Origin: Dehalococcoidia bacterium
GTDB taxonomy: Bacteria; Chloroflexota; Dehalococcoidia; SZUA-161; SpSt-899
Direction of reading: 5' to 3'
DNA: 48,404 nucleotides
NCBI GenBank assembly: GCA_028711995.1
Contig: JAQTRE010000008.1
Span: 1-48,404 of the forward strand
The position numbers and the translations under genes are program-made. Under the pieces are notes generated by a model, which was not told the origin of the DNA, did no database searches, and saw only the letters and a list, made by a program, of their open reading frames with translations. Positions 1-48,404 of the stretch are shown piece after piece. How positions within the stretch are numbered: position 1 is the first letter of the stretch; every line of letters starts with the position of its first letter.

Positions 1-2
1 GA

Positions 3-104
3 GGTTTACTCTTCTACCGCCTGATGGAGCAGGCAATAGCTTGTGCCCCCGTGCCGCGTCAAATGATCGTAGGAGGCCATCCACAACATATGGTATATGG
101 TTGA
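3..104 (+). CDS. Possible C-terminal end of an upstream gene (partial)
   Basis: An open frame enters from the left edge and stops with TGA at 102-104, giving about 33 residues that include the string MIVGGHPQHM. Codon choice looks like that of the neighbouring genes, but the piece is too short to recognise and no family is assigned. It may be only a chance open frame. Confidence 0.25.
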   Translation, partial: GLLFYRLMEQAIACAPVPRQMIVGGHPQHMVYG

Positions 105-168
105 GTAAAGTGCATACCCACTTAAAGTAAAAGGCTATTGTTATTTCGAGAGAGAGGGGGCTTCGAGA

Positions 169-256
169 GTGCAGAGACACTTCTCTGCCGAGGTTTTAGG
201 GGTGTCCCCTAAATTTCTTTTTCTTCCCCAAGAGTGGGGGCAAGGGGGTTGATTGG
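169..256 (+). repeat. Dispersed intergenic repeat, copy 1
   Basis: This segment has the layout shared with 15886-16004, 34832-34944, 37081-37192 and, partly, 20966-21018. It has a GTGCAG...CTGCC hairpin, then a G-rich run with a GGGGTGTCCCC core, a pyrimidine stretch with TTCTTCCCC, and a GTGGGGGCAAGGGGGTTGAT end. It lies directly upstream of the gene at 281. The outer TCTGATCA-type end is not evident on the left, so this copy seems worn. Confidence 0.6.
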
Positions 257-280
257 CTCTTAGCTAGAGCTGCTTAGATT

Positions 281-694
281 ATGGGTATGCACGTTTTCAC
301 CTATGGTACTCTGATGTTCGATCCCGTCTGGTCGAAAGTGGTCAGCGGCACATATGAAAAGAAGGAAGCCAGGGTGTTCGGCTACAAACGGCAAAAGATG
401 AAAGGGGAAGTCTATCCGGCGATGGTTCCGGGAGACGATACCGACTTTGTGAACGGAATCGCTTATCCCAATGTGAACTTCAACGATCTCAAACGGATCG
501 ATGAATTCGAAGGTCCCCACTTTCAGCGGGCCTTGGCGGGATGCCGGTTACCCGATGGAAGCACGCTGATTGCTTGCATCTACGTCCTCGATGACCGATT
601 CAGCGATCGGGTGATGGACGAACCATGGGATCCGGCACGGTTCTCTGAATCCGGGATGGATGAGTTTTTGATGAATTATGGATTGGAACCCTGA
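281..694 (+). CDS. Gamma-glutamylcyclotransferase-like (AIG2/GGCT fold) protein
   Basis: A 137-residue protein of the GGCT/AIG2 family. These small cytosolic enzymes typically release 5-oxoproline from gamma-glutamyl compounds, although many bacterial members have no proven substrate. The N-terminal VFTYGTLM (residues 5-12) is the family's signature substrate loop. YPAMVPG (45-51) and DEFEG (74-78) follow in the usual order, and DEFEG should carry the catalytic Glu. Length is normal for a stand-alone domain. ATG codons occur at 281 and 287 and neither has a strong ribosome site, so the start could be two residues later. Its end overlaps the start of the methyltransferase at 678 by 17 nt, so the two genes are probably co-transcribed. 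Fold assignment is firm; substrate is unknown. Confidence 0.8.
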   Translation: MGMHVFTYGTLMFDPVWSKVVSGTYEKKEARVFGYKRQKMKGEVYPAMVPGDDTDFVNGIAYPNVNFNDLKRIDEFEGPHFQRALAGCRLPDGSTLIACIYVLDDRFSDRVMDEPWDPARFSESGMDEFLMNYGLEP

Positions 695-1460
695 AGACTA
701 CGCCAGAAACTCCGGCGCTCAGTTGGCATGGGCCCGGGAATTTATCTCTAGACTCAATCTGGCAGGGAATGAAGCGCTGCTGGACGTCGGTTGCGGCGAC
801 GGCAAAGTCACCGCGGAATTCGCCACGGTCGTGCCCCAAGGCTTCGTGCTCGGCATCGACAGCAGCAGTGCGTTTATCGACTATGCCCGGCTGCACTATC
901 CACCTTCTCTTTACCCCAATTTGCAGTTCGAACAAATGGATGCCCGAGAGTTGGCCCATACCCGACGGTTCGACGTCATCTTCTCGAACGCCACCCTCCA
1001 CTGGGTGGAAGACCATCGGGCATTCCTTCTCGGCTGTGCGCGTCTCTTGAAGCCGCAGGGTCGGCTGATAATATCCTGCGGCGGCCAAGGCAACGCAGCC
1101 GATGTGTTTGCGGTGATAGATGAACTGATCCGAGAGCCCCGCTGGGCTCCTCACTTTGAGGATTTCTCCTTTCCTTACTTCTTCTACTCTCCATCCAAAT
1201 ACGAACGCTGGTTAACCGAAGCAGGCTTTCACCCCATGCGATTGGAACTGGTGGAAAAGGACATGACCCACCATGGACGAGAAGGCCTGGCAGGCTGGAT
1301 TCGCACCACGTGGATGCCCTACACGCATCGTGTCCCGGCCGATAAGCGCGAGAAGTTCATCTTCGAATGTGTGGACGGATACCTCAAAAAACATCCGGTA
1401 GACAAGCTATGGTGCAGCCATGTTAAAATGGTACGGTTGGAAGTGGAGGCCCATATCTAA
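678..1460 (+). CDS. Class I SAM-dependent methyltransferase
   Basis: A 260-residue Rossmann-fold methyltransferase of the trans-aconitate/BioC-like type. LDVGCGDGKV (residues 35-44) is motif I, which binds S-adenosylmethionine. The acidic residue after the second strand is D61 in LGIDSSSAF, and FSNATLHWV is the post-motif typical of small-molecule methyltransferases. A C-terminal half of about 120 residues, probably covering the substrate, is rich in aromatic residues. The gene starts inside the end of the preceding cyclotransferase gene and is followed after 10 nt by the cupin gene with a strong ribosome site, so the three look like one operon. The methyl acceptor cannot be read from sequence. 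Confidence 0.85.
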   Translation: MDWNPEDYARNSGAQLAWAREFISRLNLAGNEALLDVGCGDGKVTAEFATVVPQGFVLGIDSSSAFIDYARLHYPPSLYPNLQFEQMDARELAHTRRFDVIFSNATLHWVEDHRAFLLGCARLLKPQGRLIISCGGQGNAADVFAVIDELIREPRWAPHFEDFSFPYFFYSPSKYERWLTEAGFHPMRLELVEKDMTHHGREGLAGWIRTTWMPYTHRVPADKREKFIFECVDGYLKKHPVDKLWCSHVKMVRLEVEAHI

Positions 1461-1470
1461 GGAGGATTTA

Positions 1471-1821
1471 ATGAAGCTCATACAGTACATCGATGTCAAA
1501 GCAACGCACCTCGAAAACGATCAGGCGAAAGGGGTGGATGCGCGAGTGGTCATCGGCAAAGCAGACGGCGCGACCAATTTCTGCATGCGAGTCTTTGAGA
1601 TTTCCGCCGGAGGATATACGCCCAATCACTCCCATGATTGGGAACATGAGATGTTCATCCATTCCGGCAAGGGCGAAGTTTACAGCGATGGCAAAGGGAA
1701 CCCAGTCAAGCCCGGCAGTGTGATTTTCATCCCCGCTAATGAGATCCACCAGATACGAAACACCGGCAAGGAGCTGCTGGTTATGGCTTGTCTTGTCCCA
1801 TCGAAAGCCCCTGAACTATAA
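1471..1821 (+). CDS. Small cupin-domain protein
   Basis: A 116-residue single-domain cupin. Motif 1 appears as HSHDWEHE (residues 53-60, with H53, H55 and a following Glu as metal ligands). Motif 2 appears as PGSVIFIPANEIHQ with H93. This pattern fits a metal-binding beta barrel, as in small stand-alone cupins that act as isomerases, dioxygenases or ligand sensors. The ATG at 1471 was chosen over an in-frame ATG at 1420 because AAGGAGG sits just upstream and the 1420 start would overlap the methyltransferase gene. It is the last gene of the apparent operon that starts at 281. The substrate is unknown. Confidence 0.8.
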   Translation: MKLIQYIDVKATHLENDQAKGVDARVVIGKADGATNFCMRVFEISAGGYTPNHSHDWEHEMFIHSGKGEVYSDGKGNPVKPGSVIFIPANEIHQIRNTGKELLVMACLVPSKAPEL

Positions 1822-1822
1822 T
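1793..1822 (+). promoter_or_regulatory. Candidate sigma-70 promoter for the gene at 1860
   Basis: TTGTCC (1793-1798) and TATAAT (1817-1822) are separated by 18 nt and overlap the end of the cupin gene. The position would allow the cyclase-like gene to be transcribed on its own. Confidence 0.4.
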
Positions 1823-1859
1823 AAACTAGGATGGCTTTTGAGAGATGTTGGAGAGAAAC

Positions 1860-2639
1860 ATGCAGACATGGAAACCGACAACCAAGCGTTTTGTTGCCTA
1901 TTTTGATATCATGGGATTCAAGGAAATGGTCTACCGCAATGGCCACAACACCGTATTGGACAAGATGATCAAACTGAGGGAGCGAGTGGATCTGATAGAG
2001 AACGAGGCCAGGCGATTGCTCAACCGTCAAGAGGATTCCGGCCCAAGGAAGAAAGCGCGCCGTTCTATGGATGTCCCCATCCTGCCCGTATTCTTTTCTG
2101 ATTCCATCTTGTTCGTCTCCCAAAATGATTCCAAGGCCTGCGCCAGAAAGATATTATTATCGGCCTCATGGTTGCTTGCTGCGTCGCTCATCCAGGGCAT
2201 TCCCATGAAGGGCTCGTTGGCATATGGGATGCAGACGGCGGACTTTGAAAAGTCGCTGCATTTCGGGAAACCATTGACCGATGCATACCTGCTGGAACAA
2301 GAGGTGGGCCTGTATGGCGCCGTCTTGCACAACTCCATGGAAACCTATCTCAAGCAAAATAACATGATTGACCGGCCGATTCGGAATCACAACATCGTGG
2401 TCCGTTACAACATTCCCCTCAAGAAAGGTAATGCCACACACTACTGTGTCAATTGGCTCGGAATGTTCGATTTCCTAAAGCAGGACCCGGAGCCAGTTGT
2501 ATCTGCTCTGTATGATACAGTTTCAGGCAGCATCAGATCCTATGTGGATAACACGGTCACTTTTATGAGGGCCGTTCAATCCGAACAGCCTTGCCAGACA
2601 TTCATCCCGGGCAACATACAGGAGGACCCTGAAAACTGA
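1860..2639 (+). CDS. Uncharacterised protein with a nucleotide-cyclase-like fold
   Basis: A protein of about 259 residues with no confident family name. The N-terminal FVAYFDIMGFKEMV resembles the first metal-binding strand of class III nucleotidyl cyclases (F-x-D-I-x-G-F). VFFSDSILFVSQND could be the second metal Asp. The later GSLAYGMQTADF followed by FGKPLTDAYLLEQ resembles the glycine and 'yG-x-x-x-n-A-x-x-le' segments of the same fold. No signal peptide or membrane span is seen. The ATG at 1860 is preferred over 1845 because GGAG lies 6 nt upstream of it. The cyclase relationship is an inference from motif order. The protein could instead be a degenerate, non-catalytic relative. Confidence 0.6.
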   Translation: MQTWKPTTKRFVAYFDIMGFKEMVYRNGHNTVLDKMIKLRERVDLIENEARRLLNRQEDSGPRKKARRSMDVPILPVFFSDSILFVSQNDSKACARKILLSASWLLAASLIQGIPMKGSLAYGMQTADFEKSLHFGKPLTDAYLLEQEVGLYGAVLHNSMETYLKQNNMIDRPIRNHNIVVRYNIPLKKGNATHYCVNWLGMFDFLKQDPEPVVSALYDTVSGSIRSYVDNTVTFMRAVQSEQPCQTFIPGNIQEDPEN

Positions 2640-2679
2640 GTCCGATTTGTTCTCACCCAAGCGGCAGGAGCCCTGAAAG

Positions 2680-3585
2680 ATGTCAACGGTGACACTTGAA
2701 ACCGGTTCTCTCCGGCTTGAAATCCTTCCGGAAGCAGGGGCGAGCGTGGTGACCTTTGCCAGGCGGTTTGGCGGCGTCTGGCTTCCCCTTCTCAGAGAGA
2801 CGCCCCCGGAGGCGATCGCAGCTCTCAATCCTTCCCTGATGGCTTCCTTCACGCTTCTTCCGTGGTCCAATCGCATTCCGGAGGCTACCTTTAGGTTTCA
2901 GGGACACCACTATCCTCTGCGGGCCAACACGCCGGAAGGTTATGCCATTCATGGTGATGTGCGCCGCCGACCCTGGAAGGTCATCGCCAAACGTCCCGCC
3001 GCAGTTACATGCGAGATAGATTCCAGGGATTTCTCCGACTTCAATTTCCCCTTTCCCCTCACCGCTCAAATCCACTACGAGTTGTCAGAGACTGATTTCG
3101 ATACCACATTGATGCTCACCAATTCAGGAAACACTCCGATGCCCGCCGGATTCGGATTTCACCCCTATTTCAATCGAGCCTTTGGCGCACATGGTGTTGA
3201 TGAAGCCCAACTGCAGCTTCACGTTGCAGGAGTATATCCTCCTTTGCCCGGAGGCCCGATGGCCTTGGTGACCAGAGAACAGGATTTTTCCCGTCTCGCT
3301 TCAATTGACAAGCGCGATATCAATCACTGCTTTGGAGGCTGGACGGGTCAGGCAACCATTGTTTATCCCGGTGCAGGGGTGCAACTTCGGCTGGACTGCG
3401 CCCCTGTTCTGGGGCACGTGGTGGTTTTCACCCCGCCGGACAAACCTTATTTTGCCGTCGAACCTGTTTCCCATGTGACGAACGGGTTCAACTTGTTCGC
3501 CCAGGGTCAAGCGGGCACAGGGATACAGGTGCTGGAGCCGAGAGAGTCGATGGCCGGAAGATTTCGGCTCAAGGTACTTCAGTAG
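2680..3585 (+). CDS. Aldose 1-epimerase family protein (GalM-like)
   Basis: A 301-residue protein of the galactose mutarotase superfamily, which interconverts alpha and beta anomers of sugars in the cytosol. The sugar-binding strand LLPWSNRIPEATF (residues 59-71, with the N-R pair), YAIHGDVRRRPW with H91, FGFHPYFNRAF with the second catalytic His, and the late Glu in AVEPVSHVTNGFN are all present in family order. Length matches bacterial GalM-like proteins. No sugar operon is nearby, so the physiological sugar is unknown. It may be a hexose-6-phosphate epimerase of the YeaD type rather than GalM proper. Confidence 0.88.
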   Translation: MSTVTLETGSLRLEILPEAGASVVTFARRFGGVWLPLLRETPPEAIAALNPSLMASFTLLPWSNRIPEATFRFQGHHYPLRANTPEGYAIHGDVRRRPWKVIAKRPAAVTCEIDSRDFSDFNFPFPLTAQIHYELSETDFDTTLMLTNSGNTPMPAGFGFHPYFNRAFGAHGVDEAQLQLHVAGVYPPLPGGPMALVTREQDFSRLASIDKRDINHCFGGWTGQATIVYPGAGVQLRLDCAPVLGHVVVFTPPDKPYFAVEPVSHVTNGFNLFAQGQAGTGIQVLEPRESMAGRFRLKVLQ

Positions 3586-3774
3586 AGGGATATCTCGATT
3601 TTTCCGCCAGGGAGCCCAGCAAGGCAGCCCCTTGGACCCGTGACAATGAGCCGTATCTATGGTAATATGGGACAACTCAGAGATATTTCCTGCAGTCGCC
3701 ATCAAAAATCGGCGGGCGAAAAACGGAGTCAGATGACGCGGTTGATTCGCGCGAATTGATAGGAGGGCAAAGGA

Positions 3775-4230
3775 TTGGAGTTTCTCGATAGTTGGCTATG
3801 GTTGATTTTCATTGTAGCGGGACTATTTCTGGCCATATTGGAGCTGCTGATTGGAGTGGATACAGGGCTCGATCTCGTCATCATGGGATCCGCCTTTGTT
3901 ATCGGGGGATTGGTCACATGGCCAGCCGATTCCTGGGTGCTGACTGCTGTGATCGTCAGCCTGCTCTCATTGGCATATGTGGCATTCGGCAGAAGATATA
4001 TTCACCGGCGCATGCTGGTCAAAGAAGAAAGGACGAATATCGATGCGCTGATAGGCATGCAGGGGACCGTATTGAAGGCAATTTCAGAGAACGTGGATGG
4101 ACTGGTCAAGGTTGGGCATGAGGAGTGGAGGGCCAGAGCCGAAGGGCAGATTGCTGAAGGGATTGGGATAGAGGTTACGGGTATCAGTGGAGTGACTCTG
4201 CTGGTCACGAAAAGCGAAAGGAGTAGCTGA
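3775..4230 (+). CDS. NfeD-like membrane protein
   Basis: A 151-residue protein with two or three hydrophobic segments in the first 75 residues ([16 protein letters not shown], then [15 protein letters not shown] and [17 protein letters not shown]). A soluble C-terminal domain (about residues 87-150) has the small OB-like beta barrel seen in NfeD proteins: [10 protein letters not shown], then [14 protein letters not shown], then [16 protein letters not shown]. The start is a TTG at 3775 with AGGAGGG upstream. The SPFH gene follows 2 nt after the stop codon. This NfeD-SPFH pairing is widespread and thought to organise membrane microdomains, so a joint role in membrane homeostasis is likely. Confidence 0.85.
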
Positions 4231-4232
4231 AA

Positions 4233-5126
4233 ATGGTAATCGCACTAATCGTCGTACTGGTTGTGATCGCATTGCTGGCGGTGATCACGCTTGCCAAATC
4301 CATCGTCATCATTCACCAGGCACAAAAAGGGATTGTGGAGAGGTTCGGGCGCTATAAGGAGACGCTGGATCCCGGACTTCGATTTATTATCCCCTTTGCG
4401 GATTCCCTCATGGGCAGGGTAGACTTGCGAGAGAGTGTCCTGGACGTGGAGCCGCAGCCGGTCATCACCAAGGACAATGTCACCGTGACCGTGGATGCAG
4501 TCATCTATTACTACGTTACGGATGCCAAAAAGGTCAGCTACGAAGTGGCCAACTTCTACATCGCCATCAGCAAGCTGGCGCAAACCAATCTTCGTAACCT
4601 GGTCGGCGATATGAGTCTGGATGAATCATTGACCTCAAGGGAGCGTATCAATGCCTCCCTCCGCAATACCCTCGATGAGGCTACCGACAAATGGGGAGTG
4701 AAGGTCACCCGTGTGGAAGTGAAAGCCATCGAACCCCCTCGGGATATCTCGGATGCGATGAGCAAGCAGATGAAGGCCGAACGGGAAAAACGAGCCACAA
4801 TTCTAACGGCAGAGGCCTATCGCCAGAAGCAGATACTGGAAGCCGAAGGAGACAAGCAGAATGCCATCCTGAAAGCTGAAGGTCTCAGGCAACAGTCGAT
4901 TCTGCTGGCCGAAGGCGAGAGGCAAGCGGCCATCCTCCGCGCCGATGGCGAAGCCAAAGCCATCGAGACAGTCTCTGTGGCAGCCGATAAGTTCTTCGTC
5001 GGCAACGCTCAGAATCTCAAACAGCTTCAGGTGGCGCAGGCTTCCCTGGAGAAAAATACCAAACTCGTGGTGCCCGATAAATCCAGGCTCATTAATGTGA
5101 TTGATATGTTCAGAACGCCGGAGTAG
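4233..5126 (+). CDS. SPFH/band 7 membrane protein (stomatin/QmcA type)
   Basis: A 297-residue slipin. Residues 1-25 form a membrane anchor. They are followed by the band 7 domain: [19 protein letters not shown], then [15 protein letters not shown], then the conserved [19 protein letters not shown] and [11 protein letters not shown]. Residues about 185-245 are a charged coiled coil of AEG-rich units ([28 protein letters not shown]), as in stomatins and flotillins. Members oligomerise into membrane-bound cages or rings, often around proteases or transporters. The gene is coupled to the NfeD-like gene, its usual partner. The specific client is unknown. Confidence 0.9.
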
Positions 5127-5288
5127 CAAGTAATCTGGCAGAATGGCGTAGCCAGTGGCACGGTAGGCTCTCTGACAAAGTGATGAGCCAGCCGTCATCC
5201 GGACAAAGACCAGCCGACTTCGGTCGGTGCAATGTTTCACCCAATATGGGCAACGTCTTAATCATTCTCCGAGTGAAAGGAGGCCAAA

Positions 5289-5708
5289 ATGCCAATCAAA
5301 TATTCAATCTCCGATGATGGACACTTCATCCATGCGGTCGCTAGTGGTTCCGTGACAGGCCCAGAATTTGTCGAATACGAAGTGGCCCACGCCATTGATG
5401 AACGGATCAAGCCTCCCATCGCCGAGTTGCTGGAGATTCAGCCTGGCGCTTTGAGGCAGGTCACAACGGACGATATATCGAAGGTGCTGGAGCGGCGCAA
5501 GGAATCAAAAACCTGGCCCACACCGCATCGGTGCGGCATCGTCGTATCGTTGAGCGATATGCACGCCTGGAATTTGGCCAAATTCTATGAAGGCATGACC
5601 ATCCTTCATTCGCCGGAAATAGTAATCGTCTTCAATGATGTCAGTACTGCCAAAAGCTGGCTTGGCTTCAACAACTTCCATCCGAAGAAAGGCGGGGCAC
5701 GCGGCTAA
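5289..5708 (+). CDS. Small STAS/SpoIIAA-like protein
   Basis: A 139-residue soluble protein without recognised catalytic motifs. The pattern of a short strand (HAVASGSVTGPEF), a helix with DERIKPP, a strand AELLEI, and later CGIVVSLSDMHAW and VIVFNDVSTAKSWL resembles STAS-like alpha/beta proteins that bear on signalling or lipid binding. That comparison is a guess from shape and spacing. AGGAGG lies upstream of the ATG. The gene stands alone between the SPFH gene and the thymidylate synthase homologue. Confidence 0.6.
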   Translation: MPIKYSISDDGHFIHAVASGSVTGPEFVEYEVAHAIDERIKPPIAELLEIQPGALRQVTTDDISKVLERRKESKTWPTPHRCGIVVSLSDMHAWNLAKFYEGMTILHSPEIVIVFNDVSTAKSWLGFNNFHPKKGGARG

Positions 5709-5843
5709 TTTCCCATCCGACGGGCTCCCGCTGATCAGTGAATATGGGCCGGGAACTGCTCTCGTCGAGAGTGTGCCGATTTGGTGGAGTTTCCGTCCTG
5801 GCCGATGTTGCACCTCCCCATATATAATTGCTAGAATTGACAC

Positions 5844-6494
5844 ATGCAAATCAGCATGATCGAAGGAAGAGACCTGTCGGAGGCCTTCTTCCATTCCTGC
5901 CGCAAAGTACTGCAGGAAGGCTATCAGTACGTGATCGATAAGGGAAGCTTCGAGGGGGCAAAGAGAAGAGAACTCGACTTTGCAGTAATCCACATCAAAC
6001 AGCCAGGGAACAGACCGCTTGTGCCGGATGTCCCCCAGGGTGTACCTCCACCGACCAGCGATAACTACATCAACGAATACATGTCCTATCTCATCACGGA
6101 TGCCATTCAGCCGCATGAGCAATATACTTACGGTCAATATCTGGCTCCCCAAATCGATACGGTGATCCACCGCTACAAGAACGACGGACCAGAGTGCAAT
6201 CAACTGTGCATGACGGTCGGAGGCAAGGAATCCCTCGATCTGGAGCATCCCCCATGCCTGAGGATGGTCGATACCCGGATCCGATATGGCAAGCTACACT
6301 TTATTATCTACTTCAGAAGCTGGGATTTATGGGCCGGGTTTCCCACCAATCTCGGCGGCCTCCAGCTTCTCAAAGAATATATGGCTGGTGAGATCGGAGT
6401 GGAGGATGGGGAGATGATCTGCGTCAGCAAGGGACTTCATCTCTATGAATACTCTTGGGAACTGGCCGCCTCTGTGGCGAGGATTAATCTTTAA
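5844..6494 (+). CDS. Thymidylate synthase-family protein, archaeal-length
   Basis: A 216-residue protein with the thymidylate synthase core, which in the canonical case methylates dUMP with methylene-tetrahydrofolate. The catalytic Cys is C138 in EHPPCLRM. R158, S159 and D161 (YFRSWDLWAG), N169 (FPTNLGG), H199 and Y201 (KGLHLYEYSW) fall at exactly the spacings of E. coli C146, R166, S167, D169, N177, H207 and Y209. Length fits the short archaeal-type enzymes. Oddities: the pair matching R126/R127, which binds the dUMP phosphate across the dimer, is N119-Q120 here. The His after the catalytic Cys is Leu. The substrate may therefore differ or the activity may be lost. No folate genes are adjacent. 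Confidence 0.82.
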   Translation: MQISMIEGRDLSEAFFHSCRKVLQEGYQYVIDKGSFEGAKRRELDFAVIHIKQPGNRPLVPDVPQGVPPPTSDNYINEYMSYLITDAIQPHEQYTYGQYLAPQIDTVIHRYKNDGPECNQLCMTVGGKESLDLEHPPCLRMVDTRIRYGKLHFIIYFRSWDLWAGFPTNLGGLQLLKEYMAGEIGVEDGEMICVSKGLHLYEYSWELAASVARINL

Positions 6495-6619
6495 TCCTTC
6501 AAGAGCAAGAAGAGCATTACACCATGCATTCATCTCTACGGTATCGGGCACTCCATCATTGGCGATAGGCGCTCTGAGGATAAGGAAGTGCAGCGCATTT
6601 CCTCTGTACGATTTTCTCT

Positions 6620-6649
6620 AAACCAAGGAGACAAGCTGAGTCTTGGTTT
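6620..6649 (+). other. Inverted repeat (hairpin) in the 5' region of the gene at 6749
   Basis: AAACCAAG at 6620-6627 and its exact complement CTTGGTTT at 6642-6649 form an 8-bp stem with a 14-nt loop. No T run follows, so it is a weak terminator. It could instead be a leader or operator structure for the following gene. Confidence 0.35.
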
Positions 6650-6748
6650 CAGCCCTCAATCAATAGTTGCATCAACTTCAATTACCGTCTTACAGGAGCA
6701 TTGCTGCGGCTTACCCCGGTCATCTAAACAATAGCAGCCCCTCTCGCA

Positions 6749-8605
6749 TTGACAGTGTCAGAGGCGTTGACAATTGGAGCTGAAGTGTTTAATCTAAGCC
6801 AAATGCCTATTCATCCTCGAAAGGGGCAGCCTGCGGGCCAAATAGAAGTAACTTATCCCGATGGTTCAAAAGGCGAATTGGCGCTGGAATTTCTGGCTAG
6901 ACTGGGTGGCGGCAGAGCGGCCGAAGTATATTTAGTCAGAGATAATCGGACAGGCAAGCTATACGCGGAAAAAGTATTTAAGACTCAACAAGGCCTCTCC
7001 ACATCTGCCCGGGGTTTGGTCTATCGAATATTTTTTCAAGCCCCTCCACCATATGAGGCAAGGGAAAGCGCAGTCCGCGCGTCCCTGTTTCGCAGAAAAG
7101 TGCTGCGGGATTTAACAGAGCTCTGGTTTGGCAGACCGCTGGTCGCTGATGCCTACTATACCCGCTGGCATGAAGAAGAAAAAGCCTTTGTATTGGGCAC
7201 AGAATATATCGAAGGGAGAGGTCCCAGACCAGGCCCAATTAACCGACGATTCTTCCGCCGCTTGCTCCACAACTATCCGACTCGATTCTTCAAAACAATC
7301 ACCAGATCGAAGTTCAGCAGAGAAAAAAACTCGAATTGGGAGATCGATGAGGCTGTCGCTCAGCTGGACAGGTTCAAGGACAAGTTTCACCAGGCTGGAT
7401 TCACAGGCTCGGAATGGCAGGTGGATAAGACCCTCTCCGTGCCAACCAGCAATCTGCGTAGAGATGCGAGCAACGAGTGGATATTGATTGATGTGGAATC
7501 GGCATTTCCAGCGCTAATCCGGCCCCATTATCTTTGGCAGGCACTCAAAATCGGCTCAGTTCCTCTGTTCGATGATGTTGATTTCACCACGCTCCACAAA
7601 TATGTGGATGGCAACCGTGTGGAACTCGTTGATCGGCTCGGGGAGGATCGAGTACAGACACTGAATGGCTATGTAGAGCAGTTAGAATACTTTACCAGGG
7701 CGTGGAAGGAAAGCGAACCCGCTATATTCAGCCACAGACATCGCCTGATAACTGCCCCGCTGTTGCGAGCGAAAATCCGTCAGGGCCTTATCGATTACTG
7801 GCAGATAACCGGGCGGATATCGGCAGAAAAGGCCGAGCATCTCAAGACATCCCGATTGCGCTTTTTCGGCTACGCTTCATGGGATTTCGCCAGAGAACTC
7901 TGTTCCCTGCCTTTGAGCATTCCAGGCTCACTGAAGAAGCTCGGCCAACGCCTGATACAAACCGTGACATGGTCGCTTCGCCTGTTTTACTACGCGCTTT
8001 TCTCGGAGAACCGGCTGCGAGAGGAAACCGAACGCTTCGTGAACCAGAACATCAATGATTGGCAGAACTCAGGGCGGCTGACTGAAGCGGAGGTAGCCCA
8101 GTTGAGAAAGGATGTTCAGTCGCCCTCTTCGGCGGAATATCTGAAAGGCTTTTTGGTCCAGCTGGGACTTCAGGCGTTAGAACCTCCGGTCATTGGCTAT
8201 GCAGCTGTTGTTTGGCTGGCTGTCTATCTGGGTTCCCCTGAAATCCTGGCGGCTATTTTCATCTCTCCATTGTTAAGAACAGGCTATACGCTATATCGAA
8301 AGCTGAAGAACAGGAAAACAGGAATATCCTACCGATACGCGTTTTGGGTCGGAGTACTCCCCCACGTAGGAATCATGGCTTACCCCGCGCAGATGTCCTC
8401 TGCTAATCCCGATCTTTCTATCTTTCTGGCCCGTTTTCAGGCATCCCGGTTCGGCTCTCATGTGCCGTTGTTTGGCGGCACCGATTCGCGTCTGGAACAC
8501 CTTTGCATCAAGGCCATAAATGTACTGGCCTCACTGCAATATGAATTAGGCAATCTGACTGGGGCGATAGGGAAAAGCTTGCACTTGAACAAAGGCAACT
8601 CTTGA
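6749..8605 (+). CDS. Large protein with an atypical kinase-like N-domain and a C-terminal membrane region
   Basis: A 618-residue protein I cannot name. Residues 44-80 look like a protein-kinase N-lobe: the glycine-rich RLGGGRAAEVYLV (51-63), then YAEKVF with K75. Residues 222-250 could be a reduced catalytic loop and metal Asp: WQVDKT...VPTSNL with D226 and N235, then WILIDVESAF with D248. The usual H-R-D is not present. A helical middle part repeats a pattern (IDYWQITGRISAEKAEHL and NDWQNSGRLTEAEVAQL). Residues about 475-555 hold membrane-like segments (VIGYAAVVWLAVYLG, YAFWVGVLPHVGIMAY). The start is uncertain: TTG 6749, GTG 6755 or ATG 6803, none with a strong ribosome site. It may be a lipopolysaccharide-kinase-like or ABC1/RIO-like membrane kinase. 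Confidence 0.65.
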   Translation: MTVSEALTIGAEVFNLSQMPIHPRKGQPAGQIEVTYPDGSKGELALEFLARLGGGRAAEVYLVRDNRTGKLYAEKVFKTQQGLSTSARGLVYRIFFQAPPPYEARESAVRASLFRRKVLRDLTELWFGRPLVADAYYTRWHEEEKAFVLGTEYIEGRGPRPGPINRRFFRRLLHNYPTRFFKTITRSKFSREKNSNWEIDEAVAQLDRFKDKFHQAGFTGSEWQVDKTLSVPTSNLRRDASNEWILIDVESAFPALIRPHYLWQALKIGSVPLFDDVDFTTLHKYVDGNRVELVDRLGEDRVQTLNGYVEQLEYFTRAWKESEPAIFSHRHRLITAPLLRAKIRQGLIDYWQITGRISAEKAEHLKTSRLRFFGYASWDFARELCSLPLSIPGSLKKLGQRLIQTVTWSLRLFYYALFSENRLREETERFVNQNINDWQNSGRLTEAEVAQLRKDVQSPSSAEYLKGFLVQLGLQALEPPVIGYAAVVWLAVYLGSPEILAAIFISPLLRTGYTLYRKLKNRKTGISYRYAFWVGVLPHVGIMAYPAQMSSANPDLSIFLARFQASRFGSHVPLFGGTDSRLEHLCIKAINVLASLQYELGNLTGAIGKSLHLNKGNS

Positions 8606-8669
8606 ATAGGTGCCAATTTCGAAGATGGGAGAAGTTTCCCCGGGTGCAGTCGGACAAAAGAGGCTTTGA

Positions 8670-9422
8670 TCAGTAAACCATCTTCAAAATCCAGGCGAAG
8701 GGCCGTATAGGTGCAGGAATACATTGGACCGGAATGTGGTCCCTGGGGTAGCGGCGTCTCCAGGCGATGTATCTCTGATGTCCCCAGATAATTGCCCAGA
8801 GGAACACAGCCCCGTAGATATACCCCCCAAGAACATCGCTGGGCCAATGAATCCCGCGGTAAATCAACCACAGTCCCATCATCGGGATATAGAGGCCCAG
8901 AAGGACACAAATGGCGGTGCGCCAGAACCCGGGTTTGAACAAACGGAGAACCAGATAGATCAGAATCCCGCAGAACATGAAAACGTGCATCGCCGTACCG
9001 CTGGGAAAGCTGCAGTCACCATTCGGTCGATAAACGACTACCAAATCAGTCGCCGGTCTGGGTCGATCTATGAGATATCGCAGCACCGGGTTCAGAAAAT
9101 CGGCGACTCCTACTAGCCCTACGAATACGGCCTCGGCACGCTGGCCTTTCAGCCACAGCCATACAATGGCCGCCAACCCTGTTATCCCCGCCACCCCCAC
9201 AACACCCATGCGATTGTTGAAGTTGACCAAAGGACCCAGAAAGTCTTCGGCATCTACTCTTTGAATCCATTCGGTTATGGCCAAATCCCAGGAGAACCAG
9301 TCCAGCCTCACCGCTTCGATGGTGAGAAATGCCAACACGCCCAGAATTATCAGGAAGACATACTTTCCCTGGGGCACTGCGCACAATGGGTTGCCTTTTG
9401 AGTCATTAGACATGGTCTGCAC
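8670..9422 (-). CDS. PAP2-superfamily membrane phosphatase
   Basis: A 250-residue integral membrane protein with about five or six spans and the three PAP2 motifs: LRYLIDRPRP (the first Lys is Arg here), PSGTAMH (phosphatase Ser/His region), and YRGIHWPSDVLGGY, which carries the nucleophilic His. Such enzymes dephosphorylate phosphatidic acid, diacylglycerol pyrophosphate or undecaprenyl pyrophosphate on the outer face of the membrane. It is read toward the kinase-like gene and is divergent from the response regulator at 9609. The lipid substrate is not predictable. Confidence 0.9.
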   Translation of the reverse strand: MQTMSNDSKGNPLCAVPQGKYVFLIILGVLAFLTIEAVRLDWFSWDLAITEWIQRVDAEDFLGPLVNFNNRMGVVGVAGITGLAAIVWLWLKGQRAEAVFVGLVGVADFLNPVLRYLIDRPRPATDLVVVYRPNGDCSFPSGTAMHVFMFCGILIYLVLRLFKPGFWRTAICVLLGLYIPMMGLWLIYRGIHWPSDVLGGYIYGAVFLWAIIWGHQRYIAWRRRYPRDHIPVQCIPAPIRPFAWILKMVY

Positions 9423-9538
9423 CGTGGTTTTCTTGCGCTTATTTTAGCATTATACTTTAGTTGAATGCATCTATTGCCACCACCCCAAGAGGAGCGATAC
9501 TGTGAGCCCTCAGGGTATTCCGATTTTGTACGGTGGAT

Positions 9539-9567
9539 TTGCCACTGATTCCACGGTGATGTAAACT
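9539..9567 (+). promoter_or_regulatory. Candidate promoter of the two-component operon
   Basis: TTGCCA (9539-9544) and TAAACT (9562-9567), 17 nt apart, sit 40 nt before the response regulator start. Confidence 0.35.
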
Positions 9568-9608
9568 AGGTTTTAAGGATTTGCCATTTCAATTGGGGGC
9601 ATCTGCCG

Positions 9609-10295
9609 ATGCGGATTCTGGTTGTCGAAGACGAGTCCAATATCGCATTATTCGTCAAACGGGGCCTGATCGAGGCGGGCTATTCCGTTGATCTGGCACA
9701 GGACGGTAATAGTGGGTTGGAATTCGCCATCAGCTATACCTACGATGTGATTGTGCTGGACATCATGCTGCCGGGAAAAGACGGCATTTCCATCGTTCGG
9801 GAGCTACGCAGTCGGGGAATCAAAACCCCCGTAATTTTTCTCACTGCCCGTGACACCGTGGAAGACCGGGTGCTGGGGCTTGAAATGGGTGCCGATGATT
9901 ATCTGATCAAGCCCTTTGCATTCTCCGAATTGCTGGCGCGTATTCGAACCCTGCTGCGGCGGCCTCCCCTGCAGGCGCAGGCTGTTCTGACCATTGAGGC
10001 ATTGGAGTTGGATACGATCCGGCATGAGGTGCGCTACGCCGGAAGGCGCATTGAACTGAGCGCTCGGGAATTCGCGCTGTTGGAATACATGATGCGCCAC
10101 ATCAACCAGGCTGTCTCCCGCACCCAGATAGCAGAACACGTCTGGAACATCGATTTCAACACCGATTCCAATGTGGTGGATGTATATGTAGGCTACCTGC
10201 GACGCAAACTGGACAGGGCCGGAGCCCCGCCAATCATTCGTACGGTGCGTGGCATCGGCTATCGTCTCGTCAGTACAGAGGCAGAGGATGAATAG
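9609..10295 (+). CDS. OmpR/PhoB-family response regulator
   Basis: A 228-residue transcriptional regulator. The receiver domain (1-120) has the acidic pocket VVEDES, phosphoacceptor D51 in VIVLDIMLPGKDG, a switch Thr in VIFLTARD and the conserved Lys in DDYLIKPF. A winged-helix DNA-binding domain fills residues about 130-225, with ELSAREFALLEYMM and VVDVYVGYLRRKLD. The partner kinase gene overlaps its stop codon by 8 nt, so both are made together. The signal is unknown. The nearby PAP2 and exported phosphoesterase genes are possible but unproven targets. Confidence 0.95.
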   Translation: MRILVVEDESNIALFVKRGLIEAGYSVDLAQDGNSGLEFAISYTYDVIVLDIMLPGKDGISIVRELRSRGIKTPVIFLTARDTVEDRVLGLEMGADDYLIKPFAFSELLARIRTLLRRPPLQAQAVLTIEALELDTIRHEVRYAGRRIELSAREFALLEYMMRHINQAVSRTQIAEHVWNIDFNTDSNVVDVYVGYLRRKLDRAGAPPIIRTVRGIGYRLVSTEAEDE

Positions 10296-11841
10296 GTGGA
10301 TGCCATTTCGGACTAAAGCCTCCGCCAAAGAGAGATTCAAGGCTCTTGCTCCGCATTCCATTCAACTGCGCGTTCTCCTTCTGGTCTTTATTCTTGTTCT
10401 GGCAGCAATGGTTTTGCTGGCAGCATACACTCTCGACCAGTTTGAAAAATCCACCCGAATCGAACTCGAGCATGAGGGCCTTCTGTTGTCAAGCGCCCTG
10501 GAGGAGGCGGGTATTGTCCCGCTGGCTGAAGCAAGAGATATTCCCGGGCTGCAGGAGAGGATCAATACCCTTTCATCGGCTCTCCGGAACGCTATTGAAG
10601 TGAATGTCATACTGTTGAAGGATGATGGGTCGGCAATCGTTGCCAGCAACATCCCCGGTAACATCAGGGAGACGTCCACTCGGGAACATGAAGTGCTTCT
10701 GGAAGCCCTGAGCAGGGGAGGGCCCGTCGTATTCACGGGGCGTAATCCCGAACATGAAGGCCGCCCGGCTCCTTCCGGTACGCCAATCGAGGCATCACCA
10801 GAGCCTCATTTCTTTGAAGCCCACCGCTTCTTAAGTGTCACCACGCCGCTGACGATCGATGGCCAGAAGCTGGGCAGCATTAATGTAAAGGTCTCCCTGG
10901 ACGAGCTTCACGAGGACCTCGTAGAAGTCCGCTGGACCATCATTGCTGCGGCCAGCACAGAGATCGCGTTGGTTTTGGGTGGCCTGATCTTCTTACTCAA
11001 TATTCAAGTCTTCCGGCCGCTCCGGCGCATGGGTGTGAAGATGCGAGCTATTTCCGGTGGAGACCTGACGCAGCGAATCGGCCACCAGGGATCCGAGAAT
11101 GAGATTGGGGAACTGGCGAACACTTTTGACCGTATGCTGGATCAACTGCAGGCATCTTTCGAGCGCGAGAAGCGTTTTACCACCGATGCCGCTCATGAGT
11201 TGCGCACCCCGCTGGCGGCTCTGAAAGGGCAAATTGAAGTTGCTCTAAGCCGATACAGGTCTCAAGAGGAGTACCGGGACACGTTGCAGGACCTTCAGGA
11301 AGAAGTGGACCGCCTCACTCGCCTGAGCGGTGACCTGCTGTTATTGGCCCGGTTGGGACAGGGTCGGCTTCAGCCGCGATTTGAAAGGGTTGATCTGAGC
11401 GACCTGCTTGGAGCCATAGCCGACCAAATGCGACCATCGGCCGATTTGAAAGGGATCAATCTGACGGAGAAAGTCCCCCCGGACATCACCATGCAGGGCG
11501 ACGCCGATCATCTCATCCGTCTCTTCCTTAACCTGCTTGATAATGCCATCAAGTATACCCCGCCCGGCGGCCGGGTTGTATTAGAAGCTGAAGCTACTCT
11601 TGAAAGAATTCGTATTTCGGTCAGCGATACCGGACCGGGCATTCCAGAGGAGCATCTCCCCTTCCTTTTTGACCGGTTCTACAGGGTGGAAACGGCCCGG
11701 TCTCGGGATACCGGTGGTGCGGGACTGGGATTATCCATTGTCTATGAGCTGGCTCGCAGCCATCATGGCACCATTGCCGTGGATAGCAAACCGGGCCAAG
11801 GGACCATTTTCACCGTGGAACTGCCAAGAAATCCTCAATAG
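10288..11841 (+). CDS. HAMP-domain sensor histidine kinase
   Basis: A 517-residue membrane kinase. Following a short cytosolic lead, the first span is LLVFILVLAAMVLLAAYTL. An extracytoplasmic sensor of about 180 residues follows, then the second span (WTIIAAASTEIALVLGGLIF). Next come HAMP (FRPLRRMGVKMRAISGGDL), HisKA with the phosphoacceptor His in DAAHELRTPLAAL near residue 304, and HATPase with N box (LLDNAIKY), G1 (VSDTGPGIP) and G2 (GGAGLGLSIV). The ATG at 10288 was chosen because it overlaps the regulator stop. An ATG at 10300 is an alternative. It phosphorylates the regulator encoded just upstream. Confidence 0.95.
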   Translation: MNRWMPFRTKASAKERFKALAPHSIQLRVLLLVFILVLAAMVLLAAYTLDQFEKSTRIELEHEGLLLSSALEEAGIVPLAEARDIPGLQERINTLSSALRNAIEVNVILLKDDGSAIVASNIPGNIRETSTREHEVLLEALSRGGPVVFTGRNPEHEGRPAPSGTPIEASPEPHFFEAHRFLSVTTPLTIDGQKLGSINVKVSLDELHEDLVEVRWTIIAAASTEIALVLGGLIFLLNIQVFRPLRRMGVKMRAISGGDLTQRIGHQGSENEIGELANTFDRMLDQLQASFEREKRFTTDAAHELRTPLAALKGQIEVALSRYRSQEEYRDTLQDLQEEVDRLTRLSGDLLLLARLGQGRLQPRFERVDLSDLLGAIADQMRPSADLKGINLTEKVPPDITMQGDADHLIRLFLNLLDNAIKYTPPGGRVVLEAEATLERIRISVSDTGPGIPEEHLPFLFDRFYRVETARSRDTGGAGLGLSIVYELARSHHGTIAVDSKPGQGTIFTVELPRNPQ

Positions 11842-12128
11842 CCGCTTATCCCCATCCGGCCAACCATTGATATCTTCCCGCTCCGGACCCTTCGAAGTTA
11901 AGAGCTTTCTTATCTTTGTCTCATCGCTTTATTAACCTTCGTAGATATACTAAACTTATAGCTCTATCATTTCTCACCTGGGAAAGCTGTTGTTGGCAGA
12001 ATAAATCGGTGGGCAGACTCATTGCCTGCGTCATCCGGATCACATGATGGAACTGAAAAGAGGCGGTACAATCCCAACTGGGGACTGGTGAAATTGTCCG
12101 GGAGATCAACCGAACGGAGAGTTGAAGT

Positions 12129-13097
12129 GTGAAAATAGGCATACTCATCCTGTGGAGATGTGGGTTTGTAATCCTGCTCTTGATACTGATGTTTGACGTA
12201 TCAGGAGGCATTGCCAGGGCAATGTTTGTGGAGTCCTGGCCGCAGAATCCCGCTGCGCCCTCCGATTGCCATGCGGACTTCGTGGTATTCGGTGATTCTC
12301 AGGGCAGTTTTGATCCTCTCTGGACGATCTCCCCCGACTTCGATAAGCTGCCCGGCCTGATAAATCAAATCGACGTGCCGATGGCTTTCCACGTGGGAGA
12401 CATGTACACCGGCGACACCTTCTTTGCGCGCGGCGTCAGAAACCAAGCAGAATCGTTTCTGGGAGATGTGGCAACCCTGCGAATACCGATGCACCCGGTC
12501 ATGGGGAACCACGACGCCCGGGGAGGAGGGTGGAATGTAACCAAAGAGCTAATCTTTCAAAATACGAGCACTTACTATTCTTTCGATCAGGGAGACAGCC
12601 ATTTTGTGATTCTCGATGCTTTCATGCCGGGATATGAGCATACCCTCTCGCAGGAGCAATTCAGATGGCTGGAGGCCGACCTCGCCAGCACCAGACAGCT
12701 CCATATTTTCGTATTCGTACATGCGCCGCTTTATCCTTTAGGGTCTCATTTGGGAGGATCGCTGGACAAGTATCCTGCCATGAGAGATCAACTAGGCGCG
12801 CTGCTGGTTAAATCCGGTGTGGATATCCTTTTTTGTGGGCATGAACATTTCTACGCCAGCTTCGGCTATGATGGACTGATGCAGGTCACTACGGGAGGGG
12901 TTGGTGCAAAGCTGAAGTCCCCCGCCAGCCCCAAAGAATTGGCCGGAGAATACGGTTATGATATGACTAAAGTGAGTCGGCTGAAAACACAGAAGGTGCT
13001 GCACTATGTTTGTGTGAGCACCAGCACTCTCGATATTACAGTTACGGCTTACGATCTTGAAGGCAATATGATTGATCAATTCAGTATCGCGCCCTAA
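12129..13097 (+). CDS. Exported calcineurin-like metallophosphoesterase
   Basis: A 322-residue enzyme with an N-terminal hydrophobic segment (ILILWRCGFVILLLILMFD), so it is exported or membrane-tethered. The metallophosphoesterase motifs are in order: FVVFGDSQG, HVGDMYTG, VMGNHDARG, FVHAPLY and CGHEHFYAS. These supply the Asp, Asn and His ligands of a two-metal site. The substrate could be a nucleotide or phosphomonoester. The GTG start at 12129 has GGAGAGTTGAA upstream. The preceding 287 nt hold no gene. It stands alone and could be controlled by the preceding two-component system, but no site shows this. Confidence 0.88.
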   Translation: MKIGILILWRCGFVILLLILMFDVSGGIARAMFVESWPQNPAAPSDCHADFVVFGDSQGSFDPLWTISPDFDKLPGLINQIDVPMAFHVGDMYTGDTFFARGVRNQAESFLGDVATLRIPMHPVMGNHDARGGGWNVTKELIFQNTSTYYSFDQGDSHFVILDAFMPGYEHTLSQEQFRWLEADLASTRQLHIFVFVHAPLYPLGSHLGGSLDKYPAMRDQLGALLVKSGVDILFCGHEHFYASFGYDGLMQVTTGGVGAKLKSPASPKELAGEYGYDMTKVSRLKTQKVLHYVCVSTSTLDITVTAYDLEGNMIDQFSIAP

Positions 13098-13561
13098 TGA
13101 TGACACCGAATAGCCTGTCAGACAATGACGTTGGGGTGGCATTGCTCCGAGGTGTGAACTGCGTTTCCGTGATACTCATCGAGCCATGCACGCTGAGGCC
13201 ACCAGCAATAGCATCCCTTTGATTTCACCACGCGGGCAAGCGAGATCATCAATAGTTATGCCATTGTTTAGACAATATCTGGCTCAATTCGCATCAGCCC
13301 TCTGGCCCCCTATGCTGCCAACAATTGAGAGTGATCTGCTCCGTTCTGCTTTTCCCCATTATTATGCTCCCATTCGGCATCATTCCCAATCAGATGGAAA
13401 ACCCGGAAGCCTCTGCCGTATTTGTGCCCCTCGATTTCATGCGCCGCAAGAGATACGGATTTTCCGGCATAAAGCCATACCAATAAATGAATTGGGACCT
13501 TTTCCCAATCTCAATTCAGCCGTGCCGGCGTGTTATAATAGACTCTGCAAGGAGACCTAAT
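13098..13561 (+). other. Gene-free interval and lysA leader
   Basis: The 464 nt between the phosphoesterase and the decarboxylase contain no convincing gene. A 124-codon open frame at 13186 lacks a ribosome site and reads like non-coding sequence. Near the right end are a hairpin (ATTGGGA at 13492-13498 with TCCCAAT at 13503-13509) and a perfect -10 box TATAAT at 13534-13539. No clear -35 box is seen. Confidence 0.4.
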
Positions 13562-14827
13562 ATGGCAACAAAAGACCTCCCGTTTGACAAAGAGCAATTG
13601 GAACCCATTGTGCAGAGATATCCCACACCGTTTCACATCTATGACGAAGCGGCCATGAGGGAGAATGCTCGAAAGCTCAGCCAAGTTTTTTCCTGGAACA
13701 AGGGCTTCAAGGAGTACTTTGCCGTCAAGGCAACGCCCAATCCCTATATCATGAAAATTCTTCTGGCGGAGGGATTTGGCGCGGATTGTAGTTCTCTGGC
13801 GGAACTGGCACTGGCGGAGAAGGTGGGAATCAGCGGCGAGGATATCATGTTCACGTCCAATGATACCCCGGCAGAGGAGTTTCGGAAGGCAAAAGAGTTG
13901 GGCGCGATCATTAACCTGGACGATATCACCCATATCCCGTTTTTGGAAAAGCATGCGGGCCTTCCCGAGTTAATCTGCTTTCGATACAATCCGGGTTCGC
14001 TCAAAAGAGGCAATGTCATCATCGGCAGTCCGGAGGAGGCCAAGTACGGATTCACCAGGGAGCAACTCTTTGAGGGCTATCGCATAGCCCGGGATAAAGG
14101 CGTCAAGCGGTTTGGGATTCATACCATGGTGGCATCCAATGAGCTCGATGCCCACTACTTTGTAGATACTGCCGAAATCCTCTTCAATCTGGTGGTTGAG
14201 GTTTATCGAAAGTTGGGAATTCTGATTGAATTTGTTAATATCGGCGGAGGAATAGGAATCCCCTACAAACTCGACCAGCAGGCAGTTGATCTCGATGTGG
14301 TGAGCCGAGGAATACAGGAGCGCTACGAAAGGATTATCGCCGCCAACGGACTGGCTCCGCTGAGATTGTACATGGAATGTGGGCGCATGATCACGGGGCC
14401 TTATGGCTATCTAGTGTCCCGGGTCAGGCACATCAAGAATACGTACAAAAACTTTGCCGGTCTCGATGCGTGCATGGCCAATCTGATGAGGCCTGCCCTC
14501 TACGGCGCGTATCATCACATTACTGTTGTGGGGAAGGAGAAGGCTCCGCACAACATAACCTATGACGTCACGGGCTCGCTCTGTGAAAACAACGATAAAT
14601 TCGCCATCGATCGCCAACTGCCCGAACTTGAACCCGGCGACCTGGTTGTGATTCACGATGCCGGCGCTCACGGCCACGCGATGGGCTTCAACTACAATGG
14701 CAAGCTGCGTTCCGCAGAGTTGCTCTTACGCCCCAGCGGAGAGGTAGTGCAAATCAGGAGAGCCGAAACCATCGACGACTACTTTGCGACCCTCGATCTG
14801 GATGGACTGGCACGTTTTCCGGTCTGA
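13562..14827 (+). CDS. lysA: Diaminopimelate decarboxylase (group IV PLP decarboxylase)
   Basis: A 421-residue fold-III PLP enzyme that removes the D-side carboxyl of meso-diaminopimelate to give lysine. K56 in YFAVKATPNP is the PLP lysine. HTMVASN, the glycine loop NIGGGIGIPY, ECGRMITGPYGYL, and the C-terminal HDAGAHGHAMGFNYNG are all in LysA order. The dimer-contact motif normally written C-E-S-G-D is CENNDKF here, as in some divergent LysA clades, so a related decarboxylase is possible. Of the two in-frame starts, ATG 13562 has AAGGAGA upstream. Other lysine genes are not in the window. Confidence 0.85.
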   Translation: MATKDLPFDKEQLEPIVQRYPTPFHIYDEAAMRENARKLSQVFSWNKGFKEYFAVKATPNPYIMKILLAEGFGADCSSLAELALAEKVGISGEDIMFTSNDTPAEEFRKAKELGAIINLDDITHIPFLEKHAGLPELICFRYNPGSLKRGNVIIGSPEEAKYGFTREQLFEGYRIARDKGVKRFGIHTMVASNELDAHYFVDTAEILFNLVVEVYRKLGILIEFVNIGGGIGIPYKLDQQAVDLDVVSRGIQERYERIIAANGLAPLRLYMECGRMITGPYGYLVSRVRHIKNTYKNFAGLDACMANLMRPALYGAYHHITVVGKEKAPHNITYDVTGSLCENNDKFAIDRQLPELEPGDLVVIHDAGAHGHAMGFNYNGKLRSAELLLRPSGEVVQIRRAETIDDYFATLDLDGLARFPV

Positions 14828-14855
14828 CATCCATCCCGGGCAAGGGGGACATCCC

Positions 14856-14880
14856 TGCAGAATGCCACCCAGATTCTGCA
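14856..14880 (+). terminator. Hairpin downstream of lysA
   Basis: TGCAGAAT and ATTCTGCA form a perfect 8-bp stem with a 9-nt loop, 28 nt after the lysA stop. There is no T run, so it is a weak terminator candidate. Confidence 0.35.
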
Positions 14881-14920
14881 ACTGTGACGCGGACTGAATC
14901 AAGTTTATTAAGGAGAGTTC

Positions 14921-15046
14921 ATGGATATTGCCTATTTTGAAGATATCGTAGTGGGACACAAAGGCACCGTAGGCACGCACATTGCTGAGAAGGATGAAAT
15001 GATCGAGTTCGCCCGGAAATTACCAGGGGAAACACCCTGGATTTGA
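14921..15046 (+). pseudogene. Truncated MaoC-like dehydratase (N-terminal remnant)
   Basis: After a strong AAGGAGAG ribosome site, an ATG opens a 41-codon frame. It begins YFEDIVVGHKGTVG and ends IEFARKLPGETPWI, then TGA. The opening matches the N-terminus of MaoC/R-specific enoyl-CoA hydratase-like proteins, where the ARK segment is normally followed by more than 100 further residues including the catalytic Asp and His. Nothing downstream continues the fold in any frame, because the methyltransferase gene starts 10 nt later. A deletion that fused this remnant to the methyltransferase gene is the simplest explanation. Its ribosome site may now serve the neighbour. Confidence 0.65.
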
Positions 15047-15056
15047 AGGTGCCGTC

Positions 15057-15878
15057 ATGAAATCGATCGATTTTTCCAAAACAGCCGGTCAATACGGAAA
15101 TGCCTCTCTGGTTCAAAAGTCAGCCAGTGGGAAGCTGCTCGAACTACTGGCCATAAAGGAGACTGACGACGTTCTGGACATTGGATGCGGGCCAGGCGAT
15201 CTTACCTGTCAGATCAGAAAGCTGACCTGTGGCAGAGTGACCGCCATAGACTCGGCGGAAGGAATGATCGAGGAGGCGAGACGAAAACACGGCGTCTCCG
15301 GCATCTCTTTTGAAATGAGTCCGGCGGAGAAGTTCAGTTATGCCGGCGAGTTCGATGCTATCTTCTGCAATTCCGCGTTTCAGTGGTTTAACCCCCCGGG
15401 ACCTGTTTTAGAGAGTTGCTACCGGGCGCTCAAAAAGCAGGGGCGAATGGGAATTCAGGCTCCGGCAAAACTGTCCCCGGCGCGTAAGATCCCCTCACCT
15501 AACTTCGAACGGGCCATCGAAAGCATCAGAAAAGACCCTGCGGCGAAAGGAACATTTGCCCACTTCCATGACCCCTGGGTGATGTACGACACATCCGAGG
15601 AATACCGGTCCTTGTTTGAGTCTTTCGGGTTCAAGGTCGAGCATGCGCTGATCGAAAAGGTAGTGAGTTTTCACACTCCCGAAGAAGTTTTCGCCATCTT
15701 CGATACGGGCGCGGCGGCAGGTTTTCTCAATCAGCAATACTACAGTGTACCCATAGACGAAAATTACGTAGATCATTGCCGGGGGATCGTAAAGCGCTCC
15801 TTTGCTGAACAAGCTGGCAAAGATGGAAAGGTAGAACTGATCTTCTATCGCGCATACGTGTTGGCCATAAAGAGCTGA
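15057..15878 (+). CDS. Class I SAM-dependent methyltransferase (BioC/trans-aconitate type)
   Basis: A 273-residue methyltransferase with motif I VLDIGCGPGDLT (residues 39-50), the ribose-binding acidic residue in AIDSAEGMI, and IFCNSAFQWF as the post-motif. This arrangement resembles malonyl-ACP or trans-aconitate methyltransferases, but no biotin genes are near. It follows the MaoC remnant by 10 nt and has no strong ribosome site of its own. A dispersed repeat lies directly downstream. Confidence 0.82.
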   Translation: MKSIDFSKTAGQYGNASLVQKSASGKLLELLAIKETDDVLDIGCGPGDLTCQIRKLTCGRVTAIDSAEGMIEEARRKHGVSGISFEMSPAEKFSYAGEFDAIFCNSAFQWFNPPGPVLESCYRALKKQGRMGIQAPAKLSPARKIPSPNFERAIESIRKDPAAKGTFAHFHDPWVMYDTSEEYRSLFESFGFKVEHALIEKVVSFHTPEEVFAIFDTGAAAGFLNQQYYSVPIDENYVDHCRGIVKRSFAEQAGKDGKVELIFYRAYVLAIKS

Positions 15879-15885
15879 ATCAGCT

Positions 15886-16004
15886 GATCTCTGATAGCTA
15901 AGAAGCCTATGATTACTGGGGCAGGATTCTTTCTGCCGGGGGTTTGGGGGTGTCCCCCAAATATACCCTCTTCCCCCATGATTGGGGGGCAGGGAGTTGA
16001 TCAA
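15886..16004 (+). repeat. Dispersed intergenic repeat, copy 2
   Basis: The left end is CTCTGATA near 15888. It is followed by the GGCAGGATTCTTTCTGCC hairpin (15919-15937), the GGGGGTGTCCCCC core and CCTCTTCCCCC, ending in GGGAGTTGATCA. It lies between the methyltransferase and ABC genes. The in-frame ATG at 15909 would translate part of the repeat and is not used as a start. Confidence 0.7.
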
Positions 16005-16019
16005 GATTCCCTAAATCCT

Positions 16020-16931
16020 ATGATCATCATCGAGACCAGAAGCATCGTCAAACGGTATAAAGACATCACTGCCGTGAACGGCGTCGATCTCCGCATCGAA
16101 GCTGGCGAGTGTTTCGGGCTTTTGGGGCCAAACGGCGCCGGCAAGACAACGCTGATCAAAATGGTCACCGGGGTGCTTCCCATTACGGATGGGGAAGCCC
16201 GGGTGGCGGACATGGACGTCTCCAGAAAGCCGCGTCAAATAAAGGCCCTCATTGGCGTGGTGCCGCAGGAAGATAATCTCGATCCAGATTTCGGTGTACT
16301 CAAAAACCTTCTCGTCTTTTCTCGCTATTTCGATATTCCCTCAGCCGAGGCCAAACAACGGGCGCTGGCGAATCTGGAGCTTTTCGAGCTTGCCGGTCGG
16401 CAGAAGGCCAAGATAAGGGAGCTCTCCGGCGGAATGAAAAGGCGCTTGCTCATTGCGCGGGCCCTGATAAATCAGCCTCGTATCCTGGTACTGGATGAAC
16501 CAACAGTCGGCCTGGACCCGCAGACCAGACACATGGTCTGGCAAAAGCTGAAGTCCTTAAAAGAGCAGAATACCACCCTGCTGCTGACAACACAGAATAT
16601 GGAGGAGGCAGCCGTCCTCTGCGACCGCCTGGCGATAATGAACGAGGGCAGGATCATGGCTCTGGGAACGCCTCGGGAGCTTATTGACAGATACGGCGGC
16701 AGCCAAATCATCGAAGCCAAACTCAACTCGGCTGAAAGGGTCTCTCTGGAAGCGGGGTTGAAGCAACAGGGGCTCTTCTGGCAGGAACTCGGAGACACGC
16801 TCTATATCTTCGAATCAGACGGGCCTGAACTCCCCGCCGACCTTAAGAACAAGCTGATCATCATCAGCCGAAGGATACCTACACTTGAAGATGTTTTCCT
16901 CAGACTTACCGGGAGGGCGCTGGAGGAATGA
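16020..16931 (+). CDS. ABC-2 type transporter ATP-binding protein (DrrA/NodI-like)
   Basis: A 303-residue ATPase: Walker A GPNGAGKTT (residues 36-44), Q-loop in GVVPQEDNLDP, signature LSGGMKRRLLIARAL, Walker B RILVLDEPTVGLDP and a switch region ending TTQNMEEAA (the usual His after this is not obvious). The C-terminal about 70 residues are the DUF4162-type tail of DrrA-like exporters. I place the start at ATG 16020, since the longer frame would translate the repeat. No clear ribosome site precedes it. It overlaps its permease gene by 4 nt (ATGA), so the pair forms one exporter, possibly for a drug or lipid-linked molecule. Confidence 0.93.
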   Translation: MIIIETRSIVKRYKDITAVNGVDLRIEAGECFGLLGPNGAGKTTLIKMVTGVLPITDGEARVADMDVSRKPRQIKALIGVVPQEDNLDPDFGVLKNLLVFSRYFDIPSAEAKQRALANLELFELAGRQKAKIRELSGGMKRRLLIARALINQPRILVLDEPTVGLDPQTRHMVWQKLKSLKEQNTTLLLTTQNMEEAAVLCDRLAIMNEGRIMALGTPRELIDRYGGSQIIEAKLNSAERVSLEAGLKQQGLFWQELGDTLYIFESDGPELPADLKNKLIIISRRIPTLEDVFLRLTGRALEE

Positions 16932-17692
16932 GGATGTTTTCGCCGGCCGCGTTCCATGTGTGGCAGCGCAATCGGGATGTCTTTCTTGCCCTAGCGGGCA
17001 GCGAGGTGCCGGGACTGCTGGCGGAACCGCTGATGGTGCTGGTGGCTATGGGATTCGGACTCGGCGCTTATCTGGGCGTAATCGATGATCAGAGTTATAT
17101 CGAGTTCATCGCTCCCGGCATCATCGCCGGATATGCCATGTTCAGCGCTGTCTTCGAATGCACCTACGGCAGCTTTGTCCGATTGGATTACCAGAGAACT
17201 TACGACGCCATTATTTCCACACCCTTGAGCGTGGAAGATGTGGTCGCCGGAGAGATATTCTGGGGAGCTACCCGGGCTTTTATCACTACCCTTGCGGTGA
17301 TGATCATCGCTACAATGTTCGGGCTAATTCATTCGTACATGGCCCTTCTGGCTCTGCCGCTGAGCTTGATCTCAGGTCTGATGTTCGCATCCATTGCATT
17401 CACCTTTACCTCGATAGTCCCTTCGATCAGCAGCTTCAACTATTTTTTCACCCTTTTCATCACGCCGATGTTCTATTTCAGCGGCATCTTCTTCCCTCTG
17501 GACGAGTTCCCCTCAATGGTGCGAACCCTGAGCTGGATTGCCCCGCTCACGCCGGTGGCTCACGCCACCCGCTCGCTGGTCCGGGGCGAAATGGACATAG
17601 TTGTTCTGTGGAGCCTGCTGCTCATGATGGCCATAACAGCGATTTTCTTCTGCCTGTCGCTGGTGTTGATGCGGAGAAGGTTGCTGAAATAG
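16928..17692 (+). CDS. ABC-2 type transporter permease
   Basis: A 254-residue permease of the NodJ/DrrB type with about six membrane spans. These include ALAGSEVPGLLAEPLMVLV near the start, FIAPGIIAGYAMFSAVFE, and LFITPMFYFSGIFFPLDEFP, which is a family hallmark. It ends with a charged RRRLLK. It pairs with the ATPase upstream through an ATGA overlap. The exported substrate is unknown. Confidence 0.92.
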   Translation: MRMFSPAAFHVWQRNRDVFLALAGSEVPGLLAEPLMVLVAMGFGLGAYLGVIDDQSYIEFIAPGIIAGYAMFSAVFECTYGSFVRLDYQRTYDAIISTPLSVEDVVAGEIFWGATRAFITTLAVMIIATMFGLIHSYMALLALPLSLISGLMFASIAFTFTSIVPSISSFNYFFTLFITPMFYFSGIFFPLDEFPSMVRTLSWIAPLTPVAHATRSLVRGEMDIVVLWSLLLMMAITAIFFCLSLVLMRRRLLK

Positions 17693-17731
17693 GGTGCATT
17701 GCCGTGCGATCTCAAGAAAGGATGGTGGAGA

Positions 17732-17986
17732 GTGAAAGAAGTTATCGCTAAAGTAATCTCACAGCAGGGCACATGTTCTGCCGGACACAGAGTCGGGGAG
17801 GAGTTTATCATCGGTCAGGAGACCCCGCCGAAGATGTGCGCCTGGGCATATTACACCCTCTTCCCCTTTGCCACAACCTTGCAGTTCGGCGGGTCGTTTC
17901 CCTGGGAGAAGGATAAAGGTAGGGTCACTGTGGCTTGCCCGGATCCGGGGAACCCGGTGATTTTTGAGCTGAGAAGGATGGACTAG
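17732..17986 (+). CDS. TIGR04076 family protein
   Basis: An 84-residue protein with the full pattern of the TIGR04076 family: VISQQGTCSAGHRVGEEF, then CAWAYYTLFPFATTLQFGG, FPWE, and VACPDPGNPVIFEL near the end. Three conserved cysteines (C15, C36, C69) suggest metal or redox binding, but the family has no established function. I prefer the GTG at 17732, which has GGTGGA upstream, over the TTG at 17699. It follows the permease by 39 nt. Confidence 0.85.
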   Translation: MKEVIAKVISQQGTCSAGHRVGEEFIIGQETPPKMCAWAYYTLFPFATTLQFGGSFPWEKDKGRVTVACPDPGNPVIFELRRMD

Positions 17987-18016
17987 GGGACCTTTTGGAT
18001 GTTTAGATAATGATAT

Positions 18017-18105
18017 TGTCATTCCCGCGAAAGCGGGAATCCATATGACGAAGCCTGGATTCCCCCGTATCAAGTACGGGGCAGGCTTATCAAGTCCGGA
18101 ATGAC
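18017..18105. repeat. Palindromic intergenic repeat of the GTCATTCCCGCGAAAGCGGGAATCC type
   Basis: The left end reads GTCATTCCCGCGAAAGCGGG (an internal hairpin: TTCCCGC-GAAA-GCGGGAA). The right end is the inverted form TCCGGAATGAC. A second inner hairpin contains CCCCGTATCAAGTACGGGG. Elements of this kind are scattered through many bacterial genomes as small, transposase-less repeats. Between the convergent TIGR04076 and yajD genes it may also act as a bidirectional terminator. Confidence 0.75.
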
Positions 18106-18177
18106 GGACGTTCTAAAGCCGTTACTGAAACGCTACACCAGAACATCGGATAAGCGGTTGCGAGATTACACTGACAA

Positions 18178-18588
18178 TCACCCTTCTTTGCCGCTCTCTT
18201 CCCTGCTCGATGGGTCTTCGATATTCAACAGATTCTTGAGGTTAGCGAAAGGTTGGAAGGTGGCAGGCGGCTTCTGCTTGCCGGGCATGATATCGTTGGG
18301 ATCGACCTTGGCCCGCTGCGCGTGCATCTGCTCGTGACAATAGATGCACAGAAGCTCCCAGTTGCTGCCATCCGGCGGATTGTTTTCGTGGTTGTGATCT
18401 TTGTGATGAACTGTGAGTTCGCGAAGTCTTACCCCGGAAAATTCACGTCCGCACCACGCACAGACCCAGGGGAACATCTTGAGCGCCCGCTCTCTGTAAG
18501 TCCTCTCTCGCTGATCCTGATACCTCAGCGAATCAGCAATGATCTGTTTCAGCCTCTCTTCATCCGATAATGGATTTTTCGATGACAT
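18178..18588 (-). CDS. yajD: YajD-type HNH nuclease family protein
   Basis: A 136-residue protein closely matching E. coli YajD in motif order: YRERALKMFPWVCAWCGREF with zinc ligands C43 and C46, LRELTVHHKDHNHENNP (catalytic His region), DGSNWELLCIYCHEQMH with N76, C81 and C84, and a C-terminal NPFADLK-like PFANLKNLL. The fold is an HNH nuclease with a zinc knuckle. The DNA or RNA target and physiological role of YajD are not settled. It has a good promoter and stands alone, read toward the palindromic repeat. Confidence 0.9.
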   Translation of the reverse strand: MSSKNPLSDEERLKQIIADSLRYQDQRERTYRERALKMFPWVCAWCGREFSGVRLRELTVHHKDHNHENNPPDGSNWELLCIYCHEQMHAQRAKVDPNDIMPGKQKPPATFQPFANLKNLLNIEDPSSREESGKEG

Positions 18589-18629
18589 GTCAGCACCCTA
18601 AATACGAATGGCCGTCGAATCTAAGGCGT

Positions 18630-18659
18630 AGTATATTCAACAGCCATGTCTATTGTCAA
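18630..18659 (-). promoter_or_regulatory. Sigma-70 promoter of yajD
   Basis: On the minus strand a perfect TTGACA (18659-18654) and TATACT (18635-18630) are separated by 18 nt, about 40 nt before the yajD start. Confidence 0.6.
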
Positions 18660-18710
18660 TTGCTGCCGCTTTGTCACACTTCACCTTGGTGCCTACTCTC
18701 TTGTAAATCA

Positions 18711-18739
18711 TGAACTCGTTAGCGATAATGGACTCATGG
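18711..18739 (+). promoter_or_regulatory. Candidate promoter of the DsbA-like selenoprotein gene
   Basis: TTGTAA (18711-18716) and GATAAT (18734-18739) are 17 nt apart and 40 nt upstream of the ATG at 18780. Confidence 0.4.
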
Positions 18740-18779
18740 CAGTGGGATTCGGGCCCTTAAGAGAGGTTTAGATCGGAAT

Positions 18780-19412
18780 ATGGCGACAGGTCGATATCTG
18801 GCAACCGTTCTGGCAATAACAGTTCTTGCCGTTATTGCGGGCATCTTCCTCTGGAACAGCGAGACTTCCCAGGTTCTCTCAGACGATGGCAATACAATAT
18901 GCGATGGATGGTGCCTTGGCCCCGAAGATGCCGCTCTAATTATTGAAACATTCCCGGACTTCACCTGACACATTTGTCGGGAAAAAGAGCAGTTTGCTCT
19001 GCAAGCCTTGGGAATGTACCCCGGACAGGTTCGGTTTGAATACCACCCCTATCCGTACTCCGATTTCGGACTCACGCTCGCCCAAGGACTTGAAGCAGCA
19101 GGTGAGCAAGGGAAGTTCTGGGAGATGCACAACCGGATGGTAGAGGATGCACCCGAGAACATGGCAGAGCTTGTGGCTGTAGCTGAAGCAGCAGGTTTGA
19201 ATACGGAGACGTTCACCGCAGCAATTGACAGCAGGAAATTTGCCGAGAAAGTCCGTGCCGCTAAGGAGTCGGCGGCAGGCAGAGGGGTTGGAGAGGTGGC
19301 GTTGTTTATCAACGGCAAGGAATATCAGAAGTCCCCGGGCACATTGGATGATCTGATTGGGGCCATCGAAGATGAACTGACAAAGACCAAACAGACAGAG
19401 GAAGTTCATTGA
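18780..19412 (+). CDS. DsbA-family thiol oxidoreductase, probable selenoprotein (in-frame TGA = Sec63)
   Basis: One frame runs from ATG 18780 to TGA 19410-19412 and is interrupted only by TGA at 18966-18968. Reading that codon as selenocysteine gives 210 residues: an N-terminal membrane anchor (ATVLAITVLAVIAGIFLW), then PDFT-U-HIC-REKEQFALQ. The TGA replaces the first Cys of the CxxC redox motif of the DsbA/thioredoxin_4 family. The rest is a normal DsbA-like helical insert (GKFWEMHNRMVEDAPEN) and C-terminal strand VALFINGKEY. A perfect hairpin just downstream (18986-19000) fits a bacterial SECIS. The cis-Pro usually found before the FING strand is Ala. The MauE/DoxX gene overlaps the end by 4 nt. 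The alternative is a single nonsense mutation. Confidence 0.8.
18966..19000 (+). promoter_or_regulatory. Putative bacterial SECIS (selenocysteine insertion) element
   Basis: TGA (18966-18968) is followed by a perfect 6-bp stem, AGAGCA (18986-18991) with TGCTCT (18995-19000), closed by the loop GTT. The first loop base G is the 24th base after the TGA. Known bacterial SECIS hairpins lie within the codons after UGA and have a G, often GU, at the top of the loop. In E. coli fdhF the key G-U is at positions 23-24. No bulged U like that of fdhF is evident. Confidence 0.7.
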
Positions 19413-19885
19413 GCCGCATTGCGCCCTTCCTCCAGAACCCCTATTTACACCTTTTCCTCCGTCTGTTCGTCGGCGGGACGTTCATGCTGTCGGCAATTTT
19501 CAAGTTTCCCCACCATACCGAGTTTGTGGATATTGTCAAAAGCTATGACCTTCTGCCCGATGCTCTGGCAGCAGCCTATGCCAATGCCCTCCCCTGGGTG
19601 GAGATTCTGGTGGGGTCATACCTGTTGCTGGGAGTACTGATCCGACCCGGCGCTGTGATTGCACTTCTGATGTGCGTCAGCTTCATGATCGCCAACATCA
19701 CCTCTCTGGTGAGGGGAGATGAACAATGCGGCAGCTGTTTTGGAGACGTGATTACACTCCCGGTCTGGCAAGCCATCGCCATAGACATTTTCCTCCTTAT
19801 TGCAGCCGTTGCGTTGCTGGCGGCCAGCGGCAGGTCATTACTTGCGCTGGATGACCTCCTCTTAAAAAGCGATAAACCCTCTTGA
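19409..19885 (+). CDS. MauE/DoxX-family redox-associated membrane protein
   Basis: A 158-residue protein with four membrane spans: HLFLRLFVGGTFMLSAIF, WVEILVGSYLLLGVLI, AVIALLMCVSFMIANI, and IAIDIFLLIAAVALLAA. A loop carries two cysteines in DEQCGSCFGD (C107, C110). MauE-like proteins pass or shuttle reducing equivalents for disulfide chemistry outside the membrane and often sit beside thioredoxin-fold partners. The TTG start overlaps the end of the DsbA-like gene by 4 nt, so translation is coupled. Together the two proteins probably form a membrane thiol/selenol relay. Confidence 0.82.
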   Translation: MSRIAPFLQNPYLHLFLRLFVGGTFMLSAIFKFPHHTEFVDIVKSYDLLPDALAAAYANALPWVEILVGSYLLLGVLIRPGAVIALLMCVSFMIANITSLVRGDEQCGSCFGDVITLPVWQAIAIDIFLLIAAVALLAASGRSLLALDDLLLKSDKPS

Positions 19886-20151
19886 TCCCAAACACCTCTC
19901 AATCACTTCCCCGATCTGCTGGAAGAAAACGACACCTGCCGTTGAACCGGTAGCATGTTGGGCAGTAGGTCATCCCCTGCGATTGCCCTTACGATCCGGG
20001 GGCAGACACTCACATTCGCAAAGCAGGCCAATTTGGTGTATAATACTTTTGTTAGTTTCAGTTTGGGCTGCTATTTACTGATCATCCCAATTCCCTCGCG
20101 TGTTGGATGACCGAACTCTAACTAGAATTCCCCAACAGAGGAGGTTATCCG

Positions 20152-20451
20152 GTGAGTTTTCAAGACAAGTCCCTCCAGTGTGCCGATTGTGGGGCCACGT
20201 TCACTTTCAGTGCAGAGGACCAAGATTTCTTCCAATCCAAAGGCTATGTCAATCAGCCCAAGCGTTGCCCTTCATGCCGTCAGGCTAAGAAGCAAGAGCG
20301 TAACCCAGGCAGCACCTATGGGGCCAATCGCCAGATGTTCCCCGCAACATGCGCCGAGTGTGGCAAGAAAACCGAAGTGCCGTTTGAACCACGTGGAGAC
20401 AAACCCGTTTACTGCAGCGATTGCTATCGTAAAGCCAAACCGAACAGGTAG
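20152..20451 (+). CDS. Double CxxC zinc-ribbon protein
   Basis: A 99-residue protein with two zinc-ribbon units. The first pairs C10-x2-C13 (LQCADCGATFTFS) with C39-x2-C42 (KRCPSCR). The second pairs C67-x2-C70 (ATCAECGKKTEVPF) with C88-x2-C91 (VYCSDC). The middle QDFFQSKGY is typical of the small 'CxxC-x17-CxxC' proteins found in many bacteria, often without known function. The GTG start has AGAGGAGG upstream. A possible -10 box TATAAT lies at 20039. It precedes two RNA-binding genes, so a role in RNA handling is an inference. Confidence 0.85.
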   Translation: MSFQDKSLQCADCGATFTFSAEDQDFFQSKGYVNQPKRCPSCRQAKKQERNPGSTYGANRQMFPATCAECGKKTEVPFEPRGDKPVYCSDCYRKAKPNR

Positions 20452-20573
20452 TGTTGCGAATAGTTGGCTCTGTGTGTGCCCCTGCCATCCGTTGCTGATC
20501 GGAGTCATTTCAAGCAGCTGGGGGCAAAGCGATCAGCGTGATATCACCAAAATCTAGCATAAAGGAGCAGAAT

Positions 20574-20903
20574 ATGAAAATCTATGTGGGCAATTTGTCC
20601 TATGACATGACACAGGAAGAACTACTGCAAGAGTTTAAGGCGTTCGGAGCAGTGACATCGGCCGATATCATCATGGATAAATTTAGCGGGCGATCCAGGG
20701 GATATGCCTTTGTTGAAATGCCCTCGATATCAGAGGGTCAGGCTGCAATTGCCGCTCTTAATGGAAAGATGCTGAAGGACCGGACTCTCAATGTGAACGC
20801 AGCTCGAGAGCGTACTGAGAACAGGGGCGGCCCTTCTCAGGGAGATCGGCGCGGTGGTGGTGGCGGTTTCAACAGAGGAGGAAGACCAGGGGGAAGATAT
20901 TAG
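20574..20903 (+). CDS. RRM RNA-binding protein with Gly/Arg-rich tail
   Basis: A 109-residue protein: an RNA recognition motif (residues 1-80) with RNP2 IYVGNL (3-8) and RNP1 RGYAFVEM (42-49), then a tail of glycine and arginine repeats. This is the layout of the cyanobacterial and bacterial Rbp proteins, which bind single-stranded RNA and are often cold-induced. The ATG at 20574 has AAAGGAG upstream. A longer upstream frame has no ribosome site. A very similar gene follows at 21142, evidence of a local duplication. Confidence 0.92.
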   Translation: MKIYVGNLSYDMTQEELLQEFKAFGAVTSADIIMDKFSGRSRGYAFVEMPSISEGQAAIAALNGKMLKDRTLNVNAARERTENRGGPSQGDRRGGGGGFNRGGRPGGRY

Positions 20904-20937
20904 GGTGAGCCCTGAAGTTACCCGCCTCTCATCATGG

Positions 20938-20963
20938 TCAGGGCGCGATAAAACGAGCCCTGA
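20938..20963 (+). terminator. Hairpin after the first RRM gene
   Basis: TCAGGGC (20938-20944) pairs with GCCCTGA (20957-20963), a perfect 7-bp stem with a 12-nt loop. No T run follows directly. It may protect or end the transcript of the first RRM gene. Confidence 0.4.
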
Positions 20964-20965
20964 CA

Positions 20966-21018
20966 GAGGCACCCAACTCTCGGCAGAAAGTTTCCTGCAC
21001 TAAGCAATCAGAGGTTCT
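20966..21018 (-). repeat. Dispersed intergenic repeat, partial copy 5
   Basis: On the minus strand it reads CCTCTGATT, then AGTGCAGGAAACTTTCTGCC and GGGTGCC. This matches the left half of the repeat family, including the outer end and first hairpin. The G-rich right half is missing, so the copy is decayed or cut by the neighbouring hairpins. Confidence 0.5.
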
Positions 21019-21035
21019 TTAGAAACCTTTTTTCG
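21012..21035 (+). terminator. Rho-independent terminator candidate between the RRM genes
   Basis: AGGTT and AACCT form a short stem with a 7-nt loop, followed by TTTTTCGTTTTT. The stem is short but the T run is good. Confidence 0.4.
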
Positions 21036-21141
21036 TTTTTGATCAGACAAAGTATTCACTAACTCCGGAAGGCGATCAATCCGGGCCTTGGTGATTGGCA
21101 ATGGGCCAAACATTATCCTGTTGACGCGGAAGGAGGCCGAT

Positions 21142-21471
21142 ATGAATATCTATGTGGGCAACTTATCTCTTGAAGTCACTGAGGAAGAGCTGCGCCAAGA
21201 GTTTGTGGCTTTCGGAGAAGTCCTGTTTGCGACTATCGTGGATGGTAAGTATGTCAGCGGCGGTCAATCCCGGGGGCACGGATTTGTGGAGATGACGTCG
21301 CTATCTGAGGGTCAAGCAGCGATTACTGCCCTCAATGGGAAAACCTGGAAGGATACGACAATCAACGTTGTTCAGGCCCTCCCTCTTTCCAGCAGGGGAA
21401 TCGGCAATGGCTCTCGTGGTCCCAAGAGGGCGAAGTCCTTCAGCGGCAAATTCAGCCCTGGTAGATACTAG
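21142..21471 (+). CDS. RRM RNA-binding protein (second copy)
   Basis: A 109-residue RRM protein with RNP2 IYVGNL (3-8) and an RNP1 that reads SRGHGFVEM, where His replaces the usual Tyr or Phe. The sequence matches the gene at 20574 over the RRM (LSEGQAAI-ALNGK-KDTTINV). The tail has fewer glycines and ends KFSPGRY. AAGGAGG sits upstream of the ATG at 21142. A duplicated and diverged paralogue, probably with altered RNA preference. Confidence 0.92.
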   Translation: MNIYVGNLSLEVTEEELRQEFVAFGEVLFATIVDGKYVSGGQSRGHGFVEMTSLSEGQAAITALNGKTWKDTTINVVQALPLSSRGIGNGSRGPKRAKSFSGKFSPGRY

Positions 21472-21775
21472 GCTGCTGAAATAGTCCAACTCAACCCCGG
21501 TGTAGGTTGAGGGCAGGCCATCTAACCCCCATTCGTGCGGCGATCAGGGTGAGATGGATCAAATTCCCTTCAGTCATACATCAGATTCATGACATCGGTC
21601 GAGGTAAGGGCTCGGAACCAAAAGACCGCATCACCTCTTTTCAACAGTCTCCTTTTCGTAAATATGGCGTCTTTTTTGTGCTATACTATTGGGCAGATTG
21701 AGATCACTCATCCACACAAAGCCTGTGGCTTGAGTTGTCGGCTCTCAACATCTCGAATTCGCAGGAACCATCGGC
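21472..21775 (+). other. Gene-free interval upstream of the MMPL gene
   Basis: No gene is seen in 304 nt. A perfect hairpin, CTCAACC (21490-21496) with GGTTGAG (21505-21511), follows the second RRM gene. A TATACT at about 21682 could be the -10 box of the MMPL transporter gene. Confidence 0.35.
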
Positions 21776-23968
21776 GTGAGAAGACTCTCCCTTCCTACCG
21801 AATCACTGGCGCGGAGTTGCGCAAACCACCCATGGCTCACAATTGGGATTTGGGTCGGCGTACTGCTCATCTCCCTCGGTCTCATAAGTGCTTTCCTCGG
21901 TGATGCCACCACCAGTGAAATCAGATTCACCGGAAACCCGGAATCCAAGCGCGCCAGTGAACTCCTCGAGCAGCGATTGACGGGGGAGAGAAAAGCCAAT
22001 GAAGTGGTCATTATCACCTCGAAGACCCTCACCGTCGATGACGCTGCATTTCGTGAAGAGGTCCAACAGCTTTACGGCGAAATTATGGCCCTTGGCCCGG
22101 ATGTCATCAGCCGAGGACTGAACTACTACCTGATTGGTTCCAATCAGATGGTTTCCTCGGATCGTCACACCACCCTTATCACTTTGGCCATGACTGGCAA
22201 CCTGAATGACGCCCGGCAGAATATCGGCAAGGTGCACCGCATTCTTGAGCAGAACCACTCCGGAGATCAGTTTCAGGTTCTGATGACCGGCGATGCCAGC
22301 CTTAATCATAATATCAATGAGGCGGCTCGCAAGGATATGCAGACGGCTGAGATATTGGGCATACCGGTCGCTCTATTGATTCTATTACTGGTTTTCGGCG
22401 CTGTGGTGGCAGCACTCGTTCCGCTGCTGCTGGCAATGATAGCCATTGTCATTGCATTGGGCATTGTGGCCGTTTTGGGGCAGGCCTACGAGTTCTCCAC
22501 TTTTGTCACCAACATGATTGTCGCCATGGGCTTTGCGTTGGGAATTGACTATTCGCTTTTCATCGTATCTCGATACCGAGAAGAACGCTCCCGCGGGCGG
22601 GAGAAGACGGATGCGATTGTCGCCTCAGCCGCCACAGCCACCCGAGCAGTGCTCTTCAGTGGAATAACAGTTGTGCTGGCGTTGCTTGGCATGATGATCG
22701 TCCCGATCACGGTTTTCACCAGCCTTGCGGCCGGCTCTATCTTTGTAGTGATCGTTTCTATTCTGACAACACTCACTCTGCTTCCGGCCGTGCTGAGTCT
22801 GGTGGGCGATCGCATCAACAGTCTGCACGTGCCGATACTGGGAAGGCGTCTGGATGCTCAAGCCGAAGCCAACAAGGATGGTTTGTGGAATGCAATTGCC
22901 CGGTCAGTAATGAAGCGCCCGTTACTCAACCTGATCCTAGCAGCTGGCATATTGATTGCCGCCATTGTGCCTCTATCTGGATTTCACCTCGGGGCAGCAG
23001 GAGTCAGCTCATTGCCGGATCGCATGGAGTCCAAACAGGCTTACCTGATTCTGGAAAAGGATTTTTCCTTTGGACTGGTCAGTCCGGCCCGGGTTGCCAT
23101 CGATGGAGATATCGACTCGCCTTCGGTGCAAGGCGGAATTGAGCGTCTCAAGACAATGCTGGCCACAGACTCTTCCTTTTATGGGACGCCCACTCTGCAG
23201 GTCAATACTGGCAGAGATATGGCTGAACTCTCCTGTCCGGTGGTCGGCGACCCGACGAGCGAGCAAGCCATCGATGCTGTTAGGAAACTGCGCGCCGACT
23301 ATATTCCAGAAGCGTTCAATGGAGTTGATGCAGAAGTGCTGGTAACCGGGAAGACCGCTGGAAATATCGACTATGTTGACATCACCGGCAACTATTTGCC
23401 CATCGTGCTGATCTTTGTCCTGATCCTGAGCTTCGTTTTCCTCACGGTGGTTTTTCACTCCATCGTGATTCCACTCACCTCCATCCTGATGAACCTTCTT
23501 GCCGTAGGTGCAACGTATGGGCTGGTGGTGCTTGTTTTCCAGAAGGGATTCGGGGCCGGTGTTCTGGGGTTGCAGTCAATCGACAAGTTCGAGGCGTGGG
23601 TTCCGATATTCCTCTTCTGCATTCTGTTCGGCCTTTCGATGGATTACAATGTCTTTCTGCTCAGCCGTATCCGGGAGCGCTATGAGCTCACCGGGGATAA
23701 CGCGGAATCGGTGGCCTTTGGGCTGAGTTCAACCGGGAGCATTATTACCGGAGCGGCATTCATAATGGTGGCTATTCTCGCCGCCTTTGCTTCGGGAGAC
23801 CTGGTCATGTTGCAACAGCTGGGGTTCGGCATGGCAGTGGCTGTGTTCCTGGATGCTACCATCGTTCGCTGCATCCTGGTGCCCTCCATCATGCAGCTTC
23901 TGGGAACGCGCAACTGGTATCTCCCCGGCGTGCTGAAATGGATACCTCAAGTCCGCCTCAGAGAATAA
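21776..23968 (+). CDS. MMPL/RND-family membrane transporter
   Basis: A 730-residue protein of the MMPL branch of RND exporters. Two similar halves each have an outer loop domain and a bundle of membrane spans (first span WLTIGIWVGVLLISLGLI; bundles near residues 190-340 and 540-720). The internal FALGIDYSLFIVSRYREE and its counterpart FGLSMDYNVFLLSRIRE carry the Asp-Tyr pairs (D-Y) thought to relay protons. Members export lipids, hopanoids or drugs. A GTG at 21776 is used as start, with no strong ribosome site. A strong terminator follows at 23973. Confidence 0.9.
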   Translation: MRRLSLPTESLARSCANHPWLTIGIWVGVLLISLGLISAFLGDATTSEIRFTGNPESKRASELLEQRLTGERKANEVVIITSKTLTVDDAAFREEVQQLYGEIMALGPDVISRGLNYYLIGSNQMVSSDRHTTLITLAMTGNLNDARQNIGKVHRILEQNHSGDQFQVLMTGDASLNHNINEAARKDMQTAEILGIPVALLILLLVFGAVVAALVPLLLAMIAIVIALGIVAVLGQAYEFSTFVTNMIVAMGFALGIDYSLFIVSRYREERSRGREKTDAIVASAATATRAVLFSGITVVLALLGMMIVPITVFTSLAAGSIFVVIVSILTTLTLLPAVLSLVGDRINSLHVPILGRRLDAQAEANKDGLWNAIARSVMKRPLLNLILAAGILIAAIVPLSGFHLGAAGVSSLPDRMESKQAYLILEKDFSFGLVSPARVAIDGDIDSPSVQGGIERLKTMLATDSSFYGTPTLQVNTGRDMAELSCPVVGDPTSEQAIDAVRKLRADYIPEAFNGVDAEVLVTGKTAGNIDYVDITGNYLPIVLIFVLILSFVFLTVVFHSIVIPLTSILMNLLAVGATYGLVVLVFQKGFGAGVLGLQSIDKFEAWVPIFLFCILFGLSMDYNVFLLSRIRERYELTGDNAESVAFGLSSTGSIITGAAFIMVAILAAFASGDLVMLQQLGFGMAVAVFLDATIVRCILVPSIMQLLGTRNWYLPGVLKWIPQVRLRE

Positions 23969-23972
23969 CGAA

Positions 23973-24016
23973 AAAGGCCCCAGTCCTGTTCGACCTGGAG
24001 CCTTTGCTTTGTTTTT
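23973..24016. terminator. Bidirectional terminator between MMPL and CoA-transferase genes
   Basis: AAAGGC-C-CCAG and CTGG-A-GCCTTT form a long stem with one mismatch. T runs follow on the plus strand (GCTTTGTTTTT) and on the minus strand (TTTTTCG). It serves both convergent genes. Confidence 0.75.
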
Positions 24017-24034
24017 CCGTCTATCTGCTTTCGC

Positions 24035-24733
24035 CTAAAGCTCGATTTCCTTCAAATCCGGGCTGATGATCAGCTTAGGGCCAGTTACTGACTGGACATC
24101 CTCTGCGGTCAATCCGGCAACTACCTCTCTGAGGACAAGTCCTCGATGGGGAATGACCTCCATCACAGCGAGATCAGTAAATATCATGCTGACTCTGCCT
24201 ACGGTGGTAGCAGGGTAGGTCAAATCATTGACAACTTTGAGCTGATTATCCGGAGTGGTGTGTTCCATAGCGATGTACAGTTTCCTTGCGCCGGCAGCCA
24301 AATCCATCGATCCGCCGATATTGCCTACGCCATCCAAACCTCTTGACGGGTTCAGCCATCCGGCATAGTCACCCTTGGCGTTAACCTGGAGAGCTCCCAT
24401 GACCGCGATATCGATATGTCCGCCCCTGATCATACTGAATGACTGGACGATATCAAAGAAACCGCTCCCCGGCAACTCGGTCACCGGCTGACAGCTGGCA
24501 TTGATTCGATCCTGGTCTACATCATTATCATAAGCGATGGGTCCGGTCTTCAGCATGCCGATCTCTGCCTGGAGACAGATGTCCTTTCCCTCTATCCAGT
24601 CGCTGACAAGCGTCGGTATACCGATTCCCAGGTTGACGTACATGCCGTCCTTGATCTCCCGGCTGACTCTCATGGCAATCATCTCACGAGGAAGCCCCTC
24701 GAGTTTTGGTTTGTTAATTTTGTTACTTGACAC
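24035..24733 (-). CDS. 3-oxoacid CoA-transferase subunit B (ScoB/AtoA-like)
   Basis: A 232-residue class I CoA-transferase beta subunit. VNLGIGIPTLVSDWI at the start, then LQAEIGML with the Glu that forms the thioester, INASCQPVTELPG, SFSMIRGGHIDIAVMGALQ, NIGGSMDLAAGARKLYIAMEH and FTDLAVMEV are the usual ScoB landmarks. The Glu loop reads A-E-I-G rather than the standard S-E-N-G, so the acyl specificity may be changed. The GTG start has AAGGAGG upstream. It follows the A subunit by 20 nt and completes a heteromeric enzyme that moves CoA between acids. Confidence 0.9.
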   Translation of the reverse strand: MSSNKINKPKLEGLPREMIAMRVSREIKDGMYVNLGIGIPTLVSDWIEGKDICLQAEIGMLKTGPIAYDNDVDQDRINASCQPVTELPGSGFFDIVQSFSMIRGGHIDIAVMGALQVNAKGDYAGWLNPSRGLDGVGNIGGSMDLAAGARKLYIAMEHTTPDNQLKVVNDLTYPATTVGRVSMIFTDLAVMEVIPHRGLVLREVVAGLTAEDVQSVTGPKLIISPDLKEIEL

Positions 24734-24753
24734 GCTTGCATTCCTCCTTGAAT

Positions 24754-25494
24754 CTAGTTGATACCGATCTTGAACTTGGGACGCTCGACCTGGGCTACCT
24801 TCTGAACATATACCCCTGGAGTGTGTATGTCGTCAGACTTCAGCTCCCCGGGCTCAACCAGATTCTCAACTTCAGCGATGGTCACTTTGGCTGCCATAGC
24901 CATCACCGGATTAAAGTTCTGGGCTGTCTTGGCATATCTCAGATTGCCTTCCCGATCTCCGACTATGGCATGAATAAAGGCGAAATCGGGCCTCAGAGCA
25001 GTTTCCAGAATGTACTTTCTTCCGTCAAACACCCGGGTCTCTTTTTTCTTTCGGTTGACCACGATGTTGGTGAGGATGGTTTCCTCCACAACTGAGCCCA
25101 CGCCCGTTGGCGTGTAAAAGGCAGCGATCCCTGCCCCACCGGCTCGATACTTTTCAGCCAGGGTTCCCATGGGGTAAACCTCGAACTCAATCTTCCCTGC
25201 TCTCACGGCCTGTTCGAAGGGATCTTGCAGACCCTTGCTGGCTGAGCGGGGAAGGCCATAGGAATCGACGACTTTCTTGACTTGTCCGTTCTGGATCAAT
25301 TTGGCCGCTTCCTCAGTGCATCCCACCAGAGGGCCGCACCCGCAAGTCAGGGTCAGATTCTTTACCTTTTTCTCGATCAGCGCATTCAGTAACGCCCGGG
25401 GGACTCCGCACGTAAAGAAGCCGGGTATGGCTATCACAGCGCCATCTTTCACATCAGCGATCGCTTCTTCCAGACTGTTGACGACTTTGTCCAT
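24754..25494 (-). CDS. 3-oxoacid CoA-transferase subunit A (ScoA/AtoD-like)
   Basis: A 246-residue alpha subunit: AIADVKDGAVIAIPGFFTCGVPRALL at the start is the glycine loop that binds CoA, followed by LTCGCGPLVG, VVDSYGLPR, EFEVYPMGTLAEKYRAGGAG and FYTPTGVGS, all typical. The segment FIHAIVGDREGNL is also a family feature. Together with subunit B it forms the acyl-CoA transferase. A promoter is visible upstream. Without adjacent thiolase or dehydrogenase genes the acid pair is unknown. Confidence 0.9.
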   Translation of the reverse strand: MDKVVNSLEEAIADVKDGAVIAIPGFFTCGVPRALLNALIEKKVKNLTLTCGCGPLVGCTEEAAKLIQNGQVKKVVDSYGLPRSASKGLQDPFEQAVRAGKIEFEVYPMGTLAEKYRAGGAGIAAFYTPTGVGSVVEETILTNIVVNRKKKETRVFDGRKYILETALRPDFAFIHAIVGDREGNLRYAKTAQNFNPVMAMAAKVTIAEVENLVEPGELKSDDIHTPGVYVQKVAQVERPKFKIGIN

Positions 25495-25611
25495 TAACGA
25501 CTGCCTCCTAGCAAAATATGATCCGTTTGATGGATAGGCCCAGCTACACGATAAAGATATTGCACGTCACTTCAGGTGCATCCCATGTTCGTGGAAGACT
25601 ATCCTCGTAAG

Positions 25612-25641
25612 ACTATATTATATTATGCCGATGAGTGTCAA
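25612..25641 (-). promoter_or_regulatory. Promoter of the CoA-transferase operon
   Basis: On the minus strand TTGACA (25641-25636) and TATAGT (25617-25612) are 18 nt apart. The -35 box overlaps the stop codon of mnmA, so the CoA-transferase pair can be transcribed separately. Confidence 0.55.
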
Positions 25642-26777
25642 GGTGTAGTCTCTTCCAATACAATCTGCTCCTTCTCACCGGTGACATAGAAACTGCTTGC
25701 CTTTGCCGTGCTCTCGATCGTCCCACCACCGACCACAATATCCCCATCGTAAAAGACTACTGCCTGCCCCGGGGTAATGGACATCTGCGGCTCCTTGAAT
25801 TTCACCCGCACCTGGCCGTTCTCCAATGGAGCAATGACGGCCTCCGCCTCCGGATGGCGATATCTAATTTTCGCCTTTACCTTCATTTTCGTCTGGAGCC
25901 TTTCCAATGCGATCCAGTTCACCCCTGAGGCCACCAGTTCATCGTTGTACAGGTCTTCCTCTTCACCTACAATAATGGTATTCCTCTGCGGGTCAATTCC
26001 GATAACGTAAAGCGGATGCCCGGCAGCAATCCCCAGCCCCTTGCGCTGCCCGATGGTGTAAAAGGGAATCCCTCGATGTTCACCCAGCACTTTCCCCCCT
26101 CTATCGATAATAGACCCGCGAGGAGTTGAATCCAGAAGAGAGGAATAGCCTCCGATCACGAAATCCTGGCTCTCAGGTTTCTCATGGACGGTCAAATGAC
26201 GATCCGCCGCCATCTTTCGAACCTCTCTCTTGGTGTAACCGCCGAGAGGAAAAAGGGATCGGGCAAGCTGTTGCTGGGTCAGGGAGAAGAGAAAATACGA
26301 TTGATCTTTGGTCAAATCCCTGGCCCTCTTGAGCAAGTAGCGCTTCCTGATCTGATCATATTCGGAGCGAAGGTAGTGGCCGGTGGCAAAATAATCGAAC
26401 TCGATTCCACTGGCCCGGGTCTTTTCAAGGAGGGCATCGAACTTGATGCGGTGGTTACAGCGAACGCAAGGATTGGGAGTCTTGCCCGAGAGATATTCCT
26501 GGCAGAAGTAATCCAGAACTTCTGTTTTATATTCCCGACTGAGGTCGAAAACGTGGAAGGGGATATCCAGGCTCTGCGCCACCCTTCGGGCATCTTCGAT
26601 ATCCCTTTCCTTACCCGGTCCGTAGCAGCCGTGACCCCTTTCTTCACCACAGGAAGCCTCTCCCGCCCATATCTTCATGGTCACGCCAATGACGGCATAA
26701 CCCTGCTCCTTAAGGAGAGCGGCGGCAACAGAGGAATCTACCCCACCACTCATCCCAACCACAACTCTGGACATCAT
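25638..26777 (-). CDS. mnmA: tRNA 2-thiouridine synthase MnmA (CxxC form)
   Basis: A 379-residue tRNA sulfurtransferase that adds sulfur to U34 of Lys, Glu and Gln tRNAs. The PP-loop GMSGGVDSS lies near the start, and HYLRSEYDQIRKRYLLKRA and GHPLYVIGID are MnmA features. Two differences from E. coli are visible. PNPDILC becomes PNPCVRC, giving a CxxC with the first catalytic Cys. The second catalytic Cys of the K-D-S-T-G-I-C-F region is Val (KPESQDFVIGG). This pattern suggests an iron-sulfur dependent MnmA rather than the persulfide type. The start overlaps the stop of the AIR-synthase-like gene (ATGA). The cysteine desulfurase two genes upstream could be the sulfur donor. Confidence 0.88.
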   Translation of the reverse strand: MMSRVVVGMSGGVDSSVAAALLKEQGYAVIGVTMKIWAGEASCGEERGHGCYGPGKERDIEDARRVAQSLDIPFHVFDLSREYKTEVLDYFCQEYLSGKTPNPCVRCNHRIKFDALLEKTRASGIEFDYFATGHYLRSEYDQIRKRYLLKRARDLTKDQSYFLFSLTQQQLARSLFPLGGYTKREVRKMAADRHLTVHEKPESQDFVIGGYSSLLDSTPRGSIIDRGGKVLGEHRGIPFYTIGQRKGLGIAAGHPLYVIGIDPQRNTIIVGEEEDLYNDELVASGVNWIALERLQTKMKVKAKIRYRHPEAEAVIAPLENGQVRVKFKEPQMSITPGQAVVFYDGDIVVGGGTIESTAKASSFYVTGEKEQIVLEETTP

Positions 26778-27895
26778 TTCCCTTGCAGGGCGCCGTACTT
26801 GGCCAAGGCATCATAGAACGCCTTCCAGAAGGGATCGACAATCGGGTGCTCCAGCTTGCGCTCTTTGCCCTTTTCAATCAACACCATGCCTTCCTTGGGA
26901 TCGGTCAGTTCCCCTACGATGGAGGAGCGAATGCCTTTTTTCGCCAGCGCATCCACGACTGCCTGCGCTTTGTGCGCCCTGCAGGAAGCGATCAGAGTGC
27001 CTTCGCTGATAGCCGCATAGGGATCCATACCGAAGTATCGGCAAATTTCAGGCACGCACTCTTCTATCAGGATGTCTTCCTTCTGAACCCTCGCACCCAA
27101 ACCGGATGCCTGGGCCAGTTCGTAGAGCCCCCCCCAAATTCCGCATTCGGTGGCATCGTGCATGGAGCTGATCCCATTATCGCGCACCCCAACGCTTACG
27201 GCAGTGAGCGCATCCTCCACGGCGGACATCTGGTAGAAAATCCCCTGCGCCTTGTTGGCAAAATCCGCCCCGAACTCCTTCTCCAGCAGACTGGGGAACA
27301 TGGTGGCGAAGATGCCGGAGGCTTCGATGGCCGGCCCTTTGGTGATAATGATCTTATCTCCGGCGCGGGCAAACCGGGGAGTCACGTACTCATCCTTTCC
27401 TCCGATAGCCAGCACCGTTGCTCCGCCAACCATCGGGTAGTGACAGTTCTCATACCGGGCAGTGTGCCCGCAAATGACGGCGATTCCCAATCGCTCACAC
27501 TCGCGATGAATGACACCCCAGACAATATCCAGTTGTTCCTTGGTCATCTCCATCGGCAGGTTGAGATCGATGGAAAGGAATTTGGGCGTGAGTCCGCTGG
27601 TCACCGCGTCCGAGACCAGGATATGCAGGGCAAACCATGCAGCCCGCTCCCAACCATATTCCGGGACAATGAAGACCGGATCGGTGGTCAGAGCTACTGC
27701 TTTATCGCCGATTTCAACGATCCCCACATCCACACCATGCTGGGGTCCCACCAGGATATCTTTGCTCTGCGCACCCAGCCGGGGGAAGATCAACTCAGTG
27801 AAAATCTCCGGGGATATCTTACCGATTTCGGGCATTTCGCTCATCTGGTTTGTGACGCTCCTTTTGTTTCGTTGAAAAACCCCCTTCCTCATCAA
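26774..27895 (-). CDS. AIR-synthase-superfamily protein (HypE-like)
   Basis: A 373-residue protein of the AIR synthase/HypE/ThiL/SelD fold, whose members activate oxygen or sulfur groups with ATP. The N-domain shows GVDVGIVEIGDKAVALTTDPVF and GWERAAWFALHILVSDAVTSGLTPKFLSIDLNLP. The C-domain shows DKIIITKGPAIEASG, GISSMHDATECGIWGGLYELA and DPYAAISEGTLIASC. This layout fits the HypE-like subgroup rather than SelD, which carries a Cys/Sec-Gly-Cys-x-x-Lys start not seen here. The true start may be an internal ATG at 27844. The position between a cysteine desulfurase and mnmA suggests a link to sulfur or tRNA chemistry, but the substrate is unknown. Confidence 0.8.
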   Translation of the reverse strand: MMRKGVFQRNKRSVTNQMSEMPEIGKISPEIFTELIFPRLGAQSKDILVGPQHGVDVGIVEIGDKAVALTTDPVFIVPEYGWERAAWFALHILVSDAVTSGLTPKFLSIDLNLPMEMTKEQLDIVWGVIHRECERLGIAVICGHTARYENCHYPMVGGATVLAIGGKDEYVTPRFARAGDKIIITKGPAIEASGIFATMFPSLLEKEFGADFANKAQGIFYQMSAVEDALTAVSVGVRDNGISSMHDATECGIWGGLYELAQASGLGARVQKEDILIEECVPEICRYFGMDPYAAISEGTLIASCRAHKAQAVVDALAKKGIRSSIVGELTDPKEGMVLIEKGKERKLEHPIVDPFWKAFYDALAKYGALQGK

Positions 27896-27914
27896 GAGGA
27901 CTGAGAGGGATTGT

Positions 27915-29072
27915 TTACCGTATCAGCGGCGATATGGCTCTCAGCTTGCTCACAATTGGAGGCAGAACCTCCAGCACCCGATCGATATCATCATCGGTAG
28001 TCCATTTCCCCAGGCTGAATCGCAGGGAACCATGTGCCTGCGCATGAGAGCAGCCGATAGCCGCCAGAACATGGGATGGCTCGGTGTCGCCGGAGCTGCA
28101 GGCAGAGCCGGTGGAAACACAAATGCCCGCCAGATCAAGATTCAAAAGCATCGATTCGCCCTCAACGAAATCGAAGGCAATGCTGACGTTGTTCGGCAGT
28201 CTCTTCTGGGGATGGCCGTTCAGACGGGTATGATCAATGCGGGCGACGATACCGCTGATCAGCTTCTGGCGCAGGCGGGTCAACCGCTCCATCTCTTCGG
28301 CCATTTCGTTTTGAGCCAGTTCAGCTGCCTTGCCGAATCCGACAATTCCCGGTATATTCTCCGTCCCGGCCCGACGCCTCGTCTCCTGTTCGCCACCGTG
28401 CAGCAGGGGAATCACCATTGTTCCTTTGCGAATATAAAGGGCTCCCATCCCTTTCGGTCCATATAGTTTGTGCGCCGACATCGAGAGCAAGTCCACCCCT
28501 AAATTATCCACATCCACAGGAACGTGTCCCACCGTCTGCACCGCATCGGTATGAAAATAAACTTCGGCCTCTCTGGCGATCTTTCCGATCTCGGCAATCG
28601 GCTCAACAGTGCCGATTTCGTTATTGGCATGCATGACTGAAACCAGAACTGTCTCTTTCTTGATGGCCCGGCGCACATCTTCGGGATCGACCAGACCATC
28701 TTTATCCACTGGCACTATAGTTACTTCAATCCCACGCTTCCCCAGAAACTTGCAGGTTTCCAGGACGGCATGGTGTTCCACAGAAGTGGTGATGATATGA
28801 TTCCCTTTGGATTGGTTAGGCTGAGCTGTTCCGATGATGGCCATGTTATCCGCTTCAGTCCCGCCACTGGTGAAGACGATCTCTTCCTCCTGCGCCCCGA
28901 TCAGACGGGCAACTTTCCTCCGGGCTTCATCGATGGCCTCTTTGGACTCTTGGCCGCACGAATGGATGCTGGAGGGATTTCCGAAGGTTTCATTAAAATA
29001 GGGCAGCATTGCCTTCACCACATCGGGATGAGTGGGTGTGGTCGCCGCATAATCAAGGTAAACTCGCTTCAT
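27915..29072 (-). CDS. Cysteine desulfurase (NifS/IscS type)
   Basis: A 385-residue PLP enzyme that takes sulfur from cysteine. YLDYAATTPTHPDVV is the classical N-terminus. HNATSG-like EEIVFTSGGTEADN binds PLP, SVMHANNEIGT follows, the PLP lysine is in SAHKLYGPKGMG, and the persulfide Cys is in STGSACSSGD. I place the start at ATG 29072, because the longer frame to 29303 would overlap the radical SAM gene and adds unlike sequence. It heads the series with the AIR-synthase-like gene and mnmA, so sulfur for tRNA thiolation or iron-sulfur clusters is the expected role. Confidence 0.93.
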   Translation of the reverse strand: MKRVYLDYAATTPTHPDVVKAMLPYFNETFGNPSSIHSCGQESKEAIDEARRKVARLIGAQEEEIVFTSGGTEADNMAIIGTAQPNQSKGNHIITTSVEHHAVLETCKFLGKRGIEVTIVPVDKDGLVDPEDVRRAIKKETVLVSVMHANNEIGTVEPIAEIGKIAREAEVYFHTDAVQTVGHVPVDVDNLGVDLLSMSAHKLYGPKGMGALYIRKGTMVIPLLHGGEQETRRRAGTENIPGIVGFGKAAELAQNEMAEEMERLTRLRQKLISGIVARIDHTRLNGHPQKRLPNNVSIAFDFVEGESMLLNLDLAGICVSTGSACSSGDTEPSHVLAAIGCSHAQAHGSLRFSLGKWTTDDDIDRVLEVLPPIVSKLRAISPLIR

Positions 29073-29235
29073 CTTTCGTTCCGATGCCTTAAACCGGGGA
29101 CACAGCCGCCGTCCAAGCACGTCTTTTTTCAATCCTGACAGTACTCGATAAAAGCAGAAATGAGCGGAAAATGCAAGTTTGGCGTATCGCCCTATACATG
29201 ATTCCCCGACGCCGTGACAAGAGGGATTTGAGGGA

Positions 29236-30552
29236 TCAACACGAGGATGCGGTAACGGACTCCTCGGGCGATAGTGCGGTTCGCGCCTGATCCCGAACGT
29301 CATTGATGGCGGAGAAAAACTCCCGCATCATGGCTACCAGCAGGTAGCGTCCTTTCGGCGTTAGAGTGACCACGCTGTCATTCCTGTCAAAGGCCCCAGC
29401 CAGTTTCATGAAGGCCATCTCAGCCCAAAGTCCTCGCCCCACAGAAACACCAGAACTCTCCTTGAAGCGCTCTTTGTCCAGGATGAGCCCAAAGAGGTTC
29501 ATCATGAATCGATACCTCATCTGATCGGACTGCGCGAATGGCCTTACCTGCGAGACAGACATCGCCCCCGATGAAATACGCTCTCCGTATTCTCGGAGAG
29601 AAAAAGTGTTGACATAAAGCGAGCCATCCAGATAACTGAAGGCCCCGGAACCGATACCGAGATACTCCTCATAGTCGATGATGTACTCGTCGATCATATC
29701 TCCGCCCTGGCGCGAGAAACACCATGCCGATACAGGTTTGAAGGCATGGGCCAGCTCCTCGGAGAGAGTTTGATAGTAACTTGCCTCGCGGGAGTAATCG
29801 ACTTTGCCGACGCTCTGGCGAATGGAACGGCCCACCGAAGGGGAAACCATCAGGGCATAGTAAGTGGTCTGGTTCACGCCGGACTGGATGACCTTGCGAA
29901 CATCCTCCTTGAGGATTTGTTGAGTTTGGCTGGGAAAGTTGAAGATCATGTCGGCGTTCAGGGTAGGGAAATGCCCTGCCGCCACCTCGATGCGCTTCAG
30001 AATCTCCTCTCCGGAACCATACTTGTGGTAACGCTGCATTTGTTGGAGCAAGCCGGTGTCAAAGCTTTGAATCCCAACTGACAAGCGCTGTACGCGTCCC
30101 TCCAGCTCTCCCACAATTTCCGGCGTGAGGTGATTGGGATTGGTCTCGCAGGAGACCTCTTTGACGCCGAAAAGCCGACGCGCCAGATCAATGGTGAGGG
30201 TGAGTTCATCGACCAGCACAGTGGGCGTACCGCCGCCGATGTACATCGAGGGAAAAGTATATCCCAGATCAGCCACCATTTGCATCTCCAAGCGAAGGTG
30301 TTTGAAATAGGTTCTGGCGGCTGGTTCGTTGAAAGGAAATCGATTGAAGGAGCAATAGGGACAGAGCTGCTCGCAGAACGGCACGTGAACATAGAGCAAA
30401 TACGGATGGTCTGCCTTCGGGCCGGGGAGGATTTTCCGGTTGGCAGGCACAAGCTGAAGGTGACGGCCGATTTCAAACCGGAGGATGGAGGTCAAAATCC
30501 GTTCCGAGATCATATCATACATCAGTATGGAGAATTGTGTCATCTCCGTCAA
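29236..30552 (-). CDS. HemN/HemW-like radical SAM protein
   Basis: A 438-residue radical SAM protein of the coproporphyrinogen oxidase-like family. The cluster motif is CEQLCPYC (C60, C64, C67) preceded by YVHVPF. GGGTPT, SCETNPNHLTPE, RLSVGIQSFD, ADMIFNFPSQT and YEEYLGIGSGAFSY are in the order of HemN/HemW proteins. This family also includes heme chaperones and heme-degrading enzymes, so oxidase activity cannot be assumed. The C-terminal winged-helix-like domain contains LTPKGRYLLVAMM. The start is TTG 30552 or ATG 30543. It lies just upstream of the cysteine desulfurase gene in the same direction. Confidence 0.85.
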   Translation of the reverse strand: MTEMTQFSILMYDMISERILTSILRFEIGRHLQLVPANRKILPGPKADHPYLLYVHVPFCEQLCPYCSFNRFPFNEPAARTYFKHLRLEMQMVADLGYTFPSMYIGGGTPTVLVDELTLTIDLARRLFGVKEVSCETNPNHLTPEIVGELEGRVQRLSVGIQSFDTGLLQQMQRYHKYGSGEEILKRIEVAAGHFPTLNADMIFNFPSQTQQILKEDVRKVIQSGVNQTTYYALMVSPSVGRSIRQSVGKVDYSREASYYQTLSEELAHAFKPVSAWCFSRQGGDMIDEYIIDYEEYLGIGSGAFSYLDGSLYVNTFSLREYGERISSGAMSVSQVRPFAQSDQMRYRFMMNLFGLILDKERFKESSGVSVGRGLWAEMAFMKLAGAFDRNDSVVTLTPKGRYLLVAMMREFFSAINDVRDQARTALSPEESVTASSC

Positions 30553-30654
30553 GGAAATGCAATCACACTTGATCCTCGGATTTAGCAGTGTGTTGAAGAA
30601 ATCACAGCGCTCTCCATCACAATCCCGCTTGCCTCCGGATCAATGGATGAAAAT

Positions 30655-30689
30655 GGAGAAGGGATGCCTTTAAACGGCATCCCTTCTCC
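30655..30689 (-). terminator. Terminator downstream of the DUF5666-like gene
   Basis: A perfect 14-bp stem (30655-30668 with 30676-30689; core GGGATGCC/GGCATCCC) has a 7-nt loop. On the minus strand it is followed by ATTTTC. It lies just after the gene ending at 30731 and before the radical SAM gene. Confidence 0.65.
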
Positions 30690-30730
30690 ACTGCACCAAG
30701 GAGGAACACGATGATGGTCAACGAACGGGT

Positions 30731-31618
30731 CTAGTGATTCTTGCCGCCGCCGGAATTTTGATTGGACGTAGGCTGACCGCCTGCTGAATTCTGATTCATG
30801 TTTTGATTGGCGTTTTGAATTGCGTTCTGGATAACTGCTCTGACTTGCTCATTGTTGGTGTTCTCGAGAGCGGTGTTCAGCATTTCCTGATTCCGTTCTT
30901 GCAGCCGCTCCAGCCATCGATTGAGGTTCTCTATGTTTTTATTCTTCTCGATCTTATTCTCTACCCTGTTGGATACGACATCTGCCAGATGAGTTTGAAG
31001 CCTTTCCCTCACTTGGTCCATGGTCTGGATTCCCGTGCATATCTTCTCCTTCTCACACTGGCGAACAGCCGCGCAGATCATATTACCGACCACAGCCCCT
31101 TTCAGTCCATTAGGCATATCAATCGTTATAGTTTCGCCATCGTCTGTAGTGATGGTCATGACTCCATTCTCAACCGACATCACCACGCCATTAATGTGTT
31201 GGACCTGACATCGATTTGCCTTCTCAGAAATTAACATCACCCGGGTGGCAGTATAGATTCCCTCTTCTTCAGTTGCCAGGATGGCCACACGCTTCCCCTC
31301 AGTGATGACTTCTGCCTGAGTGGCTTCTGTCTGGCCAGGGATCTTGTAGATTGTATCGCTATTTACCGCCACTTCTAATTCCCCGCGGGCGGTAGTGTCC
31401 AATGTTATCGCCGCTATGACGGGCGGAGTATCGCTATTCCACGAGATAGACTCAATCGTGCCCACCAACCCCTGATATTTTACCCCTGCCGCCGCAGGTG
31501 TCGCCACAGTTGTCGCGCTTGGTGTTACTTCAGGGTCATCGGCCAAAGCAGCACCGATACTCGTTGCCAAAAGTGCTATGCTGATGATGATCACCGGGAT
31601 GATTCTCGAAATTTTCAT
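30731..31618 (-). CDS. Exported protein with DUF5666-like domains and Asn/Gln-rich tail
   Basis: A 295-residue exported protein. A signal peptide (ISRIIPVIIISIALLATSIGAALA) is followed by a threonine/alanine linker and small beta domains of the DUF5666 kind (GLVGTIESISW; NGVVMSVENGVMTITTDDG), which are seen in extracytoplasmic Chloroflexi and proteobacterial proteins of unknown role. Then comes a helical region with VENKIEKNKNIENLNRW and a tail rich in Asn and Gln (QNANQNMNQNSAGG) ending KNH. I chose ATG 31618, which has AGGAGGGAAAAA upstream. A longer frame to 31693 has no ribosome site. Likely a cell-envelope protein. Confidence 0.7.
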   Translation of the reverse strand: MKISRIIPVIIISIALLATSIGAALADDPEVTPSATTVATPAAAGVKYQGLVGTIESISWNSDTPPVIAAITLDTTARGELEVAVNSDTIYKIPGQTEATQAEVITEGKRVAILATEEEGIYTATRVMLISEKANRCQVQHINGVVMSVENGVMTITTDDGETITIDMPNGLKGAVVGNMICAAVRQCEKEKICTGIQTMDQVRERLQTHLADVVSNRVENKIEKNKNIENLNRWLERLQERNQEMLNTALENTNNEQVRAVIQNAIQNANQNMNQNSAGGQPTSNQNSGGGKNH

Positions 31619-31808
31619 TTTTCCCTCCTGCTCTGTTTTTGATATAACGCGGTTAACATCTGCCAAATTATCAGCCTGGTTAGTGTTAACCATGATGATC
31701 TCTCATTTAATTTTCACCTCCTCGCAGTTTTCCCTGAAGTGTTCTCTGCAGCCTTTCGAACGTCTCACACCCTTAATAACGCAAAAACCGCAGAACTGTC
31801 AGGTTTGA

Positions 31809-32465
31809 CTACGGGATACGTATGATAGTAGTCATCACCGTGGAAGAGTTGCCTTCGAAATCACTGGCAACCACTTCAATCAGATTGGGGCCATCCTCCA
31901 GGTTTACCGATACACTGAAACTGCCGGAGGCATCTATATCGACGATTTCACCATTGACGGTGACCACTGCATTAGCGTTTGTCACTCCTTTTACTACCAC
32001 TGAAGATGATGTGACCACTGCTTCATCCAGGGGTTCGGTGACGGTGAGTGGCAATGCGGCAGCATATATGACAGTCAGATTAACCGACTTCTCATCGCCG
32101 TCAAAATCGCTGGCGACGACCTCTATGGAATTTGGCCCGGCATCCAGATTCACGATGCTGCTGAATCTGCCCTGAGAATCGACTTCGATGATTGCTCCAT
32201 TGATACTCACCACCGCATCGGATCGCGTGGTCCCGGATACAGTGATTCGGGAAGTATCAACCACTGCCTCATCCTGAGGTGTACTGACAACCAGGGTTAG
32301 TTCATCGGCCGGTTCTGCTGATGGAGTGGAGATCGTCGCAGTAGGGCTCGTCGCGGTGGGACTCGTTGGCGTTGTTGCATCCGAATCGTCATCGCCGCAG
32401 GCCATCACTAACAGCAATAACAACACCCCGATCAGCGCCAAGATCGGTATTCGATATGTCTTCAT
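31809..32465 (-). CDS. Lipoprotein with two Ig-like (glucodextranase B-type) repeats
   Basis: A 218-residue exported lipoprotein: signal peptide with lipobox LVMAC, then a Thr/Pro/Ser linker (TPTSPTATSPTAT), then two similar beta-sandwich repeats of about 75 residues. Each contains a core like DAVVSINGAIIEVDSQGRF or NAVVTVNGEIVDIDASGSF and ends in GPNSIEVVASDFDG or GPNLIEVVASDFEG. This is the bacterial Ig-like or glucodextranase B-like adhesion and scaffolding fold. ATG 32465 has AAAAGGAG upstream. Divergent from the sigma factor gene, so it may be under sigma control. Confidence 0.8.
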   Translation of the reverse strand: MKTYRIPILALIGVLLLLLVMACGDDDSDATTPTSPTATSPTATISTPSAEPADELTLVVSTPQDEAVVDTSRITVSGTTRSDAVVSINGAIIEVDSQGRFSSIVNLDAGPNSIEVVASDFDGDEKSVNLTVIYAAALPLTVTEPLDEAVVTSSSVVVKGVTNANAVVTVNGEIVDIDASGSFSVSVNLEDGPNLIEVVASDFEGNSSTVMTTIIRIP

Positions 32466-32733
32466 CTTCACTCCTTTTGAATTACTGGCATTCTATATTC
32501 TATAGGGTCTGCGTAACTAACCGCAATAGTACTATCGTCGTGATCTCGAATTTGCACAGATGACAGACCCGAAACATCAGCCGCCGGAAGCCTGACCTGA
32601 CAAATCGTGCTGCAGTACGTTTTAGTGGTTAGAAAGAAACATTCTTCACCCAAGGACCTGATTCCTATGTGCGGATGGTATACTATTAACAAAAGGGAAA
32701 CGGACTTAAATCGCTTATTCGGTAAGGAGTGTT

Positions 32734-33264
32734 TTGTCGGGAAAGGAAACCGCCCGGAAAAAGAGAGAAGAGGCCTTAACCGGTCTTTACGAAGGCAGTT
32801 ACGAAAGGCTCGCCCGATATATCTTCGTGCGCATCGGCAATCAGACCGAGGCAGAGGACTTGGCGTCTGAGGTCTTTTTGAAGGCATTCAGGTCGCTGGA
32901 TTCCTACGAGGAGCGCGGGCTGCCGATGGAAGCCTGGCTGTTCAAAATCGCGCACAATCTGGTTATCGACTATGTGCGCAAGGCGGGCAAAAGGCAGACG
33001 GTTTGCATTGATGATGTAGTGATTGCAGGCTCAGCCAATCCGGAAGAGGCCGCCGAGTCGAGTATCCAGGTAGAGAAACTGACCCAGGCCTTGAAGCAGC
33101 TTCCGGAAAGCCAGCGCGAGGTGATCGGCTTGCGTTTCTTTTCCGATCTCAGCTCTGAAGAGGCCGGAGAGGTTTTGGGAAAGAAAGCCGGAGCCGTAAG
33201 AGAGATGCAGAGGGTTGCGCTGCAATCCCTTCGCAAGGCAATGAACAAGGAAACGCAGATATGA
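32734..33264 (+). CDS. ECF-type sigma-70 family RNA polymerase sigma factor
   Basis: A 176-residue sigma factor with regions 2 and 4 only. Region 2 holds SYERLARYIFVRIGNQTEAEDLASEVFLKAF and AWLFKIAHNLVIDYVRK. Region 4 holds LPESQREVIGLRFFSDLSSEEAGEVLGKKAGAVREMQ, a helix-turn-helix that reads the -35 box. The TTG start has AAGGAG upstream. A TATACT lies at 32679. It overlaps the next gene by 4 nt, so it is made together with a membrane-anchored partner that may act as its anti-sigma factor. Its target promoters are not known. Confidence 0.92.
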   Translation: MSGKETARKKREEALTGLYEGSYERLARYIFVRIGNQTEAEDLASEVFLKAFRSLDSYEERGLPMEAWLFKIAHNLVIDYVRKAGKRQTVCIDDVVIAGSANPEEAAESSIQVEKLTQALKQLPESQREVIGLRFFSDLSSEEAGEVLGKKAGAVREMQRVALQSLRKAMNKETQI

Positions 33265-34115
33265 AAAGGGCATTTGATCAAATACTGGATGAGTGCATCG
33301 ACCGCTTGAATGGCGGAGAGAGCGTCGAGGAATGCCTCAAGCTCTATCCTGAATTCGCGGCGGAACTGGAGCCACTCCTTATCGCGGCCCTTGAGTTTCG
33401 GAGTGGACTTGCCTTCATGCCCAGTGCAGCGGCAAAGACAAAAGGAAAGGAAAGTCTCCTCCGGGAGATGGCTCAATCACATCAGAAACTCAACAGTCCG
33501 GATCCTTCAATTCTCCAACGATTGTTTGGAAGGCCAAAGATATGGGCTCCTGTCACTGCCGCCCTCATGATCGCGGTCCTGATGTTTGCCCTCTGGCCTT
33601 CTTCATCAAACCCTCCCGGGATCGGCCCCAGCCCGGCCTACGCCGGCACGATTGAAATCCGGATTACCGATGCTCCCAACCATGACGTGTCATCGGTTTA
33701 TATGACAATTGGCAACATCGAAGTTCAAAAGAGCGGAGGGAGCGGAGGCACGGGCATTGCGGCAGGTAATGATGGAGACCGGGGATGGACTACCGTGATC
33801 GGGGAGGAGAGAAGTTTTGAGTTGCTCGAACTCCTGGGCGTGGAAGAGATTCTGGGCAGCAAGGAGCTTGAAGTGGGGCACTACACCCAAATACGTCTGG
33901 ATGTAGCGGCTGTGAGAGTCACCGTTGATGGCATAACCCAGAGTGCTGCCTTGCCCAGCGGTAAGCTCAAACTTGTCGGTTCATTCGATATCGAGGCAGG
34001 CAAGACAACCGCGCTAACCCTGGACTTTGATGCTCAGAAATCGGTGGTGGTCGCCGGCAATGGGAAGGTTCAGTTCAAGCCGGTGGTCAAGATATCGGTT
34101 ACCGAAGCTCATTAG
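33261..34115 (+). CDS. Membrane protein with anti-sigma-like N-domain and DUF4382 exterior domain
   Basis: A 284-residue single-span protein. Residues 1-60 (ILDECIDRLNGGESVEECL, YPEFAAELEPLL) resemble the N-terminal domain often encoded after sigma factors in Chloroflexota. A membrane span follows (WAPVTAALMIAVLMFALWP). The exterior part (about residues 125-284) is a DUF4382 domain: IEIRITDAPNHDVSSVYMTI, VGHYTQIRLDVAAVRV, LPSGKLKLVGSFDI, LDFDAQKSVV and FKPVVKI. The gene overlaps the sigma gene through ATGA. I infer an anti-sigma role that senses something outside the cell. Confidence 0.75.
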   Translation: MKRAFDQILDECIDRLNGGESVEECLKLYPEFAAELEPLLIAALEFRSGLAFMPSAAAKTKGKESLLREMAQSHQKLNSPDPSILQRLFGRPKIWAPVTAALMIAVLMFALWPSSSNPPGIGPSPAYAGTIEIRITDAPNHDVSSVYMTIGNIEVQKSGGSGGTGIAAGNDGDRGWTTVIGEERSFELLELLGVEEILGSKELEVGHYTQIRLDVAAVRVTVDGITQSAALPSGKLKLVGSFDIEAGKTTALTLDFDAQKSVVVAGNGKVQFKPVVKISVTEAH

Positions 34116-34143
34116 ATTCTCGCCTCTGCTTAGCTTCATAAAG

Positions 34144-34171
34144 TTGCATGTTTTCTCTAAAATGGTATACT
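34144..34171 (+). promoter_or_regulatory. Promoter of the slyD-like gene
   Basis: TTGCAT (34144-34149) and TATACT (34166-34171) are separated by 16 nt. The ATG is at 34286, so a leader of about 110 nt is predicted. Confidence 0.5.
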
Positions 34172-34285
34172 CTGGAAATGGCGGCTTTGAAATATCGGGA
34201 AGGGTTGGGCTCTGCGGTTGAATTTGTGCACCTCTTTCCCCACAATCATCGCCCTGATCGAAAAAACATGACACGCGGAGGAAAG

Positions 34286-34825
34286 ATGCAGATCACTAAA
34301 GACAAATTCGCCACTTTTGACTTCACCATCACCGATGAGAACGGAGACCTTCTGGACGATTCATCAAAAAGCGGCCCGGTTTCCTACGTTCATGGAGTGG
34401 GCTTTTTGATCCCGGGATTGGAATTCGCTCTGGAGGGCAAATCTTCCGGCGATAGCTTCAAAGTCACCGTTTCTCCTTCGGAAGGCTATGGAGAGAGAGA
34501 CGAAGCACTGTTTATGGATGTGCCCAAAGAAAGGCTTGCAGGGCTCGATGGTCTGGAAGAGGGCATACTTGTTCAAGTGGGAACCCCTGACGGAATGCAA
34601 ATCATGAGAGTGGCTGAAATGACTGATGAAGTTGTCACGCTGGACGGCAATCATCCGCTGGCTGGAACCGCCCTCAATTTTACAGTTTCTGTCATCGACG
34701 TCCGGGATGCAACCGAAGAAGAGCTGGGACAGTTCCAGTCAATGATCAACTGTTGCTCCGCCGGGTGCGATTGCGAGGAGGAATCCCACCACCACGGAGG
34801 CTGCGACTGCGGCTGCGACTGCTGA
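34286..34825 (+). CDS. FKBP-type peptidyl-prolyl isomerase, SlyD-like
   Basis: A 179-residue SlyD-like protein: the FKBP part (VSYVHGVGFLIPGLEFALEG, VSPSEGYGERDE) enclosing an insert-in-flap domain (FMDVPKERLAGLDGLEEG, GTPDGMQIMRVAEM, LDGNHPLAGTALNF), then a Cys/His-rich tail (CCSAGCDCEE, HHHGGCDCGCDC). E. coli SlyD uses such a tail to bind nickel for hydrogenase maturation. Here the tail has more cysteines than histidines and may bind other soft metals. ATG 34286 has CGGAGGAAAG upstream. The upstream frame from 34148 is not used. Confidence 0.92.
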   Translation: MQITKDKFATFDFTITDENGDLLDDSSKSGPVSYVHGVGFLIPGLEFALEGKSSGDSFKVTVSPSEGYGERDEALFMDVPKERLAGLDGLEEGILVQVGTPDGMQIMRVAEMTDEVVTLDGNHPLAGTALNFTVSVIDVRDATEEELGQFQSMINCCSAGCDCEEESHHHGGCDCGCDC

Positions 34826-34831
34826 GAAACC

Positions 34832-34944
34832 TCTGATCAAGTGCTTATCAACCCCCTAACCCCCAATCTTGGGGGAAGAGGGGGAATTTAGGGCACCCCC
34901 CTAAAACCCAGGCAGAAGGTATCCTGCACTATCTAACCAGAGGC
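34832..34944 (-). repeat. Dispersed intergenic repeat, copy 3 (left border of cobQU)
   Basis: On the minus strand it starts CCTCTGGTTA, then GTGCAGGATACCTTCTGCC, then the GGGGGGTGCCC core, CCCCCTCTTCCCCC, and ends TGATCAGAGG. The outer ends are inverted repeats. It directly adjoins the 3' end of cobQ. Confidence 0.75.
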
Positions 34945-34955
34945 CCATCGCCGAA

Positions 34956-36470
34956 TTATCCCTTGAGGCCGCATATCTGATAAATGCGCTCGATGTCCAA
35001 GCTCTGCCGCACCAGGTCGGCGAGCTTGTTGTATTGCTCGTCTCCGGATGGCAGGTCAGGCGGCGCTCCCGATATCTCATAGCTCGGCTTGATATTTCGG
35101 AGCAGCGCCCTTCGGAACCGTTCATTATCGAAAAGCCCGTGCAGGTAGGTGCCGAAAATCATGCCCTCGTTTCCCACCGCGCCATCCGGGTGGCTTTTTT
35201 CTGAATCCGATCTTTGGATAATCTCAAAAGCCGGAGCGGTGCTTCCGCGGCGAGACTGCCCCATGTGAATCTCATAACCCGTCAGTGTTTCGCCTTCCAG
35301 TCCCCGGAACAGACCCTTTCCGGCTACGATTTTGGCTTTGATCTGATGAGTGGTTTTCGCGCTCTCGAAATCCGTAACGATATCGAGCAACCCCAATCCT
35401 TCCACCTGTGAGTGCTCCGATTCGATTCGCTCAGGGTCGTCGATCCGCCAGCCCAGCATCTGAAAGCCGCCGCAAATGCCGATAACCGGCGTTCCCGACC
35501 TGGCCTTTTCCACGATCGCACTAGCCAGACCCGTTCCCTTGATGTGGGAGAGATCGGAGATGGTGCTCTTGCTGCCGGGTATGATGATAAGATCAGGGTT
35601 ATCCATCTGCCAGGGCATGGTGATATAACGAACTCTTACCCCAGCCTCTTGCTGCAAGGGTTCGAAGTCGGTGGAATTGGAAATCCGCGGTAGATGCACC
35701 ACTGCAATGTCAATCCCGGTTTTTCGGTCCCATTCCGAAATGGGCTCCCGATAAATGGAGTCTTCTTCGTTGATCATGATGTCGTGATAGTAGGGAACAA
35801 CGCCGAGGACAGGTATGCTGGTGCGCTCTTCCAGATAGTCAAGCCCCGGTTTGAGAATGGAGACATCGCCGCGGAATTTGTTGATGATGAAACCTTTCAG
35901 GAGGCTTGCTTCCTCTTCTTCCAGGAGCACAACGGTACCCATCAGCTGGGCAAAGACACCGCCCTTATCGATATCCCCAACCAGCAGAACCGGCGCCTGG
36001 GCCAGTTTAGCAATGGACATGTTCACGATCTCGAATCGCCGGAGGTTGATCTCGGCCGGACTGCCCGCCCCTTCGATGATGACAATATCGTATTCGTCTC
36101 GCAGGCGGTTGAGGGACTTTTCCACAATGGGGAAGAGTTCGGGAGTGAGTTTGTAGTAATCGTAGGCGCTGGTAGTTGTAAAGGGTTTCCCCATCACTAC
36201 CACCTGTGCTCTGGCATCCGCCTCCGGCTTAAGCAGCACCGGGTTCATATCCACCGTCGGCTCGATGCCGGCTGCCTCGGCCTGAACCACCTGGGCTCTC
36301 CCCATCTCGCCGCCGTCTCTGGTCACGAATGAATTCAGCGCCATGTTTTGCGACTTGTAAGGCGCTACCCGAAAGCCGTCCTGGTGCATGATCCGACACA
36401 AAGCAGCCACCATGATGCTCTTGCCCACCGAAGAGCCGGTTCCCTGAATCATCAATGTTCTGCCTCGCAT
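34956..36470 (-). CDS. cobQ: Cobyric acid synthase CobQ
   Basis: A 504-residue glutamine-dependent amidotransferase that amidates adenosylcobyrinic acid a,c-diamide at four side chains. The N-terminal P-loop domain has MIQGTGSSVGKSIMVAALCRI, YKSQNMALNSFVT and IEGAGSPAEINL. The C-terminal glutaminase has IIPGSKSTISDL, nucleophile Cys in GICGGFQMLGW and His in TYLHGLFDN. Of GTG 36476 and ATG 36470, ATG has AAGGGG at proper spacing. It follows cobU closely and is flanked on its 3' side by a repeat copy. Confidence 0.95.
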   Translation of the reverse strand: MRGRTLMIQGTGSSVGKSIMVAALCRIMHQDGFRVAPYKSQNMALNSFVTRDGGEMGRAQVVQAEAAGIEPTVDMNPVLLKPEADARAQVVVMGKPFTTTSAYDYYKLTPELFPIVEKSLNRLRDEYDIVIIEGAGSPAEINLRRFEIVNMSIAKLAQAPVLLVGDIDKGGVFAQLMGTVVLLEEEEASLLKGFIINKFRGDVSILKPGLDYLEERTSIPVLGVVPYYHDIMINEEDSIYREPISEWDRKTGIDIAVVHLPRISNSTDFEPLQQEAGVRVRYITMPWQMDNPDLIIIPGSKSTISDLSHIKGTGLASAIVEKARSGTPVIGICGGFQMLGWRIDDPERIESEHSQVEGLGLLDIVTDFESAKTTHQIKAKIVAGKGLFRGLEGETLTGYEIHMGQSRRGSTAPAFEIIQRSDSEKSHPDGAVGNEGMIFGTYLHGLFDNERFRRALLRNIKPSYEISGAPPDLPSGDEQYNKLADLVRQSLDIERIYQICGLKG

Positions 36471-36472
36471 TC

Positions 36473-37036
36473 TCACCCCTTTATTTTCAAAGGAATACCG
36501 GCGACCATGAAATAGACCTCATCGACATGCATGGCCATGATCTGATTGGCCCGCCCCAGGAGGTCCCGATAGAGTCTTCCCAGCCGGTTTTCCGGCACCA
36601 GTCCCAGGCCAACCTCGTTAGAAACGATGATGAAGACGGCATCGTGCTTTTGTGTGAGTTCGATCAAGGATTCCACCTCGGCTGTGATCCGTTTCTCGGC
36701 CTCCTGCATATCGATCTCCGGGGAATCGGAAAACCCTCGATCATCTCCCAGGAACAGATTAGTGACGAGCAGCGTCAGGCAGTCAATCAACACCACCTCT
36801 GAATCCGCTATGTGCTTCTCGATCCCGGCGGCGATATTCGTGGGAACCTCCAGGGTTTTCCAGGATCGAGGCCGTTCGCTCTTGTGTTTAGCGATTCGGA
36901 CGCTCATATCCTTATCGAGCGGTTCGGCTGTTGCCACAAAGAGAATCTTCTTGCTGATAGTGCCGGCCATCTCCTGGGCCAATCGGCTTTTTCCGCTGCG
37001 GGCCCCGCCGAGAATCAGGATGCTTCTCTTATCCAC
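36473..37036 (-). CDS. cobU: Adenosylcobinamide kinase/guanylyltransferase CobU
   Basis: A 187-residue bifunctional enzyme of the cobamide nucleotide-loop pathway. P-loop GGARSGKSRLA is near the start. The guanylylated His is probably H51 in RIAKHKSERPRSW. LIDCLTLLVTNLF and SNEVGLGLVPENRLGR are family signatures. The GTG start is at 37036. It is the first gene of a cobU-cobQ pair, and the CobQ frame begins in its last codons. Together they point to salvage or late assembly of corrinoid cofactor, which fits a methyltransferase-rich anaerobe. Confidence 0.93.
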   Translation of the reverse strand: MDKRSILILGGARSGKSRLAQEMAGTISKKILFVATAEPLDKDMSVRIAKHKSERPRSWKTLEVPTNIAAGIEKHIADSEVVLIDCLTLLVTNLFLGDDRGFSDSPEIDMQEAEKRITAEVESLIELTQKHDAVFIIVSNEVGLGLVPENRLGRLYRDLLGRANQIMAMHVDEVYFMVAGIPLKIKG

Positions 37037-37080
37037 GCCAATACCTCATGCCTTTCACTGAATCGCTGAGCAAAGGGCCA

Positions 37081-37192
37081 TCTGATCAAGTGGTGCAGGA
37101 TTTCTCCTGCCGGGGGCTCGGGGGTGTCCCCCGAAATCCTCATCCTTCCCCCATGATTGGGGATCAGGGGATTGACTATGATTTGATCAGAG
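37081..37192 (+). repeat. Dispersed intergenic repeat, copy 4 (right border of cobQU)
   Basis: It begins TCTGATCA at 37081, then GTGCAGGATTTCTCCTGCC, the GGGGGTGTCCCCC core, CCTTCCCCC, and ends GATTTGATCAGAGC. The outer TCTGATCA and TGATCAGA ends are inverted copies of each other. Its orientation is opposite to copy 3 on the other side of cobQU. The rest of the interval up to 37353 has no gene. Confidence 0.75.
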
Positions 37193-37353
37193 CTTCCTTG
37201 GATTTCTTTACATTCGTACGCTACACTACGGACAATCCGATGTCAACGCCATTCCAGGGCAAGATGGGGGACAGCCTGCACAGAGGATACGGGATGCCCC
37301 CGTTCTTTTCTAAAACAGTTTTCTGCTAGGATGAGCTACCTGAGTTAAACACC

Positions 37354-38544
37354 ATGCAATACACACATTACCACTGGCCAGGGAACGAGCCGATGAACCA
37401 AGTGAGGAACTCCGCGCTGGCAGATGCAGCACCTGTTAGTTGGCGTCACTCGCCGTGGCTACAGAGGTATGTCCCGATTGCTCTGCTGACGACAACCGGC
37501 CTGATGGTGACTGCGGTTATTTTTCGAATGGTGGAGGAATCGGAATGGGAAGTGGCAGCGGCAGGTGTGGCCTTTACTGCCCTATTTGCCGCTTACCTGG
37601 TGATACTGACAGGCCGTACCGCCGAAGTCGAAGGAATGGTAGCCAGGCGCACCATAGAGCTGGAAATGGAAATCGGCGAGCGTAAGCAAGCCGAGGCAAA
37701 GATTCAAGAACAGTATGTTGATATCCAGATTCACACACTAGAACTGGAGGCAGCAAACGATGATCTGCGCCAGACGCAGCAGAAACTCCTTGAAGCCAAT
37801 CTGAACCTCGAGAAAAAGGTCAAGGATCGAACAGCCGAATTGGAGGCCGCCAACGACGAGCTGAAAGCATTCACCTATTCCGTCTCTCATGACCTCCGCG
37901 CGCCTCTTCGCCATATCAATGGATTCTCCCGGATTCTGCTGAACGAATGCCAGGACCAATTACCTGAATATGCCAAATCCTACCTTCTCAAGATTGGCGA
38001 CAGCGCATCCAGTCTAGGCGCTCTGGTGGATGGGCTATTGAATTTGTCAAGAATCAATCGTGAGAACATCATCATTAAAAGGGTAGATTTGAACGGGATT
38101 CTCGATGAGGTAATAGCCGATCTTCGCTCTGAAACGGCAAGTAGAGACATCAATCTCAAAATTCAGCAGCTTCCGCAGGTTGAGTGTGACCCGGTGCTGA
38201 TCAAGCAAGTGCTGGTGAATCTCCTTTCAAACGCGATCAAGTTTACTCGGAATACTAAACGCACGGTTATTGAGGTGAAGCCTTTGCCGGATGCCAAACC
38301 CGGGTTTATGGTCCGAGACAATGGTGCCGGGTTCGACATGGAATATGCCGATAAGCTGTTTGGAGTGTTCGAGCGCATGCATAAGAAAAGCGATTTCGAA
38401 GGGAATGGCATCGGCCTGGCGACAGTCAAGCGGATTGTAGTCCATCATAACGGCCGGGTTTGGGCCGAAAGCACAGTCAACAGAGGTTCCACATTCTATG
38501 TGGAGTTGCCCGCACCGCCCGCGAAAGAACTCAAGGAGGAATAG
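37354..38544 (+). CDS. Membrane sensor histidine kinase
   Basis: A 396-residue kinase. Two spans (residues about 39-59 and 67-87) are followed by a long coiled coil (RKQAEAKIQEQYVD, LEAANDDLRQTQQK, ELEAANDELKAF). HisKA follows with H179 in YSVSHDLRAPLRHINGFS, as in phytochrome-like kinases. HATPase has N box LLSNAIKF, G1 VRDNGAGFD, F box ERMHKKSDF and G2 GNGIGLATV. There is no large sensor domain, so input may come through the membrane part or coiled coil. The partner regulator gene starts 4 nt after its stop. Confidence 0.92.
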   Translation: MQYTHYHWPGNEPMNQVRNSALADAAPVSWRHSPWLQRYVPIALLTTTGLMVTAVIFRMVEESEWEVAAAGVAFTALFAAYLVILTGRTAEVEGMVARRTIELEMEIGERKQAEAKIQEQYVDIQIHTLELEAANDDLRQTQQKLLEANLNLEKKVKDRTAELEAANDELKAFTYSVSHDLRAPLRHINGFSRILLNECQDQLPEYAKSYLLKIGDSASSLGALVDGLLNLSRINRENIIIKRVDLNGILDEVIADLRSETASRDINLKIQQLPQVECDPVLIKQVLVNLLSNAIKFTRNTKRTVIEVKPLPDAKPGFMVRDNGAGFDMEYADKLFGVFERMHKKSDFEGNGIGLATVKRIVVHHNGRVWAESTVNRGSTFYVELPAPPAKELKEE

Positions 38545-38548
38545 GAAA

Positions 38549-39037
38549 ATGGAAGATGCTCGTGTATTGCTAGTGGAAGATGACCCCAACGATGCGGAAC
38601 TGGTTATTCACGTACTCAAAAAGAACAACATCGCCAAAGATATTCATGTGGTTGGGGACGGAAAGGAGGCTTTGGACTTCCTGTTCTGCCGGGGAGCCTA
38701 TTCGGGAAGGAATTTCGCCAGCCGCCCGGATCTGGTCATCCTCGATCTCAAACTCCCCCATGTATTCGGACTCAAGGTGCTCCAGGAGGTCAAAGAAAAC
38801 GTCTTCACCAAGCCGATTCCCATAGTTGTGCTGACATCCTCTGATATCGATTATGACATAACGAGTGCATATGAGCTGGGGGTGAACAGCTATATCCAAA
38901 AGCCGCTGGAATTTGAGAAGTTCCAGGAAGCAGTGAAGATGATCGGGCGATACTGGTTGGACTTCAACAAGCGGCCGATCTACAAGCGACCGGTTTCAAG
39001 CGAAGACAGCCGAATGATACTGACTGGCGTCAAATGA
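38549..39037 (+). CDS. Single-domain response regulator (Rcp1-like)
   Basis: A 162-residue receiver-only protein with VLLVEDDPNDAEL (acidic pocket), the phosphoacceptor Asp in LVILDLKLPHVFGL, VVLTSSD (switch) and NSYIQKPLEF (Lys). There is no output domain, which is typical of Rcp1-type partners of phytochrome-like kinases that work by phosphotransfer or protein contact. The ATG at 38549 has GAGGAATAGGAAA upstream. The longer frame overlaps the kinase gene and is rejected. Confidence 0.92.
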   Translation: MEDARVLLVEDDPNDAELVIHVLKKNNIAKDIHVVGDGKEALDFLFCRGAYSGRNFASRPDLVILDLKLPHVFGLKVLQEVKENVFTKPIPIVVLTSSDIDYDITSAYELGVNSYIQKPLEFEKFQEAVKMIGRYWLDFNKRPIYKRPVSSEDSRMILTGVK

Positions 39038-39088
39038 TGAGCTGATCCATTTGACCTTTTATGAAAAGGCTCGTTTGCTGTGCATGAC

Positions 39089-39133
39089 ATCAGAAATCGA
39101 TCGTCATACCCAATATGGCGATCAATTTCTGAT
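39089..39133. other. Large imperfect palindrome downstream of the response regulator
   Basis: The 15-base arms ATCAGAAATCGATCG and CGATCAATTTCTGAT are complementary with one mismatch, separated by a 15-nt spacer. No T run follows. It could be a terminator, protein-binding site or remnant of a mobile element. Confidence 0.4.
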
Positions 39134-39315
39134 GGGTGCGGACGACGGTATTTGACTCACTTCGATTTTTCGCCTCGCTCGACGAAGCCTCCTTTCGATG
39201 ATCTGATCGAATCACCTCCCCTCCACGTTTTGGGAGAACCCTCATTGTTGATGTTCCGCTACACCATCGTGGTATAATGATGCAAATAATACTGTCTTCA
39301 GCCCATGAGTAGCAT

Positions 39316-39738
39316 ATGTCGGTGAGCGTTTTTGAACCCAGGGTAGTCGCCTTTTGCTGTCACTTCTGCGCCTATTCGGCTGCCGATCTGGCAGGCTCGA
39401 TGCGCCTGGAATATGCCCCGAATGTTCGCATCGTGAAATTGATGTGCACCGGGAAAGTCGACGCCCTGCTGCTGCTTAAGGCCTTCGAGGATGGCGCAGA
39501 CGCCGTGTATGTGGCTGGTTGCGAAGAAGGGGATTGTCACTTTCTGGAAGGGAATCTGCGGGCGACCAAACAGGTCGACCGCGCCCGGAAGATGCTGGAA
39601 GAAGTGGGAATCGAAGGGGATCGATTGAGAATGTATCCCATCGGCGCATCGGATGCGCCGTCATTCGCCGCTGCTGCTAACGAGATGACCGAGAAAGCGC
39701 GGCAGCTTGGCCCGAGTCCGTTAAAGAAGGAAGGCTAA
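39316..39738 (+). CDS. MvhD-type hydrogenase/heterodisulfide reductase-associated iron-sulfur subunit
   Basis: A 140-residue protein of the MvhD family, which passes electrons between hydrogenase or a partner dehydrogenase and HdrA. The N-terminus CCHFCAYSAADLAG (C14, C15, C18), LMCTGKVD (C44) and AGCEEGDCHFLEGN (C69, C75) supply the [2Fe-2S] ligands in the usual order. A possible -10 box TATAAT lies at 39273. The metV gene follows 1 nt after its stop. In acetogens MvhD, MetV, MetF and Hdr subunits form a methylene-tetrahydrofolate reductase complex. No Hdr gene is adjacent here. Confidence 0.88.
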   Translation: MSVSVFEPRVVAFCCHFCAYSAADLAGSMRLEYAPNVRIVKLMCTGKVDALLLLKAFEDGADAVYVAGCEEGDCHFLEGNLRATKQVDRARKMLEEVGIEGDRLRMYPIGASDAPSFAAAANEMTEKARQLGPSPLKKEG

Positions 39739-39739
39739 G

Positions 39740-40426
39740 ATGATCGTAGGGGAAAGAAAGCCGTTTAACGAAATCAGGGCGATGCTAGAAGGCTACAAGA
39801 AAGTGCTGATCCTCGGATGCGGCACTTGCGTCAGCGTGTGCATGGCAGGCGGCCAGAAGGAAGTTTCACTTCTGGCTTCTCAACTGAGGATGGATGCTAG
39901 GCTCCGCAAAACAGAGATGGTGCTGGGCGAGAACACCATCCAGCGCCAGTGCGACCGGGAGTATATTGAACCGATTGTAGAACAAGCCGGAAACTACGAT
40001 GTTGTTCTCTCAATGGCATGCGGTGCCGGAGTGCAACTGCTGGCAGAGATGTTGACACCGCTGCCTGTGGTTCCCGCTCTGAACACCACCTTTCTTGCCG
40101 TGGCCGATAGGGAAGGCACATGGCTGGAGCGTTGCCGGGGGTGTGGGAACTGCATTCTGGCCGATACCGGAGGCATCTGCCCCGTAGCTCGATGCGCCAA
40201 GAGCCTGTTCAACGGACCCTGCGGCGGATCGAAAGAGGGCAAATGCGAAGTCTCTCTGGACATCCCTTGCGCATGGCAATTGATCTACGATCGGCTCTCG
40301 GATTTGGGGCAACTCTCCCAAATGGAGATTATCCAACCCATCAGGGATTGGAGGCCAAGCGACTCCGGGGCTCCCAGAAGCATCGTTCGAGAGGATGCCA
40401 TTGGGGTTTCGGGCGAAAAAGCGTAA
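39740..40426 (+). CDS. metV: Methylenetetrahydrofolate reductase C-terminal/MetV-like iron-sulfur protein
   Basis: A 228-residue MetV protein. The N-terminal cluster GCGTCVSVCMAGG (C27, C30, C34), a middle region with LSMACGAGVQLL, and a C-terminal Cys-rich part (CRGCGNC, CPVARCAKSLFNGPCGG, then KCEV) match MetV, the small subunit of the two-part acetogen-type reductase. It contains iron-sulfur clusters and has no flavin of its own. It lies between mvhD and metF in one tight group and is likely the electron-entry module for MetF. Confidence 0.9.
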   Translation: MIVGERKPFNEIRAMLEGYKKVLILGCGTCVSVCMAGGQKEVSLLASQLRMDARLRKTEMVLGENTIQRQCDREYIEPIVEQAGNYDVVLSMACGAGVQLLAEMLTPLPVVPALNTTFLAVADREGTWLERCRGCGNCILADTGGICPVARCAKSLFNGPCGGSKEGKCEVSLDIPCAWQLIYDRLSDLGQLSQMEIIQPIRDWRPSDSGAPRSIVREDAIGVSGEKA

Positions 40427-40480
40427 TGTCGACTCTTTAGTCTCTCATCAAGGGAGAGCAAGATTTTTGTTTGAAGCATC

Positions 40481-41395
40481 ATGAAAGCAGGAACTAACCT
40501 GGAGAAAGTGCTGGAGAGTGGAACTTTCGCGGTCACTGCTGAAGTCGGCCCTCCTAAAAGCGCCACAGCTCGCGTTGTGGAAAAGAAAGGAGAAACGATC
40601 AAGCAGTACGTTGATGCCGTCAACGTCACGGATAACCAGACTGCCATTGTCAGAATGTCCAGTATGGCCGGATGTGTGATCCTCAAACAGATGGGATTGG
40701 ATACGGTATTGCAGATCACTTGCCGCGACCGCAATCGGATTGCTATTCAGAGCGATGTTCTGGGGGCAGTGGCGCTGGGGATTGGCAATATTTTGTGCCT
40801 CTCTGGCGATCATCAGGCGCTGGGAAATCACCCTAGCGCCAAAGGCGTTTTTGATATCGATTCGATCCAGTTGATCCAAGCGTTAAAGGCAATGCGGGAT
40901 GAGAGGAAGTTCATCTGCGGCGATGACATTACAGGAGAGGTCCCCATCCACATCGGGGCCGTTGAAAATCCCTTCGCCGACCCGCAAGCGTTCAGGATTC
41001 AGCGGCTGGCCAAGAAGGTAAGAGCAGGGGCCGATTTCATTCAAACACAGGTGATCTTCGATATCGACCGGTTTGCCAAATGGATGAGGGAAGTGACGGC
41101 TCGCGAACTGGACAAGCAAATACATATTCTGGCCGGAATCATACCGCTCAAATCGGCGGCTATGGCCCGCCATATGCGTGATCATGTCCCTGGTATAGAA
41201 GTGCCGGACCAGTTGATCCGACGGATGGAGAATGCCAGCGATCCCCAAGCAGAAGGCGTGACGATATCTCTGGAAATCATTGAGGATGTCAGAAGGATTT
41301 CCGGGATACATGGCATTCATCTTTTCGCTGTTGGGTGGGAAGACAGCATCCCTGTTATCGTCCAGAGAGCGGCGCTCTGGCCCAGGCCGCTTTGA
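40481..41395 (+). CDS. metF: Methylenetetrahydrofolate reductase (MetF)
   Basis: A 304-residue TIM-barrel flavoprotein that reduces methylene- to methyl-tetrahydrofolate. FAVTAEVGPPKS (with the substrate Glu in T-A-E-V), VNVTDNQTA, LQITCRDRNR, LCLSGDH (flavin region), FICGDDITGEV, and AGADFIQTQVIFD are the expected landmarks. The gene closes the mvhD-metV-metF group and is followed by a long terminator. The C-terminus is short compared with NADH-dependent forms, fitting a reductase fed through MetV/MvhD. Confidence 0.92.
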   Translation: MKAGTNLEKVLESGTFAVTAEVGPPKSATARVVEKKGETIKQYVDAVNVTDNQTAIVRMSSMAGCVILKQMGLDTVLQITCRDRNRIAIQSDVLGAVALGIGNILCLSGDHQALGNHPSAKGVFDIDSIQLIQALKAMRDERKFICGDDITGEVPIHIGAVENPFADPQAFRIQRLAKKVRAGADFIQTQVIFDIDRFAKWMREVTARELDKQIHILAGIIPLKSAAMARHMRDHVPGIEVPDQLIRRMENASDPQAEGVTISLEIIEDVRRISGIHGIHLFAVGWEDSIPVIVQRAALWPRPL

Positions 41396-41433
41396 TCATC
41401 GGTTTTCAAGATACACTTTATTGAGGTCGTACT

Positions 41434-41473
41434 GAAAAGAAAATGCGAGGATTTCCCCTCGCATTTTCTTTTC
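41434..41473. terminator. Bidirectional terminator between metF and the MFS-repeat gene
   Basis: A perfect 17-bp stem (41434-41450 with 41457-41473; core AAATGCGAGG/CCTCGCATTT) has a 6-nt loop. Each arm ends in an A or T rich run, so it can stop transcripts from both convergent genes. Confidence 0.85.
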
Positions 41474-41497
41474 ACAGACTCCATTTCGAATGGGTAT

Positions 41498-43591
41498 TTA
41501 ACCATACATAACCGATAATTTCCCGCGCTGCCGCAACCCGTAATCGAGCCTATTCTGATAACTTTCGGCGTTTCTGAAGAAAAGGCCTTGCCTTGAGGAA
41601 AGGGCCTGTCTCTCCGTTGGAGTCATCGAAGGCTTTAAACCGGCAGATGAAGATCGAACCTCAGTGTTATTGAAATGATTCCTTCTCAGGGGAAGAGCCT
41701 CTCTTTCTCCCCGGGTCATCACAGGTTTGTGAACAGTGGAGCTACCCGTATATTTCGACCAGTCCATAGGTCTAAAGAAAAGGCCTTGCTTTGAAGAGAG
41801 CGCTTCGATCTCTCTGGGAGTCTCTACGATAGCCTTCAAATTGGAAGCCACACTGCGAGACTGCGGCCAATCCATAGGCCTAAAGAAAAGGCCCTCCCTC
41901 AACGAAAGAGCTTCGGCCTCCCTCGGAGTCATCGCATCAACCTTTGGAGCATAAGGCTTACCAGCGAACTTATCCCAGTCCCGAGGCCTGAAGAAGAGGC
42001 CTCCTTTCGAGGAAATGGCCTCTTTCTCTTCCCGGGTCATTAAAGGCTTCGGGGCAACAGGCTGGCTTTGATATTTAGGCCAATCGATCTCTTTGAAGAA
42101 GAGTCCTTGTTTTGAGGAAAGTGCCTCGATCTCTCTGGGAGTGATGAAAGCCCTGGAGGTAAATGGGTCCCTCCTCAATCTCCCCGCGCCTCGGGATTGG
42201 GAGTATGAACCCAGTGAACTATAGGCCATCACAGGCACGGGGATTGGCAACGGCGAATCAATATCAAGCGGGATGCTCCTGCGCAGCTTCCCTTCGTTCC
42301 CATGGCTTCGCGGCGTGATCAGCTGCTGATCTTTGATCATCGGCAGAACGAATCTCAAAACACCCAGGCGGAGCAGCCCTGAAACCAGGAACAAGCCTAA
42401 CACTTTGCTGCCAAAGATAGGAAACATGAACATGACCAAGCCTACAGCGGAAAGAGAACCAAGCGCCATCGATACCGTATTCAAGGTTCGGCTGTAACAG
42501 ATATAGTTCAACCTCTTTTCCGCTGGCGCGGCTTCATATATCAAAACATTGTAGCTCAGTTCAAACCCCGCCCACATAATACCGGTCAAGGCCTGAACGG
42601 CGGCGAGGTAAATGAGATTCGATGAAAACAACCACAGGAAGGGTACCACGCACAAGAATGGGGACACCTTGCAGATGATCCCCAGGTTGCTATGTGCGCC
42701 GGTATATCTTCGCCAGAACATGGAACCGATGACTTTGGCCGAAAATTCACTGGCGATCAGCATCATAAAAACGAAGTATCCCAGCTGCAGATCGTTCAGC
42801 ACATAAACCGCCAACAAGGGGATTGATATGTACACTGCAAAATTGAACGTCGAAGAATAGAGGATAACGGTTCCCAGATAACCCTTGGTCGTCTCTTTCA
42901 GAAAATCGATAAATCCGAATTTTGGCTCCGTCACTCGGATTTCATCGTCATTGGGGTCAGTTCTCGCGGCAGGCTTAAAGTCGGTGCCTTCTTGTATCCG
43001 GGTGTAGAAGAAAAGACTCACAAGAGAAGCCATGGTGGACACGCCAAAAACGATGACAAAGCCGATAAGCGTCTGATTGCCACTGAAGATCTGCAAAACG
43101 GAACCCATGATGCAAAAAGTTATCAGGTAGACTCCGGCCGAAATGGCCGAGCGTAGTCCGAAATAACGGCGCAGTGCTGACGGGGAAACCATGCTCACCA
43201 TCCAACTCTCTCTGGCAGGCATGAGAAGGATACTGGGGATCAAGTTCAAAACCCAGCATGCTGCGATCAGTCCGAAAGGACCGATGGGCCGCATGAAAAG
43301 AAAGATAAAAAGAATCGGGACCCAGGTCATCACATTGGCCACAGCGAGAATTGAAGTAGTCCTTTTGACCCCATTGGTCCTGCCGACAATTGAGGGAATC
43401 TTGATGCACATAAGCGCCAGAATGCCATACAATAGAGAGCTTACCAATTGCACGCCCTGGGCGCCGACTCCCGCGGCCACAAGAGCAGGCCCCTGATAGG
43501 CCGTGCCGCCGTTTTCAATGGAGGTCGATATTGCCTCTGCGTGAAAATAACCCAGGCTTCTGTTTTTTGTTCTATTGTCTCCTAGTTCCAT
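41498..43591 (-). CDS. MFS-type transporter with a six-unit C-terminal repeat tail
   Basis: A 697-residue protein. Residues about 30-430 form about twelve spans of an MFS transporter (GVGAQGVQLVSSLLYGILAL, VANVMTWVPILFIFLFM, LGTVILYSSTFNFAVYISIP, LAAVQALTGIMWAGFELSYN). From about residue 480 to the end the protein carries six units of about 35 residues with the core TPREIEALSSKQGLFFRPMDW, repeated with changes (EEKEAISSKGGLFF, TPREAEALSLREGLFF, TPTERQALSSRQGLFF). Unit five is degenerate and the last lacks the D-W end. I know no family with this tail. It should lie in the cytosol and may bind a partner or nucleic acid. The ATG at 43591 has AAGG upstream. Confidence 0.8.
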   Translation of the reverse strand: MELGDNRTKNRSLGYFHAEAISTSIENGGTAYQGPALVAAGVGAQGVQLVSSLLYGILALMCIKIPSIVGRTNGVKRTTSILAVANVMTWVPILFIFLFMRPIGPFGLIAACWVLNLIPSILLMPARESWMVSMVSPSALRRYFGLRSAISAGVYLITFCIMGSVLQIFSGNQTLIGFVIVFGVSTMASLVSLFFYTRIQEGTDFKPAARTDPNDDEIRVTEPKFGFIDFLKETTKGYLGTVILYSSTFNFAVYISIPLLAVYVLNDLQLGYFVFMMLIASEFSAKVIGSMFWRRYTGAHSNLGIICKVSPFLCVVPFLWLFSSNLIYLAAVQALTGIMWAGFELSYNVLIYEAAPAEKRLNYICYSRTLNTVSMALGSLSAVGLVMFMFPIFGSKVLGLFLVSGLLRLGVLRFVLPMIKDQQLITPRSHGNEGKLRRSIPLDIDSPLPIPVPVMAYSSLGSYSQSRGAGRLRRDPFTSRAFITPREIEALSSKQGLFFKEIDWPKYQSQPVAPKPLMTREEKEAISSKGGLFFRPRDWDKFAGKPYAPKVDAMTPREAEALSLREGLFFRPMDWPQSRSVASNLKAIVETPREIEALSSKQGLFFRPMDWSKYTGSSTVHKPVMTRGEREALPLRRNHFNNTEVRSSSAGLKPSMTPTERQALSSRQGLFFRNAESYQNRLDYGLRQRGKLSVMYG

Positions 43592-44171
43592 CTGATTGCC
43601 TTTTGATAAAGAATGATCGAATGATTCGAAAAGTCGTCCCCATCTTCCTCTGAAATCAAAGGAGCTTTTCGGATTCTATTCAGATCAACCGGGGGGAGAG
43701 GTGGCTAAATTCCTGCCTATGAACGTCGGACCAAAGAGACATGTTTCAACGGATAACGAAGTCTGATGCTGTGCAGTATTTTCCAAGGATTCCCCGTGAA
43801 GACGCGTATATCTTTTTCCCCTCAGGAAAAGGCCATATCTGCTCGGATTGGAATGCTTATTGCTGCCCATAAGAGAGACCTTTTTGAGGACTGTCTACTG
43901 AAATCCTATTTCCGGTCACCAGTCCGCCAGTCCGTCAGTCCGTCAGTCCGAATCAGGTTGAATGATATAGGTATATCACTAAAGATCGAAGCTGTCAAGG
44001 GCTTAAACACTCAAACCGGAGAGAAATCCCGCGGCAATCGCTGAAAACAGTCCCTTGATCCAGCCCGTTCAGTGTTCCGCCAACCTGCGCAGGTGTATAA
44101 TGATGATCGCAGGTAAGCATTGATCAAACGCGATTGACTGGAAGGCAGCGCTATCCAATGCCCGATTAAAT
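43592..44171. other. Gene-free interval with short tandem repeat
   Basis: The 580 nt between the divergent MFS-repeat and antiporter genes hold no convincing gene. A 92-codon frame at 43766 has no ribosome site and no recognisable sequence. The only clear structure is the tandem repeat at 43920-43950. Confidence 0.4.
43920..43950 (+). repeat. 8-bp tandem repeat, nearly four units
   Basis: CAGTCCGC, CAGTCCGT, CAGTCCGT and CAGTCCG follow each other without gap. Such arrays vary in number between strains by slippage. It lies about 220 nt upstream of the Ca2+/H+ antiporter gene. Confidence 0.85.
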
Positions 44172-45236
44172 ATGCTCCGAAACACGTGGTTTCTCCCCGG
44201 TTCGTTGCTCATTCTGGCTCCTCTCTCCATTGCCTTAAATACTCTGGATATTGCTCCGGTGGCAGTATTCATCGTAACGTTGCTGAGTCTAATCCCAATC
44301 TCCAGCCTTGTGTCCAGATCAACCCAGGAACTTTCGTTGAGGACTGCCACTGTTGTGGGAAGTCTGCTCAATGCCACTTTCGGCAATATCATAGAACTCA
44401 TGATTGCCATTTTTGCCATCAACCAGGGGTTGCAGGAAATGGTGATGGCTTCGCTGGCTGGTTCCATCATCCTTAATATTCTTCTGCTCATTGGCGTCAG
44501 CATGATCGCTGGCGGGCTCAAACATAGAGATCAAACCTTCAATACGTCCTCCGTCGGAGTTTCTTCCACTATGCTGCTTATTGCAGTTGCCGGCCTCGCC
44601 CTGCCGACGATTTACGCAGAGCTCGCAGAGCCAACAGTCCATACGGAACACTCGGTCATCCTCATGAGCCGCGCGGTCTCCATAACACTGGGAGTAACCT
44701 ATCTGTTGAGTCTTGTCTTCGTTTTGTTCACTCACCGCCACCTCTTTGTCAGCCAACGCGAAGCCTCCGAGCCAGCCACATGGAGCACAGCCAAGGCGGC
44801 AATGATTCTAGGTCTGTCTGTCGGGCTGGCGGCTATCGAGTCGAACATATTAGTCGGTGTGATCCAACCCATCATCGATACCACCCATCTTCATCAGGCA
44901 TTTGTGGGACTGGTCGTCATCGCGGTGATTACCAATATCCCGGAGCACATGGCAGCGATTCAATTCGGACTGAGAGACAACATCACACTGTCACTCGAAA
45001 TCGGTATGAATTCCGCAATACAGATTGCGCTCTTTGTGGTTCCCATTCTGGTTTTGATCAGCCCGCTGCTTGGAACCAGCATGAGCCTTGCTTTTCCCCC
45101 ATTCCTGATCGTGGGTATGATTTTGAGCGTGATGATCATCAATTACATCGGCAGCGATGGCATCTGCAACTGGCTGGAAGGGGTTCAACTGGTGGCTGTT
45201 TACGCTATCATTGCCATCGCATTCTACTTTGTATGA
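44172..45236 (+). CDS. Ca2+/H+ antiporter (CaCA/CAX family)
   Basis: A 354-residue transporter with about eleven spans. The two CAX repeats are seen as SLLNATFGNIIELMIAIFA (with the essential Glu) plus GSIILNILLLIG, and VITNIPEHMAAIQFGLRDN (usual form G-N-A-A-E-H) plus GMNSAIQIALFVVPIL. The N-P replacing A-A near the second Glu is a family variant. It moves calcium or another divalent cation out in exchange for protons. No regulatory gene is adjacent. Confidence 0.93.
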   Translation: MLRNTWFLPGSLLILAPLSIALNTLDIAPVAVFIVTLLSLIPISSLVSRSTQELSLRTATVVGSLLNATFGNIIELMIAIFAINQGLQEMVMASLAGSIILNILLLIGVSMIAGGLKHRDQTFNTSSVGVSSTMLLIAVAGLALPTIYAELAEPTVHTEHSVILMSRAVSITLGVTYLLSLVFVLFTHRHLFVSQREASEPATWSTAKAAMILGLSVGLAAIESNILVGVIQPIIDTTHLHQAFVGLVVIAVITNIPEHMAAIQFGLRDNITLSLEIGMNSAIQIALFVVPILVLISPLLGTSMSLAFPPFLIVGMILSVMIINYIGSDGICNWLEGVQLVAVYAIIAIAFYFV

Positions 45237-45365
45237 AGTCTGCGGAATAGACCCTCACCGGAAACGATCATTCGGAAGATACTCTGCTTGATTGTATGCA
45301 TTGGAAAGGCTTCGCTTCATTCAACAACGCTGGCGATTGTTGCCGGGTTCTACAGGTTAACCAGC

Positions 45366-45394
45366 TTGTTCTACCAGATAGTCCGGGCTATAAT
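45366..45394 (+). promoter_or_regulatory. Promoter of dnaJ
   Basis: TTGTTC (45366-45371) and TATAAT (45389-45394) are 17 nt apart, giving a leader of about 75 nt. No CIRCE-type inverted repeat is seen, so heat control is not evident. Confidence 0.5.
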
Positions 45395-45471
45395 AAAGAG
45401 TTGGCCCATTGAATGAATGCTGAGGAACATCAGAAGATTTCTTCAGCTGTATATCAGGAAAAGAGATTGAT

Positions 45472-46593
45472 ATGGTGACGAAACGCGATTATTATGAAGT
45501 CCTCGGTGTAAAGCGAGGCGCAACCGATGATGAGCTCAAGAAGGCCTATCGAAAGCTGGCCTTCAAATATCATCCGGACCGCAACGGTGAAAAGGAAGCG
45601 GAGGAGATGTTCAAGGAAATCAACGAGGCCTACGAAGTGTTGAGTGATTCCGGGAAACGGGCCAGCTATGACCGATTCGGACATGCCGGAGTTGATGGCA
45701 TCGGCCGGGGATTTGAGGGGTTTGACTTCGGCGGCGTCGGCGATATTTTTGAAGCCTTCTTTGGAGGAACGGCGGGTGGCCGCAGGTCCACCGTTGAACG
45801 CGGGTCAGATATCCGCTACGGTCTGGAAATAACCTTCGCAGAGGCAGCATTCGGTTGTGAGAAGGAAATGCAAGTCGAGCGCGTCGAACCCTGCTCTATT
45901 TGCCATGGCAGCGGCAGCGAGGCAGGAGTTGAACCAGTGCAGTGCCCCACTTGCCGTGGCAGTGGGGAAGTCCGTCGCTCCCAGCGAGGACTTTTCGGCC
46001 AGTTCACCAATATCACACCGTGCGAACAATGTCGCGGGAAAGGCACCGTCATCACGAATCCCTGCAAGCAGTGTAGCGGTATTGGCAGAGAGAAGAGAGT
46101 GCGAAAGGTCATAATGAAAGTGCCTGGCGGTGTAGATGACGGCAATACGGTTCGGCTTACGGGCGAGGGCAACAGCGGGATCAATGGTGGGCCTCCGGGC
46201 AATCTATTTGTGACGCTCTCAGTTAGCAAGCATGAGTTCCTCCGCCGCGATGGAGCCGATGTCATATACGATCTCCCGTTGAACTTCGCCCAGGCTGCCC
46301 TGGGTGGCGAGGTTGAGGTTCCGACCCTGGATGGCGACTTTAGCATGAAGATTCCTCCCGGTGTGCAGAACGGCAAGGTCTTCCGCATCAAGGGAGCCGG
46401 CGCGGTGAATCTCAATAAGTCCGGGCGAGCGGATGAGGTGGTTATCGTTCATATCGTCACTCCCACATCCCTCGATGGCGAACAAAAGAAGCTGTTCCGT
46501 GATTTGGCCAAAACCCTGGAGCCGGCCAGACTGCCCAAGGACGAGAAGGGCTTCTTTGGCAAGGTGAAGGATACCTTCGCCGGGCGCAGTTGA
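45472..46593 (+). CDS. dnaJ: Chaperone DnaJ
   Basis: A 373-residue type I DnaJ that stimulates DnaK ATPase and delivers unfolded proteins. The J domain has YYEVLGV and the essential HPD in YHPDRNGE. A Gly/Phe-rich region ([17 protein letters not shown]) follows. Four zinc motifs are [24 protein letters not shown] and CKQCSGIG. The C-terminal substrate domains ([15 protein letters not shown]-like [40 protein letters not shown]) are complete. dnaK and grpE are not adjacent. The rsmE gene follows, a common order. Confidence 0.97.
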
Positions 46594-46703
46594 CAGATAA
46601 CCATATAAAGATCGCTGCCAATCAGTCGGCCCGAATAGCAGAGCGCCACTGCCTTGCTCGGTCACCGCAAAATGCTGGTTACCGTCCATTCAGCAAAGTT
46701 GTT

Positions 46704-47441
46704 ATGCATCGTTTTTTTATTCCTCCGGACTGGATCAAGGGCGACAGGGTTGTTATCAATGGCAGTCAGGCTCGCCAGCTAAGAGACGTATTGCGGCTCA
46801 AACCCGGCGATCTTATAACCGTCCTCGATAATACCGGTATGGAATACCGTGTCAGATTGGTGGCTGTAAAAGAAGCAGTTATCGGCGAAGTGGTGGATCA
46901 GTGCCGCTCTCAAAACGATCCGGGAGTAGAGATCATCCTGTATCAGGCTATACTCAAGGGCAATAAATTCGATTTCGTCTTGCAGAAATGCACCGAGATC
47001 GGGGTTTCCGGGTTTGTCCCAATTCTCTGTGAGCGATGTGTTGCTGGCAGTCCCAGCGATACCCGTATCAATAGATGGCATCAGATTCTCATCGAGGCGG
47101 CCGAACAGTCCAGGCGAGGCAAGGTTCCCGCACTGTACCCGGTGATGGATTTTCGGCAGGCCTGCGAGAAAGCGGGATATTTTTCATTATTGCCGTGGGA
47201 AGGCGAGCAAAATGCTGGGATCAAGACTGCTATCAGCAATGTCCCTGATGCAAGACAGATGAATATCTTCATTGGCCCCGAAGGCGGATTCACCCAAAGC
47301 GAAGTCGATTTTGCCCGAAGCAAGGGAATCAATCCGGTCACTCTGGGCAGGCGTATCCTTCGTGCCGAGACTGCCGGTCTGGTAGCGGGCGTTGCCATAC
47401 TTTACGAGAGAGACGAACTCAGCGGCGCTCAGTTGACATAA
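46704..47441 (+). CDS. rsmE: 16S rRNA m3U1498 methyltransferase RsmE
   Basis: A 245-residue SPOUT-class enzyme that methylates N3 of U1498 in 16S rRNA with S-adenosylmethionine. MHRFFIPP at the start, HLxxVLR-like ARQLRDVLRLKPGD, KGNKFDFVLQKCTEIGV, EQSRRGKVP, then the knot motifs FIGPEGGFTQSEVDFA and LGRRILRAETA are all present. ATG 46704 begins the conserved M-H-R-F-F-I sequence. The frame opens earlier at 46590, but that part is unlike the family. It stands after dnaJ and before smpB. Confidence 0.95.
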   Translation: MHRFFIPPDWIKGDRVVINGSQARQLRDVLRLKPGDLITVLDNTGMEYRVRLVAVKEAVIGEVVDQCRSQNDPGVEIILYQAILKGNKFDFVLQKCTEIGVSGFVPILCERCVAGSPSDTRINRWHQILIEAAEQSRRGKVPALYPVMDFRQACEKAGYFSLLPWEGEQNAGIKTAISNVPDARQMNIFIGPEGGFTQSEVDFARSKGINPVTLGRRILRAETAGLVAGVAILYERDELSGAQLT

Positions 47442-47449
47442 TGTAGTCA

Positions 47450-47926
47450 ATGGAATTGAATGTGAAAGAAGACAGAAATAAGACGATCACCGTCAACCGA
47501 AAGGCCTATCACGACTACTTCATTGAGGAATCAATCGAGGCTGGAATCGTGTTGACCGGCACGGAGATAAAGTCCGTCAGGGAGGGTAGGGTCAATATCC
47601 GTGATGCCTATGCCAAGCTGGAGAACGGCGAACTCTGGCTTTTGAATTGCCACATCGCCCAATACAGCGCCGGAAATCGATATAATCATGAGCCAACCCG
47701 ACCAAGGAAGCTTCTGCTGCACAAAAAGGAAATCGCCATGTTGAGTAGTGATGCAGCCAGGAAAGGCTTGACTTTGGTGCCGACCCGACTGTATCTTAAA
47801 GATGGGCGAGCCAAAATAGAACTTGGGCTTGCCAAAGGCAAAAAGCTTTACGATAAGCGGCGCTCCATTGCCCAGCGCGAATCGGATCGCGATGTAGCGC
47901 AAGCAGTAAAGGTAGACAGACGCTAA
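47450..47926 (+). CDS. smpB: SsrA-binding protein SmpB
   Basis: A 158-residue protein that brings tmRNA to stalled ribosomes. VNRKAYHDYFIEESIEAGIVL, GTEIKSVREGRVNIRDAYA, NCHIAQYSAGNRYNHEPTRPRKLLLHKKEI, LVPTRLYLKDGRAKIELGLAKGKKLYDKR are the full set of SmpB landmarks. The tail ends in a basic stretch (VAQAVKVDRR) that enters the mRNA channel. It lies 8 nt after rsmE and just upstream of ssrA, so the rescue pair is encoded together. Confidence 0.97.
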   Translation: MELNVKEDRNKTITVNRKAYHDYFIEESIEAGIVLTGTEIKSVREGRVNIRDAYAKLENGELWLLNCHIAQYSAGNRYNHEPTRPRKLLLHKKEIAMLSSDAARKGLTLVPTRLYLKDGRAKIELGLAKGKKLYDKRRSIAQRESDRDVAQAVKVDRR

Positions 47927-47944
47927 GCCTTAACAACTGAATAT

Positions 47945-48298
47945 GGGGACGAGTGGCTTCGACAGAGGAAATGTGCGACCCGGGATTGCAGGCCGAGGAT
48001 GCTATCACCCTCGTCAAAAGGTAGCAAAAAAACAACTGACAACAGAATGCCAGTAGCGGCCTAATCACTTAGGCCACGTTCAACCTTTCCTTTTCCCAAC
48101 AGGGAGGGATTGAGCGACGAAAAGTTGGGGTGCTGCAACCCTGATAGCGATAGGGAGTGCCTAAGAAAAATCGCTTAGCCTGGCTGAAACCCGGCTGGCT
48201 GAGTGCGGTCAGGTGAATGTAGTGGCCAGATAAGCTTGTAGGATATCCTGGGCGGATTTCTTTTGGACGGGGAGTTCGACCCTCCCCCGTCTCCACCA
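47945..48298 (+). ncRNA. ssrA: Transfer-messenger RNA (ssrA)
   Basis: The 5' end GGGGACG pairs with the 3' CGTCTCC before ACCA, closing a 7-bp acceptor stem with one G-U. The T arm is GGGGAG-TTCGACC-CTCCCC. A tag reading frame ends at TAA 48062-48064 and encodes ...KKTTDNRMPVAA. The stop lies in a perfect hairpin, GGCCTAA-TCAC-TTAGGCC, as usual for helix 5. The resume codon is probably near 48023, but I cannot fix it. Pseudoknot-like stems fill 48090-48250. Confidence 0.95.
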
Positions 48299-48308
48299 GA
48301 AACACGAG

Positions 48309-48345
48309 AGAGCTTCCGAGTCTGATATATTCGGAAGCTCTTTTA
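48309..48345 (+). terminator. Rho-independent terminator of ssrA
   Basis: AGAGCTTCCGA (48309-48319) and TCGGAAGCTCT (48331-48341) form a perfect 11-bp stem with an 11-nt loop, followed by TTTA. It ends the tmRNA transcript. Confidence 0.85.
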
Positions 48346-48404
48346 CTAAAACGACCTCTGAGCCTTCTTTAGTGGTAGCGACCTGGAAGGTTGGCCAGAA
48401 TGCT

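Follow-up and report, generated by a model that had tools for sequence, protein, structure and literature searches.

A probable selenocysteine-decoded DsbA-like oxidoreductase gene overlapping a MauE-type gene in a Dehalococcoidia bacterium

Introduction

Does the TGA codon at positions 18966-18968 of this Dehalococcoidia contig terminate a protein, mark a broken gene, or encode selenocysteine (Sec)? The codon interrupts a reading frame that was proposed, in a first-pass annotation, to encode an unannotated DsbA-like selenoprotein. The stretch of DNA analysed here (the window; 48,404 nucleotides) is contig C8 of a 3.3-Mb MAG with a completeness of 96%. Selenocysteine-containing DsbA-like and DsbG-like proteins with a U-x-x-C site have been described since 2005 (PMC1088965; PMC1794560), and reviews list Sec forms of both PF13462/NF041057 and PF01323 (PMC9312934; PMC13188914).

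Results

The gene begins at ATG 18780 and ends at the stop codon TGA 19410-19412 on the forward strand. Translation of the frame from 18780 to 19412 revealed a single internal stop, the TGA at residue 63 (context ...FPDFT(U)HICREKEQ...), and the proposal that the frame is otherwise free of lesions was upheld. Read as selenocysteine, this TGA occupies the first position of a U-H-I-C motif within a 210-residue DsbA-like protein possessing an N-terminal membrane-anchor helix. That both sides of the TGA belong to one protein was confirmed by a match of the read-through product to Pfam Thioredoxin_4 (PF13462; 6e-15), which extends over residues 45 to 197 with the TGA inside it and scores 56.2 bits against a curated cut-off of 23.2; the fold of the protein is also that of the family. 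A weaker match was obtained to DSBA (1e-7), and in the Pfam comparison the window protein preferred PF13462 over PF01323. An additional cysteine motif, C41-D-G-W-C45, lies past the anchor (18900-18914, forward strand).

Structure prediction of the read-through protein by AlphaFold drew on 32 window and locus proteins. The resulting model (mean pLDDT 90.7) has an N-terminal helix at residues 3 to 26 and places residue 63 immediately before a helix spanning residues 64 to 79, a DsbA-like arrangement. The top Foldseek matches were Corynebacterium diphtheriae TsdA/DsbA (7unn, 4pwp) and Bacillus subtilis BdbD (3eu3), and a sequence profile ranked the same structures first. These nearest solved structures differ from the window protein: they are Cys forms, share approximately 19-28% identity with it and retain the customary cis-proline loop (TP in the TsdA alignment).

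As predicted in the first-pass annotation, standard gene calling yields the C-terminal part alone: the mechanical open reading frame runs from TTG 19008 to 19412 and encodes 134 amino acids. Automatic annotation would miss the gene or cut it at the active site. An open reading frame on the opposite strand (18936-19409) is without an NCBIfam match and was regarded as a chance occurrence. Separately, the intergenic region at 18010-18110 contains a stretch with CATTCCCGCGAAAGCGGGAATCC and repeated words nearby, and resembles a dispersed repeat.

The genome to which the window belongs was searched for the selenocysteine machinery. Two tRNA-Sec genes with the anticodon TCA were found, together with SelA (564 bits), SelD (391 bits) and the C-terminal four fifths of SelB (model positions 112 to 580), the N-terminus of which is cut off by a contig end. 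The pathway is complete save for the start of SelB, a gap that was counted against the selenoprotein reading. The two tRNA-Sec genes (L001:1498-1592 and L002:1498-1593, on contigs C195 and C4) are nearly identical, the surrounding ~300 bp being 84% alike, and reflect either a real duplication or the presence of a second strain in the MAG. SelD itself (L017:1501-2418) has an in-frame TGA at its own Sec position, plus a hairpin. Two formate dehydrogenase alpha subunits (FdhA; L158 and L163, on contigs C125 and C159) carry a TGA within HCARLUHS.TV; strong hairpins come after it, their loop G lying 20 to 24 nt downstream. With SelD and both FdhA genes bearing Sec-type TGAs, this genome contains at least four apparent selenoprotein genes, the window gene included.

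Directly downstream of the window TGA lies a SECIS-like hairpin (18986-19000, forward strand) with a G in its small apical loop. It consists of the 5' stem AGAGCA (18986-18991), the loop GTT (18992-18994) and the 3' stem TGCTCT (18995-19000); a gap of 17 nt precedes the stem, and the G of the loop is 24 nt downstream of the TGA, exactly the geometry first reported. The accompanying suggestion of a close likeness to the fdhF SECIS held in part: in fdhF approximately 20 nt separate the UGA from the loop G, a spacing that resembles the present one without matching it exactly. The 3-nt loop and unbroken 6-bp stem were counted against the selenoprotein reading, and an Rfam search around the hairpin matched no model. 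When compared with synonymous-codon shuffles, the window hairpin taken singly gave only p = 0.017. The hairpins of nine among 13 Sec genes exceeded their shuffles at p < 0.05, and these 13 genes had stronger hairpins than 43 Cys genes (Mann-Whitney p = 9e-7, uncorrected for relatedness).

Relatives were sought in 400 genomes of the phylum and the 99 nearest relatives of the window's genome. Two close homologues were found and treated as orthologues. The first, from a different genus of the same family (G402; locus L052), shares 45% identity and has a TGA at the identical codon without any further lesion; its hairpin (AGAGC/AGTTG/GCTCT) is located at an equal distance from the TGA (p = 0.09 against synonymous shuffles, taken singly). 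The second, from another family of the same class (G162), shares 51% identity and encodes cysteine (TGT) at the Sec codon in one continuous frame. An in-frame UGA in the window gene therefore aligns with a cysteine in a homologue. The C41-D-G-W-C45 motif is retained in the Cys orthologue (CEGWC) and absent from the Sec orthologue (FEAWS). Divergence by codon position was coding-like on both flanks of the TGA, with the third position highest. A scan of genome contigs added only one locus to the subfamily (L078, on the same contig as the G162 gene).

Among more distant relatives, a further 11 DsbA-like loci possess an in-frame TGA, each at the first residue of C-x-x-C and with hairpins present. 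The placement originally noted for the window gene was accordingly reproduced in all 13 inspected TGA-bearing DsbA-like loci. One genus of the same class carries four DsbA-like genes in tandem (L066, G388 contig 28, matches at 740, 1528, 2487 and 3215; also L061 and L063); these Sec lipoprotein-like genes each have a TGA at the first C-x-x-C position, and the hairpins were strong where folded. Co-occurrence with SelA was assessed in 37 genomes. SelA was present in 14 of 16 genomes with a TGA-type DsbA (the two without it being 54% and 88% complete), and also in 17 of 21 chosen as Cys-type; this co-occurrence consequently does not discriminate between the two types.

Two explanations without selenocysteine were weighed against these data. 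The TGA might be a cysteine codon that has mutated or been misread, leaving a decaying gene or a faulty assembly. TGA is one base from TGC and TGT, the window derives from a MAG and a TGT-bearing Cys orthologue exists, all of which would suit such an origin. However, the codon is also TGA in an independent genome from another genus, no second lesion is present, both halves diverge as coding DNA, and the Sec pathway is complete apart from the SelB start. The recurrence of TGA at this exact residue in 11 other loci, together with the hairpin pattern, further disfavours decay or read error, and we regard this explanation as close to refuted and very improbable. Alternatively, the TGA could be a true stop, with TTG 19008 opening an independent gene and a split or truncated protein as the outcome. 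The mechanical open reading frame at 19008-19412 is compatible with this arrangement. Its product, however, would be without the fold's first strand and would not contain the active-site cysteine pair, whilst the structure model and the Pfam match both cross the TGA and the G162 orthologue forms a single continuous frame. A true stop with a start at 19008 was rejected along with the pseudogene explanation, and its probability appears very low. Those checks proposed in the first-pass annotation that were run favoured a selenoprotein. Given the Sec machinery in this bacterium and a relative with the same stop at the same catalytic position, we conclude that the gene is real and almost certainly not broken, and strongly infer the insertion of selenocysteine at residue 63.

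The selenoprotein gene is followed by a gene for a MauE/DoxX-type membrane protein (19409-19885, forward strand; MauE family PF07291, 81.1 bits against a cut-off of 27). The overlap of the two genes, already remarked upon in the first-pass annotation, was verified: the TTG start at 19409 overlaps the selenoprotein stop (TTGA). The MauE protein contains a C-G-S-C motif (19727-19738, forward strand), a candidate for redox partnership with U63/C66. Each of the three orthologous loci has, directly after the DsbA-like gene, one for a MauE protein with CGSC or CGDC. MauE was not found beside the other DsbA-like loci, most of which cover only 1.5-6 kb on each side. No methylamine dehydrogenase genes were identified next to the DsbA-like/MauE pair, and a literature search on MauE with selenoproteins or disulfides returned nothing on such a pairing.

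Alignment of 32 proteins revealed the absence of a hallmark of the thioredoxin fold. The cis-proline site, which faces the active site in Thioredoxin_4 and DsbA-like folds, is alanine in the window protein (V173-A174; 19296-19301, forward strand) and serine in both orthologues, and proline in the other 29. The window protein belongs to the known broad kind of DsbA/DsbG-like U-x-x-C selenoproteins and falls outside NF041057, the Rcas_1661 family of thioredoxin-like (seleno)lipoproteins (DsbG-like, PF13462). It shares with that family the Thioredoxin_4 domain, the U-x-x-C site at the corresponding position and the existence of Sec and Cys forms. In contrast to NF041057, its membrane anchor lacks a lipobox-type start, the cis-proline is missing and it is paired with MauE, and the three orthologues score 43.7 (window), 43.5 and 48.4 bits against an equivalog cut-off of 190. 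With DsbA-like selenoprotein form 1 (PF01323; known from the Sargasso Sea and later sets), the window protein shares the DsbA-type fold, U-x-x-C and a bacterial SECIS directly past the UGA (PMC1088965; PMC13188914), but it lies nearer to PF13462; this comparison was made without the individual Sargasso sequences. Because it belongs to a known broad kind yet scores 43.7 against 190 bits for NF041057, we assign the window protein to a small, divergent new subfamily, whose distinguishing features are the absent cis-proline and the pairing with MauE.

Discussion

The explanation that best accounts for these observations, and one that we hold with high confidence, is that the window encodes a genuine Sec-decoded, membrane-anchored DsbA-like oxidoreductase, coupled to a MauE gene and likely recycled by its product. 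SelB and tRNA-Sec would decode UGA 18966 under the direction of the adjoining downstream hairpin, and translation of the selenoprotein would be coupled to that of the overlapping MauE-type gene. The predicted product is a membrane-anchored thiol-disulfide oxidoreductase whose active site, U-x-x-C, would lie on the outer side of the cytoplasmic membrane. There the Sec/Cys pair would most likely exchange electrons with thiols or disulfides of its substrates.

MauE serves as the membrane partner of MauD, as VKOR or DsbB does for DsbA. By analogy, U-x-x-C would most likely be recycled through the MauE CGSC pair, and the simplest mechanism would be a relay from substrate to U-x-x-C to the MauE cysteine pair. 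Gene order in three loci suggests the partnership and makes MauE the likely partner. In each of the known systems the gene for an extracytoplasmic thioredoxin-fold thiol protein adjoins that for a small membrane protein carrying a pair of cysteines, and in Rhodococcus related DsbA genes overlap VKOR annotations in a comparable arrangement. Unlike in MauD/MauE or DsbA with VKOR/DsbB, the pair described here would combine a MauE/DoxX-type partner with a DsbA-like protein containing selenocysteine. We only infer the topology, the recycling by MauE, the direction of electron flow and the substrate.

A different role is conceivable, in which the selenoprotein is specialised for a metalloid (arsenic) instead of general thiol-disulfide exchange and its Sec/Cys pair, in the absence of a cis-proline, might bind or reduce that metalloid. 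The genomic surroundings of the two orthologues point in this direction. The Cys form of G162 (L167, contig 13) resides inside an arsenic operon (ArsR-ArsP-DUF169-ArsF-ArsG-FeS protein-DsbA-MauE-ACR3), and the Sec gene of G402 starts 34 bp downstream of an arsenite methyltransferase. Alanine or serine at the cis-proline site is confined to just these three of the 32 aligned proteins, and, according to a review of thioredoxin folds, CxxC may be kept from binding metal by the cis-proline (PMC2757866). Set against this, the near neighbours in the window encode an ABC transporter and one protein each of the HNH, zinc-finger and RRM types, with no arsenic genes among them; the arsenite methyltransferase genes of the same genome sit on other contigs; and there are three orthologues only. 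(An internal TAG in ArsM on contig C130 was considered and rejected, as it falls at the gene end.) Since no arsenic gene adjoins the pair in the window, the arsenic link of the subfamily is put forward tentatively, and we judge specialisation of the selenoprotein for arsenic to be unlikely. The wider proposal, that a subfamily without cis-proline and its MauE protein form a dedicated module that might bind or reduce arsenite or a similar metalloid and would not be a general disulfide catalyst, is similarly doubtful.

As a Sec-decoded, MauE-coupled oxidoreductase, the window protein adds a divergent lineage to the selenoproteins of Chloroflexota. It also offers a natural test of the role of selenocysteine in a DsbA-like site without cis-proline, for which the Cys orthologue, at approximately 50% identity, provides the control.
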